Positions 1-64,000 of a stretch of 64,000 nt of DNA are shown here, in pieces. How positions within the stretch are numbered: position 1 is the first letter of the stretch; every line of letters begins with the position of its first letter. The notes below the pieces were generated by a model. It was given only the letters and a program-made list of their open reading frames with translations, made no database searches and was not told the DNA's origin. The stretch comes from Rhodospirillaceae bacterium MC! (GTDB lineage: Bacteria > Pseudomonadota > Alphaproteobacteria > MC1). A program made the position numbers and the translations under genes. Location: positions 65,579 through 129,578 of the forward strand of contig NQOV01000001.1 of the NCBI GenBank assembly GCA_002632265.1, given 5' to 3'.

Positions 1-1
1 T

Positions 2-1228
2 TTTGCCGAAATGGTATGCTCGAATTCTTTTAGAAATGATGATTCATCTTCTTCGGCGGTTGGCTTGTTGCATGATGAAATGAGAAAGCTTAATTCTCTT
101 ATTCTTAAAATTGCCGATAAGCATAAAGTCCCCGCAGGATCAGCTTTGGCAGTAGATAGAGATAATTTTTCTTTAGAAATAACTAATCTGTTAAAGAATC
201 ATGAAAATATTCAAGTAGAGTTAGCAGAAATTACCAAAGTACCCAATATTAACAGTGATAAAATTACAGTTATAGCCACCGGCCCATTAACATCAACCCC
301 TTTATCAGAAGATATCAAGAAGATTACAGGCGAAGAAAATTTCTCATTTTTTGACGCTTTAGCACCTATTATTTACAAAGAGAGTATCGATTTTGATAAG
401 GCTTGGTATCAATCTCGCTACGATAAGGGCGACGGTAAAGACTACATCAATTGCCCAATGAATAAACAAGAGTATGCGGAGTTCTTAGAAGCTCTAAAAA
501 CTGCCAACTATATGGAGTTCAAAGACTGGGAAAAAGACATGGTATATTTCGAAGGATGTTTGCCCATTGAAGTTATGGCAAGTCGTGGCGATCAAACCTT
601 ACTGTTTGGACCCTTAAAGCCTAAAGGATTGACAAACATACATAATCCAACAGAAAAAGCTACCGCAGTCGTTCAATTACGCCAAGATAACGCTCAAGGT
701 ACTTTATATAATATGGTCGGCTTTCAAACTAAAATGAAACATGATGACCAAGTTAGAGTTCTGCGTAAAATACCAGGCTTGGAAAATGCTAGATTTGCAC
801 GCTTAGGGGGGATTCATAGAAATTCCTTTATTAATAGTCCGAAAATTTTGCACAAGGATTTAAGTTTAAAAGTATCGCCAAATGTATATTTTGCAGGGCA
901 GATATCAGGTTGTGAGGGCTACGTAGAAAGTGCATCAATGGGTTTGCTATGTAGTTTGTTTATCGCAAGTAAGCTTTTAGATAAACAAGATTTCAAAGCA
1001 CCAAACACACAAACAGCCTTAGGAGCTTTGTTTAGTCATGTAGTCGGCAATACGGAAACAGACAACTTTCAACCCATGAATGTGAATTTCGGTTTGATCG
1101 AAGAATTACCCATGCCCACAAAAGGCAAACGCCCTAAAGGTAAAAACAGAAAAGAAGCCTATAGTGTCAGAGCTAAAGCCGTAATGGATCAATGGATACA
1201 AGACAATCCTTGGCTTAAAGGATCGTGA
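2..1228 (+). CDS. trmFO: TrmFO, folate/FAD-dependent tRNA uridine-54 C5-methyltransferase (5'-truncated by window edge)
   Basis: Methylates U54 of the tRNA T-loop, using methylenetetrahydrofolate as carbon donor and FADH2 as reductant. The reading frame is open from base 2, and the residues before the first ATG (FAE) continue into the family signature AEMVCSNSFRNDD, so the ATG in the ORF track is internal and the FAD-binding N-terminus lies outside the window. Other family blocks seen are GLLHDEMRKLNSLI, LFGPLKPKGL, YNMVGFQTKM and FAGQISGCEGYVESASMGL. The C-terminus looks complete. The stop codon overlaps the left edge of a long palindromic repeat. Identity is secure; only completeness is limited. 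Confidence 0.95.
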   Translation, partial: FAEMVCSNSFRNDDSSSSAVGLLHDEMRKLNSLILKIADKHKVPAGSALAVDRDNFSLEITNLLKNHENIQVELAEITKVPNINSDKITVIATGPLTSTPLSEDIKKITGEENFSFFDALAPIIYKESIDFDKAWYQSRYDKGDGKDYINCPMNKQEYAEFLEALKTANYMEFKDWEKDMVYFEGCLPIEVMASRGDQTLLFGPLKPKGLTNIHNPTEKATAVVQLRQDNAQGTLYNMVGFQTKMKHDDQVRVLRKIPGLENARFARLGGIHRNSFINSPKILHKDLSLKVSPNVYFAGQISGCEGYVESASMGLLCSLFIASKLLDKQDFKAPNTQTALGALFSHVVGNTETDNFQPMNVNFGLIEELPMPTKGKRPKGKNRKEAYSVRAKAVMDQWIQDNPWLKGS

Positions 1229-1333
1229 TAAATTAGCTAATCTGCACCTTAAATTAGGGCTTATGTAGACGTGAGTACACGTCGCCCTAATTTAAGGTAC
1301 ATCTTAGCTAATTTCTCCCAATCCTTGGGTGTG
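1224..1333. repeat. Family B palindromic element, copy 1
   Basis: Long imperfect inverted repeat with arms of about 31 bp (aaattagctaatctgcacc... against ...ggtacatcttagctaattt). The arms enclose a centre, cttatgtagacgtgagtaca, that can itself fold (gacgtg/cacgtc). The trmFO stop codon lies in its left edge. It could act as a 3'-end hairpin, a terminator or a mobile palindrome; function is not shown by sequence. Confidence 0.85.
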
Positions 1334-1336
1334 TAT

Positions 1337-1457
1337 AGTGATAAATTAGCTAATCTGCACCTTAAACTAGGGCTTATGTAGACGTGAGTACACGTTGTGA
1401 GTACACGTCGCCCTAATTAAGATACATCTTAGCTAATTTCTCCCAATCCTTGGGGGT
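1337..1457. repeat. Family B palindromic element, copy 2
   Basis: A nearly identical second copy follows directly after copy 1. It carries a short duplication in the centre (gtgagtacacgt appears twice) and small changes in the right arm. The two copies together fill most of the trmFO-nagB gap and end in the same ctcccaatccttgg tail. Confidence 0.85.
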
Positions 1458-1559
1458 GGAGTGTGATAAAGCGTAGGAAATACAATTACTAGTATTCATT
1501 TAGTTACTTTGGGGCTTTTATTGTTGTATGTTGCAAGAACAAAATAAATAATAATCTGT

Positions 1560-1588
1560 TTGATTATTGTCAATATATATGCTACAAT
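1560..1588 (+). promoter_or_regulatory. Predicted sigma70-type promoter of nagB
   Basis: TTGATT and TACAAT are separated by 17 bp, about 75 bp upstream of the nagB start. This is a pattern match only, in AT-rich DNA. Confidence 0.5.
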
Positions 1589-1662
1589 GACAACATGAGA
1601 TTTAAAAAGGCTATTTTTGAAATACCTTTATATGTGCTAATTAAAAAAATAAGGAAAATATA

Positions 1663-2475
1663 ATGCGTTTAATCCCTTTAACAGATAAAGTTGGTATCTG
1701 GACGGCTCGTTATGTGGCTGAATCTATCAATAAAGCGAAACCAACTGCAGAAAAGCCTTTTGTTTTAGGTTTACTAACAGGTTCTACTCCATTGGAAATG
1801 TATGGCGAATTGATTCGTTTGAATTCTTCTAATAAATTAAGTTTTGAACATGTAATCACATTTAATATGGATGAATATGTGGGTATCCCTGCGGATCATC
1901 CTGAATCATATCGTACATTTATGTATACTAATTTCTTTGATCATGTAAATATCCAAGAAAAAAACATTAATCTTTTAAATGGTTTAGCTAGCGATCTAAA
2001 AGCTGAAGGCGAAAGATATGAAAATAAAATTTTATCTGTAGGCGGTATTGATCTATTCATCGGTGGTGTTGGTATTGATGGGCATATCGCCTTTAATGAG
2101 CCAGGATCTTCGCTATCGTCTAAAACTCGTGATAAGGAACTAACTTGGGATACACGTGTGGCGAATTCTCGTTTCTTTAATAACGATCCTTTAGAAGTGC
2201 CTGAAGTGGCCTTGACCGTAGGTGTTGGGACTTTGTTGGCGTCTAAACAAGTTCTGATCATGACTAAAGGTAGAGAAAAAGCCATGGCTTTACATAAGGG
2301 CGTTGAGGGTTCTGTAAGCCATTTATGGACGATTTCCGCTTTACAATTACATGAAAATGCCATAATCGTCTGCGATAAAGGATCTCAAGAAGAATTAAAA
2401 GTTAAAACTCTCAATTACTTCAAAGAAATCGAAGAAAAAAATATTCACTACTATTTAGACGCTTGGAAAGATTAG
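1663..2475 (+). CDS. nagB: Glucosamine-6-phosphate deaminase
   Basis: Converts glucosamine 6-phosphate to fructose 6-phosphate and ammonia in the cytosol, feeding amino sugars into glycolysis. The 270 residues match the length of E. coli-type NagB. The phosphate loop [14 protein letters not shown] (about residues 37-50), [17 protein letters not shown] with the family catalytic aspartate, and [17 protein letters not shown] with the catalytic His/Glu are all present. The start has an AGGA Shine-Dalgarno. It stands alone: no nagA or PTS gene is adjacent. A hairpin with a T-rich tail follows. Confidence 0.96.
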
Positions 2476-2509
2476 CTTAAGTTATTTCTATTATCTGTGA
2501 ATATCTGTG

Positions 2510-2551
2510 AAAAGCAAGAGCTATTACTTATGTAGTAGTTTTTGCTTTTCT
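2510..2551 (+). terminator. Rho-independent terminator after nagB
   Basis: Imperfect hairpin (aaaagcaagagctattac / gtagtagtttttgctttt) about 35 bp after the nagB stop, ending in T-rich sequence. Confidence 0.65.
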
Positions 2552-2625
2552 TGGTTTTTGTTTGATATATCAGTGATATACTTATCAACATCCTGTATAT
2601 GATTGCTCAAATCTTTCTACTCATT

Positions 2626-2680
2626 AAGATAAATAAAAGATAAATAAAAGATAAATAAAAGGTAAATAAAAAAAATATAA
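2626..2680. repeat. Short tandem repeat, 11-bp unit agataaataaa, about four units
   Basis: Four successive A-rich units lie just upstream of the predicted rplY promoter. Copy number could vary by slippage; the A-tracts may act like an UP element. Function is inferred only. Confidence 0.6.
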
Positions 2681-2688
2681 AAAATTAC

Positions 2689-2717
2689 TTGATTTTTGTA
2701 TGTTAATAAGGTATAAG
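2689..2717 (+). promoter_or_regulatory. Predicted promoter of rplY
   Basis: TTGATT and TATAAG with a 17-bp spacer, about 90 bp upstream of rplY. The leader contains a small hairpin (aaagcacc...ggaggcttt). I do not recognise a known ribosomal-protein leader in it. Confidence 0.5.
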
Positions 2718-2809
2718 TATCAAATAGCTATTCGCATATGAAAGCACCCTTGGAGGCTTTTGGATAGTTACGTAACAAAATTTTTATTAAAAATAAAAGA
2801 GGAATTATT

Positions 2810-3454
2810 ATGAGCGAATCATATATTTTAAAAGCAGAAACTCGTGGGCGTGTCGGTAAGGGGGCAGCGCGTGCCGTACGTAGAAATGGCGGTATTCCAG
2901 CCGTTCTTTACGGTAATAAGCAAGAACCAAGTTCTATCACATTAGATCCACGTGAGTTATCAATATTTATCAATAAATTTCAAATGGGTATTTACAATCA
3001 CATTGTAACTCTAGAAATTGACGGTAAAGAAGAAAAAGGTATTTTACGTGATCTACAACTAGATCTTATTAAAGATCTACCAATACACGTAGATTTCTTA
3101 CGTGTTGGAGCACATACTAGATTGACTTTACATGTGCCTTTACACTTAGAAGGTATTGAGAAATCTAAAGCTATTAAACGTGGTGGTGTTCTAAACGTTG
3201 TGCGTTCTGATATTGAAGTGCGTTGTACATCGGATGCTATTCCTGAAAATCTAGTGTTGAAAGTTCCTGAAGATGCAGAAATTGGTCATACATTTAGATT
3301 CTCTGAAGTGGAATTGCCAAAAGGTGTAAAACCTACCATTAAAGATCGTGATTTCGTAGTTGCAACGATTGTAGCTCCTAAAATCGTGAAAGATGATGAA
3401 GACGAAGAAGTTACTGACGCTACCGAGGAAACTCCTGAAGAAGAAACTAAATAA
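2810..3454 (+). CDS. rplY: Large-subunit ribosomal protein bL25 (Ctc form)
   Basis: Binds 5S rRNA in the 50S subunit. This is the long two-domain form (214 residues). The N-terminal 5S-binding domain has RGRVGKGAARAVRRNGGIPAVLYG. The C-terminal TL5/Ctc-type beta domain contains LVLKVPEDAEIGHTFR and ends in an acidic tail rich in D and E. A clear GAGG Shine-Dalgarno precedes the ATG. In many bacteria pth follows rplY; here pth is about 55 kb away, so that pairing is broken. Confidence 0.95.
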   Translation: MSESYILKAETRGRVGKGAARAVRRNGGIPAVLYGNKQEPSSITLDPRELSIFINKFQMGIYNHIVTLEIDGKEEKGILRDLQLDLIKDLPIHVDFLRVGAHTRLTLHVPLHLEGIEKSKAIKRGGVLNVVRSDIEVRCTSDAIPENLVLKVPEDAEIGHTFRFSEVELPKGVKPTIKDRDFVVATIVAPKIVKDDEDEEVTDATEETPEEETK

Positions 3455-3507
3455 ATTAATAATTTTCACATGCTTTCTAATAAAAGTATTTTAAATTAAG
3501 TTATCTG

Positions 3508-3549
3508 TAAAAAAAAGAATAGTTAATAGTTTTTAATTATTCTTTTTTT
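3508..3549 (+). terminator. Rho-independent terminator after rplY
   Basis: Hairpin aaaaaaagaatagttaa / ttaattattcttttttt with flanking A and T tracts, symmetric enough to work in both directions. Confidence 0.75.
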
Positions 3550-3641
3550 GTAATTATCTGTATTGTTTGATGTGCTTAAGGTGATTTTTACAAGCTTTTA
3601 CAGTTTTACAGTCATAAATAATATGTAACATAAATATAAAT

Positions 3642-4715
3642 ATGAATATGAACTCACCAACTAACGAACCACTATCCAATCGCCAAATACGACAAAAAGT
3701 ATTTAATGATAGAAAATCCATTCCACGTGATACTACGTATGCCAATCCTGAATATTGGTATGATTGGTTTAGAGTTATCCGTAAATTTATCCGCAAGCGT
3801 ATTTTAAAGCAACATTTACGCAACGATGTTCAAATCGCAAAGCATTATGGTTGCAAATTCATTGCCGATCCAACTACAGGTATGGGGCGTGAATTGTTAG
3901 TCTATGAGGGGTATGAGTATAAACAAATTCGTTACATGATTAGAAAAATCCAATCACATAAAAATCAAAAAGCTAATTTTTTCTTGGATCTAGGGGCAAA
4001 TACTGGAACTTATGGCAATATCATTGCAAGCAAAAATCTGGCAGATTTTACCCATATGTTCGAACCAAATGAAGATGTTACAAGAGTTCTCTTTTCCAAT
4101 CTGATGTTAAATGGACTGCATAAAAATAAAAATATCAAACATCATTTATGTGCCGTAGGCGATCGTACCCATGTGAATACATTTTACGCCCATACCGATT
4201 ATAATGATGAGCGTAATCATTTGAAAACCGCAAGTAATGACTATCAAATAAATCATGATAAAGCTTACGAGACTCCCACATCGAGCCTTGATGAAATGAT
4301 GAGCTTTAAAATCCGCCAAATCATAAGTGCAGGCGGTGCAAAAAAAGGATTCGGCAAAAAACAACGAAAAAAACTTAAATCGATCCCCGTGCCTGTGATC
4401 GCTTTAGATGATATGTTCTCACATCGAAATAAATTTTTTGCCATAAAAATGGATGTGGAAGGTAACGAATTACTTGCCCTGCAAGGAATGAAAAATCTCG
4501 TAAAAAATAACGATATTCTTTTACAAGTGGAAGTATTCCCAAGAAATGCCCAAAAAGTGCTAGCCTATATTAGCAATGAGCTAAATTTAACCATTCATAA
4601 GCGATATGGATCTATGGGCTTTTCTGATTACATGTGTTCGAACTTCCTAAGCGATAGTACTATCGACCCCAATGATATTATTTATCCACCTAAAATCGAA
4701 AATGGAGCGTGCTAA
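3642..4715 (+). CDS. FkbM-family SAM-dependent methyltransferase
   Basis: Predicted O-methyltransferase of the FkbM type, often acting on sugars or lipid-linked substrates; the substrate is unknown here. Motif I is FFLDLGANTGTYGNII (about residues 114-129), followed by the acidic loop HMFEPNEDVTR and the family block FFAIKMDVEGNELLALQGM. No signal peptide or membrane segment is seen, and a basic N-terminal part of about 100 residues precedes the catalytic domain. There is no strong Shine-Dalgarno at the ATG, and a second ATG lies two codons on. It stands between rplY and an MFS transporter. Family call firm, role unknown. Confidence 0.8.
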   Translation: MNMNSPTNEPLSNRQIRQKVFNDRKSIPRDTTYANPEYWYDWFRVIRKFIRKRILKQHLRNDVQIAKHYGCKFIADPTTGMGRELLVYEGYEYKQIRYMIRKIQSHKNQKANFFLDLGANTGTYGNIIASKNLADFTHMFEPNEDVTRVLFSNLMLNGLHKNKNIKHHLCAVGDRTHVNTFYAHTDYNDERNHLKTASNDYQINHDKAYETPTSSLDEMMSFKIRQIISAGGAKKGFGKKQRKKLKSIPVPVIALDDMFSHRNKFFAIKMDVEGNELLALQGMKNLVKNNDILLQVEVFPRNAQKVLAYISNELNLTIHKRYGSMGFSDYMCSNFLSDSTIDPNDIIYPPKIENGAC

Positions 4716-4801
4716 TTCTATCTTGTAAATAATAACTTGATTAAAATCATTATTTGTATTATAGTAGAATAATATAGATAAAGGTTATAACTAAAAAAGA
4801 A

Positions 4802-5995
4802 ATGACTCATATGACTGATAAAAAGAAATTATTAATATTATCATTAACAATATTAATAGAAATCCATGGATTCGCAATCTTTATGCCCATGCTCCCTTAT
4901 GTGGCTAAGCATTTTCATGCCAACGGTTTCCAAGTAACATCATTGATGACCGTATACAGTCTTGCTCAATTCATATGTTCGCCCTTATTGGGGAAAGTAT
5001 CCGATAAATTGGGGCGTAGACCTGTGATTTTATTTTCATTGTTGTTAAATGTCATTTGTTATATCCTATTAGGTCTTGCGAGCAATTTGGCGGAAATCTT
5101 CATATTGCGTACAATTGCAGGGGCAGGAGCAGGCGTGATAGCCACATCATTCGCCTATGGAAGTGATATCTCCAATGAAGAGAATCGCCCCAAAGTAATG
5201 GGCATGCTTGGGGCCTCTTTAGGGCTGGGCTTTGTCTTCGGTCCGATGATTGGTGGGATGTTAGGATCTCATAGCTTGCAACTTCCCATGTTTGTTTCGG
5301 CTAGCTTATCCTTTATAGCCTTTCTTATGGCGTTCTTTTTCCTAAAGGAATCATACACAAAATACGCTCGCTTGCGTTTGATAGCTCTTGACCAACCTAA
5401 GCCATCATTGTCATACGTTATATTTTCCACAGGATTAATTAAGTTTCTTGTTATCATCGTCCTACTTGCTGGATCATTTGCCACATTCGAATCCATATAT
5501 ATAGTATATGCCAGCGATAAACTAGAATATACAAGTAAGGATATCGGTATTATATTTATGTGCTTAGGTATCACATCAGTATTAGTCCAAGGCGGTATTG
5601 TGAGAATGCTAGTTAAACGCATGGAAAAGAAAAAAATCTTGATCTTAGGATCTCTAATAATGATAATCTCATTTTCCCTTATCCCATTTATGAACTCAAT
5701 AACAGGGAATATTACCGCAGTGTGTATTCTGGCTTTAGGGTGGGGAATGGTTAGCCCCTTACTTAATAGTATCGGCTCATTATACTCAACAAAAAATACC
5801 CACGGCGTAACCCTAGGAGTAGTACGCTCTGCTAGTATCATCGCCCGCATTGTCGGTAGTTTACTTGCAGGTATCCTATATGAAAACATATCAATCCAAT
5901 CGCCATTTTATTTTACTATTGGTATGTTAATACTTGGTATCATCCTACTTCTCATACAGAATATCAAGGATCATGAAAAAGATAGTGAAAAATGA
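4802..5995 (+). CDS. MFS transporter, DHA1/TetA-like drug or metabolite exporter
   Basis: Inner-membrane 12-helix major facilitator, 397 residues. The first half carries the MFS motif A block GKVSDKLGRRPVIL between helices 2 and 3 and a motif C-like GLGFVFGPMIGGMLG in helix 5, the antiporter signature of proton-coupled exporters. It resembles TetA-type proteins but the substrate cannot be read from sequence. An in-frame ATG three codons downstream is an alternative start. The stop codon abuts a family B palindrome remnant. Confidence 0.85.
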   Translation: MTHMTDKKKLLILSLTILIEIHGFAIFMPMLPYVAKHFHANGFQVTSLMTVYSLAQFICSPLLGKVSDKLGRRPVILFSLLLNVICYILLGLASNLAEIFILRTIAGAGAGVIATSFAYGSDISNEENRPKVMGMLGASLGLGFVFGPMIGGMLGSHSLQLPMFVSASLSFIAFLMAFFFLKESYTKYARLRLIALDQPKPSLSYVIFSTGLIKFLVIIVLLAGSFATFESIYIVYASDKLEYTSKDIGIIFMCLGITSVLVQGGIVRMLVKRMEKKKILILGSLIMIISFSLIPFMNSITGNITAVCILALGWGMVSPLLNSIGSLYSTKNTHGVTLGVVRSASIIARIVGSLLAGILYENISIQSPFYFTIGMLILGIILLLIQNIKDHEKDSEK

Positions 5996-6060
5996 GCTAA
6001 TACGCACCTTTAATTAGGGCTTATGTGGGTGTGAGTATATGTTTCCCCGTATGTGATCGA
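5993..6060. repeat. Degenerate family B palindromic element, copy 3
   Basis: Left arm and centre resemble the 1224-1457 copies (gctaatacgcacctttaatt, then agggcttatgt...gtgagta), but the right arm has decayed to tttccccg. It begins at the stop codon of the MFS gene, the same placement as copy 1 after trmFO. Confidence 0.65.
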
Positions 6061-6175
6061 ACAGGTTTTGTTCGATTTGGTAAGGTAGGATAGTGGTCGG
6101 TGCAAGATAAAGGGTTACGCATAAAATAACCATGTGTATTTCGAATCTAGTATGAATCTAGTATAGTGTGAGATA

Positions 6176-6472
6176 TTAGGCGTTTTTAAGGTCAAAAAAT
6201 ATTTGATCTTCGAGATTCTTAGCTTGCGAATCTCTTGTATTTTTCCATAAATCATCTACTATTTTATAATGATGTGCTCCACTTGTAGGCGAGGCAAACC
6301 ATATTTCTTGTGAATTTATATTAATGCTAATAATGTATATTTCACCCGAATCAAACTCCACTTTGATTGTGTTATTTTCTTCGAAAACGTCCGCATTTTC
6401 GCCGTATTGAGCGTCTATTTTATCTTGAAGGTCTTCTAATTTTTCTTCAGCTAATTTAAAAAAATCTTTCAT
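6176..6472 (-). CDS. cyaY: CyaY, bacterial frataxin
   Basis: Small acidic iron-binding protein that modulates iron-sulfur cluster assembly on IscS/IscU. The 98 residues fit the family. An acidic first helix (FFKLAEEKLEDLQDKIDA) precedes the beta sheet, which carries the frataxin signature QEIWFASPTSGAHHYKI and the following DDLWKNTRD. It is divergent from rpmE, with about 150 bp of AT-rich DNA between them. Confidence 0.9.
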   Translation of the reverse strand: MKDFFKLAEEKLEDLQDKIDAQYGENADVFEENNTIKVEFDSGEIYIISININSQEIWFASPTSGAHHYKIVDDLWKNTRDSQAKNLEDQIFFDLKNA

Positions 6473-6625
6473 AATATATGTACTTTCATGGTGGTTATTT
6501 TTCTACGAATTCATCTTCCATTATACATAAAAAATTATTTTATTTGCAATTAATTTATTTTTTTGTTATATTCATAGTCAATTAACTTGTATTAAATTTA
6601 TAAACCTAATTCGGAGCTATCTATT

Positions 6626-6844
6626 ATGAAAAAAGATATTCACCCAGAATACCATGAAATTACTGTTGTAATGACTGATGGTACAACTTACAAAACTCGT
6701 TCTACATGGGGCAAAGAAGGCGACACTATGAAGCTTGAAATTGATCCTAAATCTCATCCTGCTTGGACTGGCGTACATCGCCTACTAGATTCAGGCGGTC
6801 GCTTGGCACGTTTCAACGATCGTTTTGGTGGTCTTACTCTGTAA
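6626..6844 (+). CDS. rpmE: Large-subunit ribosomal protein bL31
   Basis: 72-residue bL31 of the alphaproteobacterial type ([20 protein letters not shown], then [26 protein letters not shown]). It has no CxxC zinc motif, so it is the zinc-free form. Monocistronic: a hairpin terminator follows at about 50 bp. Confidence 0.96.
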
Positions 6845-6893
6845 GTTATATGTTAGCCTTTTCCAATATGGCTTCTATATCTAACTTTACGTG

Positions 6894-6930
6894 AAAGGTA
6901 TTCTTATTGATTTTAAGAGTACCTTTTTTA
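6894..6930 (+). terminator. Rho-independent terminator after rpmE
   Basis: Hairpin aaaggtattctta / taagagtaccttt with one G-T type mismatch, followed by a run of T. Confidence 0.8.
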
Positions 6931-7024
6931 TTTACCTTATAGATTAAATATGCTATGATATTACATTCACACCCTTTAATAATCACAGCATAATAAAATA
7001 CACACATGCAATAAAGAGGTTAAG

Positions 7025-8038
7025 ATGTTAAAAAATAATATCGCACTTATTAGTAAAAATACAGATAATATAAAAATACTTAAAGATATTATCACAAACT
7101 TAGAAGCAAATATTTATACATATGATAGCATAGAAGATCTTAAACAAAAGACCCCTCATATGGAAATGGATGCGGTATTCTGTTACTATGAAGAATTGGG
7201 AAATATATCAGATGTTGTAAATCTTAACAACGTCTTTCTTATAGATAGCGACTTTAACGAAGAACACAAAAAGATAGTTTATGAGAATTCCATATATGAA
7301 TATCTTTTTCTCCCTATTAATTCCATGGATGTATTACACAGGCTTGCCATAATTAATCAGCAGAAATTAGAGCGTTTCAATAATAATTCGGCATGTATAT
7401 CCGTTTTAACCCAATTGGTAAATATTAAAGATGGCGATAACAATGGGCATTTAGTTCGCATGAGAAATATCGTAGGGCTATTTCTTGAAGAGCTATTAAA
7501 ACATGATGATTATAAACATCGTTTGTCAGAATCCTTATGTTATGAGATCACACAAGCAAGTTTACTCCATGATATCGGCAAAATGGTCATACCAGATCAC
7601 ATCTTACATAAAACAGGATCGTTAACCTTTGAAGAATTCGACAGTATGCGACAGCACACCGATATAGGACATCAAATATTAAGCACAACCTATAATAAAT
7701 TTGCCTCCAATAATATTATTAAACTCGCCATTGATATCGCACAATCCCACCATGAGCGTTGGAACGGTAACGGATATCCCCAAAACCTAAAAGGAGAAGA
7801 TATCCCCTTAAATGCAAGAATAGTAGCAATTTGCGATGTTTACGATAGTATTATATCCTCCAATAGCTATAAATCTTCTAGTACTCATGAACATGCTTTA
7901 GAATCCATTATCTTAGAAAGCGGAATGCGGTTTGATCCGAATCTTGTGAATGTCTTCAAAAATATAGGAGATAGTATCAAACAAGAAAAACAAAGCCGTT
8001 TTACTAAAATGAGAACCTATCACAAACCAACTATCTAA
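7025..8038 (+). CDS. HD-GYP domain protein, predicted cyclic-di-GMP phosphodiesterase
   Basis: Residues 1-110 look like a CheY-like receiver fold, but the usual phosphoacceptor context is poor (NVFLIDSDFNEE), so it may be a pseudo-receiver. From about residue 120 the HD-GYP domain is intact: HD at 182-183 in LLHDIGKMVIPDHIL, the H at 211, and HHERWNGNGYP at 242-252, followed by RIVAICDVYDS. HD-GYP enzymes hydrolyse cyclic-di-GMP and affect motility, which fits a flagellated cell. It lies 15 bp upstream of rmuC and is probably co-transcribed. Confidence 0.88.
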   Translation: MLKNNIALISKNTDNIKILKDIITNLEANIYTYDSIEDLKQKTPHMEMDAVFCYYEELGNISDVVNLNNVFLIDSDFNEEHKKIVYENSIYEYLFLPINSMDVLHRLAIINQQKLERFNNNSACISVLTQLVNIKDGDNNGHLVRMRNIVGLFLEELLKHDDYKHRLSESLCYEITQASLLHDIGKMVIPDHILHKTGSLTFEEFDSMRQHTDIGHQILSTTYNKFASNNIIKLAIDIAQSHHERWNGNGYPQNLKGEDIPLNARIVAICDVYDSIISSNSYKSSSTHEHALESIILESGMRFDPNLVNVFKNIGDSIKQEKQSRFTKMRTYHKPTI

Positions 8039-8053
8039 ATAAGGAAAAAACAT

Positions 8054-9478
8054 ATGCCATTTATTCTAATTATCGTTATATTACTCGTAGTACTTTTACT
8101 AAATATCATTATGCTCTTTAAAAGAAAATTACAACAAAATACTAATAACACCACCAATGATCATGATCTTGAATCGGGGTTCTTTATCAAAAATGAAGAT
8201 TATGAAAATCTGCAAGAAGAAATCAAATCCTATGATGAACGTGAAAAACAACAAGCAACCCACTTCGCCAAACTAAGAGAAGATCTTGCAGGATTCGAAG
8301 CTACTAATAATCTGCATAAGGAAAATAATCGTAAGTTAGAACAAGAAAATATCAAACTTAAGGAACAGTATCAAAATCTTTTAGTAAAAAATTCTCAAAA
8401 TGAGCAGAAACTAGAAACACTTTCAAGCATTAAGGAATCTTTAGCCAAGGATTTTAAAGAAATTAGCCAAGAGGCCATCGAAGTTAACGGCAAAAAATTA
8501 AAGGAACAACAAAAGGAAGATCTTAAGGTGGTTCTTAGTCCCTTTAAGGATGAAATTAAGGATTTTAAAGAGAATCTAAATACTATCCAAAAGGAAAATC
8601 GTGAAAGTAAAGGAAGTTTGGATCGTCATATTGAAAATTTATCTAAACTGAATATGAAAGTAAGCCAAGAGGCTAATAACTTGGTAGACGCTTTAAAGGG
8701 TAACAATAAAACCCAAGGACTATGGGGCGAAGTAATTCTAACTAAAACCCTAGAAATGGCGGGCTTGGTCGAGGGTAGGGATTTCAAAACCCAAGAAAAA
8801 GTTGCTGGGTCTATTCCTGATGTTATCGTTAAACTTCCTGAAGATCGTGATATTATCGTGGATTCTAAAGTATCTTTAAATGCTTATACAAGATTCATTA
8901 ATGCCGAAAATGAAGAGCAAGAAACTCAAGCACTTAAAGATCATATGAAATCTTTGGAATCTCATATTAAGGATCTTAGCTCTAAGGAATATCATAAGCT
9001 CCAAGGAACTAACTCTCTTGACTATGTGGTAATGTTCATGCCGATAGAATCTGCCTATATTACCGCCATAGGGCAAGATCCTGACATCTTGAAAAAGGCA
9101 TATAATAAAAATATCGTCCTTGCTACGCCGTCAACATTGCTGATGATCTTGCGTACTATTAAGAATCTATGGAATATCGAAAAGCAAAATAAAAATGCGG
9201 AAAAATTATGGTCAACTGCTGATAAACTTTATGATAAACTTGTGGGATTTGCAACAAGTATGGAAAAGGTCAATAAGGATCTTTCAACATTACAGAAATC
9301 CCAAGAAACCGCCTACAAACAACTCTCGCACGGTAACGGAAATGCGATAAAACTTGCCAGAGCATTACAGGATCTTGGAGCGAAAAGTACAAAGTCATTT
9401 AGTGATAATCTTATCGAAGAAAGCGAAAACACTCTTCATATAGATTCGGAAAAAAAGGATGAAGAAAACGAAATATAA
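8054..9478 (+). CDS. rmuC: RmuC family protein
   Basis: RmuC proteins limit DNA inversions/rearrangements and carry a predicted nuclease-like domain. Residues 1-20 form one membrane segment (MPFILIIVILLVVLLLNIIM). A long coiled coil runs from about residues 45 to 215. The conserved domain begins near ALKGNNKTQGLWGEVILTKT and includes GRDFKTQEKV, IVDSKVSLNAYTRF and FMPIESAYITAI. The acidic C-terminus ends EKKDEENEI. Length is normal for the family. Confidence 0.92.
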   Translation: MPFILIIVILLVVLLLNIIMLFKRKLQQNTNNTTNDHDLESGFFIKNEDYENLQEEIKSYDEREKQQATHFAKLREDLAGFEATNNLHKENNRKLEQENIKLKEQYQNLLVKNSQNEQKLETLSSIKESLAKDFKEISQEAIEVNGKKLKEQQKEDLKVVLSPFKDEIKDFKENLNTIQKENRESKGSLDRHIENLSKLNMKVSQEANNLVDALKGNNKTQGLWGEVILTKTLEMAGLVEGRDFKTQEKVAGSIPDVIVKLPEDRDIIVDSKVSLNAYTRFINAENEEQETQALKDHMKSLESHIKDLSSKEYHKLQGTNSLDYVVMFMPIESAYITAIGQDPDILKKAYNKNIVLATPSTLLMILRTIKNLWNIEKQNKNAEKLWSTADKLYDKLVGFATSMEKVNKDLSTLQKSQETAYKQLSHGNGNAIKLARALQDLGAKSTKSFSDNLIEESENTLHIDSEKKDEENEI

Positions 9479-9534
9479 ATATATGTTTTATTTGTATTTA
9501 ACACTAGTTATAAAAGTTATTTATCATACATCAC

Positions 9535-9563
9535 TTGACATTAAATAAAAAAAAACATATAAT
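9535..9563 (+). promoter_or_regulatory. Consensus sigma70-type promoter of metK
   Basis: TTGACA and TATAAT match the consensus exactly with a 17-bp spacer. Transcription is predicted to start about 5 bp before the riboswitch-like sequence, leaving a leader of about 150 nt. Confidence 0.85.
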
Positions 9564-9572
9564 ACTCATAAA

Positions 9573-9621
9573 TAGTGGATGGATTTTGGACTACTTGCTA
9601 CCACTACAAAAAAGCTAAGTG
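9573..9621 (+). promoter_or_regulatory. SAM-II/SAM-V class riboswitch upstream of metK
   Basis: An H-type pseudoknot can be drawn. Stem P1 is TAGTGG/CCACTA. Its loop carries GGATTTT and ACTTGCT, and the downstream AGCTAAGT pairs with ACTTGCT with one bulged base after an A-rich linker. GATTT, CTTGC, CCAC and GCTAA in this order follow the SAM-II core as I recall it. SAM-II elements are typical of Alphaproteobacteria and control methionine/SAM genes, so the place just upstream of SAM synthetase supports the call. An alternative hairpin (attacaaaat/attttgtgtaat) lies downstream as a possible expression platform. Confidence 0.75.
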
Positions 9622-9721
9622 TAAAAAGATATTACAAAATATGAGTATTATTTTGTGTAATTTCTACTGGTCCGTGTTTAGTTTATGATTTTAACTTTAA
9701 TACTAAGGAGTAGTAAAAATT

Positions 9722-10882
9722 ATGTTAAAAAACTATTTATTTACCTCGGAATCCGTTTCTGAAGGTCATCCAGATAAGGTATGCGATCAAATTTCCGATC
9801 GTATTTTGGATTTATTTCTAGCGAAAAATCCAGAGGCTCGTGTGGCCTGTGAAACTGCAGCTACAACCAATCATGTTACCTTGCTTGGGGAAGTTCGTGC
9901 GAATATTGATAAAGAAGAGATTGATCATGCTGTGCGTGATGTTGTCAAAACAATCGGATACGAACAAGACGGCTTTCATTGGAAGAATCTAAAAATTAAC
10001 AATTTACTTCATGAACAGTCGGCAGATATTGCCGTAGGGGTTGATTCTACAGATACAAAAGAAGAAGGAGCAGGGGATCAAGGGATCATGTTTGGATATG
10101 CTTGTCGTGAAAGCGAAGCGTTAATGCCAGCTCCTATTGCTTATGCTCATGGTATCTTACGCTCACTTGCCGAGGCTCGCCATAGTGATTCTAGTTTAGG
10201 TTTAGAACCTGATGCTAAAAGTCAAGTAACATTAAAATATGAAAATGGTACACCTGTTGGCGTTGAATCTGTTGTGCTTTCAACTCAACATAGAGAAGAT
10301 TTACATAATGATGATTTGGCTAAAATCGTTATTTCGCATATTCAAAAGATTTTACCTCAGGGCTGGATGCCTGCCGAAGATAAATTATTCATTAATCCTA
10401 CAGGTCGTTTTGTGATCGGTGGTCCTGATGGCGATGCAGGATTAACAGGGCGTAAAATTATTGTAGATACATACGGTGGTTCTGCTCCCCATGGCGGTGG
10501 TGCGTTCTCGGGGAAAGATCCTACAAAGGTAGATCGTTCGGCAGCTTACGCAGCTCGCTATTTGGCTAAGAATGTTGTGGCATCAGGTATCGCCGATATT
10601 TGTACGATTCAATTATCATATGCGATTGGTGTGGCTCGTCCTTTAAGTGTGTATGTTAATACCCATGGTACTGGTAAAGTGGATGAGCTGAAAATCGCAA
10701 ATGTATTGCAAGAACTTGTTGATCTTTCGCCACGTGGAATCCGTACTCATTTGAGTTTGAATAAAGCCATTTATTATCCAACTGCCTCATATGGTCATTT
10801 TGGTCGCACAGCAACAGCAGACGGCTTTTTCTCATGGGAAAAAACTGACTTAGTAGATCAGTTGAAATCAGCGTGTAAGTAA
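9722..10882 (+). CDS. metK: S-adenosylmethionine synthetase
   Basis: Makes SAM from methionine and ATP. The 386 residues are the usual length. Signature blocks are [19 protein letters not shown] at the N-terminus, [12 protein letters not shown] in the middle, and [19 protein letters not shown] with the catalytic lysine region. The start has an AGGAG 11 nt upstream. Expression is probably controlled by SAM through the upstream riboswitch. A short family A palindrome and a hairpin terminator separate it from trmB, so the conserved metK-trmB neighbourhood is kept but probably not as one transcript. Confidence 0.98.
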
Positions 10883-10953
10883 GGATTTGAAAAAGTAAGG
10901 ATGTGAATAAGCACTCATGTCTTAAAGACACTGACTGAACACTTTTTTATCAT
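10883..10953. repeat. Family A palindromic element (short form, degenerate)
   Basis: Starts right after the metK stop: ggatttgaaaaagtaaggatgtgaataagcactcatg..., then ...actgactgaacactttttta. It holds two overlapping left ends, and the central block is missing. Recognised by comparison with the full copies near 54.9 and 57.8 kb. Confidence 0.65.
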
Positions 10954-10990
10954 ACTTTGAAAATGAATATTTTGTATAATACTTGAAAAA

Positions 10991-11030
10991 ATAGAGATTT
11001 AATGGTAAATTCATTAAATCTCTATTTTAT
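10991..11030 (+). terminator. Rho-independent terminator after metK
   Basis: Hairpin atagagatttaatg / cattaaatctctat followed by a T-rich run. Confidence 0.8.
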
Positions 11031-11064
11031 TTTAGATTTTATTTAACTCAAGAAAGAATGTATA

Positions 11065-11829
11065 ATGACGGAATACAACAAGATTAAGCAAAAACAAGAA
11101 GTCATTCATAATGATGACGGTACTATCACAGTAAACGGCGAAAAGCATATTCATGGCGATAAAAAATTTTATGGGCGACGTGGTGGTAGAACCATAGACG
11201 GCTATAGAAAGGAGCTAATGGAGAATTATTTGCCACAATTGGAGTTAAAGCCAAGCGAGTACTCTCAAGACCCTAAGACATGGTTTAATGAGCCTATGGA
11301 TGAATTATGGGTGGAAGTTGGTTGCGGTGGTGGAGAGCATTTAAGTTGGCAGGCTCAAAACAACAAAAATATAGGCATTGTAGGGGCAGAACCGTTTTTG
11401 TTTAGTGTTGGTAGCATGTTAAGGCATTTAAAGGAGCATGAGCCTAAAAATGTACGTTTAATAGCAGATGATATTCGTCCCATGCTTGAATCCTTACCTG
11501 ATCAATCTGTAAGTAGAGTTTTTTTGCTCTTTCCCGATCCATGGCCTAAGGTAAAACATCATCGCCGTAGATTTGTTAATCCCCATAATTTAGATACCAT
11601 TTCAAGAATTCTCAAAAAAGGTGGAGAATTTCGATTTGGGAGTGATCATGCCGAGTTAGTAACATGGACACTCAAACACTTGGAAGAACGCACAGATTTT
11701 AAAATTTCGGTGGATATGACATCCAATGAATGGCGTACAAGGCCCGATGATTGGTGTCCTACACGTTATGAACAAAAGGCCGTTAGTAAAGGAATCCCTT
11801 GTGCTTATTTAATATTTACAAAGATTTAA
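11065..11829 (+). CDS. trmB: tRNA (guanine-N7-)-methyltransferase TrmB
   Basis: Forms m7G46 in tRNA variable loops using SAM. The 254 residues contain the SAM-binding motif WVEVGCGGGEHLSWQAQ and the catalytic/tRNA block FLLFPDPWPKVKHHRRRF, ending with the TRPDDWCPTRYEQKA region. An N-terminal extension of about 80 residues precedes the methyltransferase fold, as in alphaproteobacterial members. The Shine-Dalgarno is weak (agaaaga). It sits downstream of metK, the enzyme that makes its cofactor. Confidence 0.95.
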   Translation: MTEYNKIKQKQEVIHNDDGTITVNGEKHIHGDKKFYGRRGGRTIDGYRKELMENYLPQLELKPSEYSQDPKTWFNEPMDELWVEVGCGGGEHLSWQAQNNKNIGIVGAEPFLFSVGSMLRHLKEHEPKNVRLIADDIRPMLESLPDQSVSRVFLLFPDPWPKVKHHRRRFVNPHNLDTISRILKKGGEFRFGSDHAELVTWTLKHLEERTDFKISVDMTSNEWRTRPDDWCPTRYEQKAVSKGIPCAYLIFTKI

Positions 11830-11849
11830 ATTAAAAATACTTTTTTTAC

Positions 11850-11878
11850 TTGCATTGTAGCTTATTTTTTAGTATAGT
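11850..11878 (+). promoter_or_regulatory. Predicted promoter of the tRNA-Gln pair
   Basis: TTGCAT and TATAGT with a 17-bp spacer, about 20 bp before the first tRNA. Confidence 0.6.
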
Positions 11879-11898
11879 TATCAACATAAACATTCTAT

Positions 11899-11973
11899 TG
11901 GGGTGTAGCCAAGTGGTAAGGCATCGGTTTTTGATATCGTGTACCGCAGGTTCGAATCCCGCCACCCCAGCCA
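11899..11973 (+). tRNA. tRNA-Gln (anticodon UUG), copy 1
   Basis: 75 nt including encoded CCA. The acceptor stem TGGGGTG pairs with CACCCCA, with U1-A72 as in bacterial tRNA-Gln. The D-arm is GCCAAGTGGTAAGGC, the anticodon loop contains TTTTTGA with TTG, and the T-arm is GCAGGTTCGAATCCCGC (GCGGG-type stem with the standard TTCGAAT loop). Confidence 0.97.
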
Positions 11974-12037
11974 ATTTTATGTTTATAGCCATATGATTAT
12001 CTAGAATTAGCGATAATTTTATAATCATATATATTAA

Positions 12038-12112
12038 TGGGGTGTAGCCAAGTGGTAAGGCATCGGTTTTTGATATCGTGTACCGCAGGTTCGAATCCCG
12101 CCACCCCAGCCA
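12038..12112 (+). tRNA. tRNA-Gln (anticodon UUG), copy 2
   Basis: Identical over all 75 nt to copy 1, 64 bp downstream and in the same transcript. A strong hairpin terminator follows immediately. It probably arose by a local duplication that raises dosage. Confidence 0.97.
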
Positions 12113-12122
12113 TTAATAAAAT

Positions 12123-12172
12123 AAAAAAGATGAATTACTAAATGTTAGTAATTCATCTTTTTTTTATTTTAT
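12123..12172 (+). terminator. Rho-independent terminator of the tRNA-Gln pair
   Basis: Near-perfect stem aaaaagatgaattactaa / ttagtaattcatctttttt with a three-base loop and a long T run. Confidence 0.9.
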
Positions 12173-12262
12173 GGTTAGATCGCAAGTCAAATGCTATTTT
12201 GTCTTGTTTTTTTTATATTCTTTGTGTGTATATGTTATTTTATATTTTTGCAAGTTTTAGTT

Positions 12263-12304
12263 AAAAAAAGAACAAAGATTAAAACAACCTTTGTTCCTTT
12301 TTTT
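12263..12304 (-). terminator. Terminator after pyk (probably bidirectional)
   Basis: Hairpin aaaaaaagaacaaag / ctttgttccttttttt, about 40 bp beyond the pyk stop, with A/T tracts on both sides. Confidence 0.75.
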
Positions 12305-12345
12305 GAGCTATACTCAAATAAGTAAAACTTATACTATACTATATT

Positions 12346-13782
12346 TTAAATTTCAAAAATATGTAATGTATTAGTTTCGCCTGTAGTACTCATGTGCATA
12401 GAACCAGTAGCACAAACACGATGACCGTGCTCAATTTTATTCAGTTCTAATAATCTAGCAGACGCTTCTTTAATACCATCTTCGAAAGATGAAACTTCTT
12501 TAATTACAATAGCCTCAATACCCCAAGCAATAGAAAGTTGGTTGGCAGTTTTTTCAGATATAGTAGCACAGAAAATTTTCTTTTGGATACGTTGGCGAGC
12601 CACACGTAAAGCAGTCATACCAGAAATAGAGAAAGCGATAATTGCATCAGCACCACGACCACGAGATAATTGTACTGCAGATTTAGCAACATCAGAGCTA
12701 GGACCTTCATCAACATTTAAGAAACGATCATGGAATTTACGTTCTAATTTTTTGATGTGTAGTTCACTAGATTCTACAGATTTAATAATTTTCGCCATAG
12801 TTGTAACTGCTTCAACAGGGAAATCACCCGCAGCAGATTCAGCAGAAAGCATAACCGCATCAGCACCAGAGTTGATAGCTGTAGCAACGTCAGACGCTTC
12901 AGCACGTGTAGCAACTGGCGATGTGATCATTGATTCTAACATTTGAGTAGCAACTACACAAGGTTTAGATTTTTTACGACATAAGCCTAAAATACGACGT
13001 TGAATTACTGGAACTTCTTCAGCAGGAACTTCCACACCTAAATCGCCACGAGCGATCATGATAGCATCTGTTTCTTCAATAATTGCTTCAATATGTTCAA
13101 CCGCAGACGGTTTTTCAATTTTAGAAATAATTTTACAATCTTTACCAGATTTTTGAATAAGCTGACGTAATTCAACCACATCAGACGGCAACTGCACGAA
13201 AGATAAAGCGATCCAATCCACATCTAAATCTAAAGCATAACCAAGATCAACACGATCTTTAGGGGTAAGCGGAGAAGTAGGTAGGATAATATCAGGAACA
13301 TTAACACCTTTACGAGATTTTAAAGTACCACCAACAACAACATCACAAACAGCATGATTATCATCAAAAGATTTTACAACTATTTTCATTTTACCATCAT
13401 CTAATAAAAGTGTAGAACCCACTTTCATAGCTTGGAAAATTTCAGGATGTGGTAAAGAAACACGTTCTTTATTACCTAAAGTATCCACATTTGTATCTAA
13501 TGTAAAAGTCGAACCTGTAGGAAGATGAACGCCTTCTTCAGTTTCGAATTTACCAACACGTATTTTAGGACCTTGAAGATCGGCAAGAATACCAATACGA
13601 CGACCTAATTTAAGACTTAACTTACGAATATTACTTACACGAGTTTCTAATTCTTCTTTAGTTGCATGCGAGCAATTTAAACGAAAAATATTAGCACCTG
13701 CAAGAGCTAGTTTTTCCAACATCTCTGGGCTTTGCGAAGCCGGCCCAACAGTTGCTAAGATTTTTGCATATTTATCCATCAT
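12346..13782 (-). CDS. pyk: Pyruvate kinase
   Basis: Last step of glycolysis: phosphoenolpyruvate plus ADP to pyruvate plus ATP. The 478 residues match bacterial pyruvate kinases. Seen are KILATVGPASQSPEML at the start, IFRLNCSHATKEE, KIEKPSAVEHIEAII with the active-site lysine, MIARGDLGVEVPAEEVP and VATQMLESM. The C-terminal effector domain is present. No other glycolytic gene is adjacent; glk and gpmI are elsewhere in the window. The 134-residue ORF on the other strand is a shadow. Confidence 0.97.
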   Translation of the reverse strand: MMDKYAKILATVGPASQSPEMLEKLALAGANIFRLNCSHATKEELETRVSNIRKLSLKLGRRIGILADLQGPKIRVGKFETEEGVHLPTGSTFTLDTNVDTLGNKERVSLPHPEIFQAMKVGSTLLLDDGKMKIVVKSFDDNHAVCDVVVGGTLKSRKGVNVPDIILPTSPLTPKDRVDLGYALDLDVDWIALSFVQLPSDVVELRQLIQKSGKDCKIISKIEKPSAVEHIEAIIEETDAIMIARGDLGVEVPAEEVPVIQRRILGLCRKKSKPCVVATQMLESMITSPVATRAEASDVATAINSGADAVMLSAESAAGDFPVEAVTTMAKIIKSVESSELHIKKLERKFHDRFLNVDEGPSSDVAKSAVQLSRGRGADAIIAFSISGMTALRVARQRIQKKIFCATISEKTANQLSIAWGIEAIVIKEVSSFEDGIKEASARLLELNKIEHGHRVCATGSMHMSTTGETNTLHIFEI

Positions 13783-14152
13783 TTTTTTATAATCCCCATT
13801 ATAAATTATTGTTTAATATATTGTATATTCTCTATAGTACAGAGCCTTAAAAACATATCCATATAATTATGTAACATAATTAAATATATACGTATGCGTT
13901 AAGCATATTTAACGCCACATAGCTACTTCGAATCTATACCGTATTAATATACCATATTAGTATGTTTTTTTTCAAGAATTATTTTTAATCAAACTTTAAC
14001 TTACTAATATAGTTAACATAAAACTAGTATTATAAAAAGATTAATAGCAAACTACATTTACTTTATAGACAACTTATTTATCCTGATTGTGTTTTATTAA
14101 TATTTGGAAATTCTTTTTGTAAAACTCTTATATAAGCAGTAAAATTATATGC
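13783..14152. other. AT-rich intergenic region between divergent pyk and the beta-helix gene
   Basis: About 370 bp with no credible ORF or RNA gene. It must carry the pyk promoter on the minus strand; I see no convincing operator. Confidence 0.5.
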
Positions 14153-14180
14153 TTGACAATCCATATAATTCATATATACT
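14153..14180 (+). promoter_or_regulatory. Predicted promoter of the beta-helix protein gene
   Basis: TTGACA and TATACT with a 16-bp spacer. The TTG of the -35 box is what the ORF track takes as a start codon, which argues that the longer ORF is not translated from there. Confidence 0.7.
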
Positions 14181-14194
14181 TACTAATTATTAAA

Positions 14195-14247
14195 GGATGT
14201 GAAAAAAGCACTCATGTTAGCGTTCTTAAGAATTTTTCCACTCTTTT
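14195..14247. repeat. Family A palindromic element (short form) in a 5' untranslated leader
   Basis: ggatgtgaaaaaagcactca... paired with ...ttaagaatttttccactc. The centre is missing. Unlike most copies it lies upstream of a gene, between its promoter and start codon. Confidence 0.65.
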
Positions 14248-14284
14248 ACTTTTATTTCTTAATATTAATTTAAAGGAAAACAAT

Positions 14285-15484
14285 ATGAATAAAATTTTAT
14301 TACCTAGTAGTATGATAGCATGCGGCCTTGTGAGCTTGGTGGCTGTACAATCTCATGCGGTAAAACCTCAAACGGTGGAATTTAGTGCGGGAGTGAGTAA
14401 GGATCAATCTATATTATTGCAAAAGAGTATAAATAAGTTATCTGCAAAAGGGGGTGGAGTCCTACATATGAATAAGGGGACGTATACCATAGGGCGAATT
14501 GATTTAAGATCTAATATCCATCTACAAATCGATAAAGGTACTATAATAATTCCGTCATTTAAAAATTTAAAATCGTGGAAAAGTAACACGATCTTTTATT
14601 TAGGTAAAAAGGGTGGAAAAATACAGAATGTTAGTATAGAAGGAGTAGGCGGTAAGTTTATTGTTAAACTGCCTAAATATAAGAAAGGCCTTAGAGTGGC
14701 TATTATTGCCAATGTGGATAATTTTAGCATATCTAACATAGATATATATGATAACTTCACGAAATTTTCGAGCTTGTCCTTTAGTGCATCAGGTACGGAT
14801 AAAGCCCACAGAATCATTCCAAAGCATGGGATAATTAGTAATATTGCCAATTATCATAGTGCTTACGGATACGGCACAGTGCAAATCCAAGGCGGATATG
14901 ATATTAAGTTTAATAATATCTATTCCCAAGGTGGCGTTACGCTAAGAGCGGAAACAGGATACAAAAAGAACAACATAAACCAAACAGGTGGAGTCGATAA
15001 AATCGTGGCTCATAATATTATGTGTGAAGACGGTAGCTCGGCGGTAATGTTTTCGCCACATACTATCAAAAATGGCACAGTCCAAGCGGAAAACATAAAA
15101 GCTAAAAATTGCGGATTTGCCGTTCGTATAGAAAGGGGGTTTATTTCTAAAAAATATGCTAATCCCAATGCAAAAATCGGCTCATTTGCCAAAGGATCAT
15201 ATGTGAAAAATATCGAGGCTACATATGGAACAACAGCCCAATTAAAGCCGAAGAATTTTGTACATGTACCTGATAAGTTATTTCATTTAGTATCGCACAA
15301 GTTAAATCCTGATGGAGAAAGCTATTCCGGTCCATCCATGGCAGGCATTATCAATTCTGCTAGATATAAAGTAGAGATAGAAAATCTTGCAACGCATGGA
15401 TTTTTATATCAAAAGCCTATCGTATATTACAAAAAACCAAACTATAGAAAGTATAAAAAATGGTCATGGAAATCTCCTGATTAG
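14285..15484 (+). CDS. Exported right-handed parallel beta-helix protein, predicted polysaccharide lyase or hydrolase
   Basis: The start is set at MNKILLPSS: it has an AAAGGA Shine-Dalgarno, begins a signal peptide (cleavage predicted after QSHA) and lies after the promoter and repeat, so the 443-residue ORF in the track is too long. The mature part looks like a pectate-lyase/GH28/GH82-type beta-helix. It opens with a GGGVLHMNKGTYTIGRI block, then SNIHLQIDKGTIIIPS, followed by repeated I/N-rich coils such as VDNFSISNIDIYDN and GYDIKFNNIYSQGG. Catalytic residues cannot be assigned. The next gene is an exported GH42-like hydrolase, so the pair probably degrades one polysaccharide. Confidence 0.7.
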   Translation: MNKILLPSSMIACGLVSLVAVQSHAVKPQTVEFSAGVSKDQSILLQKSINKLSAKGGGVLHMNKGTYTIGRIDLRSNIHLQIDKGTIIIPSFKNLKSWKSNTIFYLGKKGGKIQNVSIEGVGGKFIVKLPKYKKGLRVAIIANVDNFSISNIDIYDNFTKFSSLSFSASGTDKAHRIIPKHGIISNIANYHSAYGYGTVQIQGGYDIKFNNIYSQGGVTLRAETGYKKNNINQTGGVDKIVAHNIMCEDGSSAVMFSPHTIKNGTVQAENIKAKNCGFAVRIERGFISKKYANPNAKIGSFAKGSYVKNIEATYGTTAQLKPKNFVHVPDKLFHLVSHKLNPDGESYSGPSMAGIINSARYKVEIENLATHGFLYQKPIVYYKKPNYRKYKKWSWKSPD

Positions 15485-15504
15485 CCAGTTAAGATATTTT
15501 TTTC

Positions 15505-15533
15505 TTGATATTTGCTTTCCTTTATAGTATAGT
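15505..15533 (+). promoter_or_regulatory. Predicted promoter of the GH42-like gene
   Basis: TTGATA and TATAGT with a 17-bp spacer, about 60 bp upstream of the start codon. It gives the hydrolase its own transcript. Confidence 0.65.
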
Positions 15534-15537
15534 TATG

Positions 15538-15563
15538 TATACATACATGTAGTTGTATGTATA
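15538..15563. promoter_or_regulatory. Perfect inverted repeat at the predicted transcription start, candidate operator
   Basis: tatacataca and tgtatgtata are exact reverse complements separated by six bases, beginning four bases after the -10 box. The position suits a repressor site; a 5' mRNA hairpin is the alternative. No regulator gene is adjacent. Confidence 0.5.
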
Positions 15564-15591
15564 ACTAATCACTAAATGAGGTATAAATATC

Positions 15592-18012
15592 ATGAAAAAA
15601 ACATTACTCTCTATAGCCATTGGGGGGACACTAGCGGTTTCTCCTGTGGGATTTATTCATAATAGTTTTGCTAATTCTACTAGAGAAGCAAAGCTTATTA
15701 ATAGTATCAATAGTAAAATTAACGAGTTAATAAAGTTAAGCAAAACGGCTCAAACAAAAGGCTATGACATAAAAAGGGAACAAGCTACCATTTTTATGGC
15801 TAGGCAATTTGCAAACTTTGCCAAATACGATTCAGCACATATAAAAGAAAATGCAAAAATTTTTGGCTATTCTTATATATATAAAAAGAGAAATCCTAAA
15901 AGACTCGCTCGAGAGCTACCAACTTATGAGCGAACAGAAATTTTAAAAATGCTTACAACTTCCATTTCTAACATCAATGATGTTATCGCAGGGCGTTCGG
16001 TAAGAAAGCCTGTGAATATGGTAGATTGGAAAAATGTCCGCATGAAAAATGAAGAGTTTTACAATCCCAACGGCAAACCAGTATTTTTATACGATTATTT
16101 CTCAAAAGCCCATGATGCAGAAGATAAACATCCAAATGTTTATAACGATTATGTAGGAGATCTTGCTAATTCTTGGTTTTTATCTTTAAATTTACTTAAA
16201 GAGAATGGCAAATTAGATCTTGAGCATGCTGATAATCTAATTAATTTTGAGAAGAAATTTCCCAATAAAAAAGATCATATTGGATACGTAAATGGCTGGA
16301 AAGGTTTAGGAGCTTTACCCCAATGGATGAGAGATAAATACGGCTTGAAAAATCTAACACATGGCGGAGCACAGTGGACAGCTTATGATATCGATAATCC
16401 GCACATTAGGGACGCATGGAGAAAAACTTTTTCTCTTATCATTCCCAAATTAAAGGGCAAGAATTTTGCTAAATTAAGTTATGTTATCGCCAACGAACCC
16501 CAGTGGACATCCGACGATAAATCATGGTTCAAAGTTAAAAATGGCATTAGTGTTGATACATTAACCAAATTTAGAACATGGCTAAAAAACAAACATCATG
16601 GCAGTATTAAAGATCTTAATAGTTTATGGAAAACATCCTATAAAAGCTTTGATGATATCACAATTAAAATTCCTTTTACTGTAGCCAAAATCCGTGGATC
16701 AGCTAAATTTTATGATTGGTCCCGTTTTAATATGTATCGTGTGGATAATTGGATGAAGTTTTTACATGATAACATCAAAAAACATGACTCAAGAGCAAAC
16801 ACAAGCATAAAAATTCTACCTGAATTAACTGTTGGCGAGTTAGGTGGAAGAGATAATGGTATTAATATTGAAGATCTAACAAATCTAACCGAAATTTCTG
16901 GCCACGATTCCGCTATTCGCACTAAAAATTTTGATAGTAAACATGAAGAATGGCAAAAGAATTATGCTTATTATTGGCGTGAAGTTGCGATGACAAATGA
17001 TCTTTTACGCTCGTTCGCTCCTAATAAAGTTATATTTAATTCGGAATCTCACTTTATTTCCACATCACACTTCCGTAATGCAAAAATGAAGCCTACATAT
17101 GTAAGATCTGCCTATTGGCTATCGGCTATTTTAGGCACAAGTGCAAATACTACATGGTTTTGGGCAAGATACGGCACAGGAGAAATCGAACCCAGAGTAA
17201 TCCATCATCAAGCAGCAAGCGACGCTTATCAAGGTTCGGTAGTGCAAATGCCAAGAGTAGCAAATGAGATCACTCAAACCATGTTCGATTTAAACGCTCA
17301 TTCGCAAGATATTGTAAAATTTCATAAGCAAGAAAAACCCATAAGAGTATTCTATTCGGAAACATCTAATATTAATTATCAAGATCAAATTAATCAAGTC
17401 TTTAATATTTATAAGGGTTTATACTTTGATGGCTCGCCTATAGGTTTTGCTACACAAAACATTCTTAATAAGCATATTGGGAAATTTAGTGAAGTTATTG
17501 TTTATAATACGCCGTCGGTAACCGATGATGAATTTAAAGCTTTACAAAATTATCTTAATCATGGCGGTACAGTCATCACAGATAACGCAAGCTTAAAAGT
17601 CAACGAATATAAACAAGCTCGCAAGGTAAACTTAAAGCAGGCTAGGGGTAAGCTGATTATTGTTAAACATAATACTAAAGAAATCCCAACCATTCGCAAT
17701 CTTGCCTTTAAGATCCTACCAAAAAGCAAAAAGCCAGCCATTACCATTAAGGAAACCAATGCCACTAAAACCAAAGGATGTATATGGCGAGTTGTCAATG
17801 GATCGGATAGACACAACAAGATCGTTACTGTTATTAACGTAGGTAAAACTACCGCACATCTTACTATGATAGATCCCAATAATAGCCCTAAAGCTACCAA
17901 TATTGTTGATATGTTCACAGGTCAAAAACGCACTCAACATATAAATCTAGAACCTGAAAAAGTGTTATTCTTAAATGTAGGAACTAAAAAGCCTTGGGCA
18001 AAGATTAAGTAA
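15592..18012 (+). CDS. Exported GH42-like (clan GH-A) glycoside hydrolase
   Basis: 806 residues with a signal peptide (MKKTLLSIAIGGTLAVSPVGF..., cleavage predicted near SFA). The central barrel shows GH42-like features: VIANEPQW with an N-E-P acid/base motif, then FRTWLKNKHHGSIKDLNSLW and YDWSRFNMYRVDNWMKFLHD, and a candidate nucleophile in VIFNSESHF. After the barrel, VIVYNTPSVTDDEFKALQNY and GGTVITDN resemble the glutamine-amidotransferase-like trimerisation domain of GH42 beta-galactosidases. The first 150 residues match nothing I know. An exported galactan- or algal-type glycan enzyme is plausible, but the substrate is unknown. A family A palindrome begins at the stop. Confidence 0.75.
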   Translation: MKKTLLSIAIGGTLAVSPVGFIHNSFANSTREAKLINSINSKINELIKLSKTAQTKGYDIKREQATIFMARQFANFAKYDSAHIKENAKIFGYSYIYKKRNPKRLARELPTYERTEILKMLTTSISNINDVIAGRSVRKPVNMVDWKNVRMKNEEFYNPNGKPVFLYDYFSKAHDAEDKHPNVYNDYVGDLANSWFLSLNLLKENGKLDLEHADNLINFEKKFPNKKDHIGYVNGWKGLGALPQWMRDKYGLKNLTHGGAQWTAYDIDNPHIRDAWRKTFSLIIPKLKGKNFAKLSYVIANEPQWTSDDKSWFKVKNGISVDTLTKFRTWLKNKHHGSIKDLNSLWKTSYKSFDDITIKIPFTVAKIRGSAKFYDWSRFNMYRVDNWMKFLHDNIKKHDSRANTSIKILPELTVGELGGRDNGINIEDLTNLTEISGHDSAIRTKNFDSKHEEWQKNYAYYWREVAMTNDLLRSFAPNKVIFNSESHFISTSHFRNAKMKPTYVRSAYWLSAILGTSANTTWFWARYGTGEIEPRVIHHQAASDAYQGSVVQMPRVANEITQTMFDLNAHSQDIVKFHKQEKPIRVFYSETSNINYQDQINQVFNIYKGLYFDGSPIGFATQNILNKHIGKFSEVIVYNTPSVTDDEFKALQNYLNHGGTVITDNASLKVNEYKQARKVNLKQARGKLIIVKHNTKEIPTIRNLAFKILPKSKKPAITIKETNATKTKGCIWRVVNGSDRHNKIVTVINVGKTTAHLTMIDPNNSPKATNIVDMFTGQKRTQHINLEPEKVLFLNVGTKKPWAKIK

Positions 18013-18055
18013 GGAGCGTGAAAAAGCACTCATTTAGAGCTTTTTCTCTCACCTT
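18013..18055. repeat. Family A palindromic element (short form)
   Basis: ggagcgtgaaaaagcactca folded back on agagctttttctctcacctt, directly after the GH42-like stop codon. The central block is absent. Confidence 0.65.
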
Positions 18056-18101
18056 AAAGTTCCCCATTCCTTAAAGTTTGGGGTAAACCATAGCTAAAAG
18101 A

Positions 18102-18152
18102 ATAGCTTACGTCAAGATATATAATAAATATATTTCGATGTAAGCTATTATT
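18102..18152. terminator. Large hairpin between convergent GH42-like gene and nrdD
   Basis: About 22-bp imperfect arms (aatagcttacgtcaagatat / atatttcgatgtaagctatt). It sits between two converging genes and may end both transcripts, though a clean T run is lacking. Confidence 0.5.
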
Positions 18153-18192
18153 TATGGTTAGTTGTGTAGGTATTTGTTAAGCAATTAAGCAA

Positions 18193-20031
18193 TTACGCTA
18201 TTTTAACCTTTTCTGTTGTTTTGATGTTGTCTGTTTGTGCGTAATAGCGGATAGCGTGTTCTTTTTGACGGCTTTCACTGAAACATTTTACAGGTCGTAG
18301 ATAGCCGATTACACGAGTTGCATGCCCAACATTTTCGCTTTCGCATTTAATACAGTGTTGTAGCGGATGTTTATGAATGTGGCCACAATCTTCGCAGATA
18401 GTTACAGGCACGTTATAACACCAATAATAACAACCAGTAGCAGAGGCAAGATCTAACATTTTTAGAACTTGTTCTTTATCTAGGAGTTCGTTTAAGTTTA
18501 AATGCAGAGCCGAACCGCCGTCCAGCTTTTCGGTGAATTCATCGCCATGAAGTTGGAATTTTTCTAAAGGAGATACGCTTTCATCTTCCACAGAGTAGAA
18601 ATATGAGTTATAGCATTCACGCTCCACTTGTAAGCCGTCTTCCTCATCCCATTTGGAATTTTTCACGCCTAGATTTTCCGCAGGTACGAATTCCGTATTG
18701 AATTTAAATCCGCTATCTTTAGACGCTTGGCGGTTTTCATCGAATATAGTACCTAAAATGCTATCTACAAACTCTTTATATTTAGTAGCATTTTCTTTAG
18801 TATTAGCACGTGGAGAAATTCCTTTGAACTCACTTGCCTCAACCATGCCATTAATCCCTATGGTTAGGAATTGTTTATCAAGAGTAATGAAATGAGCCTT
18901 GTAGATATTGATTAAGTCATGATCAATATTATCTTGGACTAAAGATCTATAGGCAATTAGGAACTTGTGAACCTTTTGCACTGTTTCTTTAAGATCGATA
19001 TTTTTTTGTATTAATCTGTTTACATTCAAGGTAATAACTTTGATCGAGCCTGTAGCCACACCGCCAGCACCTAGAGAATAGGAAAAATCATTATTATCTA
19101 GCTGATTTTTTAGACGACAACACGAAGAAAGAGAATCCGCACTTGCACTTTGATAAATAAAGAAACTATTGCCTTGACTCATCTCATCGGCTAGGAAGTT
19201 AGCGAATTTTTTATCTCGTACAGATCCTTTACCGTCATTTAGTAATGCAGATGTTACAACAGGGAATGTTAACAACGCACGCTCACGTTCTTTATTAAAC
19301 CATTTCATGAACATTTTTTGCATGATATCTAGATGTTTATATTCTACCTTTTTGGTTTTACCATGGGGGAACATGAAATCGCCAAACATAGATTCATAGT
19401 AATATTCATCAAAAAGCGAAATATTCCAAAATACTGACTGATATCCACGTGCGGCCGCAGGTTGATTTAGTGAATATACCACTTGAGCGAAAGCGTCTTC
19501 GATAATCTCTTGATTGGCTTGAAGATCTGTACCATGATCATCTATAAAGAATTTAGTTAGATACATTAAAAATTCAACCGTAGCCACAGCCCCAGCCAAT
19601 TCGCTGGCGGTGGCGTAGACTAGATTAATGAATCCACCGCAAAAACTATTTAAATGTTTCGGATAGTTAGATGTGCCACCCACATCCTTTAATCCATTTA
19701 GTAAAAACGGATACATATTAATAGATGCACAATAGGATTGTAAGGCGGTTTCATCATGCACATAGATTTCATGATTCTTGATCATACGTAGATATTCTTG
19801 TGCTAGGTTTTCGTCAAACATTTCTGTTAGGCGATCTGTCATTAACGAGCGATTTACTTGGATAATGATATCTTTATTTAATTCCATATGTAATGTGGAA
19901 ATATTTTTGGTGGAAATATTAGAGTTAGCGTCTAGCTTACTTCCTTCGGCAGGATTTGAGGCCTGTCGATAATTTCTGATAAAGTTCTTTTTAGTTTCAA
20001 GTTGTTCTTGAGAAAGTGTTAAAAAAGTCAT
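18193..20031 (-). CDS. nrdD: Anaerobic (class III) ribonucleoside-triphosphate reductase
   Basis: Reduces ribonucleotides to deoxyribonucleotides without oxygen, through a glycyl radical. The 612-residue chain ends with a four-cysteine zinc site (CEDCGHIHKH...HCIKCES) and the glycyl-radical loop RVIGYLRPV, placing the radical near Gly576. It is about 100 residues shorter than E. coli NrdD, and I see no N-terminal ATP-cone, so dATP feedback inhibition may be absent. It follows nrdG by 1 bp on the same strand. This shows the organism can make DNA precursors under anoxia. Confidence 0.94.
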   Translation of the reverse strand: MTFLTLSQEQLETKKNFIRNYRQASNPAEGSKLDANSNISTKNISTLHMELNKDIIIQVNRSLMTDRLTEMFDENLAQEYLRMIKNHEIYVHDETALQSYCASINMYPFLLNGLKDVGGTSNYPKHLNSFCGGFINLVYATASELAGAVATVEFLMYLTKFFIDDHGTDLQANQEIIEDAFAQVVYSLNQPAAARGYQSVFWNISLFDEYYYESMFGDFMFPHGKTKKVEYKHLDIMQKMFMKWFNKERERALLTFPVVTSALLNDGKGSVRDKKFANFLADEMSQGNSFFIYQSASADSLSSCCRLKNQLDNNDFSYSLGAGGVATGSIKVITLNVNRLIQKNIDLKETVQKVHKFLIAYRSLVQDNIDHDLINIYKAHFITLDKQFLTIGINGMVEASEFKGISPRANTKENATKYKEFVDSILGTIFDENRQASKDSGFKFNTEFVPAENLGVKNSKWDEEDGLQVERECYNSYFYSVEDESVSPLEKFQLHGDEFTEKLDGGSALHLNLNELLDKEQVLKMLDLASATGCYYWCYNVPVTICEDCGHIHKHPLQHCIKCESENVGHATRVIGYLRPVKCFSESRQKEHAIRYYAQTDNIKTTEKVKIA

Positions 20032-20032
20032 G

Positions 20033-20530
20033 CTATGCTACTCCCCTTATGTGTTCGCTATTATGTTTCTTTTGGAACATGTATGTAATGTCTCTATCTA
20101 TAATCCCATTTATGATAGAGTAGAAATGTTGATTGGTTGTGATCCTATCAATTCCGCCGTGTTTTTCGCTATATGGATCTGTTTTTATGTAATTTAAATG
20201 TGGTAAAAGCTCTTTATTAATGCTTTTTAAAGTATGAGCAGTATAAAGACAGGTTTTTAATCCCTTATTTTGTACATATTTAAAGAGATTAATTAGGGTT
20301 TTATCATCATTACCATTACCTAAAAAGACCACCGCAGATATACCGATATTTTCTTCTATTATTTCTTCAAGAATTTGAGTGTTAAGATCTTCCCCAATGT
20401 CTTCTCGCAAAAATGCAGAATGGCAACCTTTACAATTAAATTGACAATTACTAATGCTCAATACCAACGATATTTCATTGGGACATTCACTAAATAAAAC
20501 TTGAGTATGATCTCTTAAAAACTTAATCAT
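20033..20530 (-). CDS. nrdG: Anaerobic ribonucleotide reductase activating protein (radical SAM)
   Basis: Generates the NrdD glycyl radical using SAM and a 4Fe-4S cluster. The radical-SAM motif is CQFNCKGCHS (CxxxCxxC), followed by the short fold with VVFLGNGNDD and a YIKTDPYSEKHGG block like other NrdG proteins. I start at ATG 20530 (MIKFLRDH), which has an AGGA upstream; the track start is a TTG seven codons earlier without a Shine-Dalgarno. It is the first gene of a two-gene operon with nrdD. Confidence 0.93.
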   Translation of the reverse strand: MIKFLRDHTQVLFSECPNEISLVLSISNCQFNCKGCHSAFLREDIGEDLNTQILEEIIEENIGISAVVFLGNGNDDKTLINLFKYVQNKGLKTCLYTAHTLKSINKELLPHLNYIKTDPYSEKHGGIDRITTNQHFYSIINGIIDRDITYMFQKKHNSEHIRGVA

Positions 20531-20551
20531 TGAAAATATTCCTAGAATCAA

Positions 20552-20870
20552 GGCTAATACTATATACAGTGTTCGGATGATTAATATATAGCATATATAG
20601 TATTTTCACGCTAGCATTTTTTTTAAAAATAGATTTCAATCATGCTTTATTTTTAAGAATTCTAATGAAAACAATAGATATAAATTTCATATTTTTTATT
20701 TAAAAAAACAATGCCAAATAGAATCCCATATGCCCCCATATGACGAGTGATTTTTTATGCCACTTTTGATATTTTCTTGCTATAGGAGTAATAATTTGCT
20801 ATACTTAATACAGTTAATATTACAGTTAATGTTACAGTTAATATATGTACTACAATTAGGATGATATTTT
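20552..20870. other. AT-rich divergent intergenic region, nrdGD / tsaB
   Basis: About 320 bp without a credible gene. It holds the promoters of nrdGD and tsaB and a 12-bp tandem repeat near tsaB. I looked for an FNR-like site (TTGAT-N4-ATCAA) and an NrdR box and saw no clear match. Confidence 0.5.
20810..20845. repeat. Short tandem repeat, 12-bp unit acagttaatatt, three units
   Basis: Three consecutive near-identical 12-bp units sit 25 bp upstream of tsaB, in its likely promoter or leader. Confidence 0.6.
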
Positions 20871-21611
20871 ATGGCGATAGAATCACAAAAAGGCTTAACA
20901 TTAGTACTAGATACAGCAACTAATTCTTGTTCTGTAGCTATATTTAGTGAAATGGGATTCCTTTTTCAAGATTATCAAGAAATTAGGCGTGGGCATACTG
21001 ATGTTTTAGTCCCTATGATCAATGACCTTTTAAGCAAAAATAATTTCGCCTATGCTGATATCAAGCAGATAGTTACCACAGTAGGTCCTGGAGCGTTTAC
21101 AGGCTTAAGGGTGGGGATCAGTACAGCGAAAGGCTTATCCATATCTTTAAAGGCTAAAATTTTCGGTATAACCACTACATCAGCCCTTGCCAAAAGCTTA
21201 TTGACTACCATTCAAGCGGATACGGATCTTGTTATTCAAGAAAACAGCAGAATTCTTGCTATTATAGACGCTAAACGCTCGGATGTATATACACAAGTCT
21301 TTAGCATGGATCTTGAAGAGATAACCCAAGCTAATGCAGAATTACCGCAAGATTTTGTTGAATCCTTAGATGATTCTTACCACTATTATATCGTAAGTGA
21401 TTGTTTGGATTATGTGGAAAGTGAATTTCAAGCTTGCAATATTAACTATACGCCAGTTAAGACTAATCTTAATGCCAAAAGTGTAGGGGATATGTTTTTC
21501 ATGAATATCAAACACAATCGCACTTTATTACCTAGTAATCCCATATATATACGTCCACCTGATGCGATCATCCCCAAAAATGGCGGACGTTTAATTAATA
21601 ACCCTAAATAA
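20871..21611 (+). CDS. tsaB: TsaB, tRNA threonylcarbamoyladenosine (t6A37) biosynthesis protein
   Basis: Scaffold partner of TsaD in making t6A37 of ANN-decoding tRNAs. The 246 residues begin with LVLDTATNSCSVAIF and include the family block TTVGPGAFTGLRVGISTAKGL and AIIDAKRSDVYTQ, all characteristic of the ASKHA-type TsaB fold. In many Alphaproteobacteria rimI follows; here a HAD phosphatase gene follows after 11 bp. Confidence 0.92.
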   Translation: MAIESQKGLTLVLDTATNSCSVAIFSEMGFLFQDYQEIRRGHTDVLVPMINDLLSKNNFAYADIKQIVTTVGPGAFTGLRVGISTAKGLSISLKAKIFGITTTSALAKSLLTTIQADTDLVIQENSRILAIIDAKRSDVYTQVFSMDLEEITQANAELPQDFVESLDDSYHYYIVSDCLDYVESEFQACNINYTPVKTNLNAKSVGDMFFMNIKHNRTLLPSNPIYIRPPDAIIPKNGGRLINNPK

Positions 21612-21622
21612 AGGATAATATA

Positions 21623-22273
21623 ATGAAAAAAAAGGCCGTGTTCTTCGATTGCGATGGTACTATCGCTTTAAGTGAAGAAGTACATCATCATGTAATTAAA
21701 ACCGTATTGGCAGATTATGGCATAAATTGGACCGATGAATATGCTAATCGTATTTTAGGTACAACCTATGAAAATTGCTATAGAATTTTACAAGAGGATT
21801 TTAACGCAGAATTTACCTTTGATGAATTCTACAATAAGGCCATAGATAAATTCATTATCACAACCAAAACCATGACCAAACCCCACGGCAAGATCAAAGA
21901 AACATTCGAGACATTACGTAATATGGGTGTTCAAGTGGCCGTTGTTTCCAACGCTAATCGCCTAATGACCGAGGCAAACTTGCGAGCTATCGGCGTTAGT
22001 AGTGTAGGGATCAGAGTTGTAACTTCCACTGACGTCAAAAACGTCAAACCCAACCCAGAACCATATTTACGTGCCTGCTACTTACTCGACGTTAAACCCG
22101 AAGAGGCCATAGTCATGGAAGACTCCCAATCAGGATCAACCGCAGGAATTAACGCCAACATTGATACATACATCTACACAACCAACGACATCCGAGAAAC
22201 CCAAGAATATCCCAACGGCGTAAAACATATCTATGATCTACAAGAATTGATTGATATTGTTAAGGAGTCATAG
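21623..22273 (+). CDS. HAD-superfamily phosphatase (beta-phosphoglucomutase / phosphoglycolate-phosphatase-like)
   Basis: 216 residues. HAD motif I is FFDCDGTIALSEEVHH, motif II VAVVSNANR, and motif III/IV are VKPNPEPYLRA and AIVMEDSQSG. The helical cap after motif I (about residues 15-80) marks subfamily IA, which includes phosphatases and phosphomutases of sugar phosphates. Substrate cannot be assigned. Likely co-transcribed with tsaB. Confidence 0.85.
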   Translation: MKKKAVFFDCDGTIALSEEVHHHVIKTVLADYGINWTDEYANRILGTTYENCYRILQEDFNAEFTFDEFYNKAIDKFIITTKTMTKPHGKIKETFETLRNMGVQVAVVSNANRLMTEANLRAIGVSSVGIRVVTSTDVKNVKPNPEPYLRACYLLDVKPEEAIVMEDSQSGSTAGINANIDTYIYTTNDIRETQEYPNGVKHIYDLQELIDIVKES

Positions 22274-22288
22274 TGGGTGGTGCTATTG

Positions 22289-22789
22289 CTATTGGTTTAC
22301 ATCCAAGCCTAAAAGATCCATTTGTTTTTCTTTATAAATTTCTGACGCTATATCTAAGAGTATTCTATGAAATGCTAAAACTTTTTGATGTTTTCCATTG
22401 GCAGAAAAACGCATGGCCATTTTCATACTCTTTTTAATTGCTATTAAATTTCTAGAAGTGGCGTCTTGTGGTACTTTAGTTTTTTTAAATCTATTATCTA
22501 GATAATCATTTATATATCTTTTATATGATTCTTTGTTCGAACAGTTAATTAAATATTTCTCTAAGCTTTCATTTACATTTATCATATTATTTCTATTGAT
22601 AAGCTCATCTTTAAATATTTGGCTAAAATCACGATCTTTATTCGCTGTTTTCAAGTCGGCATTAGTTATATGCTTTGATAACATAAGTATTATTTCAAAA
22701 GTATCTTTATTTTTGTATTGATCTTGTGTTTTTAAATTCTTTAAGAATAAGCCAATAGGTCTATAAGGGGTTTTAGGCGTATTCTTCAT
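22289..22789 (-). CDS. Hypothetical protein, downstream gene of an overlapping pair
   Basis: 166 residues from ATG 22789 (MKNTPKTPYRPIG); the track start is an upstream TTG. It is rich in K, N and D with predicted helices, no signal peptide and no motif I recognise. Its start overlaps the end of the preceding gene by 17 bp, so translation is probably coupled. The C-terminal block AIKKSMKMAMRFSANGKHQK is strongly basic and could bind nucleic acid; that is inference. The paired arrangement resembles toxin-antitoxin or effector-chaperone pairs but no family match supports either. Confidence 0.55.
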   Translation of the reverse strand: MKNTPKTPYRPIGLFLKNLKTQDQYKNKDTFEIILMLSKHITNADLKTANKDRDFSQIFKDELINRNNMINVNESLEKYLINCSNKESYKRYINDYLDNRFKKTKVPQDATSRNLIAIKKSMKMAMRFSANGKHQKVLAFHRILLDIASEIYKEKQMDLLGLDVNQ

Positions 22790-23063
22790 GTTTAAAATAC
22801 TCAATTACTTCTTTAGGAACATCAACAGGAAAATAATCATTTCCTAGATGTCTATTAAATAAATCCACTTGCATAATTTCCACATGTTCAGGGATTGTGT
22901 CTATTAGTTTATCAAACTCATCTTGTTTGTTCTCATAAAAAAGCTCCATAGCCTCATTAGATATTCTTTTAGCCTCATTATCTTCTTCTCTAGTAACCCC
23001 ATATAATTTTAGTATGTGATCAGGGGTATAATCGACCATTTCGGCGGTTATTTCTATGCTCAT
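22773..23063 (-). CDS. Hypothetical small acidic protein, upstream gene of an overlapping pair
   Basis: 96 residues from ATG 23063 (MSIEITAEMVDYTPD), which has a GGAG Shine-Dalgarno 9 nt upstream; the track start 69 bp earlier lies in the promoter. The protein is strongly acidic and mostly helical, with no recognised domain. A near-consensus promoter drives it. It overlaps the next gene by 17 bp. Small acidic product first and larger basic product second is the order seen in many antitoxin-toxin pairs, but this is only an analogy. Confidence 0.6.
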   Translation of the reverse strand: MSIEITAEMVDYTPDHILKLYGVTREEDNEAKRISNEAMELFYENKQDEFDKLIDTIPEHVEIMQVDLFNRHLGNDYFPVDVPKEVIEYFKHEEYA

Positions 23064-23103
23064 TTTACTTCTCCGTTGAATTAGTTTAATTGTAATTGTT
23101 ATC

Positions 23104-23132
23104 ATTATACAGGAATAATCATTAAAAGTCAA
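23104..23132 (-). promoter_or_regulatory. Near-consensus promoter of the overlapping hypothetical pair
   Basis: On the minus strand, TTGACT and TATAAT are separated by 17 bp, with a short leader of about 35 nt before the GGAG-preceded ATG. It is among the strongest promoter matches in the window. Confidence 0.75.
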
Positions 23133-23134
23133 TC

Positions 23135-23175
23135 AAAAAGCCTTGATAAGATACGAGATCTAATCAAGGCTTTTA
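23135..23175. terminator. Hairpin aaaagccttgat/atcaaggctttt, copy 1 of a repeated terminator
   Basis: Perfect 12-bp stem with flanking A and T tracts, able to act in both directions. Copies 2 and 3 follow each Sel1 gene. This copy lies upstream of the first Sel1 gene, consistent with duplication of a gene-plus-terminator unit. Confidence 0.7.
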
Positions 23176-23187
23176 AGTTTAATTTGC

Positions 23188-23216
23188 TTGATTTAGTATT
23201 GTAGGATTGATATAAT
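23188..23216 (+). promoter_or_regulatory. Promoter of the first Sel1 gene
   Basis: TTGATT and TATAAT with 17 bp between. The same sequence recurs upstream of the second Sel1 gene. Confidence 0.65.
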
Positions 23217-23253
23217 ATCAGACATTAATAATAATTCGACCCATAGGATACAC

Positions 23254-24081
23254 ATGAAAAAATTTTATATAATATTAGGTGTGATACTTGTAAGTACATT
23301 TTTCTTGCTAACTTTGGTTTTTTTTACACCTGATTTAAGCATGGTAGTTTCATGTTTGAAAGGGCCAAAAACAATTATGTGTATGAGAAAAGTTGTCTTA
23401 AAGAATACTGCAAACTTTCAATATGATTTAGGGGGGATATATTATGATGAATACAACTATAAAAAAGCAATATATAGCTATACTAAATCAGCTAAACAAG
23501 GGAATACTGACGCTCAATATATGTTAGGATATATGTGTGAAACTGGGCTGGGAGTATTAAAAAGTGATAAACAAGCAATATATTGGTATACTAAATCAGC
23601 AAACCAAGGAAATGCCGCCGCTCAAAATAATCTAGGATTGATGTATAATAATGGGCAAGGAGTATTAAAAAGCTATAAGCAAGCTATATATTGGTATACT
23701 AAATCAGCCAAACAACTAGGAGATTCCGCCGCTTACGCTCAAAATAATCTAGGATTGATGTATGAATTTGGGCACGGAGTATTAAAAAGCTATAAACAAG
23801 CTCTATATTGGTATACTAAATCAGCAAACCAAGGAAATGCTAAAGGTGAATATAATTTAGGACTTCTGTATGTAAACGGATATGGGGTAGAACAAAATAA
23901 TATAAAAGCATATGCTTGGTGGTTAATTTCTGCTTATAATGGCGATGAAAGTGCAAGTAAAAAGCTTGAAATAGCAAAAGAAAAGATGTCAGATGATGAA
24001 ATACATCAAGCCAAAAAATTATCCTATGAATTATCCCGTAAAATAGTCCATGAGTTATTGAAGACGAGTAACAAACCGTAA
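23254..24081 (+). CDS. Sel1-repeat protein, membrane-anchored or exported
   Basis: 275 residues. Residues 1-28 form a hydrophobic N-terminal segment (KKFYIILGVILVSTFFLLTLVFF) that could be a signal anchor. From about residue 50 there are five Sel1/TPR-like repeats of about 36-40 residues with the pattern AQYNLG-x-MY-x-xGxGVLKSYKQAxYWYTKSA. Such repeats form a helical solenoid for protein-protein contacts; Sel1 proteins act in signalling or host interaction in various bacteria. No catalytic domain. It is a tandem paralog of the next gene, and the flanking DNA is duplicated too. Confidence 0.88.
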   Translation: MKKFYIILGVILVSTFFLLTLVFFTPDLSMVVSCLKGPKTIMCMRKVVLKNTANFQYDLGGIYYDEYNYKKAIYSYTKSAKQGNTDAQYMLGYMCETGLGVLKSDKQAIYWYTKSANQGNAAAQNNLGLMYNNGQGVLKSYKQAIYWYTKSAKQLGDSAAYAQNNLGLMYEFGHGVLKSYKQALYWYTKSANQGNAKGEYNLGLLYVNGYGVEQNNIKAYAWWLISAYNGDESASKKLEIAKEKMSDDEIHQAKKLSYELSRKIVHELLKTSNKP

Positions 24082-24087
24082 CAAAAG

Positions 24088-24127
24088 AAAAAGCCTTGAT
24101 AAGATACGAGATCTAATCAAGGCTTTT
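24088..24127. terminator. Repeated terminator hairpin, copy 2
   Basis: Same aagccttgataagatacgag stem-loop as copy 1, directly after the first Sel1 gene; the downstream promoter region is also repeated. Confidence 0.75.
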
Positions 24128-24140
24128 AAGTTTAATTTGC

Positions 24141-24169
24141 TTGATTTAGTATTGTATTATTGATATAAT
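24141..24169 (+). promoter_or_regulatory. Promoter of the second Sel1 gene (duplicate of the first)
   Basis: TTGATT-17-TATAAT in a segment nearly identical to 23175-23250. Confidence 0.65.
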
Positions 24170-24208
24170 ATCAGACATTAATAATAATTTGACCTATAGG
24201 ATAAACAC

Positions 24209-24910
24209 ATGAAAAAATTTTATATTATATTAAGTGTGATACTTTTAAGTATACTCTTCTTACCAACTTTGGCTTTTTCTAAATCTGATCAGCAAACCGC
24301 CGTAGATTCATGCTTGAAACAAGCTAAACCAAATATATGTATGAAGAAATTAGCTTTAGGTAATAATGCAATAGCTCAAAAAGAGTTAGGTATTATGTAT
24401 GCAAAAGGGCAGGGAGTAAAGGTAAATTATAAACAAGCTTTGTTGTTGTTCTCTAAATCAGCTAAGCAAGGTAATGCTCATGCTCAATGTGATTTAGGCT
24501 TGATGTATTATAACGGATATGGAGTAAAGAAAAATTATAAACAGGCTCTATTGTGGTTCATTAAGTCAGCTAAGCAAGGAAACTCTGATGCTCAATTTAT
24601 GTTAGGGGTTGCGTATGAACGTGGGGATGGAATATTAAAAAATTACAAACAAGCTGTATATTGGTATACTCAATCAGCAAAGCAAGGATATGCCGACGCT
24701 CAACTTAATTTAGGGGGTATGTATGTAAATGGGCAAGGAGTAGAACAAGATAATATAAAAGGATATGCATGGCTGTCAATTTCTGCTTATAATGACAACA
24801 AACTTGCAAAGGAAAATATTAAAATAATAGAAAAACGCATGTCAAGTAACGAAATAAACAAAGCCCAAGCATTAGCCCAAGAGTTAATGAAGACGATTAA
24901 AAAGCCATAG
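24209..24910 (+). CDS. Sel1-repeat protein, exported (tandem paralog)
   Basis: 233 residues with a better signal peptide than its neighbour (FYIILSVILLSILFLPTLAFS), then a cysteine pair (CLKQAKPNICMKK) also present upstream in part. Four Sel1 repeats follow, for example AQCDLGLMYYNGYGVKKNYKQ. Both genes share the N-terminus, repeat consensus and C-terminal helix, so they arose by tandem duplication and then diverged in repeat number. Predicted to work outside the cytosol as an adaptor; partners unknown. Confidence 0.9.
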   Translation: MKKFYIILSVILLSILFLPTLAFSKSDQQTAVDSCLKQAKPNICMKKLALGNNAIAQKELGIMYAKGQGVKVNYKQALLLFSKSAKQGNAHAQCDLGLMYYNGYGVKKNYKQALLWFIKSAKQGNSDAQFMLGVAYERGDGILKNYKQAVYWYTQSAKQGYADAQLNLGGMYVNGQGVEQDNIKGYAWLSISAYNDNKLAKENIKIIEKRMSSNEINKAQALAQELMKTIKKP

Positions 24911-24916
24911 TAAAAG

Positions 24917-24957
24917 AAAAAGCCTTGATTAAGATACGAGATCTGATCAAGGCTTTT
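24917..24957. terminator. Repeated terminator hairpin, copy 3 (between converging sel1 and rplS)
   Basis: Stem agccttgat / atcaaggct with A and T tracts. It lies between the second Sel1 gene and the end of rplS and probably serves both. Confidence 0.75.
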
Positions 24958-25004
24958 GAGTTTAATTTTTGTTTTTTATGAATGAGTTAAATTACAAGTA
25001 AATA

Positions 25005-25388
25005 TTATTTGCTTGCTTTTTTGTTCATCCAGTCTGCTTTTTCTTTAATACGAGCGGCTTTACCTGTGCGACCACGTAAGTAATATAATTTAGCACGACG
25101 AACACGACCACGGCGAACGACTTCTATTTTTTCAAGAATGGGAGAGTATAAAGTAAATACACGTTCTACCCCTTCACTACCACTTAGTTTACGTACTGTA
25201 AAACTTGAACCTATACTTCTATTTTTACGAGCAATACATAAACCCTCATAAATCTGAACACGTGAACGAGTTCCCTCGGTGATACGTACATGTACACGTA
25301 AGTTGTCGCCAGCTTTGAAATCAGGGATTTCTTTAGATTCTGTTAGTTTAGCAATTTGTTCTTGCTCTAGTTCTTGAATAAGATTCAT
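25005..25388 (-). CDS. rplS: Large-subunit ribosomal protein bL19
   Basis: 127 residues, usual bL19: [63 protein letters not shown] and [14 protein letters not shown]. It lies 90 bp downstream of trmD on the same strand. The frequent rpsP-rimM-trmD-rplS order is shortened: rpsP and rimM are not upstream of trmD here. Confidence 0.97.
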
Positions 25389-25478
25389 TGTTGTATATCC
25401 TTATTGTATTGTAATAAACCATAGCCTTATCACCATTTTAAAGTTTATAAGATAAACTTCATCTTTCATAAGGGTTAG

Positions 25479-26183
25479 TTATATTTTATTTTTGTATTCT
25501 GCCCAAAGATCTGGGCGACGCTGTTTTGTGATATCTAAAGATTTCTCTAGACGCCACTCATTTATGCGTTTATGGTGTCCTGATTGTAAAATATCTGGAA
25601 TCTCTCTACCTTTCCATGAATATGGTTTGGTATAAAGTGGATATTCTAGCAAATCATTTTCAAAGCTATCGTTTGTTAAAGATTCTCTATTACCAACAAC
25701 CCCATCAACCATGCGGATACATGCGTCAAGAACTGTAAGAGTACAAGCCTCTCCACCTGATAATATGAAATCTCCTAACGACACTTCAAGTAGATTATAC
25801 TCATCTATAACCCTTTGGTCAAGTCCTTCGTAACGTCCACATAAAAATAGTGCGTTTTTCTTGTTAACGATATCCTTAATAAAGCCTTGTGTTACCTTGA
25901 TTCCACGGGGTGAAAAATATATTTTTGTTGGGTAATTTTTTTTGCTTAAAACATCATCTATGGCATTTCCAACCACATCAGGACGCAAAATCATACCCGC
26001 TCCGCCACCTGCTGGAGTATCATCTACATTCTTATGTTTATTAGTGGCATAATCTCGAATATTTACCGTATCATAAGACCATAAACCATTCCTTAAGGCT
26101 CGCCCCGCTAAAGCATGATCTAAGATCCCTGGAAACATTTCGGGAAATAATGTTAATATTGTAGCATGAAATTTACTTTCCAT
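25479..26183 (-). CDS. trmD: tRNA (guanine-37-N1)-methyltransferase TrmD
   Basis: Makes m1G37 next to the anticodon and prevents frameshifting; a SPOUT enzyme with a trefoil knot. Seen are PEMFPGILDHALAGRAL, GGGAGMILRPDVV, FLCGRYEGLDQRV and the knot LGDFILSGGEACTLTVLDA. The start is placed at ATG 26183 (MESKFHATI), which has AAGGA at a normal distance; the track ATG three codons earlier touches that same AAGGA. Upstream is a family A palindrome, then divergent mutS. Confidence 0.95.
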   Translation of the reverse strand: MESKFHATILTLFPEMFPGILDHALAGRALRNGLWSYDTVNIRDYATNKHKNVDDTPAGGGAGMILRPDVVGNAIDDVLSKKNYPTKIYFSPRGIKVTQGFIKDIVNKKNALFLCGRYEGLDQRVIDEYNLLEVSLGDFILSGGEACTLTVLDACIRMVDGVVGNRESLTNDSFENDLLEYPLYTKPYSWKGREIPDILQSGHHKRINEWRLEKSLDITKQRRPDLWAEYKNKI

Positions 26184-26290
26184 TGTCTGCATTCCTTTCT
26201 TAATACCTTAATATTATCATAAATAGCTTTTTTTGTCTAAAGAATTTTATAAGGGTTGTAATAAACAGCTAAATTTTAGCACAATCCAAA

Positions 26291-26394
26291 GGGTGGGAAA
26301 AGTGCTTAGCCAGTGTTCTTAAGGCATGCGTACATGTACTATTGTTTACCTTAGCATGACTTAAGGACGCTGGATGAGTGCTTTTTCACACCCT
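26291..26394. repeat. Family A palindromic element in inverted orientation, variant centre
   Basis: Read on the minus strand it begins gtgtgaaaaagcactcat and runs through gcgtccttaag, then a centre unlike that of the 54.9-58.1 kb copies, then ccttaagaacactggctaag and cttttcccaccc. It lies between the divergent mutS and trmD starts, so here it cannot be a simple 3'-end element. Confidence 0.75.
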
Positions 26395-26472
26395 TTTTGA
26401 TAAATGTGTTGATAGAATCGTTATTTCTTAGTATAATCATCATATCACAACAAACTAAAATGGTGAAGAAAA

Positions 26473-29172
26473 TTGACAGCAACAACCAATACCCCAATGA
26501 TGACGCAATATCTCAAAATAAAAGAAGAGTATAAAGATAGTCTACTATTTTATCGCATGGGAGACTTCTATGAATTATTTTTTGAAGACGCCGTTATCGC
26601 CTCCCAATCTTTAAATATTACCCTGACTAAACGTGGCAAAACCGATAATGTTGATATTCCCATGTGTGGTGTGCCTGTGAGATCATACGATGTTTACTTA
26701 TCTCGCCTAATTAAAGCAGGGCATAAAGTAGCCATTTGCGAACAAATCGAAAGCCCTGCAGAGGCTAAAAAACGAGGTCCTAAATCTGTAGTTAAAAGGG
26801 AAGTTGTCCGCTTAGTAACTCCTGGCACAATAACCGAAGATGAATTACTCGATGGTAAATCCAATAATTATCTTGCGTCCGTTTACTCTCTCAAAAAGAA
26901 TGATGTAATGGGGGTTTCTTGGTTGGATATTTCCACAGGAGCATTTTATACCAAAGTAGATACAATTCATAATCTATATGCAGAACTGATTCGTATAAAC
27001 CCGTCCGAGATTCTTATAAATGAATCTTTCATTCAAAAGGAAGATCTATACGAGATCTTTGCCGAATATAACAATAAGCTAAGCGTTTTCCCCGATGTAC
27101 GATTCGGCTTAAACACAAATAAAGAAAAAATATCTGATTTTTTTGAATTATCTTCCAGTGAAAATATCTCAAATTATGCCAATGAAGAGATTTCCACAAT
27201 CGGAACTCTAATAGATTACGTCCAAACCACGCAAAAAGTTACTAGCATTAACTTAAACATGCCAATAAAAATAGGCGATACAAACTTCCTACAAATAGAC
27301 GGTGCAACTCGTAAATCCCTAGAAATGGTTAGCACATTAAAAGGAGCAAAAAAGGGGAGTCTATTATCTGTGATAGATTACACCATTACCAATGCAGGCG
27401 GTAGAACCTTACATGAGTTTTTATCTAATCCTTTGAATAATCTAGGGCAGATTAATCAGAGGTTAACCTTAATAGAACTTTTTCACGCCAATCCCAACAT
27501 ATGTAACACCATACGAGAAATCTTAAAAAATATCAACGATATTGAAAGAGCATTATCTCGCTTGCTTGTAAGACGTGGCACACCCAAAGATCTAGCCATA
27601 TTACGTGATAGTTTAAATGTAGCCTTAAACATCAAACGTGAACTATTTAGCGATATCGCCGAGCTTAAAAATCTACTGCTTGGTATTTATGATCATAGCG
27701 AACTAACTGACAAACTAGAAAAAGCTCTAGAAATCCAACTGCCAAATAATATGCGTGATGGCGGATTCATCGCCAAAGGTTTTTCCGTAGAACTGGATGA
27801 GCTGATAAATCTCAAGCAACAATCCAGTAATCTAATGGAAGATATGCAAGAACAACTCATAAATGAAACTAAAGCCAGTAATCTAAAAATAAACTTCAAT
27901 AACATTTTAGGATACTTTATCGAAGTCCCACAACGTCAAGCCGATAAGCTGGCAAGTAATCAGCGTTTCATACACAAACAAACCATGACAAATACTGTTC
28001 GCTTTACCACATTAGAGCTAAATGAATTACAAGGTAAAATCCTAACCGCAAAAGAAAGATCTATAGCTTTAGAACTACAAATATTTGAAGAGCTAGTTAA
28101 TGAGATCATAGCAAATACTACAGAAATAACCAATACCGCTAAAACTATCGGCTTAATTGATGTGTATTCATCACTATCATATTTAGCATACGAAAATAGT
28201 TGGATAAAGCCAATCCTAACCAATGATCTGGATTTTGATATTAAAGACGCATGCCACCCAGTAGTTCAACAATCCTTAAAGCTACAAAATAAGGATTTTA
28301 TCGCTAACGATTGTAATTTAGAGCAGACGCAATCCTTATGGTTACTAACAGGTCCTAACATGGCAGGTAAATCCACATTCTTACGACAAAACGCCATAAT
28401 AGTCATATTAGCTCAAATGGGATCTTTTGTTCCTGCGTCTTACGCTAAGATAGGATTAGTTGATAAATTATTCTCTAGAGTAGGGGCTTCCGACGATCTA
28501 GCAAGGGGGCAATCCACATTCATGGTGGAAATGTTAGAGACAGCATCAATCGTCAACCAAGCCTCATCGCAATCTCTAGTAATACTTGATGAAATAGGTA
28601 GGGGGACAGCCACTTACGACGGATTGTCCTTAGCTTGGGCAATTGTAGAACATCTTCACAATGTTAATAAATGCCGTGGATTGTTCGCAACTCATTATCA
28701 TGAGTTAACATCCTTAACAACTAGCTTGAAAAATCTTTCTTCTTATACCATTCAAGTAAAAGAATGGAAAAGTAAAATTATCTTTATGCACAAAGTCATC
28801 AGCGGAGTAGCAAATGGAAGTTATGGTATTCATGTGGCTAAGTTAGCAGGAATCCCCAAAATCATCATAAAGAGAGCAAAGGAAGTACTAAAAACTATCG
28901 AAACAAGCAATGAGGCAGATAACATTAAAAGACTCATCGAAGAACTGCCCTTATTTTCCGAACTAATTAGCGAATCATCACAATCATCAAGACAGTCATC
29001 AAGCATTCAGAATGATACAAGTATGGATGATGACGACCTCGCATATGATCATCTTATGCCAGAAATCAGTGAAGAAGATCAAAAAAAATTAGATAAAATA
29101 TCAAGCATAAACCCCAACAATCTATCGCCCATCGAAGCCTTAAACATTTTATATGACTTGTGTGATAATTAA
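26473..29172 (+). CDS. mutS: DNA mismatch repair protein MutS
   Basis: Recognises mismatches and starts repair. 899 residues. The N-terminal mismatch-binding domain has QYLKIKEEYKDSLLFYRMGD and FYELFFEDA, with the F-x-E type reader region. The C-terminal ATPase has Walker A TGPNMAGKSTFLRQ, the signature DDLARGQSTFMVEM and Walker B VILDEIGRGTATYDG, ending in a helix-turn-helix dimer tail. The frame opens with a TTG start preceded by ggtgaagaaaa; the first ATG is eight codons later without a Shine-Dalgarno. Serine-rich linker near residues 838-845. Confidence 0.97.
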   Translation: MTATTNTPMMTQYLKIKEEYKDSLLFYRMGDFYELFFEDAVIASQSLNITLTKRGKTDNVDIPMCGVPVRSYDVYLSRLIKAGHKVAICEQIESPAEAKKRGPKSVVKREVVRLVTPGTITEDELLDGKSNNYLASVYSLKKNDVMGVSWLDISTGAFYTKVDTIHNLYAELIRINPSEILINESFIQKEDLYEIFAEYNNKLSVFPDVRFGLNTNKEKISDFFELSSSENISNYANEEISTIGTLIDYVQTTQKVTSINLNMPIKIGDTNFLQIDGATRKSLEMVSTLKGAKKGSLLSVIDYTITNAGGRTLHEFLSNPLNNLGQINQRLTLIELFHANPNICNTIREILKNINDIERALSRLLVRRGTPKDLAILRDSLNVALNIKRELFSDIAELKNLLLGIYDHSELTDKLEKALEIQLPNNMRDGGFIAKGFSVELDELINLKQQSSNLMEDMQEQLINETKASNLKINFNNILGYFIEVPQRQADKLASNQRFIHKQTMTNTVRFTTLELNELQGKILTAKERSIALELQIFEELVNEIIANTTEITNTAKTIGLIDVYSSLSYLAYENSWIKPILTNDLDFDIKDACHPVVQQSLKLQNKDFIANDCNLEQTQSLWLLTGPNMAGKSTFLRQNAIIVILAQMGSFVPASYAKIGLVDKLFSRVGASDDLARGQSTFMVEMLETASIVNQASSQSLVILDEIGRGTATYDGLSLAWAIVEHLHNVNKCRGLFATHYHELTSLTTSLKNLSSYTIQVKEWKSKIIFMHKVISGVANGSYGIHVAKLAGIPKIIIKRAKEVLKTIETSNEADNIKRLIEELPLFSELISESSQSSRQSSSIQNDTSMDDDDLAYDHLMPEISEEDQKKLDKISSINPNNLSPIEALNILYDLCDN

Positions 29173-29259
29173 TTACTAGTTTTTTATTATAATATGTGAT
29201 ACAATATATCATATGATATAATATCTATTAAAATACCAATAAAAGAAATGGAGGAAAAT

Positions 29260-30105
29260 ATGACATCCGTTAAAGCTATAGTCTGCGATCTTGACGGAAC
29301 TCTACTAGTTCCAATAAGTGATACATCGAGAAAAAGAAAACTTGCCCCTAAAATGTTAGAAAAAATCCAAGAACTGCGTGGGCAAGGTATCGGTTTCACT
29401 ATCGCTACAGGGCGTAGCTTTCAATCTATACAAGTTATTGAAGATTTACCAAGCTTTAAAGATGAACCCATAATCTCCATGAATGGCGGTATTATAGTCA
29501 AAGGTCTCACAGGGGAGATCATTAAAGAATATGTTCTTGATGAAAAAATATTTAAAAACGTTACAAAAATTGTAAGAGACGCAGGGAAATGTTCCCTACA
29601 TGCTTTCATCAAAAAAGGCTTGGCTCATGATTCTGTAACTGGATCGAACATCCCCATTGAAGAGGACGGAATGGGCGATAATCGTATGGAAGTCGATTTT
29701 TATAAGGATCTAACCCAAGATGATAAGGTCTATAAATTCATGATGACAAATCACAATGAGCCACAATATTTACATTCTCTAAAAGATGAGCTTGTGAAAG
29801 CCTTAGGGGATTCTTGTAGCGTGGTTTTTTCGGCTCATACTACTTTAGAGATCTGCCCTAAAGAGGCAACAAAAGGTAATGCCTTAAAATATGTGAAAGA
29901 GCATTTTAATATCGAAAATAATAACATCATGACTTTTGGCGATTCCGAAAATGATGAAAGTATGTTAAAACAAGCAGGGGTAGGCGTTGTTATGGAAAAT
30001 GGCTTTGCTCATCTAAAAGAAGATCCTAACTTATATAACACAGGCAGAAATACAGAACATGGTGTGTTAAACTTCATTAATTCATGGTTTCATATGAAGT
30101 CTTAA
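29260..30105 (+). CDS. Cof-type HAD-IIB phosphatase
   Basis: Cytosolic sugar-phosphate or cofactor phosphatase family. The start is ATG 29260, which has a textbook GGAGG five bases upstream; the track ATG four codons earlier overlaps that site. Motif I is IVCDLDGTLLVP, motif II FTIATGRSF, and the C-terminal ATKGNALKYVKEHF...MTFGDSENDESML is the Cof signature with motif IV. Substrate unknown. It is followed by glk after 72 bp, so a link to sugar phosphate metabolism is plausible. Confidence 0.88.
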   Translation: MTSVKAIVCDLDGTLLVPISDTSRKRKLAPKMLEKIQELRGQGIGFTIATGRSFQSIQVIEDLPSFKDEPIISMNGGIIVKGLTGEIIKEYVLDEKIFKNVTKIVRDAGKCSLHAFIKKGLAHDSVTGSNIPIEEDGMGDNRMEVDFYKDLTQDDKVYKFMMTNHNEPQYLHSLKDELVKALGDSCSVVFSAHTTLEICPKEATKGNALKYVKEHFNIENNNIMTFGDSENDESMLKQAGVGVVMENGFAHLKEDPNLYNTGRNTEHGVLNFINSWFHMKS

Positions 30106-30177
30106 AGTAAATTATATAAATTATATTGTATTAAATTATATCAAATGAAATTTAATAAACGAAAGAGAGAGAATTAC

Positions 30178-31161
30178 ATGACTAACAATCTTGGTCTAGT
30201 GGCGGATATAGGTGGCACAAATGCACGCTTTGGTATATATCACAAGGACACAGGCGAAATCATAGAACAAAAAACATTAGCTACTAAAGATTATAAAAAT
30301 TTATCTGACGCTTTAGAAGAGTATAAATCGCTCATAGAGTGTCCTATGCCAAGGCATGGAGTGATTGATGTTGCTTGTCCTGTAATATCTGATGAGATAT
30401 CCTTTACTAATAATCATTGGAGCTTTAAGGTGTCGGCAATAAAAGAAGAGTTTAATTTCTTAAATTTTAATGTTATTAACGATTTTACCGCTTTGGCTTT
30501 GTCTATCCCCAAGTTAGATGATAATGAATTTAAAACCATAAAAACAGGCAAGCGTAATCTTAAAGGAGCTATAGGATTAATTGGGGCAGGGACTGGTTTG
30601 GGAGTTTCTGGTTTAATTCCCAATATGGTCGATAATAGTTGGATGCCACTTTCAGGCGAAGGCGGGCATGCTTCCTTTGTTCCATATTCTAACTTTGAAA
30701 TGGCTTTGGTGGATAGCACTAAAAAGATTTTAAAGTTAAATCATCTATCTGATGAGCGTTACATATCAGGATCAGGTTTGGTTAATCTTTATAATGCTAT
30801 TGTTGATGTAAATGGCTTTTCGAACATTCCCACATACGCCGAACCTAAAGATATAGTAGAACAGGCTTTAAATAATCAAGATAATATCTGCACTCAAGCC
30901 ATTATCCTAATGTTAAACTTTTTAGGACGTTCGGCAAGTAATTTAGCTTTAAGAATAGGGGCTTGGAGTGGGGTATATATCGGTGGTGGGGTTGTCCCTC
31001 GTGTTGAGCAATTCATAGCTCAAAGTGATTTCATCTCAAATTTCACACAAAAGGGACGCCAATCCGAATTATTAGATGATGTTCCAATCTACCTAATAAC
31101 TAACGGCTTAAAAGCTTTAGACGGTTGTTCTTCACTACTTGAAAAGTTTTTAGAAGACTAA
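30178..31161 (+). CDS. glk: Glucokinase
   Basis: Phosphorylates glucose at the entry to glycolysis. The start is ATG 30178 (MTNNLGLVADIGG), eleven codons into the track ORF and preceded by agagagag. Residues include the phosphate-1 motif LVADIGGTNARFGIY, NDFTALA with the catalytic aspartate, GLIGAGTGLGVSGLI and the glucose-binding LSGEGGHASFVPYS. This is the proteobacterial Glk family (about 320 residues), not a ROK kinase. Confidence 0.95.
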   Translation: MTNNLGLVADIGGTNARFGIYHKDTGEIIEQKTLATKDYKNLSDALEEYKSLIECPMPRHGVIDVACPVISDEISFTNNHWSFKVSAIKEEFNFLNFNVINDFTALALSIPKLDDNEFKTIKTGKRNLKGAIGLIGAGTGLGVSGLIPNMVDNSWMPLSGEGGHASFVPYSNFEMALVDSTKKILKLNHLSDERYISGSGLVNLYNAIVDVNGFSNIPTYAEPKDIVEQALNNQDNICTQAIILMLNFLGRSASNLALRIGAWSGVYIGGGVVPRVEQFIAQSDFISNFTQKGRQSELLDDVPIYLITNGLKALDGCSSLLEKFLED

Positions 31162-31209
31162 CCTTAATCATATTATATCATAACAACACAAACTAGGAGA
31201 GCTTATAAC

Positions 31210-31899
31210 ATGCTTAATTACATAGAAACAAAAGCCTTAGAAGAAGAAAAAAACATTATCTTTTTACTTCATGGATACGGCGATGACGCTCACGGCTTAG
31301 GATCGTTAATCCCATTCATAAATAAGGAATTATCTAACACAACCTTTATTTCCATTAATGCACCTTTTGAATGCGAGCAGGGAATGGGTAAGCAATGGTT
31401 TTCACTTGTTGGCTATGATCCAGAATCTTTAAAATCAACCCCAACCATAACAGAAGAATTTAAAGAGGTTTTTGTAAATGGTCTTAAACACGGGTCAGAA
31501 GAATTATACCAAACCATAAAAACAATATCAGCCGATAGGGGGATATCCTTTAATAAAATAGGTCTGCTAGGCTTTTCTCAAGGATGTATGGTGAGTTTAT
31601 ATTCAGCGGTTAATATGGATGAACAGTTGGGAGCAGTATGCGGATTTTCTGGATGTTTCGAACTTTTCGATGACGAATTCGACACATTCCAAGCCGTATC
31701 TAAACCGCCAATCTATGTATTTCATGGAGCAGAAGATAACGTTGTGCCTGTAGAAGCAGGTAAACGTGCACACCTTAATTTAAAATGCTCTGGAATAGAC
31801 GCACAACTACACATTGAAAAGGGTGTTCCCCACAGTATAGGCGGAGAAAGCTTAAGCCTAGCAGTGCAATTCTATCTAGATAACTTATATGAAACGTAA
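31210..31899 (+). CDS. Alpha/beta hydrolase, phospholipase/carboxylesterase family
   Basis: 229 residues. The oxyanion region FLLHGYGDDAHGLGSLIPF and the nucleophile elbow GLLGFSQGCMVSLYSA are typical of the carboxylesterase 2 family. A catalytic Asp sits in VFHGAEDNVVPVE and the His in GVPHSIGGE. No signal peptide, so cytosolic esterase activity on small acyl esters is likely; natural substrate unknown. Probably in one transcript with glk, 48 bp upstream. Confidence 0.87.
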   Translation: MLNYIETKALEEEKNIIFLLHGYGDDAHGLGSLIPFINKELSNTTFISINAPFECEQGMGKQWFSLVGYDPESLKSTPTITEEFKEVFVNGLKHGSEELYQTIKTISADRGISFNKIGLLGFSQGCMVSLYSAVNMDEQLGAVCGFSGCFELFDDEFDTFQAVSKPPIYVFHGAEDNVVPVEAGKRAHLNLKCSGIDAQLHIEKGVPHSIGGESLSLAVQFYLDNLYET

Positions 31900-32910
31900 T
31901 AACTCTTTTTAGCTTGTTAGCTTGGAAATATATGGATAAAAAATGGGGTAAGTTTGTTAGCTAGCCTCATTTTTCGTATGCAATTTATAGTAGATAGGGG
32001 GTTTTAAAGAACAGTAGAGATCTTATATTGAGTAAGGTCTTGTTTTTATCTTGTATGTTTTTAGTTACAGGCCTAAACAATAGGCCTGTAATAGTAAATA
32101 GAACAGTAAACGAACATAGAAGTACTAAAAAATACAATAACTTGCCATATATGAGCGTATATGAAGCATATCACAGACAAAAGCTCTAATATTTAAAGGC
32201 ATAAGCAAGATCTCATCTTCATATGGGATAGAATGGGGAAATATACTGTGTAACACTTGTGTGTTTAGCTTGTGGATGAAGAGAAAGGGCGAGAGATTAA
32301 AATTGGTCATTTAAATCTAGGATATGGCATATCTTAAAGATTCAATGAAAAACATCATAATAAAATGTGAGAAAAAAACTAAAAAAAATCATTATGAGTA
32401 GAATGGAATTATTGTGCTTTTTTTATGATATTTTCAGGTATATTATACTGTGTTTTACAACATGCTAAATTCCAGAATTGGCTTATATTTGATTAATTAT
32501 CATTATATATAAACTTAAGCTGTAATAGTAAATATATATATTTTGTTATAGTAATGACGCATAATATATATTATGGTATTTAAATAGATATGAATAAAAA
32601 CATATAGATATATAATATATATAAATCTGTTTATGAGAATAATATATTATTAAGCGTCAATAGTATTATAAGATAATAGTATAAATATACGATTTGTAAT
32701 CTCGTATAGTTTAAGGCTTTGACTAGAGTTGTACTCTTATTTAACGTAGGATAATATCTTAAATAGGGTTATTAAAATGATCTTATTTAAGATGTACGAT
32801 TGGGTGGTCATTATGATGTAAATTAAAAAAATATAAAAAACTTCTTGCATTATTGTTCAAAATGTAGTAAAACAAATACAGAACATAAATTAATAAGGAT
32901 TCTAAATATT
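31900..32910. other. 1-kb AT-rich gap between an esterase gene and lexA
   Basis: No credible gene. It holds a perfect palindrome at 32065-32092 and an inverted repeat atcttaaata/tatttaagat near 32756-32793, and a very AT-rich block at 32480-32700. The 61-codon minus-strand ORF lacks any family feature. I looked for tmRNA, RNase P RNA, SRP RNA and tRNA signatures and found none. A small RNA or a replication/segregation site cannot be excluded. Confidence 0.5.
32065..32092. repeat. Perfect palindrome ttacaggccta/taggcctgtaa, copy 1
   Basis: 11-bp arms with a five-base loop, within the gap before lexA. A longer copy lies after trmL. Confidence 0.7.
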
Positions 32911-33537
32911 ATGCTAACAAAACAACAACGTAATTTATTACTTTTTATGGATAGTCATTTAAAAGCCAATGGCATAATCCCTTCTTATGAAGAAATGCAA
33001 ATGGCTGTAAATCTAAAATCTAAATCGGGCATTCACAGGCTTATTAAGGGATTAGAAGAGCGTGGTTTTATCCGTAAACTTCCCAATAAAGCCCGAGCAA
33101 TTGAAATACTCAAATTGCCAGAAAAAATCATTACCAAAAATGGGCAAGAACCCACAGTAAACTACCTGCCCTTATATGGTAAAATTGCCGCAGGTACGCC
33201 CATTGAGGCCTTAAAGGATGAAAGCAAATTTATTGAAGTTCCTGTTAATATGGTTGGTGCTGGCAATCATTATGCTTTAGAAATTGAAGGCGAATCAATG
33301 ATTGATGCGGGCATATTTAATGGCGATTATGTTATCATTAAACAAGAAGACATCGCTCGTGAAGGTGAAATCGTTGTCGCACTGGTGGACGGTAATGAGG
33401 CAACCCTTAAATATTGGCATAGAAAAGACGATAAAATCGCCTTAAAGCCTGCCAATAAGGATTATGAAGTTAGATACTTCAATGAAGAAGATGTCCAAAT
33501 ACAAGGTAAATTAGTGGGATTAATTAGAAGATATTAA
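32911..33537 (+). CDS. lexA: LexA repressor of the SOS response
   Basis: The start is ATG 32911 (MLTKQQRNLL), preceded by AAGGA; the first 22 residues of the track ORF are leader. The 208-residue protein has the winged-helix DNA-binding domain (SYEEMQMAVNLKSKSGIHRLI), an Ala-Gly self-cleavage site at residues 94-95 (YGKIAAGTPI), Ser129 in EGESMIDAG and Lys167 in NEATLKYW, the catalytic dyad. All parts for RecA-stimulated autocleavage are intact. A clear GTTC-N7-GTTC SOS box, the usual alphaproteobacterial form, was not found in the leader. Confidence 0.95.
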   Translation: MLTKQQRNLLLFMDSHLKANGIIPSYEEMQMAVNLKSKSGIHRLIKGLEERGFIRKLPNKARAIEILKLPEKIITKNGQEPTVNYLPLYGKIAAGTPIEALKDESKFIEVPVNMVGAGNHYALEIEGESMIDAGIFNGDYVIIKQEDIAREGEIVVALVDGNEATLKYWHRKDDKIALKPANKDYEVRYFNEEDVQIQGKLVGLIRRY

Positions 33538-33588
33538 TAAGATGTTATAAGCTATTAATATCTTTAAGAAAAGCTTTAAGGAAAAATT

Positions 33589-34062
33589 ATGAGAATTGCA
33601 CTATTTGAACCTGATATCCCACAAAATACAGGAACTATGTTAAGATTGGCTACCTGCTTGGATGTGAGTGTAGATCTAATAGAGCCTATGGGATTCATTT
33701 TTAATGAAAATAGAATGCGTCGCTCTGGTATGGATTATATTGATCGAGTTGATTACAAAATCCATTCATCATGGGAGCAATATATTGTATTTGTTAATGA
33801 GCAAAAAAAACAAGGCTTAATTGATAATTTAGTCCTACTCTCAACTAAAGCCAGTGTCCCACATATTGATTATAGTTATAATAAAAATGATGTACTAATC
33901 TTAGGCAGAGAAAGCCAAGGCGTAACCGAACAAGTGGCCCAAGATTCCGATCATGCGGTACGAGTTAATTTAAAAAACAACGAACGCTCCTTAAATGTGG
34001 CCATAACCTGTGCTATGGTTCTCAATGAAGCCCTACGACAAACAGACGGTTTTGAAAAATAA
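33589..34062 (+). CDS. trmL: tRNA (cytidine/uridine-34-2'-O)-methyltransferase TrmL
   Basis: SPOUT enzyme that 2'-O-methylates the wobble base of some leucine tRNAs. The 157 residues carry FEPDIPQNTGTMLRLATCLD, DLIEPMGFIFNENRMRRSGMDYIDRV and the knot LILGRESQGVTEQ ... RVNLKNNERSLNVAITCAMVLNEALRQ. The length is normal. It lies 51 bp after lexA and may be in its transcript. Confidence 0.95.
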   Translation: MRIALFEPDIPQNTGTMLRLATCLDVSVDLIEPMGFIFNENRMRRSGMDYIDRVDYKIHSSWEQYIVFVNEQKKQGLIDNLVLLSTKASVPHIDYSYNKNDVLILGRESQGVTEQVAQDSDHAVRVNLKNNERSLNVAITCAMVLNEALRQTDGFEK

Positions 34063-34148
34063 AACTTAACGCTATTAAACCTAAACCGCCCCATGCAAAA
34101 TCCACCCTATCCCAAACAAACAGAACCAGTTTATATATTACTAGCTAT

Positions 34149-34187
34149 TTATCATTACAGGCCTAATATTTAGGCCTGTAATGATAA
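34149..34187. terminator. Perfect palindrome ttatcattacaggcctaa/ttaggcctgtaatgataa, probable trmL terminator
   Basis: 18-bp perfect arms with a three-base loop, about 90 bp after trmL. It shares its core with 32065-32092. No long T run follows, so terminator function is tentative. Confidence 0.6.
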
Positions 34188-34616
34188 CTAAAGCCATAAG
34201 CAAAGACAAAAAAGAATATAAAAATATAGTGATGTTAAACATATCGCAATTCCACACTATAATCCTCTCCCACAAGTAAAAACACTCATTATATATCATT
34301 TCTATTATCTACACTTACAGGCCTAAACTAGGCGTAATATAGGTATATACATACAGTATTAGTTTAGATGTATAATAATAAATTAATGACACATATACAA
34401 AAAGCCATTTTTATTTACAATGTTACAACAGTATGACACATAACCACTTATAAGCAAAAGATACTACACACTCCAATATATGAGAGATCAAACATGCTTT
34501 TTGTCATACTCTTGTATATGGTTTGTCTAATAAGATAAAAATAAGATATAAAGCGAGAGTTTTACTGTATTAATCCCCTATTCTTTTAGCATGAATTATG
34601 CAAAATAAAGAACAAA

Positions 34617-34653
34617 AAAAAGAGAGAGCGGTATTATTCCTGTCTCTCTTTTT
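34617..34653 (-). terminator. Rho-independent terminator after gapR
   Basis: Stem aaaagagagag / ctctctttttt-type with A and T tracts, 45 bp beyond the gapR stop. Confidence 0.7.
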
Positions 34654-34697
34654 CCCTTTTCCTTTTTTCTAGCCCTATTTTTTAGCAAATTAAGGGT

Positions 34698-34940
34698 TTA
34701 CATACCTAAAGCGGTTTTGTACATATCTATTAAGCTTTCTAGTTCATCACGTTCGGATTCGTCGAGTTTTCTTAGGGCGATGATTCTACGAATTACTTTA
34801 ACGTCGTAACCTACTGCCTTTGCTTCGGCGAATACGTCTTTTATATCTTCCGATAAGCTCTTTTTTTCTTCTTCTAGAGTTTCGATTCTATCAATTAATA
34901 GTTGTAAGCGTTCGCCTTCAACTTGTGGAACTATAGCCAT
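34698..34940 (-). CDS. gapR: GapR (DUF2312) nucleoid-associated protein
   Basis: 80-residue all-helical protein: RLQLLIDRIETLEEEKKSLSEDIKDVFAEAKAVGYDVKVIRRIIALRK, then DESERDELESLIDMYKTALG. In Caulobacter GapR binds AT-rich and overtwisted DNA and is needed for chromosome replication. The family is nearly confined to Alphaproteobacteria and their phages, so it is also a taxonomic marker here. An AGGAG lies upstream of its start. Confidence 0.95.
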   Translation of the reverse strand: MAIVPQVEGERLQLLIDRIETLEEEKKSLSEDIKDVFAEAKAVGYDVKVIRRIIALRKLDESERDELESLIDMYKTALGM

Positions 34941-35025
34941 TACAATATCTCCTTAGTTTTTGTATTGTATAATTTAGTTGTTGTACTAACTATACAATAC
35001 AAAAGTTAAGATTATCTAAAAATAA

Positions 35026-35057
35026 AAAAAGATGTATAAATTAATATACATCTTTTT
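35026..35057 (-). terminator. Rho-independent terminator after the acetate-type transporter
   Basis: Stem aaaagatgtata / tatacatctttt with A and T tracts, just beyond the stop. Confidence 0.75.
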
Positions 35058-35082
35058 AAATAGTAAAGCTTATAATAAGATA

Positions 35083-35646
35083 TTATAAAGGTAAAATATT
35101 TTTACCTGTTTGCTCATTTAAGAATACGGCATAGCCTTCGTATACTGCAGACGCACCACAGAACATACCTTCCCAACCTGCAATCTTAGCGAATAAAGCA
35201 TTCCCTGTACCTTTTTCTATGGCAAGTAAAATGAACAATATTGTAAGAGTTACAAAAACGGTAATGCCTGATAAATGTGCTTTTTTAATGATCAATGTGA
35301 ATGCGAATAAAGATGTTATTATTGCCCAAATCACAAAATAAGCAGATAAAGCCCCACCTGTGATAGTTTCCGCAAATTCATTATGAACAAAGAAAATGCC
35401 CACTAAAGACCACCAAAATAAGCCATATGATGTAAAAGCCGTAGCTCCAAAAGTATTATGCTGTTTAGCACAGAAAAGACCTGCGATAAATTGAGCCATA
35501 CCACCGTAGAATATACCCATCATAAATACAGTATTACTAGCACTCATAAAACCAGCATTACAGATATTTAATAAAATTGTTGTTGTACCGAATCCAAACA
35601 ATCCTAATGTTGCTGGGTTAAATTGGGTAGTTTGTTGATCACTCAT
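35083..35646 (-). CDS. Acetate uptake transporter family protein (GPR1/FUN34/YaaH, SatP-like)
   Basis: Six-helix inner-membrane protein, 187 residues from ATG 35646 (MSDQQTTQFNPATLG), which has AGGAG nine bases upstream; the track start is eleven codons earlier. The family signature NPATLGLFGFGTTTILLNICNAGF opens helix 1. E. coli SatP carries acetate and succinate with protons. Next to it on the same strand is an MFS transporter. Acetate exchange would fit an anaerobic or fermentative lifestyle; this is inference. Confidence 0.88.
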   Translation of the reverse strand: MSDQQTTQFNPATLGLFGFGTTTILLNICNAGFMSASNTVFMMGIFYGGMAQFIAGLFCAKQHNTFGATAFTSYGLFWWSLVGIFFVHNEFAETITGGALSAYFVIWAIITSLFAFTLIIKKAHLSGITVFVTLTILFILLAIEKGTGNALFAKIAGWEGMFCGASAVYEGYAVFLNEQTGKNILPL

Positions 35647-35720
35647 GCGAATCACTCCTAAAATTAATAAATTATACATATTTTCATTAAGTTAACAAAA
35701 ATAAATTATAAAATCAAGTA

Positions 35721-36920
35721 TTATTTTATTTTAGAAAAAATTGAGATCTTATTTAGCGTTGGAAAACGTGGGATCATAAAGCTTAAAACCAATGATCCTA
35801 AGGCGAAAATAGCTCCCGCATAAAACACCATTGAGCGATCAAACTGCCAAATAAATCCGAATATAATAGGTAAAAAGACCGCCATAATATGATTCAGAGT
35901 AAAAGTTAATGCCGAAGTTGATGCCATATGTTGTGGATTAGCAATCTTCTTGAAATAACTACTATTAGCATAAGACATAGCAAAGAATATATTATCAGCA
36001 ATATATAAAGCGATCCCTTGCCAACGTTGATTAGCATAAGCATAACCAATAAAGATACAGATCAAGACGCTATGTTCGATAATTAGCGATAACTTCTCGC
36101 CAATAATAGGAATGATCTTACCGATTTGTGGAGCAAGGAACATTGTTAATAGTTGGGTAACTAAGTACACGCCTATCATTTTATCAATATGAACATTAAA
36201 TGTAGCAACCAACAAGAACGGAGCGAATACTACAAATATTTGACGTCTTGCACCTGATAATATATTTAAACAATAGAACAACCAATACTTTTTATAAAGC
36301 TTTGGTTTTTTATCTTGAACGTGTGATATTTTATAGCGTTTAATGGCAAATAAAATGAATAGACCCACAAGAATGGTAACCCCACCCCCTAAAGTATATA
36401 ATGATCTGTAAAATAATACCGACATAACGCCATTATTTCCCGTAAAAATATAGCCAGATAATTCGATAATACCCAACACAACTAACGACATAATAGCCCC
36501 AATAGAGCCAGCTTTACCCATTACGATGGTTAATTCGTTTTTGTCGAGTAATTGATATGATAGAGATTGCCTCATTGTTTCACTATAGTGAAAGCCTAAA
36601 CTCATACCAAGGGTTATAATATATAAGCTCATGGGCGTATCAAATAGCCCCATAGAGATAATAAAGCCACCCATTACTATCACACAGATAGCTAAAAATA
36701 CTTGTTCTGAAAAGATCAATAAAAACACCAGTGCGGTAACTGCTAACAGCCCTGGTATTTCTCTGATACTTTGTAGAGTTCCAATATGATGACCTTGAAA
36801 ATGTGCAATATCTACTGTGTAGTTATTTAAGAGATATCGCCACAATCCAAAACCAAAAGCCATGCCAATCGTAAGTATATAAAAAAGATACCTAGGAGAT
36901 TCGTTTATTTTTTTTAACAT
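35721..36920 (-). CDS. MFS transporter of unknown substrate
   Basis: 399 residues with 11-12 hydrophobic segments. The helix pattern and the short cytoplasmic loop near residue 200 (RYKISHVQDKKPKLYKKYW) fit a major facilitator, but the classical motif A is not clear. No close family recognised. It lies upstream of the acetate-type transporter and 135 bp divergent from gmk. Confidence 0.7.
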   Translation of the reverse strand: MLKKINESPRYLFYILTIGMAFGFGLWRYLLNNYTVDIAHFQGHHIGTLQSIREIPGLLAVTALVFLLIFSEQVFLAICVIVMGGFIISMGLFDTPMSLYIITLGMSLGFHYSETMRQSLSYQLLDKNELTIVMGKAGSIGAIMSLVVLGIIELSGYIFTGNNGVMSVLFYRSLYTLGGGVTILVGLFILFAIKRYKISHVQDKKPKLYKKYWLFYCLNILSGARRQIFVVFAPFLLVATFNVHIDKMIGVYLVTQLLTMFLAPQIGKIIPIIGEKLSLIIEHSVLICIFIGYAYANQRWQGIALYIADNIFFAMSYANSSYFKKIANPQHMASTSALTFTLNHIMAVFLPIIFGFIWQFDRSMVFYAGAIFALGSLVLSFMIPRFPTLNKISIFSKIK

Positions 36921-37055
36921 TTAAATTTTATCCTTATAAAATAATTAAAAAATACCTTGTAATTAATGTACGATATAGTATATCATTGTATCATAGATAA
37001 GACAATAAAAAAGATTCACTTATATCAATTTTAACTTTAAAAAGAGGAAGAAATC

Positions 37056-37682
37056 ATGAATAATAATCGCCGTGGTATGATGTTAATTTTCTGTGCACCG
37101 TCAGGGACTGGTAAATCAACGATTACCCATGAAATCATCACTCAAGATCCTAATGTGAAATTTTCATTATCTGCCACCACACGCAAGCCAAGAGATGGCG
37201 AAGAGCATGGCGTACATTATCATTTTATGGATGATAAGGAATATGATGAAACTCTAGGAAATGGCGGATTTTTAGAACATGCGTCAGTTTTTAAGCATAA
37301 ATACGGCACATTAAAAGCTCCTGTAATGAAGTCTTTAGATGAAGGACATGATGTGATTTTCGATATCGATTGGCAAGGGGCAAGGCAGTTAAAAGAAACA
37401 GCTCCCAATGATTGTGTTTTAATATACATCTTACCGCCGTCATTAAAAGAGTTAAAAAGACGTTTAGTTTCTCGTAATAAAGATAATCTAGAAACAATTG
37501 AGCATAGAATGAATGAGGCTAAATCCGAAGTCTCACATTATGGCGAATTCGATTACATTGTGAAAAATGATAATTTACAAGATATAATGGGTCAAATAAA
37601 TTCTATTATTATTTGTGAACGCTTAAAGAAACACAGAAATTTAAAAGCTGTAGCACTTGCCGAAAGTATTTTGCAAGAATAA
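37056..37682 (+). CDS. gmk: Guanylate kinase
   Basis: Phosphorylates GMP to GDP. 208 residues with the P-loop FCAPSGTGKSTI, SATTRKPRDGEEHGVHYHFM for GMP binding, and IFDIDWQGARQL and RRLVSRNKDN of the lid. Strong AGAGGAAG Shine-Dalgarno. Monocistronic with a strong terminator. Confidence 0.97.
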   Translation: MNNNRRGMMLIFCAPSGTGKSTITHEIITQDPNVKFSLSATTRKPRDGEEHGVHYHFMDDKEYDETLGNGGFLEHASVFKHKYGTLKAPVMKSLDEGHDVIFDIDWQGARQLKETAPNDCVLIYILPPSLKELKRRLVSRNKDNLETIEHRMNEAKSEVSHYGEFDYIVKNDNLQDIMGQINSIIICERLKKHRNLKAVALAESILQE

Positions 37683-37752
37683 AAACTAACAGTAACACAA
37701 AAAGAGCATACTATTTAATTAATAGTATGCTCTTTTTTGTGTTAGTTTTTAA
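37683..37752 (+). terminator. Strong hairpin terminator after gmk
   Basis: Very long stem: aaaaactaacagtaacacaa, then agagcatactatt/aatagtatgctct, then tttgtgttagttttt. It is nearly perfect over about 30 bp and immediately follows the stop. Confidence 0.9.
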
Positions 37753-37966
37753 GAAATAAGTTAGTTTAAATTAGAATCATACATATAATGAATATGGAAT
37801 CACTTTATAAAGCCAATTAGATATATTTGAGTCATCTTATTTGGTTTAACTGTTATCTAATATGTTAAAATGCAAATATTAACAATATTATATAATGGAA
37901 GTTAAAATCAATAAGCACATAAATACATCTAATTATAATCATTAATTTTATATGTTATAATAAAAA

Positions 37967-38614
37967 TTATACAGTGCTAACTTTATCATCCTCAATTAAA
38001 GGAACAAATCTAGTATGTGCCAATTCTTCTGCTCTAAAACCAAAAGTAGTCTTATAAAGCTTAATTAGAATTTGGTGGTCATGTTGTTCGCCTATAGGAA
38101 GAATCATAATCCCGTTATCTTCATCAAGTTGATCAGCTAAATGCGGTGGAATTTCAGGACTCGCCGCTGCCACTAGAATCCTAGCGAAACGTGAATGCCT
38201 TCTCCAACCCTTTGAGCCATCACCATGCAAAGTGGTTATATTGTATAACTGCAAATACTTAAATAAAGTTTCTGCGGTATTTAACAATAGTTTATGACGT
38301 TCTACAGTATGAACTTTCTTTGCTAATTTAGATAATATAGCCGTTTGATATCCAGAACCCGTGCCAATTTCTAGCACATCGTGGTTATCTTTAACATCTA
38401 ACTGCTGTGTCATATAAGCCACCGTTGAGGGCTGGCTTATGGTCTGCGAACAGTGTAGCGGTAGAGCTATATCGTCCCAAGCTTGCTTTCTAAAAGCTTG
38501 AGGAACAAAAAATTCACGAGGAATTTCCCTAAATATATCAATAAGTTCTTCCGAACAACCTAGTGTGTTTTTGAATTGCGTCAATAAATTTTCTTTTTTA
38601 CTTAAGTCAATCAT
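37967..38614 (-). CDS. pcm: Protein-L-isoaspartate O-methyltransferase
   Basis: Repairs isoaspartyl damage in proteins by SAM-dependent methylation. 215 residues with REIPREFFVPQAFRKQAWDDIALPL, SQTISQPSTVAYMTQQL, the SAM loop VLEIGTGSGYQTAILSKLA, and VHTVERHKLL. The order and length match bacterial Pcm. It stands alone between gmk and valS. Confidence 0.94.
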   Translation of the reverse strand: MIDLSKKENLLTQFKNTLGCSEELIDIFREIPREFFVPQAFRKQAWDDIALPLHCSQTISQPSTVAYMTQQLDVKDNHDVLEIGTGSGYQTAILSKLAKKVHTVERHKLLLNTAETLFKYLQLYNITTLHGDGSKGWRRHSRFARILVAAASPEIPPHLADQLDEDNGIMILPIGEQHDHQILIKLYKTTFGFRAEELAHTRFVPLIEDDKVSTV

Positions 38615-39070
38615 TACTTTCTTACCTAAAAATCATTCTCCATAGTCAGTCTAACAAGGAAATAGTAAAAAAATGGTAAAATAATCCTATTTTCATGAGT
38701 AATTTTTAATGTTAAATTACACTTAATAAGAGCTTAATTTACTATTAAAAATTAGCTAAAAAATATATAACAAATAACTTAACAAGCTTATGAGAAAGCA
38801 AAATCTATTAAATATATGAATCTAGTATGAATCTAGTTTGTTTTCAATTCTCAAGAAAAAAGTAGCCATAAATTAAATTTAGAGATTCCCCTACTTTGAT
38901 AAAATTTTTTTGCCTTAGAACAAATTCTAAAAATTATAAATATATTTTGCCCCAATGATAGAATCATCATAATTATGAAGATAAAAAAGAGAATCCTTAC
39001 AATAATTTATTGTAAGGATTCTTTTGTATGAGTGAGATTAGTAGAGAAGATTCGAAGAAATATTATATTG
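38615..39070. other. AT-rich intergenic region pcm / valS
   Basis: About 450 bp, upstream of pcm and downstream of valS. Contains the valS terminator hairpin and nothing else I can support. Confidence 0.5.
38986..39028 (-). terminator. Rho-independent terminator after valS (bidirectional)
   Basis: Perfect stem agaatccttacaataa / ttattgtaaggattct with A and T tracts on either side. Confidence 0.85.
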
Positions 39071-41746
39071 TTACATTAGGCTTTTTAAACGTTCTAAGCT
39101 TTCATTAGCTTTATTCTTTTTAAGTTCTAACTCTGATTGTTGAGCTTTTACGCCGTCAATAACATCTTTGGGAGCGTTATCAACGAATTTCTTATTGCTT
39201 AAACGCCCATTGATTCCGCCCAACTCTTTCATGATCTTTTCAAGAGATTTTTCCAGGCGATTCTTTTCATGGCTGATATCGACAATGCCTGCAACTTTCA
39301 CAAACCAAGTTGCCTCGAAGATATTAACTTGAATAGCTCCTTTTGAGACTTCATCCTTATTACCGCCAATGGTAATGCTTTCCATACGTGTTAAACGTTC
39401 AAACACATTTTTATTGTTATTAATATATGATTTTGTTTGCTCGTTGGCGTCAATCACCACAACAGGAGTTAGATTTTTAGGAGCGATGTTAAGCTCATCA
39501 CGTGCAGAGCGTAAAGATGTGATAGTCTCAATTAGCCAATCAACTTCCTTTTGTGCGTCTTCACTGATAAGATCGTCATTAAATTCCGCCCATTCTTTTG
39601 TTATTAGCATATCATTTTCATCGCTAGCGAAAATGTTGGCGTATAGTTCTTCTGTAACATAAGGCATTACAGGATGTAAATATAATAAAGTATGCTTTAA
39701 AACCCACGCTATGGTAGAGCGAGTTTCTTTGATTAGTTCTTGATCATCGCCATAAAATACAGGCTTGGTTAATTCAAGATACCAATCGCAGAATGTACCA
39801 CGTGTAAATTGATATTGAGCATTGGCAGTATCGTTAAATCTAAAGCTATCGATCCCGTGAGCCACATCACGCCCCATGTTTATGACTTTGGAAATGATCC
39901 ATTTATTTAGATTGAGTTTAACATCTTTAGGATTAAAATCATCATCGAGTTTGGCTTCATTCATCAGGCAGAAACGAGAGGCATTCCATAATTTAGTAGT
40001 GAAATTTCGATAACCCTCCACACGAGATTCGGAAAGTTTGACATCACGTCCCTGACCTGCCATGGATGTCATGGTAAAGCGTAAAGCGTCCGAGCCATAT
40101 TTTTCAATAATTTCCAGTGGATCTATAACATTTCCTTTTGATTTACTCATTTTCTTACCATGTTCATCACGAACTAAAGCATGAACTAAAACATTTTCAA
40201 AGGGAACTTCATCCATGAAGTAAATTCCCATCATCATCATACGAGCAACCCAAAAGAAGATAATATCAAAGCCTGTAACCAAGGTAGTACTAGGATAATG
40301 TTCACGTAAACGTTGAGTATTATCAGGATAGCCAAGTGTAGCAAAAGGCCATAGGGCAGAACTAAACCATGTGTCCAGCACGTCAGGATCTTGGGTAAGT
40401 TTTACATTTTCCCCATGATCTTTTTTAGCTATTTCGTAAGCTTGCTCTTCATTTTCTGCGACTACAATTTCGCCATTTTCCGTATACCAAGCGGGAATCT
40501 GATGGCCCCACCACAGTTGACGGGAAATACACCATGGTTGAATATTATCTAACCAGTTATAGTAGGTCTTGTTCCAATTTTCTGGAATGAATTTTGTTTT
40601 ACCAGAACGGACTGCCTCCAACGCAGGCTTGGCTAAGACTTCGGCATTAACAAACCATTGTTCTGTAAGTAAAGGCTCAATAATAACCTTACTTCTATCG
40701 CCATATGGTACAGTCATAAGGTTTTCTTCTATCTTAACTAGCAAGCCCATTTCTTCCATGCGTTTTACGACTAATGTACGAGCGTCGAAACGATCCATGC
40801 CGTTAAATTCTGCGGTGGCATTTTCATTCATGCTCGCATCTTTATTCATAACGGTAATATATTCTAAGTTATTTCGTTTTCCCACTTCATTATCGTTAAA
40901 ATCATGGGCAGGAGTAATTTTAACCGCCCCTGTACCCTTTTCAGGATCAGGATATTCATCAGTGATAATAGGAATTAATCTATTGGTAAATGGTAATTTT
41001 ACTTGTTTCCCTACTACATCTTGATAGCGTGTATCATCAGGATGTACGGCAATTGCGGTATCTCCGAATAAGGTTTCTGGGCGAGTTGTACCAATAGTTA
41101 TAAATTTATCTGTTTCCCCCACAATTGGATATTTGAAATACCACATACTCCCTTTAACTTCCACTTGTTCCACTTCTAGATCAGATATGGCAGTATTTAG
41201 TTTGGGGTCCCAATTCACGAGACGATTATCACGATATATTAATTTATCATTATACAATTTGATAAAGACCTTTTTAACTGCGTTGCTTAAGCCATCATCC
41301 ATGGTAAAGCGTGCAGTATCCCAGTCGGCAGATGTACCGATCTTCTTTTGCTGTTCAACAATTGTTGAGCCTGATTTTTCTTTCCATTCCCATACTTTAT
41401 CTAAGAATTTTTCACGTCCAAGATCATGACGAGAAATGCCTTGTGCGTCTAGTTGACGCTCTACAACCATTTGAGTGGCAATGCCTGCGTGATCCGTACC
41501 AGCTTGAAATAAAGTGTTTTTACCTTTCATTCTGTTATAACGTACTAGAATATCTTGTAAGGTAAATGTTAAAGCATGCCCCATATGTAATACGCCTGTA
41601 ACGTTTGGCGGTGGCATCATGATAGTAAAGTTATCGGCAGGAGTTCCGCCACCTTTAGGAGCGAATGCTTTTTTCTCTTGCCATTTTTTATAAATCTTGT
41701 CTTCTACGGAATTATAATCCCAGTTTTTATCCAACTCTTTAGCCAT
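39071..41746 (-). CDS. valS: Valyl-tRNA synthetase
   Basis: Class I synthetase, 891 residues. The N-terminal NWDYNSVEDKIYKKW, the HIGH motif as HMGH in PPPNVTGVLHMGHALTFT, the editing (CP1) domain with TTRPETLFGDTA, the KMSKS motif in GKKMSKSKGNVIDP, and a C-terminal coiled-coil arm starting near ISHEKNRLEKS are all present. Monocistronic. Several antisense ORFs within it are shadows. Confidence 0.98.
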   Translation of the reverse strand: MAKELDKNWDYNSVEDKIYKKWQEKKAFAPKGGGTPADNFTIMMPPPNVTGVLHMGHALTFTLQDILVRYNRMKGKNTLFQAGTDHAGIATQMVVERQLDAQGISRHDLGREKFLDKVWEWKEKSGSTIVEQQKKIGTSADWDTARFTMDDGLSNAVKKVFIKLYNDKLIYRDNRLVNWDPKLNTAISDLEVEQVEVKGSMWYFKYPIVGETDKFITIGTTRPETLFGDTAIAVHPDDTRYQDVVGKQVKLPFTNRLIPIITDEYPDPEKGTGAVKITPAHDFNDNEVGKRNNLEYITVMNKDASMNENATAEFNGMDRFDARTLVVKRMEEMGLLVKIEENLMTVPYGDRSKVIIEPLLTEQWFVNAEVLAKPALEAVRSGKTKFIPENWNKTYYNWLDNIQPWCISRQLWWGHQIPAWYTENGEIVVAENEEQAYEIAKKDHGENVKLTQDPDVLDTWFSSALWPFATLGYPDNTQRLREHYPSTTLVTGFDIIFFWVARMMMMGIYFMDEVPFENVLVHALVRDEHGKKMSKSKGNVIDPLEIIEKYGSDALRFTMTSMAGQGRDVKLSESRVEGYRNFTTKLWNASRFCLMNEAKLDDDFNPKDVKLNLNKWIISKVINMGRDVAHGIDSFRFNDTANAQYQFTRGTFCDWYLELTKPVFYGDDQELIKETRSTIAWVLKHTLLYLHPVMPYVTEELYANIFASDENDMLITKEWAEFNDDLISEDAQKEVDWLIETITSLRSARDELNIAPKNLTPVVVIDANEQTKSYINNNKNVFERLTRMESITIGGNKDEVSKGAIQVNIFEATWFVKVAGIVDISHEKNRLEKSLEKIMKELGGINGRLSNKKFVDNAPKDVIDGVKAQQSELELKKNKANESLERLKSLM

Positions 41747-41841
41747 GTTATTAACCGATAACCTTTTCTCTAATATTAAACGTCTATATGTTTAAGATTA
41801 TACAAAAATATTTATGTTAATACAAGCTTATTTTATATAAA

Positions 41842-41898
41842 AAATGGATACCGTCTCTTAATATATTATTACATATATCTTGAGAGTGTATCCATTTC
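41842..41898 (-). terminator. Hairpin after ctrA, probable terminator
   Basis: Arms aaatggatac / gtatccattt are perfect, with a second short pairing TCTC/GAGA inside, about 30 bp beyond the ctrA stop. Confidence 0.65.
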
Positions 41899-41927
41899 TA
41901 CTTTTGATTGAATTAGATTGTTACATC

Positions 41928-42635
41928 TTAAGCTTTAACTCGCTTCTTGCGAGTTTTCTTCTCTTGACTACGTAGCATATAACCACGCCCCCAAACTGTT
42001 TCAATATAGTTCACACCACCCGACGCTGTTTCCAGTTTTTTACGTAGTTTACATACGAAGACATCGATAATTTTTAATTCAGGCTCATCCATACCATTAT
42101 ACAAATGGTTTAGGAATGTTTCCTTTGGTAGTACACTACCTTTTCTTAAAATAAGAAGTTCCAAAATACCGTATTCTTTTTTCGTAAGTTGAATTTGCTT
42201 ATTTTTCACTGTTACAATTTGATTTGTCAAGTTGACATTTAAATCACCCACAGAAACTTCTGACGCCGAAAAACCTTTTGTTCTACGTACAATAGCGTTA
42301 ATACGAGCAATAAGCTCGCCTTTACTAAATGGCTTAGTTAAGTAATCATCAGCACCTCCGCTGAAACCTTTAACCTTAGCTTCTTCATCTTGTAAGCCTG
42401 AAAGCATTAATACAGGAGTAGTTATTTTGTTCTCTCTTAATTTTGAAAGAACTTCATGACCATCCATATCAGGCATTAAAATATCTAGTATTACTATGTC
42501 GTATTCGTAAAGTTTTGCGTATTCGATGCCTTCTTCGCCAGAACTTGAAGAATTACAAACCATCCCAGTAGTTTCTAAAACTAGCTTCAAGCCTTCTGCA
42601 GCGACACTATCATCATCAATAATTAGTACACGCAT
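41928..42635 (-). CDS. ctrA: CtrA, cell-cycle master response regulator
   Basis: OmpR/PhoB-type regulator, 235 residues. The receiver holds the acidic pocket DDD, phosphoacceptor Asp51 in DIVILDILMPDMDG, and the lysine in LTKPFSKGELIARI. The DNA-binding domain contains FLNHLYNGMDEPELKIIDVFVCKLRKKL and VNYIETVWGRGYMLR, nearly the Caulobacter CtrA sequence. The C-terminus ends in a basic tail (EKKTRKKRVKA) instead of the Ala-Ala degron of Caulobacter. Divergent from fliI, a likely target. Confidence 0.96.
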   Translation of the reverse strand: MRVLIIDDDSVAAEGLKLVLETTGMVCNSSSSGEEGIEYAKLYEYDIVILDILMPDMDGHEVLSKLRENKITTPVLMLSGLQDEEAKVKGFSGGADDYLTKPFSKGELIARINAIVRRTKGFSASEVSVGDLNVNLTNQIVTVKNKQIQLTKKEYGILELLILRKGSVLPKETFLNHLYNGMDEPELKIIDVFVCKLRKKLETASGGVNYIETVWGRGYMLRSQEKKTRKKRVKA

Positions 42636-43083
42636 TTACTTAAATCCCTTTTCCCCTAAATAAAATAAGTTTTTAACACTTACTTCATGATATCCCAATA
42701 TCATTATTATAAGATTCTATCAAACAGAATCACATAATGCAAATGTTTTTTTACATAAAATTATTAATATTTTTATGTATTGTAGAATTACTTTTTAAAA
42801 CAGAATCTTATAAAAGATATTTTTTTTCACACTTGATAATAATCAAAAGAAAAACATTTAATAAATCTATTTTAATATGGCAATTCTATAATATTATAAA
42901 TATAATTAATTAATATTGTATTAATATCCCATGAAATTCCTGTTTATATTTATATAACGATTCGCCAAATCAAAAACAATAAATGTTTTCTTACAATCTT
43001 AAAACTATTTTCATATATATGGTGTATAATGTTAATACTATTATAAAGTTTTAACCAAAATCTAGACTAGGAACTTTAACTAA
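42636..43083. other. AT-rich ctrA / fliI divergent control region
   Basis: About 450 bp with no gene. It contains a TTAA-N7-TTAA match and must hold both promoters. The length is larger than a simple divergent pair needs. Confidence 0.5.
42910..42924. promoter_or_regulatory. Candidate CtrA binding site TTAA-N7-TTAA
   Basis: TTAATATTGTATTAA matches the CtrA half-site pair with the exact 7-bp spacing, between ctrA and fliI. Such matches are frequent by chance in AT-rich DNA, so position is the main support. Confidence 0.4.
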
Positions 43084-44505
43084 ATGAAGCACTTAGAAAC
43101 AAGTATTATAAACACTATCAACAGAATAGCCGACTTTGAAATACGAGGTCGAGTAACTGCTGTTAAGGGATTAATGATCGAAGTTGGCGGAATGCAAGGT
43201 TCACTTTCCATTGGGGAACAGTGTTACATTCATGCAACCCATGAAAAAATATTGTGCGAAGCGGTATCATTTAAAACTGGGCATGTATTAGTAATGCCTT
43301 ATGGTAGTGTTGAGGGTATTTCTTTAGGTAATGCTGTTGAGGTTATATCTTCATCAAGATACATATACCCTACTCCCGAATGGCGTGGCAGAGTGATCAA
43401 CGCCTTAGGCGAACCTGTGGATGATTTAGGGCCATTACCTGAAGGTAGTAAGGGTTATGCAATTCGTGGTAATCCGCCATCGGCACATAGTAGAAAAAGA
43501 GTTGGAGGCAAGATCGACACAGGAGTACGAGCTATCAATGCTTTTTTAAGTTGTTGTGATGGACAACGTATGGGGATCTTTGCGGGTTCTGGTGTTGGTA
43601 AATCTTCGGTGCTTTCCACTATTACACGTGGTACGGATGTGGATATCGCTGTGGTAGGCTTAATTGGTGAGCGTGGGCGTGAGGCTCGTGAGTTTATTGA
43701 AGATGATCTTGGCGAAGAGGGTTTGGCTCGTAGTGTGATTGTGGTTTCCACATCGGACGAACCGCCCCTAATGAGACGTCAGGCCGCATATATGACAATG
43801 GCGGTATCAGAATACTTTCGAGATGAAGGTCATAGTGTTCTTGCCATGATGGATTCGGTTACACGTTTTGCTATGGCACAACGTGAGATTAGTTTATCAA
43901 TTGGCGAACCGCCTGCCTCTAAAGGTTATACTCCGTCCGTATTTGCGGAACTTCCTAGATTACTAGAACGAGCAGGCCCAGGCCCTGAAAATGCGGGAAA
44001 TATCACAGGACTATTTACCGTATTAGTGGACGGCGATGACACGAATGAGCCGATTGCCGATGCAGTACGTGGTATTCTTGATGGACATATCGTGTTAGAT
44101 CGTGCCATTGCCGAGCGTGGGCGATATCCTGCGGTTAATATTTTAAAGAGTGTATCTCGTATGATGCCAGCTTGTAATAATCAAGAACAAAATGAGCTTA
44201 TTAGTAAAGCTCGTGGAATCATTTCCTCTTATGAAGATATGGCAGAATTGATTCGCTTAGGTGCTTACAAAAATGGTACGGATCACAAGGTGGATGAGGC
44301 CATATATTTCTATCCTAAGATTGAAGATTTCTTACGCCAGTTAAAAGGCGAAACTACGGATATTAATACAAGTTATCATTCTTTAGCTAAAATATTAGGT
44401 TTCCCTTTTGAAGATGTGGATTACGCCCAATTGCTCAATGATGAGCTAATGGCACAACAAGAGGCCATGAGAAATGGCGGACAGTTACAACAATTCGAAG
44501 AGTAG
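43084..44505 (+). CDS. fliI: Flagellum-specific ATPase FliI
   Basis: ATPase of the flagellar type III export apparatus at the cytoplasmic base. 473 residues with Walker A GIFAGSGVGKSSVLS, VVGLIGERGREAREFIED, Walker B-like VLAMMDSVTRFAMAQRE and PPASKGYTPSVFAELPRLLERAG, all diagnostic of the FliI/SctN group rather than F1 beta. The stop is followed at once by a family A palindrome, then fliJ after 111 bp. Confidence 0.97.
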   Translation: MKHLETSIINTINRIADFEIRGRVTAVKGLMIEVGGMQGSLSIGEQCYIHATHEKILCEAVSFKTGHVLVMPYGSVEGISLGNAVEVISSSRYIYPTPEWRGRVINALGEPVDDLGPLPEGSKGYAIRGNPPSAHSRKRVGGKIDTGVRAINAFLSCCDGQRMGIFAGSGVGKSSVLSTITRGTDVDIAVVGLIGERGREAREFIEDDLGEEGLARSVIVVSTSDEPPLMRRQAAYMTMAVSEYFRDEGHSVLAMMDSVTRFAMAQREISLSIGEPPASKGYTPSVFAELPRLLERAGPGPENAGNITGLFTVLVDGDDTNEPIADAVRGILDGHIVLDRAIAERGRYPAVNILKSVSRMMPACNNQEQNELISKARGIISSYEDMAELIRLGAYKNGTDHKVDEAIYFYPKIEDFLRQLKGETTDINTSYHSLAKILGFPFEDVDYAQLLNDELMAQQEAMRNGGQLQQFEE

Positions 44506-44590
44506 GAATGTGAAAAAGAACTCATGTTAGCTAGCTAGTTAGCTCGAGCATACCTTAAGAACGCAACTCAAGTACTTTTTCCCACTTCTT
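44506..44590. repeat. Family A palindromic element between fliI and fliJ
   Basis: gaatgtgaaaaagaactcat at the left and cttaagaacgcaactcaagt, actttttcccac at the right; the centre is replaced by gttagctagctagttagctc. It begins directly at the fliI stop and splits what is usually a tightly linked operon. Confidence 0.75.
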
Positions 44591-44616
44591 AGCAAATAAA
44601 TTGAAAGACATATAAA

Positions 44617-45063
44617 ATGGCAAAATACAAATCATTACACAACTTAATAAAAATTCGGGAAAAGCAGGTAGAAGATAAACAACGAATCTATACGGAAAAA
44701 AGTACCGAGCTTGACACTCTTTATAGAATCATTCAAGAGATTGACAGTTCTATAATAAGTGAAAAACAAGTGGCCGCCGCTAATCCTATGGGTGGAGGGC
44801 TTTCCTTTTCTAAATTCATTGAGCAGACTTTGTCTACTAAGGATGAAGTGCAAAAGAAGATATATGAAAAGCAAGAAGAAGTTGAAAAGGCACATCTTGA
44901 AGTTATCGACGCTTTTAAAGAAAAAAAGGTGGTTGAAGTGGCAGAAGAGAAACGTAAGACAGAATATGAGAAGAAAATGGCAAAAATAGAACAAAATTCT
45001 TTAGATGAAATATCTTTAAATTTATATCGGAGTCAACAATCCGAGCGTGGAAAATGGGAATAA
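44617..45063 (+). CDS. fliJ: Flagellar export chaperone FliJ-like protein
   Basis: 148 residues, almost wholly two long coiled-coil helices (LHNLIKIREKQVEDKQRIYTEK at the N-terminus, EEVEKAHLEVIDAFKEKKVVE near the middle), the form of FliJ, which sits on the FliI hexamer as a gamma-subunit-like stalk. Sequence identity in this family is always low; placement right after fliI supports the call. Confidence 0.85.
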   Translation: MAKYKSLHNLIKIREKQVEDKQRIYTEKSTELDTLYRIIQEIDSSIISEKQVAAANPMGGGLSFSKFIEQTLSTKDEVQKKIYEKQEEVEKAHLEVIDAFKEKKVVEVAEEKRKTEYEKKMAKIEQNSLDEISLNLYRSQQSERGKWE

Positions 45064-45202
45064 AAAAATTAACTTATTATTAACTCATTATAATAACAAT
45101 AAAAATATTAAAAATTCTCTTGAGAATCTAAGAAATATATTATATAATATCTCATATTGTATAATATAATAAATATAAATTATAAAACTTTAAGGAAAAA
45201 TC

Positions 45203-45775
45203 ATGGACTGGATTGTATTCGATGTAGTAGTAGTAGGAATAATATTATTTTTCGCTATTTCACACTTAATAAAAGGCGGTATCTATTCTGTATTAGCTGT
45301 AGGCTCTCTTTTGATATCAATAATAATAACATGGATGTTGAGAGATCTCTTAGTACTTTTTTATGCTAAGTGGATAACCTATAAACCTTTATGTATATCT
45401 TTATCAATGCTTTCAATTTTTATACCTTTGTATACTATATTGAAAATTATCTCATCAAGAATTAATGGTATAGTATCGGTAAGTCCGTTTTTCTTCATTA
45501 ATAGATTAATAGGATTTGCGTATGGAGCTTTAAAAGGATTTGTGATAATTATTATTTTTATTTCCATTGCAAGAAGTTACAATCAGTTTAATACGAGATT
45601 TTTCTCTACAACCATAACAGGGCCAACAATACAATGGGGCGTAACTTATATGGATAAAGTTATCCATACCAATAAGAGAGATATTTCTAGAGCTTTAGTT
45701 CACTCAACTCATACCATTAGAAATAATATCAGACACGTTACTCCAAGAAAATATAAGCGTTATATTAGTAGATAA
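45203..45775 (+). CDS. CvpA family inner-membrane protein
   Basis: 190 residues with four hydrophobic helices. The first (WIVFDVVVVGIILFFAISHLIKGG) has the CvpA pattern D-x(7-10)-G, and the third and fourth are NRLIGFAYGALKGFVIIIIF, the family signature block (R-x-x-G-x-x-x-G-x-x-K-G). CvpA was linked to colicin V production and biofilm or envelope stress. A basic C-terminal tail faces the cytosol. AAGGA precedes the ATG. Confidence 0.82.
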   Translation: MDWIVFDVVVVGIILFFAISHLIKGGIYSVLAVGSLLISIIITWMLRDLLVLFYAKWITYKPLCISLSMLSIFIPLYTILKIISSRINGIVSVSPFFFINRLIGFAYGALKGFVIIIIFISIARSYNQFNTRFFSTTITGPTIQWGVTYMDKVIHTNKRDISRALVHSTHTIRNNIRHVTPRKYKRYISR

Positions 45776-45906
45776 TTTTAAAAGATTATATGCACATTAT
45801 AACCTATTTAATATAATCTCTCTATATACTTTTTATGGAGAGATTATTTATTTAACATCCACCACATAACATAACATCCAATATATATCATGAAAGAAGA
45901 ATAATT

Positions 45907-47211
45907 ATGTATCATGCTCAACCTTTAAACAGTCTTACTGGTAATTTAGATATACCTGGGGATAAATCCACATCTCATAGAATTATCATGTTTGGTTCTC
46001 TTGCCACTGGTATAACAAAAGTTAGGGGCTTACTTGAGGGCGAAGATGTTATGTCGACCATAGACGCTTTTAGAGCTATGGGTGTTACTATAGAAAAAGA
46101 TCACACTAAAAATGAATGGATAATAAATGGCGTTGGTTTGCACGGTTTAACAGAGCCGAATAACGTATTAAATATGGGAAATTCAGGAACTACCACAAGA
46201 TTAATCAGTGGGATTCTTTCTGCACAGAAGTTTAATAGCTTTTTAACTGGCGATGATAGTTTAATTACACGCCCTATGGCTCGAATATCAGATCCGTTGA
46301 CACAAATGGAGGGAAAGTTTATTTTAAAATCTAAAGGCAGATTGCCAATGGTTATTCAAGGTAATCCCAATCTTAAGGGGATCGAGTATGAACTACCGCA
46401 CGCATCAGCACAGGTTAAATCTGCCATTTTATTAGCGGGATTATACGCAACAGGTAGTACAACAGTAAAAGAGCCAATCGCCACTCGTTCATATACAGAA
46501 GATTTATTACGCATGTGTGGAGCTAGCATTAAGAGTATACCCTATAAAAAGGGCTTTATTCATACCATAGAACAATGTAAAGAATTAACAGCCCCTAAGG
46601 ATGTCTTTAATGTGCCTGCCGATCCGAGTAGTTGTGCGTTCCCTGTGGTTGCTGGTTTGATTTGTAAGGATAGTAAAATCACAATTAAAAATGTTGATTC
46701 GTCGCCTACTCGCTTTGGAATTTATGATATCTTGTTACAAATGGGAGCAAATATAATTTACACTAACAAGCGTACAGTTGCCAATATTCCCTTAGTGGAT
46801 ATGGAGATCAGTTTTTCAGAATTAACAGCGGTAGAAGTGGATTCCGATCATATACCCTCAATGGTTGATGAAGTTCCAGTGTTAGCCGTGGCCTGTGCTT
46901 ATGCCAAGGGTACAAGTATCATCAATGGTTTAAAAGAACTAAGAGTAAAAGAAAGCGATAGACTACAAGGCACACTAGATATGTTACTAAGTGCAGGAGT
47001 TAAAGCAGAAATAGTTGGCGATAGCTTGCATATTACAGGTACTAACAACAATGTACAAGGTGGCGGAGAAGTTATGGCGAATCTTGATCACAGAATGGCA
47101 ATGAGCGGGATCGTTTTATCATCTGCCAGTAAAGACGGTATGGAAATCGATGATGTATCTCCTATTCAAACCAGTTTTCCCAACTTTTTTGAAATCTTCC
47201 CAGCTCTTTAA
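45907..47211 (+). CDS. aroA: 3-phosphoshikimate 1-carboxyvinyltransferase (EPSP synthase)
   Basis: Sixth step of the shikimate pathway. 434 residues. PEP/S3P sites: GDKSTSHRIIMFGSLATG at the start, NMGNSGTTTRLISGIL, DDSLITRPMARISDPL, HASAQVKSAILLAGLYA and the C-terminal LRVKESDRLQGTLDML and DHRMAMSG. The aroE gene lies about 5 kb downstream on the other strand, so the pathway is split. It converges with a DMT transporter gene. Confidence 0.96.
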   Translation: MYHAQPLNSLTGNLDIPGDKSTSHRIIMFGSLATGITKVRGLLEGEDVMSTIDAFRAMGVTIEKDHTKNEWIINGVGLHGLTEPNNVLNMGNSGTTTRLISGILSAQKFNSFLTGDDSLITRPMARISDPLTQMEGKFILKSKGRLPMVIQGNPNLKGIEYELPHASAQVKSAILLAGLYATGSTTVKEPIATRSYTEDLLRMCGASIKSIPYKKGFIHTIEQCKELTAPKDVFNVPADPSSCAFPVVAGLICKDSKITIKNVDSSPTRFGIYDILLQMGANIIYTNKRTVANIPLVDMEISFSELTAVEVDSDHIPSMVDEVPVLAVACAYAKGTSIINGLKELRVKESDRLQGTLDMLLSAGVKAEIVGDSLHITGTNNNVQGGGEVMANLDHRMAMSGIVLSSASKDGMEIDDVSPIQTSFPNFFEIFPAL

Positions 47212-47218
47212 ATAGTTG

Positions 47219-48181
47219 TTATTTTGTTTGATTTTTCTTTCTGTTTGTTAAGCGTCGTTTTTTTAAGAATCTGATTGGTTTGATTCCAGAGAAAGTAATC
47301 AGAAGAGCGGATACTAATATGATGATACAACCAATAATATTATATAAGTTTAATCTTTCATTGAAGACAAATAGACTAAATATCAAAGAAAAGACCATTT
47401 GCATATAGAAAAACGGAGCAACATAAGAGGCCTCGCCATATTGCATGGCTTTTATATACGAAAATTGCGATACTAAGGTAGTAAAAGGAATCAATAGGAA
47501 AAATATCAAATCGTGTAATGTGGGTGTAGTCCATATGGATGGATGAACAATTAAAGATATGCTTGGTACTATGGATAACATAAACATGACATTAATTAAA
47601 ATGGATAAGGAATCATAGCTTTTAGGAACTTTTTTTGTTAGGAGGTTAAATCCAACTGCAAAAATCATAATGATAAAAGGCGAAATATACCACCAAGACA
47701 AGCCCTCTTCCCCTGACGGATGTAAGACAATCGCAACACCAACAAAACCCATTATAATAGATATTATTTTCAATCCTGTTAGTTTCTCTTTAAAAAATAT
47801 CACACTAGCGATAACTAAGCATATGGGAGATAGTTGAATGATAATTGTATATATACCAAGTGGGATAAATTTTAGCGTAGTAACGGCCAAGGTAGAACAG
47901 ACTAAAAAGCAAACTCCACGCATGCTTAAGATTCTATTTGTTCCTTTAACAGCCTTAAAAGTTGTTTTCGGCATAATAAGAGCAAACAGAATAAAGGGCA
48001 AGGAGAATCTAAACCATATGATCTCTAAAGGATTGTAATCTTGCATAACAAGAATTTTATCGGCGGTATCCTTAACACTAGTGTTAAAACATCCTATAGT
48101 TACAAAGATAGCACCTATAATATTATATTTATTTATGCTTTTTATAGTTTTTACATTTTTTTTGCTTTGTGTGTTATTCAT
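47219..48181 (-). CDS. DMT superfamily (EamA) transporter
   Basis: Ten-helix inner-membrane permease made of two EamA repeats, 320 residues. Repeat 1 includes IIWFRFSLPFILFAL and ends with FKEKLTGLKIISIIMGFVGVAIVL; repeat 2 ends with FVFNERLNLYNIIGCIIILVSALLI, the matching E-x-hydrophobic pattern. EamA members export or import amino acids or metabolites; substrate unknown. The C-terminus is basic and cytosolic (FLKKRRLTNRKKNQTK). Confidence 0.85.
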   Translation of the reverse strand: MNNTQSKKNVKTIKSINKYNIIGAIFVTIGCFNTSVKDTADKILVMQDYNPLEIIWFRFSLPFILFALIMPKTTFKAVKGTNRILSMRGVCFLVCSTLAVTTLKFIPLGIYTIIIQLSPICLVIASVIFFKEKLTGLKIISIIMGFVGVAIVLHPSGEEGLSWWYISPFIIMIFAVGFNLLTKKVPKSYDSLSILINVMFMLSIVPSISLIVHPSIWTTPTLHDLIFFLLIPFTTLVSQFSYIKAMQYGEASYVAPFFYMQMVFSLIFSLFVFNERLNLYNIIGCIIILVSALLITFSGIKPIRFLKKRRLTNRKKNQTK

Positions 48182-48231
48182 AATGATTATTTGTCTTACA
48201 AGTTAAAATTTAAAGTTAGTATAAAAACAAC

Positions 48232-48267
48232 TAAGAATGTAAAAATTATATAATTCTTACATTCTTA
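48232..48267 (-). terminator. Rho-independent terminator after gpmI
   Basis: Stem taagaatgtaaaaatt / aattcttacattctta between the gpmI stop and the start of the DMT transporter, so the two are probably separate transcripts. Confidence 0.7.
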
Positions 48268-48296
48268 AGTACAGATAAACAATGATTATATAAAAG

Positions 48297-49823
48297 TTAT
48301 TTAATTAAACTTTTACCAGTCATTTCACTAGGTTGATCTAAACCCGCAAGTTCTAAAATTGTAGGAGCAAGATCACATAATGCACCGTCATTTAGCTTTG
48401 CCGATTGTGGACCGTTAACAAGAACCACAGGTACAAACGAAGTTGTGTGAGCAGTAAAAGGCTCGCCTGTTTTTTCATCAACCATTTTTTCAGCGTTACC
48501 GTGATCGGCAGTAACGATCATGCTACCAGATACATTCTTAATAGACGCTTCTAAACGACCAAGGCAATTATCTACAGTTTCACAAGCTTTCTTGGCAGCT
48601 TCAATAATACCAGTATGACCCACCATATCGCCATTGGCAAAATTCACGATGATAACATCAAATTTTTTGCTCTCGATAGCGTCCACTAGTTTATCACATA
48701 CTTCAGGAGCTGACATTTCAGGTTGTAAATCGTAAGTTGCAACTTTAGGAGAGGCAATTAGAATACGCTCTTCGCCATCATATACACTTTCTTCGCCACC
48801 GTTGAAGAAGAATGTTACATGTGGGTATTTTTCTGTTTCGGCAATACGTAATTGCTTTTTGCCAGCTTTTGAAATTACATCCCCTAGAGTGTTTTCTAAA
48901 CGAGATGGAGCGAATAATACATCCATGAATTCAGCTAGCTTATCGGAATATTTAGTCATTGAACCTTGGTAAGATAATTTTACTTGTTTTTCACGTTTGA
49001 ATCCGTCAAAAGCAGGATCAACAATGGCAGTACTTAATTCTCTTGCTCTATCTGATCTAAAGTTGGCAAATAAGAAACAATCATTTTCTTGGAAACCTGT
49101 GTAACCCTCTAGTACATGAGCTTCGACAAATTCATCGTTTTTACCGTCATCATAAGAAGATTGCACGGCGTCAACTGCATTAGTGTATTTGATCCCTTTA
49201 GCCGAAATTAAAGCATTGTAGGCTTGTTCTACACGATCCCAACGTGTATCCCTATCCATGGCATAAAAACGCCCTGTAATAGTAGATAATTCGCCATGAC
49301 CTTTAATATCATTGACAAAGCTTTCAACAAAGCCTTTTCCTGATGTGGGAGCAGTATCACGACCATCTAAAAATGCGTGTACCTTAACTTTAATCCCTTC
49401 TTTAGATAAAGCTTTAACTAAAGCTACAATATGAGCTTGTTGAGAGTGGACACCACCTGGACTTAATAAACCAGCAATATGACAAACCCCAGTATTATCT
49501 TTTGCGGTTTTAACTAGCTTGTTGAAGTTTTCCAGATCTGTAAAAGTATCATCAGCAACCGTTTTATTGATTCTTGGAAGATCTTGCAAGACCAAACGCC
49601 CTGCCCCAATGTTGATATGCCCCACTTCAGAGTTACCCATTTGCCCTTCAGGTAAACCAACCGCTAAACCTGACGCATTAGCCTTAGCAAAAGGATATTG
49701 AGTTATCATTCTATCCCAATTGGGAGTATTAGCTTCTGCGATTGCGTTATCTTTAATTTTAGAGCTTAAGCCCCAACCGTCTAAAATACATAAAAGAACT
49801 GTACCATCTATCTTGTTTGTCAT
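48297..49823 (-). CDS. gpmI: 2,3-bisphosphoglycerate-independent phosphoglycerate mutase
   Basis: Interconverts 3- and 2-phosphoglycerate with a two-manganese active site. 508 residues, normal for the family. Metal motif LCILDGWGLS at the start, the phosphoserine loop MGNSEVGHINIGAGR, FLDGRDTAPTSGKGFV, and the C-terminal metal site VNFANGDMVGHTG and TADHGNAEKM are present. Confidence 0.97.
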   Translation of the reverse strand: MTNKIDGTVLLCILDGWGLSSKIKDNAIAEANTPNWDRMITQYPFAKANASGLAVGLPEGQMGNSEVGHINIGAGRLVLQDLPRINKTVADDTFTDLENFNKLVKTAKDNTGVCHIAGLLSPGGVHSQQAHIVALVKALSKEGIKVKVHAFLDGRDTAPTSGKGFVESFVNDIKGHGELSTITGRFYAMDRDTRWDRVEQAYNALISAKGIKYTNAVDAVQSSYDDGKNDEFVEAHVLEGYTGFQENDCFLFANFRSDRARELSTAIVDPAFDGFKREKQVKLSYQGSMTKYSDKLAEFMDVLFAPSRLENTLGDVISKAGKKQLRIAETEKYPHVTFFFNGGEESVYDGEERILIASPKVATYDLQPEMSAPEVCDKLVDAIESKKFDVIIVNFANGDMVGHTGIIEAAKKACETVDNCLGRLEASIKNVSGSMIVTADHGNAEKMVDEKTGEPFTAHTTSFVPVVLVNGPQSAKLNDGALCDLAPTILELAGLDQPSEMTGKSLIK

Positions 49824-49940
49824 TATTATTCTATCCTAACATAATTATAAGTTTGTAATTTAAATAACGTAACATAGTTTTATAGTTTTTACAAGTATTT
49901 TTATTTACAAGTAACGTTTATTTATTGAAATTGCTAGTTT

Positions 49941-50642
49941 TTAATATCCCCATAAGCTATTTTTTATATTTTTTTCAATAAATAACTTATGATGTTCAAG
50001 ATCTATGCTCGGTATATCAAAAACCCTATAAGGGCGTTCGCTTTGATTGTTATAACGCTTTTGTATTTGGCTATCAATGCCTGTAGTAAAGGTCATATTT
50101 TCTTGCTGATTCCCTTCTAAGCATAGGTAAACCTTAGCTAAAAGGTCCGCATCGATCAAAGCTCCATGCAAGGCACGGTTGGTACTATCAATCCCATATT
50201 TGCGACAGAGTGCATCAAGTGATGCTTGCTCGCCAGGGAATTTTAAACGTGCGATTTCTAGAGTATCAATAATTTTTTTACTATGACTTGTAAAATCAAT
50301 CCCTACTTTTGCTAATTCGTGGATTAAAAATTTCATATCGAATTTTGCATTGTGTATGACTAAGGGAGAATCCTTTACATATTCCATAAAATCATGTGCT
50401 ATGGATTTGAATGTGGGAAAATCCCTTAAAAATTCTTCCGATAAACCATGAACTTTATACGCACCTTTGGGCATATCTCTCATGGGATTGATGTATTGAT
50501 GATAATGATTATCTGTAACTTTTTTGTCAATCATTTCCACACAACCGATTTCCACGATTCGATCGCCACCTTTAGGATCGAATCCAGTTGTTTCTGTATC
50601 AAGAATGATTTCCCTTAAGGGAGTTTTAGGATTTTCTGCCAT
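49941..50642 (-). CDS. dnaQ: DNA polymerase III epsilon subunit (3'-5' proofreading exonuclease)
   Basis: DEDDh exonuclease, 233 residues. ExoI is ILDTETTGFDPKGGDRIVEIG, ExoII is LVIHNAKFDMKFLIHEL and ExoIII is HGALIDADLLAKVYL. The C-terminus is long enough to hold a polymerase-binding tail. The placement after aroE-coaE is the conserved alphaproteobacterial order, here with an extra coaE-like gene in between. Confidence 0.95.
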   Translation of the reverse strand: MAENPKTPLREIILDTETTGFDPKGGDRIVEIGCVEMIDKKVTDNHYHQYINPMRDMPKGAYKVHGLSEEFLRDFPTFKSIAHDFMEYVKDSPLVIHNAKFDMKFLIHELAKVGIDFTSHSKKIIDTLEIARLKFPGEQASLDALCRKYGIDSTNRALHGALIDADLLAKVYLCLEGNQQENMTFTTGIDSQIQKRYNNQSERPYRVFDIPSIDLEHHKLFIEKNIKNSLWGY

Positions 50643-50747
50643 ATATCTCTTACTCTATTCTCTTAATTGTACTTTGTATCTTATTGTACTTTGTATTTTA
50701 TTGTATTTTGTATTTTTGTAGAATCTAACTTAATTAATCCAATAAAT

Positions 50748-51335
50748 CTATGTGACTAAACGTATGATATTAGAGACTAATTCTTCTAAATGTTCGAATG
50801 TGCTTGTGTTATGAATTACAAATCCTGCAAGTGTTTCTTTGGTTTTGTTGGGAATTAACTCACGAGATACTTTTACATATGTATAATGATCACTCTCAAA
50901 GGACGCAATAAATCTTTGCTCTGCCACCTTAGGATCGCAAGAAACCGTTGCTACATAATCACATAAGACGAATAATTTATCTTCAAATATGTGTCTAGAG
51001 ATGATAGCACATAATTTTTTATCTTTATTTTCAACTAAAAACCCTTGTAAGAGGATACCAAGTTTATCCTTTAACAAGCCTCTAAAATATTGAGAGTCGT
51101 CTATATTATCAAGTAGTTTTTGTAAAAGTTGTATAAAGCTTTTAGTTTTAATTAACTTTTGATATTTACCGTCTTTATGTTCGGAAATGGTTTTTATGAT
51201 TTCTTTGTCTTGTGATATGATCTTAAATATTTCATCCATAAGATCCATAGTGGGAAAACCCTGACCATTTAGGATCTTGCCAACTTCTGATTTACCAACT
51301 GAAAGACCACCTGTAATCCCCAATACTACTGCCAT
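50748..51335 (-). CDS. Diverged CoaE-like P-loop kinase, tandem paralog of dephospho-CoA kinase
   Basis: 195 residues, same length and layout as the coaE gene 103 bp upstream. The P-loop survives (GITGGLSVGKSEVGKIL). The family's FDAD block is replaced by GFPTMDLMDEIF, and the D-x-P-L-L-F-E block is replaced by AIISRHIFEDKLF. The C-terminal half still aligns (DYVATVSCDPKVAEQRF; LAGFVIHNTSTFEHLEELV). So it could bind a nucleotide but probably does not phosphorylate dephospho-CoA as usual. The reading frame is intact, arguing for a kept function. Alternative: a decaying duplicate. Confidence 0.75.
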   Translation of the reverse strand: MAVVLGITGGLSVGKSEVGKILNGQGFPTMDLMDEIFKIISQDKEIIKTISEHKDGKYQKLIKTKSFIQLLQKLLDNIDDSQYFRGLLKDKLGILLQGFLVENKDKKLCAIISRHIFEDKLFVLCDYVATVSCDPKVAEQRFIASFESDHYTYVKVSRELIPNKTKETLAGFVIHNTSTFEHLEELVSNIIRLVT

Positions 51336-51438
51336 TTTATATTATCCTTAATTATATGAAAGTTTAAATTTTATTTTTCGACTGTCTTAATGTGTATATT
51401 TCAATCATTATATCACAGAATTTAGAAATTTATAATAA

Positions 51439-52029
51439 TTATTTTATTTTTAATAAAAATTCATCGATATTCTTAGCTAAATCATCTAAGCTAGAGTTAT
51501 TATATATAACATGTGTGGCTAGTTTTTCTTTTTCTTTTATCGGCATTTGCTCCTTTAAGAATTGCTTGAGTTTTTCCTTAGTCATATGTGGACGTTCTAG
51601 GACTCTTTGTTCTTGAATCTGATTATTAACCGATATAACTAACACATCATCACAGAATCTCTCAAATTTCTTTTCAAAGAGCAAAGGGATATCAAGAAAG
51701 CATAAGCTATGATTCTCTTGCTTGAACTTTTGTATATTCTCAATCACATACGGATACAATACATTTTCCAGATCTCGAAGTTTACTTGATGAGCTTAACA
51801 CAATTGAGCCGAGTTTTTGCCTGTCGATTTTATTATCTGTTTTGTTATCCACTAAGATATCTTCGCCAAAAAGATTAACTATCTTAGTTATAACGCTTTC
51901 ATTATGATTCATAAGCTGATGTACATTCGAATCAGCGTCAAATACAGGAAAGTCTTTTGCCATTAGAATCTTCGAAACTGTACTTTTACCACTTCCTATC
52001 GTACCTGTTAAGCCTATAACTTTTAACAT
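51439..52029 (-). CDS. coaE: Dephospho-CoA kinase
   Basis: Last step of coenzyme A synthesis. 196 residues. P-loop GLTGTIGSGKSTVSKIL, the substrate block FPVFDADSNVHQLM, SLCFLDIPLLFEKKFERF, and VISVNNQIQEQRVLER of the lid and base-binding region. It starts 6 bp after aroE, so they share a transcript. Confidence 0.95.
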   Translation of the reverse strand: MLKVIGLTGTIGSGKSTVSKILMAKDFPVFDADSNVHQLMNHNESVITKIVNLFGEDILVDNKTDNKIDRQKLGSIVLSSSSKLRDLENVLYPYVIENIQKFKQENHSLCFLDIPLLFEKKFERFCDDVLVISVNNQIQEQRVLERPHMTKEKLKQFLKEQMPIKEKEKLATHVIYNNSSLDDLAKNIDEFLLKIK

Positions 52030-52035
52030 TTGTTT

Positions 52036-52896
52036 TTATCCGTATATGTATTTGTAAAGATTGCTAGTAACATCAGGCTTGATCTTAAACCAACGAGTAA
52101 AGGCAGGTACGGCCTGATGTAATAACATCCCTTCGCCATTAAGGTAAGGATTGCCATTGGCTTTAGCATTCTGTAAAAGAGTGGTTTCTGTTGGATTGTA
52201 CAAAATATCATATACGGTAGCATTCTTATTTAAATTCTCAAGATTAATATGAAGATCATTTTCCTTTGTTGCTCCTAATGTGGTAGTATTTACGAGTAAA
52301 TGGATATCTTGTAAATGGCTTTCCATATCATTAATGCTTATTACTTCGCATTTATCTTGGATATTTAATGATTTAACTATATCTTCTGCTTTGCTTATTG
52401 TTCGATTGGCGATAATAACTTTGCTAGCATTCTCATGGATTAATTGCCATATGATAGCACGAGACGCTCCACCAGCTCCGATAACTAAAGCAACCTTATC
52501 TTTTATTGTGAAATTCTTATTCATATCAATTAATGCTTGATAAAAGCCATAAGCGTCGGTACAATCTCCATGAATTGTGCCGTTATCTTTAAATGTAAGA
52601 GTATTTACCGCTCCGATTTCCCTAGCACAATCGCTTAGTTCATCGCATATGTTATAAGCTTCAATTTTATAGGGCGATGTAACATTCATCCCCATAATGC
52701 CGATTTTGGCCATGGATTTTACAACATCATTAAAATCTCCTACCTTTATGGGAATGGGAATATAAACACCGTCTATATTATTCTCATTCAACCAAAAATT
52801 ATGTATCTTAGGAGATTTGGAATGACTAATGGGATTGCCTGTTACTCCTGCTATTTTAGTTTTACCGTTTATGTTTAAGAATTTGTTATCTGTCAT
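52036..52896 (-). CDS. aroE: Shikimate 5-dehydrogenase
   Basis: NADPH-dependent step of the shikimate pathway. 286 residues. The shikimate site is GNPISHSKSPKIHNFWL, the catalytic lysine region MGMNVTSPYKIEAY, the nucleotide loop ALVIGAGGASRAIIWQL with the phosphate-binding IANRTISKAE. The C-terminal GEGMLLHQAVPAFTRWF is typical. In many Alphaproteobacteria maf precedes it; here an ogt-type gene does, 32 bp upstream. Confidence 0.95.
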   Translation of the reverse strand: MTDNKFLNINGKTKIAGVTGNPISHSKSPKIHNFWLNENNIDGVYIPIPIKVGDFNDVVKSMAKIGIMGMNVTSPYKIEAYNICDELSDCAREIGAVNTLTFKDNGTIHGDCTDAYGFYQALIDMNKNFTIKDKVALVIGAGGASRAIIWQLIHENASKVIIANRTISKAEDIVKSLNIQDKCEVISINDMESHLQDIHLLVNTTTLGATKENDLHINLENLNKNATVYDILYNPTETTLLQNAKANGNPYLNGEGMLLHQAVPAFTRWFKIKPDVTSNLYKYIYG

Positions 52897-52928
52897 TTTG
52901 TTGTTCGCTTTGTTATGTTTGTGATTAG

Positions 52929-53408
52929 TTATATATTCGATTGTTCAAGCTTTAAAAGATTGCTTTTAATATCAAGATCGCCTTGAGCGTTCCCACGTTT
53001 GAATCCGCCCAGTGATCCGTTAGATTTGATGACTCTATGGCATGGAATAAAAAATGGTATGGGATTCCTACCGCAAGCATTTCCTACCGCTCTTGGCGAT
53101 GTTCCCAACTCTATGGCAATATCCTTATATGATCTAGTTTCGCCGTAGGGAATCTCCATGATTTCCACAGATACCGCACGTTGAAACTCCGTCAGGCTAT
53201 CGAGATCATAAGCAAGATCAAAAGTTTTTCGCTCCATGTCGAAATACTCTATTAATTGCTTTTTAGCTTTTATGAGTAATTCAACAGGTTGGTGATCTTC
53301 ATCTCCTTGGACCATACCGTCTTCCACAAACATAATCTTGTTATGAGTGCCAAAGATCGTAAGTTCTTGGTTGAAAACTCGAAAACTAATAAAGGAAATA
53401 TCATTCAT
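52929..53408 (-). CDS. ogt: Methylated-DNA-[protein]-cysteine S-methyltransferase
   Basis: Suicidal repair of O6-methylguanine. 159 residues. The C-terminal domain has FQRAVSVEIMEIPYGETRSY, PRAVGNACGRNPIPFFIPCHRV with acceptor Cys123, and SNGSLGGFKRG. No Ada-type regulatory domain, so Ogt-like. Located at the head of the aroE-coaE-dnaQ gene run. Confidence 0.93.
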   Translation of the reverse strand: MNDISFISFRVFNQELTIFGTHNKIMFVEDGMVQGDEDHQPVELLIKAKKQLIEYFDMERKTFDLAYDLDSLTEFQRAVSVEIMEIPYGETRSYKDIAIELGTSPRAVGNACGRNPIPFFIPCHRVIKSNGSLGGFKRGNAQGDLDIKSNLLKLEQSNI

Positions 53409-53430
53409 TATATATACTAACCTTAATCAC

Positions 53431-53459
53431 TTGAAATGTTGATTGTAATGTGTTAAAAT
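53431..53459 (+). promoter_or_regulatory. Predicted promoter of mnmE
   Basis: TTGAAA and TAAAAT with a 17-bp spacer, 43 bp upstream of the mnmE start. Confidence 0.5.
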
Positions 53460-53502
53460 TTAACCAATTAACATTCTAACAAAAAATGAAACACTTTTCA
53501 AG

Positions 53503-54846
53503 ATGATTAAAAATACAATTTTCGCTCCTGCAAGTGGCTTGATAAAATCTGGCTTATGTGTTATTCGCATATCTGGGGATAAATCCTTGTGGGCCTTAAA
53601 GCAAATAACACAGATAAGCGAAGATCTAGAACCAAGAAAAGCCTATTTAAAAACTCTAAGAGATCCCCATACAGATAACATCATAGATGAGGCTTTAGTC
53701 TTATATTTTAAAGCACCCTTTAGCTTTACTGGGGAAGATGTGGTGGAAATTCATTGCCATGGTTCAATTGCCGTTATTAAGAATCTAACGGAAGTTTTAT
53801 CTCGCTTAGATCATTTACGCATTGCCGAAGCTGGCGAATTCACTCGCAGAGCCTTTGAGACTGGCAAAATGGATCTTACAGAAGTTGAGGGCTTACATGA
53901 TCTCTTAGAGGCAAAAACCCAAGCACAGCATAAACAAGCCATGTTACAAATGCGTGGCGAATTGGGAAAGCTATATAGTGCATGGCGTCAAAATCTCATA
54001 GATCTTTCGGCACATATTGAGGCTTTGATTGATTTTCCTGATGAAGAACTCCCTTTAAGTGTTACGGATCGCATACAAAATGAAATTCAAGATCTTATAA
54101 AGACAATAGCGAATCACTTAAACGACAATAAAAAAGGACAAAAACTAAGAAATGGGATCTCACTGGCAATTCTAGGTTCGCCGAATGTGGGTAAATCTAG
54201 CATTCTCAATAGATTCATAGGAGAAGATATCGCCATTGTATCAGATATAGCAGGCACGACTCGAGATGTGTTAGAAAGTACCCTTGATGTGGCAGGATAT
54301 CCTATAAATATTGCCGATACTGCAGGTATTAGAAAACAAACAGATGACATCATAGAAAAAGAGGGAATTAAAAGAGCTATCAATAAATCCCATGACGCAG
54401 ATATCTTATTTGTTGTAATAGACGGCACAACTAACAATCTGGATGATATGCAAGACTATATCCAGAATGAAAACGCCATAATCTTAATTAACAAGCAAGA
54501 TGATGAAAACTTTAACCATAAGATAAAATCTGATTTATCTTCTGATTTATCCATAGAGATATCCGCAAAAACAGGACAAGGATTCCCAGAATTAAAGGAC
54601 ATCTTAATCGCTAAAATTAAAGATATCGCAGGGGTAAGCGAAAGCCCAATTATAACAAGAGAACGCCATAGATCCTTACTACATGAAACCATAACCGCCT
54701 TAGAGCGTTCGCAAAATGCTCCTTTAGCTGAAATGCAGGCGGAAGATATAAGGATCGCCATTCAATCCATAGGATCAATCACAGGTAAAGTAGATATAGA
54801 AGAAGTTTTAGATTCCCTATTTGCAGGATTCTGCATAGGTAAATAA
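53503..54846 (+). CDS. mnmE: MnmE, tRNA modification GTPase
   Basis: With MnmG makes the 5-aminomethyl-type modification of wobble uridine. 447 residues. The folate-binding N-domain starts NTIFAPASGLIKSGLCVIRISG; the helical domain has EAGEFTRRAFETGKMDLTEVEGL. The G domain holds GSPNVGKSSILNRF, DIAGTTRDVLE, DTAGIR and NKQDD. The C-terminal catalytic FCIGK is intact. The usual neighbour mnmG is not next to it in this window. A family A palindrome follows the stop. Confidence 0.97.
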   Translation: MIKNTIFAPASGLIKSGLCVIRISGDKSLWALKQITQISEDLEPRKAYLKTLRDPHTDNIIDEALVLYFKAPFSFTGEDVVEIHCHGSIAVIKNLTEVLSRLDHLRIAEAGEFTRRAFETGKMDLTEVEGLHDLLEAKTQAQHKQAMLQMRGELGKLYSAWRQNLIDLSAHIEALIDFPDEELPLSVTDRIQNEIQDLIKTIANHLNDNKKGQKLRNGISLAILGSPNVGKSSILNRFIGEDIAIVSDIAGTTRDVLESTLDVAGYPINIADTAGIRKQTDDIIEKEGIKRAINKSHDADILFVVIDGTTNNLDDMQDYIQNENAIILINKQDDENFNHKIKSDLSSDLSIEISAKTGQGFPELKDILIAKIKDIAGVSESPIITRERHRSLLHETITALERSQNAPLAEMQAEDIRIAIQSIGSITGKVDIEEVLDSLFAGFCIGK

Positions 54847-54853
54847 TCAAAAA

Positions 54854-54958
54854 TGGCTGTGAAAAAGCACTCATTCAGCGTCCTTAAGTCATACTTATGT
54901 ATGGGGTATACACCCCGCATACCTTAAGAACACGCACTCAAGTACTTTTTCACACCCC
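54854..54958. repeat. Family A palindromic element, full-length, after mnmE
   Basis: Full form. Left arm gctgtgaaaaagcactcatt, cagcgtccttaag; centre acttatgtatggggtataca; right arm taccttaagaacacgcactc, aagtactttttcacacccc. Outer arms are imperfect reverse complements over about 35 bp, and the centre folds on GGGG/CCCC. Confidence 0.85.
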
Positions 54959-55072
54959 TTAATTGTATAATCAAAAAAAATACTAAATAAAAACTTCTAT
55001 TCTTGTTATAAATGTGATATAATGCAAATATATTATTAAAATTATCATAGGTATATAAAGGATACAATCATC

Positions 55073-55942
55073 ATGACACTAATTATAGACGGTAAACAAA
55101 CCGCAAATGAATTATGCGAGCAATTAACCCAAGATGTTCAAGCGTTTAAAAAGGAATATAATATCACGCCTACCATTGCGGTGGTTTTAGTGGGCGAAGA
55201 TCCTGCGTCGCAAGTATATGTAAGAAATAAAATCAAGCGTGCAGGCGAAATTGGTTTACGCTCAATAGATCATAAATTAAGTAAAGATATTAGCGAAGAA
55301 GAGTTGTTAACACTAATTAACAAACTCAATAATGATCCTGATACCCATGGTATTCTTGTGCAATTGCCATTGCCTGATCATATTAACGATGAAAAAATAC
55401 TCGATACTATCAATCCCCTAAAGGATGTGGACGGTTTCCATGTAACTAACGTGGGTAAGTTATCCATTGGCGATAAGCAAGCACTTGTTCCATGTACGCC
55501 ACAAGGTTGTATTCATTTGTTAAAGAAATACATCGGCGATATTACTGGCAAACATGCGGTAATCATAGGCAGATCAAATATAGTAGGTAAGCCCATAGCG
55601 TCGTTACTTCTTGCGGAAAATTGTACAGTAACCATTGCCCATTCTCGTACGCAAGATATTAAAAGCCTTACACAGCAAGCCGATATCTTAGTGGCCGCCG
55701 TTGGTAAAGCTGAAATGGTAGATGAATCATGGTTAAAGGACGGAGCTATCGTGATTGATGTGGGTATTAATCGCATAAGCACGCCAGAAGGTAAAAATAA
55801 GCTTGTGGGCGATGTGAATTTCGCAAGTGCAAAAACTAAAGCTCATGCCATAACTCCAGTACCAGGCGGAGTCGGTCCGATGACGATAGCTTGCTTAATG
55901 GCGAATACGTTAAAGGCTGCAAGAAATCAGTTGAAAAAGTAA
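55073..55942 (+). CDS. folD: FolD, methylenetetrahydrofolate dehydrogenase/cyclohydrolase
   Basis: Bifunctional one-carbon enzyme, 289 residues. Substrate block [22 protein letters not shown] with the catalytic lysine, [25 protein letters not shown], the NADP site [18 protein letters not shown] and the C-terminal [15 protein letters not shown]. It keeps up the methylenetetrahydrofolate that TrmFO and MnmE use. Monocistronic between two transcripts. Confidence 0.97.
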
Positions 55943-56004
55943 AGGTTTAAGCATTTATCTTGAATGGTATATATTTGATATATCTATTGATATGAAAAAA
56001 CATC

Positions 56005-56033
56005 TTGTTTTTTTAATTACAATTCTGTATACT
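56005..56033 (+). promoter_or_regulatory. Predicted promoter of the tatABC operon
   Basis: TTGTTT and TATACT with a 17-bp spacer, 42 bp upstream of tatA. Confidence 0.5.
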
Positions 56034-56075
56034 TAATTTTAGTTTATAGAAATTTAAGAAATAAGGAAAAATATC

Positions 56076-56270
56076 ATGTTTAGTATTTGGCATTGGTTAA
56101 TAGTTCTAGCCGTAGTTTTAGTGATCTTTGGTGGTAAGGGTAAAATCTCGAAGATCATGGGAGATTTCGGTGCAGGGTTAAAACTCTTTAAAGATAATGT
56201 GGCTGATGATAGTCAAAAGGAAGAAGACCAATCAGATAAAAAAGAAATATCAGGAGATAACAAAGAATAA
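56076..56270 (+). CDS. tatA: TatA, twin-arginine translocase pore subunit
   Basis: 64 residues: one N-terminal helix ([21 protein letters not shown]), the hinge FGGKG, an amphipathic helix ([20 protein letters not shown]) and an acidic tail. First gene of the tat operon; 6 bp before tatB. Confidence 0.96.
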
Positions 56271-56276
56271 TTTATT

Positions 56277-56702
56277 ATGTTTGATATTGGCTTTAATGAA
56301 ATGTTTGTTGTTGGTGTTGTAGTTCTTGTAATTACAGGGCCAAAGGAGATTCCTAAAGTTTTAAAAACTACCGCAAAAATCATAAGAAAAGTAAGATCTG
56401 TAAAATCAGATATCCAAACTAAAGTAGATAATTTTGTTGATATGAATGATGATTATTCTAAAGATCTAAAACAAGCGGTAGATCTGCCCCATATGAAAAA
56501 GCTCAAATCAAATCTACAAGATCAGTTAGCAACAAACTTCAATCCCATTAAAGAACAACTCAATCATGTAAATCAGTTGGAAGAGAGTATAAAAAACACT
56601 AGCAATAATATTAAGCTTGATACCAAGAAAACTAATGAAAACAATCAAAATGATACTCAAGTTAAAGAGATGAGCAATAAGCATAATGACCAAGAATCTT
56701 AG
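56277..56702 (+). CDS. tatB: TatB, twin-arginine translocase receptor subunit
   Basis: 141 residues. N-terminal helix FDIGFNEMFVVGVVVLVITGPKEIP with the TatB-type Glu and GP hinge, then a long amphipathic helix (VLKTTAKIIRKVRSVKSDIQTKV) and a polar, N-rich tail. Overlaps tatC by 17 bp, so translation is coupled. Confidence 0.93.
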   Translation: MFDIGFNEMFVVGVVVLVITGPKEIPKVLKTTAKIIRKVRSVKSDIQTKVDNFVDMNDDYSKDLKQAVDLPHMKKLKSNLQDQLATNFNPIKEQLNHVNQLEESIKNTSNNIKLDTKKTNENNQNDTQVKEMSNKHNDQES

Positions 56703-57441
56703 TAATAACCTAAAAGAAGAAACACTAATACATCATATAATTGAATTACGTCGACGTGTCATATATATTTTTCTTTTTTTTATTGTTGCCTTTGGTGTGG
56801 CTTTTTATTATCATGATATTATCTTAGAGTTTATTTTAAGACCTCTTATAAGACAAAAGGATTTTACAGATAATAATAAAGTAATTGCCACCGCTCTTTA
56901 TGAACCCTTTGTAATTTCCATAAAATTATCGGCTTGGGTTGGCTTAATGGTAAGTATGCCAATCATTTGCTTTCAAGTGTGGTTTTTTGTTGCTCCTGGA
57001 TTATATAAGAATGAGAAAATACTCTTCATACCATTTTTAATTTCCATACCCCTATTCTTTTTTGGTGGAGCTTTAATGGCTTACTTTATAGTATTCCCTA
57101 AAGCTTGGAAATTCTTCTTACACTTTCAAGAAGGTACATCAATTGAAATACAAGCACATATAGCTCAATATTTATCCTTAAGTATGTCTCTTGTGTTTGC
57201 TTTTGGTTTATGTTTTGAAATACCAGTAATTTTATTATTATTAACTAGAGTGAGAGTAATAAAAACCGAGCAACTAATAAAATGGCGTAAGTTTGCTATT
57301 GTAATTGCCTTTGTTCTATCTGCTGTTTTAACTCCACCTGATATATTTTCACAGTTATTACTGGCATTACCTTTAATTGTATTATATGAAGTAACGATTA
57401 TTCTATCAAAACTATTCGATAAATCAGCAAAGGATTTATAA
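56686..57441 (+). CDS. tatC: TatC, twin-arginine translocase core subunit
   Basis: Six-helix membrane protein that binds the twin-arginine signal. 251 residues: HIIELRRRVIYIFLFF at the N-terminus with the conserved E-L-R-x-R, YEPFVISIKLSAWVGLMVSMPIICFQVWFFVAPGLY in loop/helix 2-3, and ALTPPDIFSQLLLALPLIVLYE at the end. The system exports folded cofactor-bearing proteins. Followed by a small recombinase-like gene at 2 bp. Confidence 0.96.
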   Translation: MTKNLSNNLKEETLIHHIIELRRRVIYIFLFFIVAFGVAFYYHDIILEFILRPLIRQKDFTDNNKVIATALYEPFVISIKLSAWVGLMVSMPIICFQVWFFVAPGLYKNEKILFIPFLISIPLFFFGGALMAYFIVFPKAWKFFLHFQEGTSIEIQAHIAQYLSLSMSLVFAFGLCFEIPVILLLLTRVRVIKTEQLIKWRKFAIVIAFVLSAVLTPPDIFSQLLLALPLIVLYEVTIILSKLFDKSAKDL

Positions 57442-57443
57442 TT

Positions 57444-57797
57444 ATGAAAAAATTCGTACTATATGCAAGATCATCAAATAAAGATATTAAAGAGGCAAAA
57501 TTAGATTTTGCTTATCAATTGGAACACCTAAAAAAGTATGCTCTTAAATTTGAAAAAGGCCATATTTTAGGCGAGTTCATGGAAATCGCCCCCAACGATA
57601 CCTTAAACGGTAGACCAGAATTACAAAAAGCCATAGATATGGCGAATGCCAATAATGCTATTTTGATGGTTGACCACGTCCACGTTCTAGCCCTAATGAT
57701 GCGAGATCTTCTTAAGGTGCTTGATGATATTGACGATCGTTTTTATTGTTGCTATGATCTAGAAGAAGGCGACCCACCCTACGATAAAGGAGTGTGA
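57444..57797 (+). CDS. Serine-recombinase (resolvase) N-terminal-domain-like protein, probably non-catalytic
   Basis: 117 residues aligned with the resolvase catalytic fold: VLYARSSNKD matches Y-A-R-x-S with the Ser at position 11, and NGRPELQKAIDMANANNAILMVDHVHVLA matches the RP-x-L...D-R-L-x-R helix. Where active enzymes have D-R-L-x-R the sequence reads DHVHV, so both catalytic arginines are lost. There is no DNA-binding domain after it. It starts 2 bp after tatC, so it is in the tat operon. The last two codons and the stop are part of a family A palindrome. Function unknown; a structural or regulatory remnant is possible. Confidence 0.7.
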   Translation: MKKFVLYARSSNKDIKEAKLDFAYQLEHLKKYALKFEKGHILGEFMEIAPNDTLNGRPELQKAIDMANANNAILMVDHVHVLALMMRDLLKVLDDIDDRFYCCYDLEEGDPPYDKGV

Positions 57798-57894
57798 AAA
57801 AGCACTCATTCAGCGTCCTTAAGTCATACTTATGTATGGGTTATACACCCCGCATGCCTTAAGAACACTGACTAAGTACTTTTTCCCACTCCTT
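57789..57894. repeat. Family A palindromic element, tandem array unit 1
   Basis: Full form. Left arm ggagtgtgaaaaagcactca contains the stop codon of the resolvase-like gene; centre acttatgtatgggttataca; right arm ccttaagaacactgactaag then tactttttcccactcc. Confidence 0.9.
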
Positions 57895-57903
57895 TACTTT
57901 TGA

Positions 57904-58004
57904 GGTTTGAAAAAGTACTCATTCAGCGTCCTTAACCGAGGCTTATGTATGGGTTATACACCCCGCCTCGCTTAAGAACACTGACTAAGTACTTTTCCCA
58001 CTCC
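57904..58004. repeat. Family A palindromic element, tandem array unit 2
   Basis: About 100 bp, with tttgaaaaagtactcattca at the left and the inner arms changed to ccgaggc/gcctcg. That keeps pairing inside the palindrome although the sequence differs from unit 1: a compensatory change. Confidence 0.9.
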
Positions 58005-58014
58005 TTTACTTTTG

Positions 58015-58116
58015 AGGTTTGAAAAAGTACTCATTTAGCGTCCTTAACCGAGGCTTATGTATGGGGTTATACACCCCGCATGCCTTAAGAACGCTGACTA
58101 AGTACTTTTTCTCACT
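58015..58116. repeat. Family A palindromic element, tandem array unit 3
   Basis: Left half like unit 2 (ccgaggc), right half like unit 1 (gcatgcc), so it looks like a recombinant of the two. Its right end touches the pth stop codon on the minus strand. The units are joined by the same short spacer, cctttacttttgaggttt. Confidence 0.9.
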
Positions 58117-58683
58117 TTATTTTTTTCTTTCTAAGGATAACTTATTGGTGAACTTATTCGGAGTTGAGAGCATTAGATTAATGTTAGTAGAAATTAATGC
58201 TATGATTTTTTCGTTCTCTTCAAACTCTTGTTTGCTAAAGTTTGATAACACATAGGCAGATACCATATGTTTATCTCCAGGATGATCGATCCCATATCTA
58301 ATACGCCAGTAGTTTTTGCCGATTTTAGCGTCGATATCACGCAAGCCATTATGCCCGCCGTGTCCTCCGCCTTGTTTGATTTTTATTTGAGAGAATGGAA
58401 TATCAAGCTCGTCATGAATCACGATTATATCTTCGGGTTTTATCTTAAAAAAAGCACAGGCAGATTGTACAGAGTTACCGCTTAAATTCATATGTGTTTG
58501 CGGTTTTAGTAAGCCGACATCTTCGCCATTTATGGAAGTTTTTGCAAATAATCCATGAAATTTTTTAGCAAAGGCGGTCGCTCCATATTGATCCGCCATA
58601 TGATCGACAATCATAAAGCCAATATTATGCCTATTTTTCTGATATTTAGTTTCAGGATTTCCCAAACCAACAATTAATTTCAT
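58117..58683 (-). CDS. pth: Peptidyl-tRNA hydrolase
   Basis: Frees tRNA from stalled peptidyl-tRNA. 188 residues with LIVGLGNPETKYQKNRHNIGF at the start, FGLH-type catalytic block FHGLFAKTSI, LLKPQTHMNLSGNSV, VIHDELDIPF and KQGGGHGGHNGLRDI. It is not next to rplY here, contrary to the common order. Same strand as the SH3-domain gene 23 bp upstream. Confidence 0.96.
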   Translation of the reverse strand: MKLIVGLGNPETKYQKNRHNIGFMIVDHMADQYGATAFAKKFHGLFAKTSINGEDVGLLKPQTHMNLSGNSVQSACAFFKIKPEDIIVIHDELDIPFSQIKIKQGGGHGGHNGLRDIDAKIGKNYWRIRYGIDHPGDKHMVSAYVLSNFSKQEFEENEKIIALISTNINLMLSTPNKFTNKLSLERKK

Positions 58684-58706
58684 AGGATAAACTCCCTTAA
58701 ATAAAG

Positions 58707-59246
58707 TTACTTAATACTCTCGCCTTTAAGAACGCCCCAAATACTATCACGTGTTACCCAACCTTGATACTCGCCAACAGATACTTGACACCAATCAGAA
58801 TGCTTTTCACATATGTCCACATGACCAATTACTCTAGGAGCTAAACGGGCAATTACCCAAGAATTCTTAGAAGAAGTTTGATAGATATTAACATCTGCTT
58901 GATGAACAATAAAATTTCTTACACCACGTAACATCGATGAATGAACCCAACCTGTATTTCCTTGCCAATCTTGAACCTTACGCCATACTGTTAGTTGCGA
59001 GATGATTTTCACTGGTAAACCTGATTTTAAATATACCCAAGATACAGGATATTGAAAACCTGGTCCTGTACGCATACGCACTTTATTACTACGTAAAGAC
59101 GCAAATCTAGGAAGTGGTAAAACTGTTGCTTTACTAGTTTCCCTTGATCCTACCGCTTTCGCAATATTTACATTTAACAAGCCAAATATCAATATTATAA
59201 ATGAAAGTAACATTGATACTTTTGTTAATATATGAAATTTTCTCAT
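58707..59246 (-). CDS. Exported protein with two bacterial SH3-like domains
   Basis: 179 residues from ATG 59246 (MRKFHILTK), four codons inside the track ORF, whose start is a TTG. A signal peptide (MLLSFIILIFGLLNVNIAKAVG) leads to two SH3b repeats: LRSNKVRMRTGPGFQYPVSWVY...WRKVQDWQGNTGWVHSSML and VNIYQTSSKNSWVIARL...HSDWCQVSVGEYQGWVTRD. Such proteins bind peptidoglycan or envelope partners in the periplasm; no catalytic domain. Confidence 0.85.
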   Translation of the reverse strand: MRKFHILTKVSMLLSFIILIFGLLNVNIAKAVGSRETSKATVLPLPRFASLRSNKVRMRTGPGFQYPVSWVYLKSGLPVKIISQLTVWRKVQDWQGNTGWVHSSMLRGVRNFIVHQADVNIYQTSSKNSWVIARLAPRVIGHVDICEKHSDWCQVSVGEYQGWVTRDSIWGVLKGESIK

Positions 59247-59335
59247 TGTAATAATCAATTTTCATCATAGGTTTATATATGTACTATAAATATAACATTA
59301 ATTTCTTAATATTTTATAAATAATTAAGCAAACTA

Positions 59336-60118
59336 TTAACTAAACATATAATTTAATATTCGCTCCGAAAGAGAATGATTCTCATCATAAAGTAATGGGA
59401 CTTTTATGGTAGTACTTTTATGGATGTTAACTTTTTTTACATTCATAGTAGATTTATAATCTGCCGATAAAGATACAGGGCGTTTATCATGATCTAAGAC
59501 TTCAATATCAATATTAAGAGTATCAGGAACAACCGCACCACGCCAGTTTTTAGGTGTGTAATTGTTTAAGGGGGTAATGGCTAAAAGTCGGCTATCGAAT
59601 GGAATGATAGAGCCACCTGCCGAATAGTTATAAGCGGTACTACCTGCAGGAGTGGCCACCAAGACGCCATCGCCTACCAATACCGCAATGCGTTCTGTGC
59701 CGTCAACTTTAATATTTAAGTGAGCAGACTGTCCAGAACTTCTAAACATGGAAACTTCATTGATAGCGAAAAAATTATTGGTATCGCCATGAACATCAGT
59801 AACATAAGTATGCAAAGGAGCAAAATCAAACATATTAGATGTTTGAATTCTTTCAAGCAATCCCTCTACCCTATAGGAATTCATCAGAAAGCCGACAGAT
59901 CCCCTATTCATTCCAAAAATAGGCATGTCTTTTATTTTATGATCTAAATTTTTATGGATGGTTTCTATCATAAAACCATCGCCACCTAAAGGGACTAAGG
60001 TAAGAGCGTCTTCCATGGGAGTTTGTCCGTAATGATCAATTAGGTCATTACAGGCTTGTACGGCCTCATCAGATTGAGAAGATACAAAATGGAATAATGG
60101 TTCACTAGGTTCTATCAT
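59336..60118 (-). CDS. nadK: NAD kinase
   Basis: Phosphorylates NAD to NADP. 260 residues. The GGDG motif is LVPLGGDGFMIET, followed by FGMNRGSVGFLMN, INEVSMFR and DGVLVATPAGSTAYNYSAGGSIIP with the NAD-binding threonine/serine block. It begins 2 bp after glmM, so the two are translationally linked. Confidence 0.95.
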   Translation of the reverse strand: MIEPSEPLFHFVSSQSDEAVQACNDLIDHYGQTPMEDALTLVPLGGDGFMIETIHKNLDHKIKDMPIFGMNRGSVGFLMNSYRVEGLLERIQTSNMFDFAPLHTYVTDVHGDTNNFFAINEVSMFRSSGQSAHLNIKVDGTERIAVLVGDGVLVATPAGSTAYNYSAGGSIIPFDSRLLAITPLNNYTPKNWRGAVVPDTLNIDIEVLDHDKRPVSLSADYKSTMNVKKVNIHKSTTIKVPLLYDENHSLSERILNYMFS

Positions 60119-60120
60119 AA

Positions 60121-61467
60121 TTATTGCATTTCATCAAAGGCTTGTTCAATTAGATCTTGATACTTTGCTACATCGTGCTTTTTTTCTGCTTCTATCATAA
60201 TACGTAACACTGGTTCGGTGCCTGATTTTCTAACCAATACACGCCCTTTTCCCTCTAGCTCGATTGTTACTCGTGCTAAGACTTCCTTAAACTTATCATT
60301 TTCCAAAGGATTACTTAAACCGTATCTTAAATTACGTAATTCTTGCGGTAATGGAGTGAAAATATCGAAGAAATCCGAGGCTTTTTTTCCTGAATCACTT
60401 AAAGCTCCTAGAATTTGCAATCCTGCTATTAAGCCGTCGCCTGTTGTTGTTATATCTGTCATGATTATATGTCCAGATTGTTCGCCACCTAGATTATAGC
60501 CATTTTCTCGCATGTGTGAAACAACATAGCGATCTCCCACATCAGTGCGTATTAAGTGGATACCTTGGCTTTCAAGCCATCTTTCCAAGCCCATATTCGA
60601 CATGACTGTAGCCACAACGCCATTTTCTTTTAACTTACCTTTAGCATGTAAATGTTTGGCAATTACACCGATGATTTTATCGCCGTCAACAATCTTGCCA
60701 TTTTCATCGCAGACGATTAAACGGTCCGCATCGCCATCCAAGGCCAAGCCTATATCTGCCCCATAGCGTTTTACTTTTTCGCTCATAACTTCTGGAGATG
60801 TGCTACCACAACCACGGTTAATATTAAAGCCGTCAGGCTCATTACCGATGACAATGACTTCCGCTCCTAGCTCTTGTAATATTAACGGAGCAACCAAATA
60901 TCCTGCACCATGGGAACAATCTAAAACTATTTTAAAGTTTTCTAATGTTCGTGCTTCACTTCTAAAGGTTGCTTTTGCTACTTCTATATAACGCCCTTTA
61001 GCGTCGTCAATTCGTTTAGCTCTGCCTAGTTCTGACGCAGGAACAAGATCTAAAGATAAATCAGGATTAGCAATTTCTTGTTCAATTTGAAGTTCTACAG
61101 CGTCCTTAAGTTTAAAGCCGTTCGGGCCGAATAGTTTTATGCCGTTATCTTCATATAAATTGTGAGATGCGGAAATCATAACCCCTAAATCACAACGCAT
61201 GGATTTAGTTAGATATCCCACCGCAGGAGTTGGCAAAGGTCCAAGTAAAATCACATCCATACCCATGGATGTAAACCCTGCCGTTAAAGCAGGCTCTAAC
61301 ATATAGCCCGATAATCTTGTATCTTTTGCGATGATAACCTTATGGCGATGAGTTCCAGTTTTAAATATTTTACCGCATGCCATACCAACACGCATGGCTA
61401 TTTCCGCAGTCATTGGATGTTTATTGCTTAATCCACGAATTCCGTCTGTTCCAAATAAAGTACGCAT
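60121..61467 (-). CDS. glmM: Phosphoglucosamine mutase
   Basis: Turns glucosamine 6-phosphate into glucosamine 1-phosphate for UDP-GlcNAc and cell wall synthesis. 448 residues with FGTDGIRGLSNKHPMT, the phosphoserine loop GVMISASHNLYEDNGIKLF, metal loop LALDGDADRLIVCDE and the phosphate site RKSGTEPVLRIMIEA. With nagB it marks both directions of amino-sugar use. A family A palindrome lies just upstream. Confidence 0.96.
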   Translation of the reverse strand: MRTLFGTDGIRGLSNKHPMTAEIAMRVGMACGKIFKTGTHRHKVIIAKDTRLSGYMLEPALTAGFTSMGMDVILLGPLPTPAVGYLTKSMRCDLGVMISASHNLYEDNGIKLFGPNGFKLKDAVELQIEQEIANPDLSLDLVPASELGRAKRIDDAKGRYIEVAKATFRSEARTLENFKIVLDCSHGAGYLVAPLILQELGAEVIVIGNEPDGFNINRGCGSTSPEVMSEKVKRYGADIGLALDGDADRLIVCDENGKIVDGDKIIGVIAKHLHAKGKLKENGVVATVMSNMGLERWLESQGIHLIRTDVGDRYVVSHMRENGYNLGGEQSGHIIMTDITTTGDGLIAGLQILGALSDSGKKASDFFDIFTPLPQELRNLRYGLSNPLENDKFKEVLARVTIELEGKGRVLVRKSGTEPVLRIMIEAEKKHDVAKYQDLIEQAFDEMQ

Positions 61468-61498
61468 AAATCCCTCTCCTTTATCTCAATATATAAAA

Positions 61499-61550
61499 GG
61501 AGCTTGAAAAAGTATTCATGTTAGGTCCTTAAGCACTTTTCCCACCCCTT
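61499..61550. repeat. Family A palindromic element (short form) upstream of glmM
   Basis: ggagcttgaaaaagtattca / aagcacttttcccacccc with a short centre gttaggtcctt. Placed between the flgL terminator and the glmM start. Confidence 0.7.
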
Positions 61551-61599
61551 ATATACAGGATAATAACAAAAATAAATCATAAAAGCAAGGATAAAAACA

Positions 61600-61651
61600 A
61601 AGCCTAACAAACCCCATGACTAATCTAATAATCATGGGGTTTGTTAGGCTT
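61600..61651 (-). terminator. Rho-independent terminator after flgL
   Basis: Perfect 20-bp arms (aagcctaacaaaccccatga and its complement) with a 12-base loop. On the minus strand a T-rich tail (tttgttttta) follows. Confidence 0.9.
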
Positions 61652-61676
61652 AAGAAAAGTTATGAGAAATAAATTA

Positions 61677-63782
61677 TTAGCTCATGTATTTCAACAATGA
61701 CATGCCTTGTAATTTACCGATCATAGCATAGCTTGCTTGTTGCATTTGATACAGTGATTTATATTCCATAGCGGCTTTGGTTTGATCAACTTGAGTAATA
61801 CCTTCGATTTCACTTTCTAAAGCGTCGCCTCTATCTTGTAACATAGACATATTAGTTTTTACAGATGATGAAACAAAGCCAGAGAAATAACCAGCGTCGG
61901 CAATAGTGGCAGGATCTTCATAACCATATGGCGATTTTTGCCCTGCTACTGATGATCTATCTAAGGCACTTTGTAGTAAGTAAGTGGCATTTTTTAAACG
62001 TTCTGGATGATGTTTTAAATCTCCTTGAGCGATAATTCCTAAAGCTCGGATAGTTTTTTCAAAAGGAGCATATGTGGCATTAATACTTTGAGTAACATTA
62101 CGAGTATCTGATAAATGGTAGGTAACTTCTTGGTTGTTTCCTTGATAGTATCCACTACTTTCTACTGTAATTGATGCTCTGTTTGATGTTACAGTCCCAC
62201 CACCTAAAGTCTTAGGAGCAACGTTATAACCATCGGCAAAGGTAATTGTTGAGCCATCGCCTGATACTGATTTCACAACTAATTTTTGCCCGTCAATGGT
62301 TAATTCTGTACCGTCTGAAATAGGATCTCCGTTATCTAGTAGGAATGTACCTGGTTTAGCTGACGCACTATCATTTCTAGATCCATTGTCAAATAATGTT
62401 AATGGATTGCTAGGAGTTAAGACATGATTAAAATAAGGATGAGCAGGGCTACCGCTATCTTGTAGGGTTTTTTGTTCTACAGTCATGGTTAAACCGTCTG
62501 GCGATATGCCTGTAATAGCTTTATTACCGTTATTGTTAAGAGATCCTGAAACGTTAACAATATCACCTACGTGCATTTCGGCAAAGGAGCTTTTTTCATG
62601 AACTACAAGCGAGTGAGGAAGTGATGGTCCATTTACATCAGCAACACTTTTAGAAGAAGAGAAAGTTGCGGTTTTACCATCGGCACTAACACCGCTTAAA
62701 GTTATGGTTTGCCCGTTTACTGTCATGGTAGTACCATCACTTAATGGATTACCTTTTGAATCAGTGAAGAAATTCATAGGTGCGGTTGCTTTATGATTTA
62801 GATTATCGAATTGTAAGTTTTCACCTGCTCGTAAAGTTTTATCGTCATCTTTTGGAGCTGGCAAGTGGATTACGCCGTCTTCTGGATTACCAATAAGTGG
62901 TACAGTATTATTCTTAGGGCTAAATGAAACACCGTTATATGTTTCTGCATGTTCGTGTAATTCATCATCTTCACTTTTAAAGGTTACAGGAGTAGCCGAA
63001 TTTTCCGCCACTGTTTCTTCTGTTTTTAAGAAGATAGAGTTTGCTTTAGGACCGATATGGTCAATTGTGTATAATTTATCATTACCGCCTGATCCTTTTA
63101 AACGGATAGTTTGCCCTGATTGGAAATTGGCAAATTTCCCTAAACCTGTAGTATCGATAATGCTATCTAAACCATTGGGATCGTGTTTCATTTCTGCCCA
63201 ACTACCATTATTACGTGAGGTAATTGCCATAGATGAAGTATTACCCAGTGCAGTTGTGGGATAGGTTGTGTTTCTACCGTCATATAAGCGTTGGAAGTCT
63301 TTTATGCTATCGCCTAAATCTAATTTTACAGGATTATCAGTGGTATTCGTACCACCCAAGTTTAAACCAACAACAGAAGATTGATTGATGTACATTTCCA
63401 TACTACCCAAACTATTCCACGCCATTTCTTGGAGTGCTTGAACTTCGGTAGCATTATTTACACCATTACTTTCGCCCACTTGTGATAACATGTTAATCAT
63501 ATCAGTAATAGTATCATGAATATTTTCTGTGGCAGTACCGAAAAATTGATTTTTAGATTTAATCTCTTTGTTTTGATCCACATAGTTATTGGAAAACTTC
63601 CATTGTTGTTGTAAGCTTAATAAATGACCGATGTGAGTATGAAGACCTGTGTAGGTATCTGATTTGCTACCTGTGGTAGCCTGTTTGTAAGATTGATCCA
63701 CGGCAACTTTGTTGCTCATTAAACGATTAGCCATTCCTGTTGCAAAAGGGTGATCTGCCACACGGCGAGTAGTAGATATCAT
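61677..63782 (-). CDS. flgL: FlgL, flagellar hook-filament junction protein, with a large repeated insertion
   Basis: Joins hook and filament. The ends are typical flagellin-like D0/D1 coiled coils: RLMSNKVAVDQSYKQATTG near the N-terminus, and ALESEIEGITQVDQTKAAMEY and SYAMIGKLQGMSLLKYMS at the C-terminus. At 701 residues it is about twice the usual FlgL. Residues of about 170-560 are an added surface-exposed region with at least two related beta-rich units, GNPLSDGTTMTVNGQTITLS and GDPISDGTELTIDGQKLVVK. The insertion would project from the junction. Downstream of flgK on the same strand. Confidence 0.9.
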   Translation of the reverse strand: MISTTRRVADHPFATGMANRLMSNKVAVDQSYKQATTGSKSDTYTGLHTHIGHLLSLQQQWKFSNNYVDQNKEIKSKNQFFGTATENIHDTITDMINMLSQVGESNGVNNATEVQALQEMAWNSLGSMEMYINQSSVVGLNLGGTNTTDNPVKLDLGDSIKDFQRLYDGRNTTYPTTALGNTSSMAITSRNNGSWAEMKHDPNGLDSIIDTTGLGKFANFQSGQTIRLKGSGGNDKLYTIDHIGPKANSIFLKTEETVAENSATPVTFKSEDDELHEHAETYNGVSFSPKNNTVPLIGNPEDGVIHLPAPKDDDKTLRAGENLQFDNLNHKATAPMNFFTDSKGNPLSDGTTMTVNGQTITLSGVSADGKTATFSSSKSVADVNGPSLPHSLVVHEKSSFAEMHVGDIVNVSGSLNNNGNKAITGISPDGLTMTVEQKTLQDSGSPAHPYFNHVLTPSNPLTLFDNGSRNDSASAKPGTFLLDNGDPISDGTELTIDGQKLVVKSVSGDGSTITFADGYNVAPKTLGGGTVTSNRASITVESSGYYQGNNQEVTYHLSDTRNVTQSINATYAPFEKTIRALGIIAQGDLKHHPERLKNATYLLQSALDRSSVAGQKSPYGYEDPATIADAGYFSGFVSSSVKTNMSMLQDRGDALESEIEGITQVDQTKAAMEYKSLYQMQQASYAMIGKLQGMSLLKYMS

Positions 63783-63836
63783 AATAAAATTCTCCTAAAA
63801 TAATTTGTAATAAAATAAAAATATTGTTTTAAATTC

Positions 63837-64000
63837 TTAACGAACCATACCTTCTAAAGATTTAAACATTTCTTGAATGGTTGATATAATCTTGGCACTT
63901 GCTGAATAACTACGCTGATAACGCATAAGGTTTTGTAGTTCTTCATCTAGGTTTACTTGGCGTTTATTATTAACTTGATCTTGCATGTTTTCCATTACTT
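63837..64000 (-). CDS. flgK: FlgK, flagellar hook-associated protein 1, C-terminal end (cut by window edge)
   Basis: Not in the ORF track. Reading the minus strand in from base 64000 gives ...MENMQDQVNNKRQVNLDEEL, then QNLMRYQRSYSASAKIISTI and QEMFKSLEGMVR before the stop at 63837. This is the FlgK D0 C-terminal helix (VNLDEE-x-x-NL-x-x-YQ-x-x-Y-x-A-x-A-x-x-I). It lies 54 bp upstream of flgL, the usual flgK-flgL order. Confidence 0.9.
   Translation of the reverse strand, partial: VMENMQDQVNNKRQVNLDEELQNLMRYQRSYSASAKIISTIQEMFKSLEGMVR

Follow-up and report, generated by a model that had tools for sequence, protein, structure and literature searches.

Palindromic repeats of a Rhodospirillaceae genome contact stop codons on one side and follow replication

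Palindromic repeats are common at gene ends, where the usual explanation is that they serve as terminators or arise incidentally from intergenic insertion. REPs, defined as palindromes of 20-40 bp with a GTAG or CGTC tag at the 5' foot, are published as lying close to the 3' ends of ORFs, and their GTAG termini often supply the TAG stop (PMC3733652); supply of stop codons by palindromic repeats is therefore not new per se. In SBW25 the tandem REP arrays on one side of the genome are oriented oppositely to those on the other (PMC3116915), and relatives of IS200/IS605 are described as targeting the lagging-strand template (PMC6006769). The targets of YPAL elements span or adjoin dyad symmetry (PMC2229807), group IIC introns insert beside terminator stem-loops (PMC7923331), and of 30 chromosomal integrons, 25 have the attC bottom strand on the leading-strand template (PMC5371416). 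Here we describe repeats of a Rhodospirillaceae bacterium which contact stop codons on one side only, are oriented with replication, form polar arrays, fold into a covarying hairpin and lie upstream of native terminators.

Repeat copies in the genome and in the window

Families A and B are alignable over their full length and make up one palindromic superfamily, the unit of which is an imperfect hairpin of about 109 bp with a 7-8 nt bulge. Seed searches over the genome (an assembly of 2.05 Mb in 19 contigs, 95.5% complete) gave 58 matches for family A and 114 for family B. Copies were then re-called with nhmmer profiles in fetched stretches around the seed matches and in a few control stretches, an element-centred sample of about one-quarter to one-third of the genome. 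This re-search gave 206 copies in total, and 193 copies in 105 arrays at a cut-off of at least 20 bits (~540 kb examined). The arrays held one to six units, head-to-tail, and element density differed between contigs, C13, C15 and C16 being poor in elements. Two contig ends (C2:114-223 and C14:87-196) carry the same element with near-identical flanks, and are probably the two copies of a duplicated segment at which the assembly broke. Genes were called by an in-house script based on ORFs and codon usage; as it overlooks some genes, the test of stop contact was redone with open reading frames alone.

The window, i.e. the whole stretch of 64,000 nucleotides that was analysed (C19:65579-129578), holds the following copies and, around the three-unit array, the following genes:

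1218-1326, + strand: family B, unit 1 (stop-proximal); its left arm gives the TGA stop (1226-1228) and the last codons, K-G-S, of trmFO
1331-1451, + strand: family B, unit 2 of the trmFO array, head-to-tail and weaker than unit 1
5978-6048, + strand: partial family B copy; the stop of an MFS gene (5993-5995) lies within its left arm
10916-10949, + strand: weak partial family A copy (15.8 bits), 3' of metK
14190-14230, + strand: family A left-end fragment
18011-18055, + strand: family A copy, internally deleted, at the TAA stop (18010-18012) of a gene for an 806-aa protein
26288-26396, - strand: family A copy, reversed, between two divergent genes (trmD-like and mutS); the copy breaks both placement rules
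44503-44590, + strand: family A copy beginning at the TAG stop (44503-44505) of fliI
54852-54960, + strand: family A copy, 6 nt past the TAA stop of mnmE; the MnmE C-terminus (...FCIGK) is kept
57444-57797, + strand: gene for a short resolvase-N-domain protein, the upstream host gene
57787-57894, + strand: family A, unit 1 of a three-unit array; its left arm gives the TGA stop (57795-57797) of the resolvase-like gene
57900-58007, + strand: family A, unit 2 of the same array
58012-58120, + strand: family A, unit 3 of the same array; its right foot is at the stop (58117) of the convergent pth
58117-58683, - strand: pth, peptidyl-tRNA hydrolase, the convergent neighbour

A first-pass annotation of this DNA had placed the stops of the resolvase-like gene and of trmFO (11-1228, identity confirmed) inside the left arms of an A and a B element, respectively, and both placements were borne out. 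It had also put the stops of five further genes within a few bases of an element start, and the end of pth, on the other strand, at an element edge. The MFS gene does end (5995) inside the partial B copy, the fliI stop (44505) falls where its copy begins, the mnmE stop (54846) precedes its copy by 6 nt, and the end of pth falls in the right foot of the third unit of the array. An element was present after metK as well, in the form of the weak partial copy alone. The gene at 15592-18012, called GH42-like in that annotation, ends at the deleted A copy as claimed; its name found no support, the 806-aa protein having no match in Pfam or NCBIfam.

The reversed copy at 26288-26396 is among the most stable hairpins of the window. 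Other repeats were seen apart from the two families: a tandem duplicated region of 108-bp units (D1-D10 of the repeat scan) at 23100-25000, in and around two similar small-protein genes; a tandem pair of tRNA-like sequences at 11896-12112, 99% alike over 78 nt; and, outside families A and B, a near-perfect long hairpin with a stem of ~20 bp at 61601-61650, near a gene end.

Stop codons, replication and array polarity

The left foot lay within 12 nt of a same-strand stop in 62 of 82 arrays (arrays of at least 60 bits, ORFs of at least 70 codons; the cut-offs of 12 nt and 60 bits were picked post hoc, with the data already seen). Control positions shifted by 60, 120, 200, 400 and 800 nt gave 0, 0, 2, 0 and 5 of about 80, respectively. 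Where both neighbours were called, 55 of 73 arrays were within 12 nt of a sense stop, whereas 2000 trials of uniform placement in the emptied intergenic region averaged 10.7 such arrays and never exceeded 18. The regular placement suspected in the first-pass annotation is thus closer to stops than random positions are. This contact is one-sided and belongs to the left foot. The right foot followed no such rule, and only 3 of the 24 right feet facing a convergent gene were within 12 nt of the stop of that gene. The left foot reads TA-A(0-4)-GGnnTG, and most often the TA of the stop is the TA of the foot; stop-foot gaps of -2 to +2 mainly track the number of A ahead of GG. In six arrays, including those of trmFO (K-G-S) and the resolvase-like gene (K-G-V), the stop is the element's own TGA (gap -10). 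TA was present at most left feet and at only part of the right feet, the latter judged by eye. Avoidance of TGA was considered as proof of a TA target and found uninformative, since TGA makes up merely 2% of stops in this genome.

Orientation of the arrays was uniform along contigs. In leave-one-out comparison with the other arrays of the contig region, 70 of 74 arrays agreed, as did 19 of the 20 arrays without a scored sense-stop contact; the exceptions to the rule were four arrays and two weak loci found later. Orientation was related to GC skew (p=4e-6), and the effect was independent of gene direction (t=4.7). A sense element was present at the stops of 57 of 252 leading-strand genes as compared to 4 of 129 lagging-strand genes (Fisher p=1e-7), a difference not fully independent of the orientation rule, because the leading strand was assigned per contig from the majority element orientation; the GC-skew test is independent of it. 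In contig C18 the orientation flips between 65 kb (-) and 127 kb (+), and this interval holds three parS sites (77.9-78.3 kb), parB (80.7 kb) and the GC-skew minimum (~70 kb), all within ~25-50 kb of the flip. Judged from two weaker loci on the minus strand, at ~89 and 102 kb, the flip itself lies to the right of parS.

The units of an array are not equivalent. The best-scoring unit was the stop-proximal one in 38 of 40 arrays, and scores fell along all 27 arrays with three or more units. Since profile scores could favour first units, the energy of the inner-core hairpin was taken as an independent measure, and it was -44.9, -35.5, -29.2 and -28.1 kcal/mol for ranks 1, 2, 3 and 4+, respectively, with unit 3 weaker than unit 2 (p=0.03). 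The nearest relative was a first unit at another locus for 26 of 35 first units as against 12 of 74 later units (p=5e-9). First units were nearest to a unit outside their own array in 29 of 35 cases (maximum upon label permutation, 26), and later units were closest to an array-mate in 46 of 74. Tandem slippage as the sole source of the arrays was rejected, since a first unit is more similar to the first units of other arrays, though later units do show local duplication. The polarity fits repeated insertion at one left junction, the main alternative being conservation of the first unit by selection.

We lean, with modest confidence, towards A and B being non-coding mobile palindromic repeats which insert strand-specifically at the stop codons of replication-co-directional genes and stack stop-proximally. 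A new copy would insert at the stop of a gene whose coding strand is the lagging-strand template, and its left foot would join the gene at the TA of TAA or TAG or immediately behind it. Where the foot reads A(0-4)-GG the stop would thereby be regenerated; otherwise the element's own TGA would replace it. As the target would survive at the left junction, later copies would land there and push older ones downstream, giving polar head-to-tail arrays. The process would be insertion and not selective retention, and its chemistry may resemble that of IS200/IS605 and REP, with a single strand inserted on the 3' side of a target in the lagging-strand template. If insertion is strand-specific, takes place 3' of a TA-containing target and keeps that target on the left, one mechanism would explain why contact is one-sided, why leading-strand genes are favoured, why the elements lie in sense and why units stack. 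The arrays and loci that break the orientation rule speak against this model, and a TA target alone does not account for the preference of stops over other TA in the same AT-rich gaps. A repeat aimed at the translation stop codon itself, with the reading frame or the terminating ribosome defining the target beyond the DNA sequence, and with the same stop-proximal, replication-strand-specific stacking, is a bolder reading that we consider distinctly doubtful.

Terminators and selective retention

Elements might alternatively land widely, with those hairpins that fall directly after a stop being kept to end or protect mRNA and the distal units being decaying local duplicates. We regard such selective retention as unlikely, although several features agree with it. 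The elements lie in sense at 3' ends, their strong hairpin shows double compensatory change on the complementary strand in 27 of 36 pairs, the first unit is the most intact, and the later units often have their closest relative in the same array. Moreover, family A could, judged from its sequence, terminate transcription, for A5...T5 flanks the inner stem, with the A-run in 37 and the T-run in 35 of 40 copies.

The larger family, B, has a T-run in only 6 of 79 copies. Of 294 element-free genes, 24 were followed by a terminator-like hairpin that began 9-56 nt past the stop; of 69 arrays, 9 had one beside them, 14-52 nt beyond the right edge. Elements lie between the stop codon and the native terminator. 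With native terminators still downstream and family B mostly without T-runs, selection for terminators explains little. Lagging-strand genes, equally in need of terminators, are almost without elements; orientation tracks replication even where no sense stop was scored; contact with the stop is far tighter than a terminator needs, an ordinary one starting 9-56 nt away; and decay along the arrays is graded and not a single step.

The first-pass annotation had made two suggestions, namely that insertion is aimed at 3' ends or at terminators, or that hairpins at 3' ends are under selection. Gene 3' ends stood as the target in a narrower form, limited to the stop codon itself and to replication-co-directional genes. 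Insertion into existing terminators was rejected, since ordinary ones start well past the stop and persist downstream of the arrays, and selection for 3'-end hairpins as terminators is disfavoured by the lack of T-runs in family B and by the near absence of elements behind lagging-strand genes.

Folding strand, candidate enzymes and known systems

The inverted repeats of the outer stem and feet covary per locus (0.81 versus 0.53 when shuffled) and the bases past the foot do not; a host-derived outer stem was rejected, as complementarity ends at the foot. The left A-run is matched by the right T-run (rho 0.60). The strand complementary to the gene folds better in both families (A, -58.5 versus -44.4 kcal/mol; B, -49.5 versus -44.3 kcal/mol), because positions with conserved non-canonical pairs read A-C on the gene-sense strand but G-U on its complement, with a strand bias of 207 versus 27 in A and 183 versus 37 in B. 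Rare non-canonical states had no clear strand bias in the same table. The wobble excess thus belongs to a limited set of conserved positions and is no proof of ongoing selection on the complementary strand, and a general excess of strand-specific wobble pairs is only partly supported. These conserved wobbles count against the insertion model that we prefer, since they make the gene-complementary strand fold best and a process of the IS200/IS605 type would be expected on the other strand.

The better-folding complementary strand would be accounted for if the repeats were attC-like sites, the folded bottom strand being the substrate of a recombinase and its place on the leading-strand template keeping the sites stable, as in large chromosomal integrons. 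The anatomy is the same, an imperfect hairpin after the stop with a covarying stem and a better-folding bottom strand, and the strand placement agrees with that of the integrons cited above. We nevertheless hold this to be very unlikely. There is no integron integrase in the assembly; the sole Phage_integrase match is XerC-like and scored 116.6 bits with TIGR02249 as against a cut-off of 265. The host genes are housekeeping genes and not cassettes, and the core boxes RYYYAAC ... GTTRRRY were not visible on inspection of the A and B consensus. The XerC-like match, C11:92661-93110, is the only tyrosine recombinase match of the whole assembly, a separate XerD match being absent.

The search for mobility enzymes covered four families, namely Y1, reverse transcriptase, DDE_3 and Phage_integrase. 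In the 95.5% complete assembly there was no match to the REP-associated Y1 tyrosine transposase (PF01797), for which control genomes were positive, to reverse transcriptase (PF00078) or to the IS630-type DDE_3 transposase (PF13358), which also tells against the insertion model. Rfam gave nothing above the gathering score, and no bacterial intron, for positions 57700-58200 of the window. No copies of the elements were found in 57 other alphaproteobacteria by DNA search or in 384 by covariance model, nor was there a match in the viral contigs and plasmids searched. A contig search with MnmE as query gave only two distant relatives.

Still less probable is a chromosome-polarity signal, by which the repeats would mark replichore direction for segregation or repair and the site after the stop would be merely harmless. 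The replication polarity is very strong and flips near parS and parB, but the contact with stops within a few nt and its one-sidedness are left unexplained, the right foot seldom uses the stops of lagging-strand genes (3 lagging versus 55 leading), and density is uneven between contigs. Least credible of all is insertion at the RNA level. RelE is described as cleaving mRNA inside the ribosome and nowhere else (PMC5224514); a RelE-like cut in the A site of a terminating ribosome would open the mRNA within its stop codon, element RNA would be joined to the cut mRNA, and the product would be copied to DNA and then recombine with the lagging-strand template. Such a route would explain at once why targeting is frame-aware, why the join follows UA and why leading-strand genes are favoured, but the assembly yielded no reverse transcriptase and the A-run, being paired with the right T-run, is not an untemplated tail.

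Strict one-sided stop contact, restriction to replication-co-directional genes and an age gradient in arrays allow these explanations to be separated within one genome. If strain comparison confirms it, the pattern would mean that strand-specific insertion recurs at a landmark of translation, no enzyme for it being known, and the genome would serve as a clean natural system in which to ask how gene 3' ends are chosen by small non-autonomous repeats. We found no earlier report, in the open-licence literature, of one-sided stop contact together with near-complete replication polarity and polar arrays, and the combination appears to be new.

Among the known systems, group IIC introns differ in that here there is no reverse transcriptase and no intron-sized RNA, and the target is the stop codon and not the terminator. 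The attC sites of chromosomal integrons share the hairpin straight after the stop, the conservation of structure above sequence, and the best-folding complementary strand with its place on the leading-strand template; unlike them, the present repeats have no integron integrase, cassettes or visible core boxes and are dispersed genome-wide behind housekeeping genes. The bacterial MITEs YPAL, ERIC, RUP and Correia are alike in size class (100-170 bp), imperfect hairpin, intergenic location and non-coding nature, several of them with TA termini, but the repeats described here show one-sided contact with stop codons and not terminators, have an orientation fixed by replication and come with no DDE_3 transposase. 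REP/RAYT systems (REPINs, BIMEs) are likewise palindromic, intergenic and often clustered. In contrast to these, the present unit is 109 bp and not 20-40 bp long, its foot is TA-A(0-4)-GG and not GTAG or CGTC, no Y1/RAYT gene was found in the assembly, and its arrays are polar and head-to-tail where REP units alternate, with nearly all arrays, and not a few, following replication.
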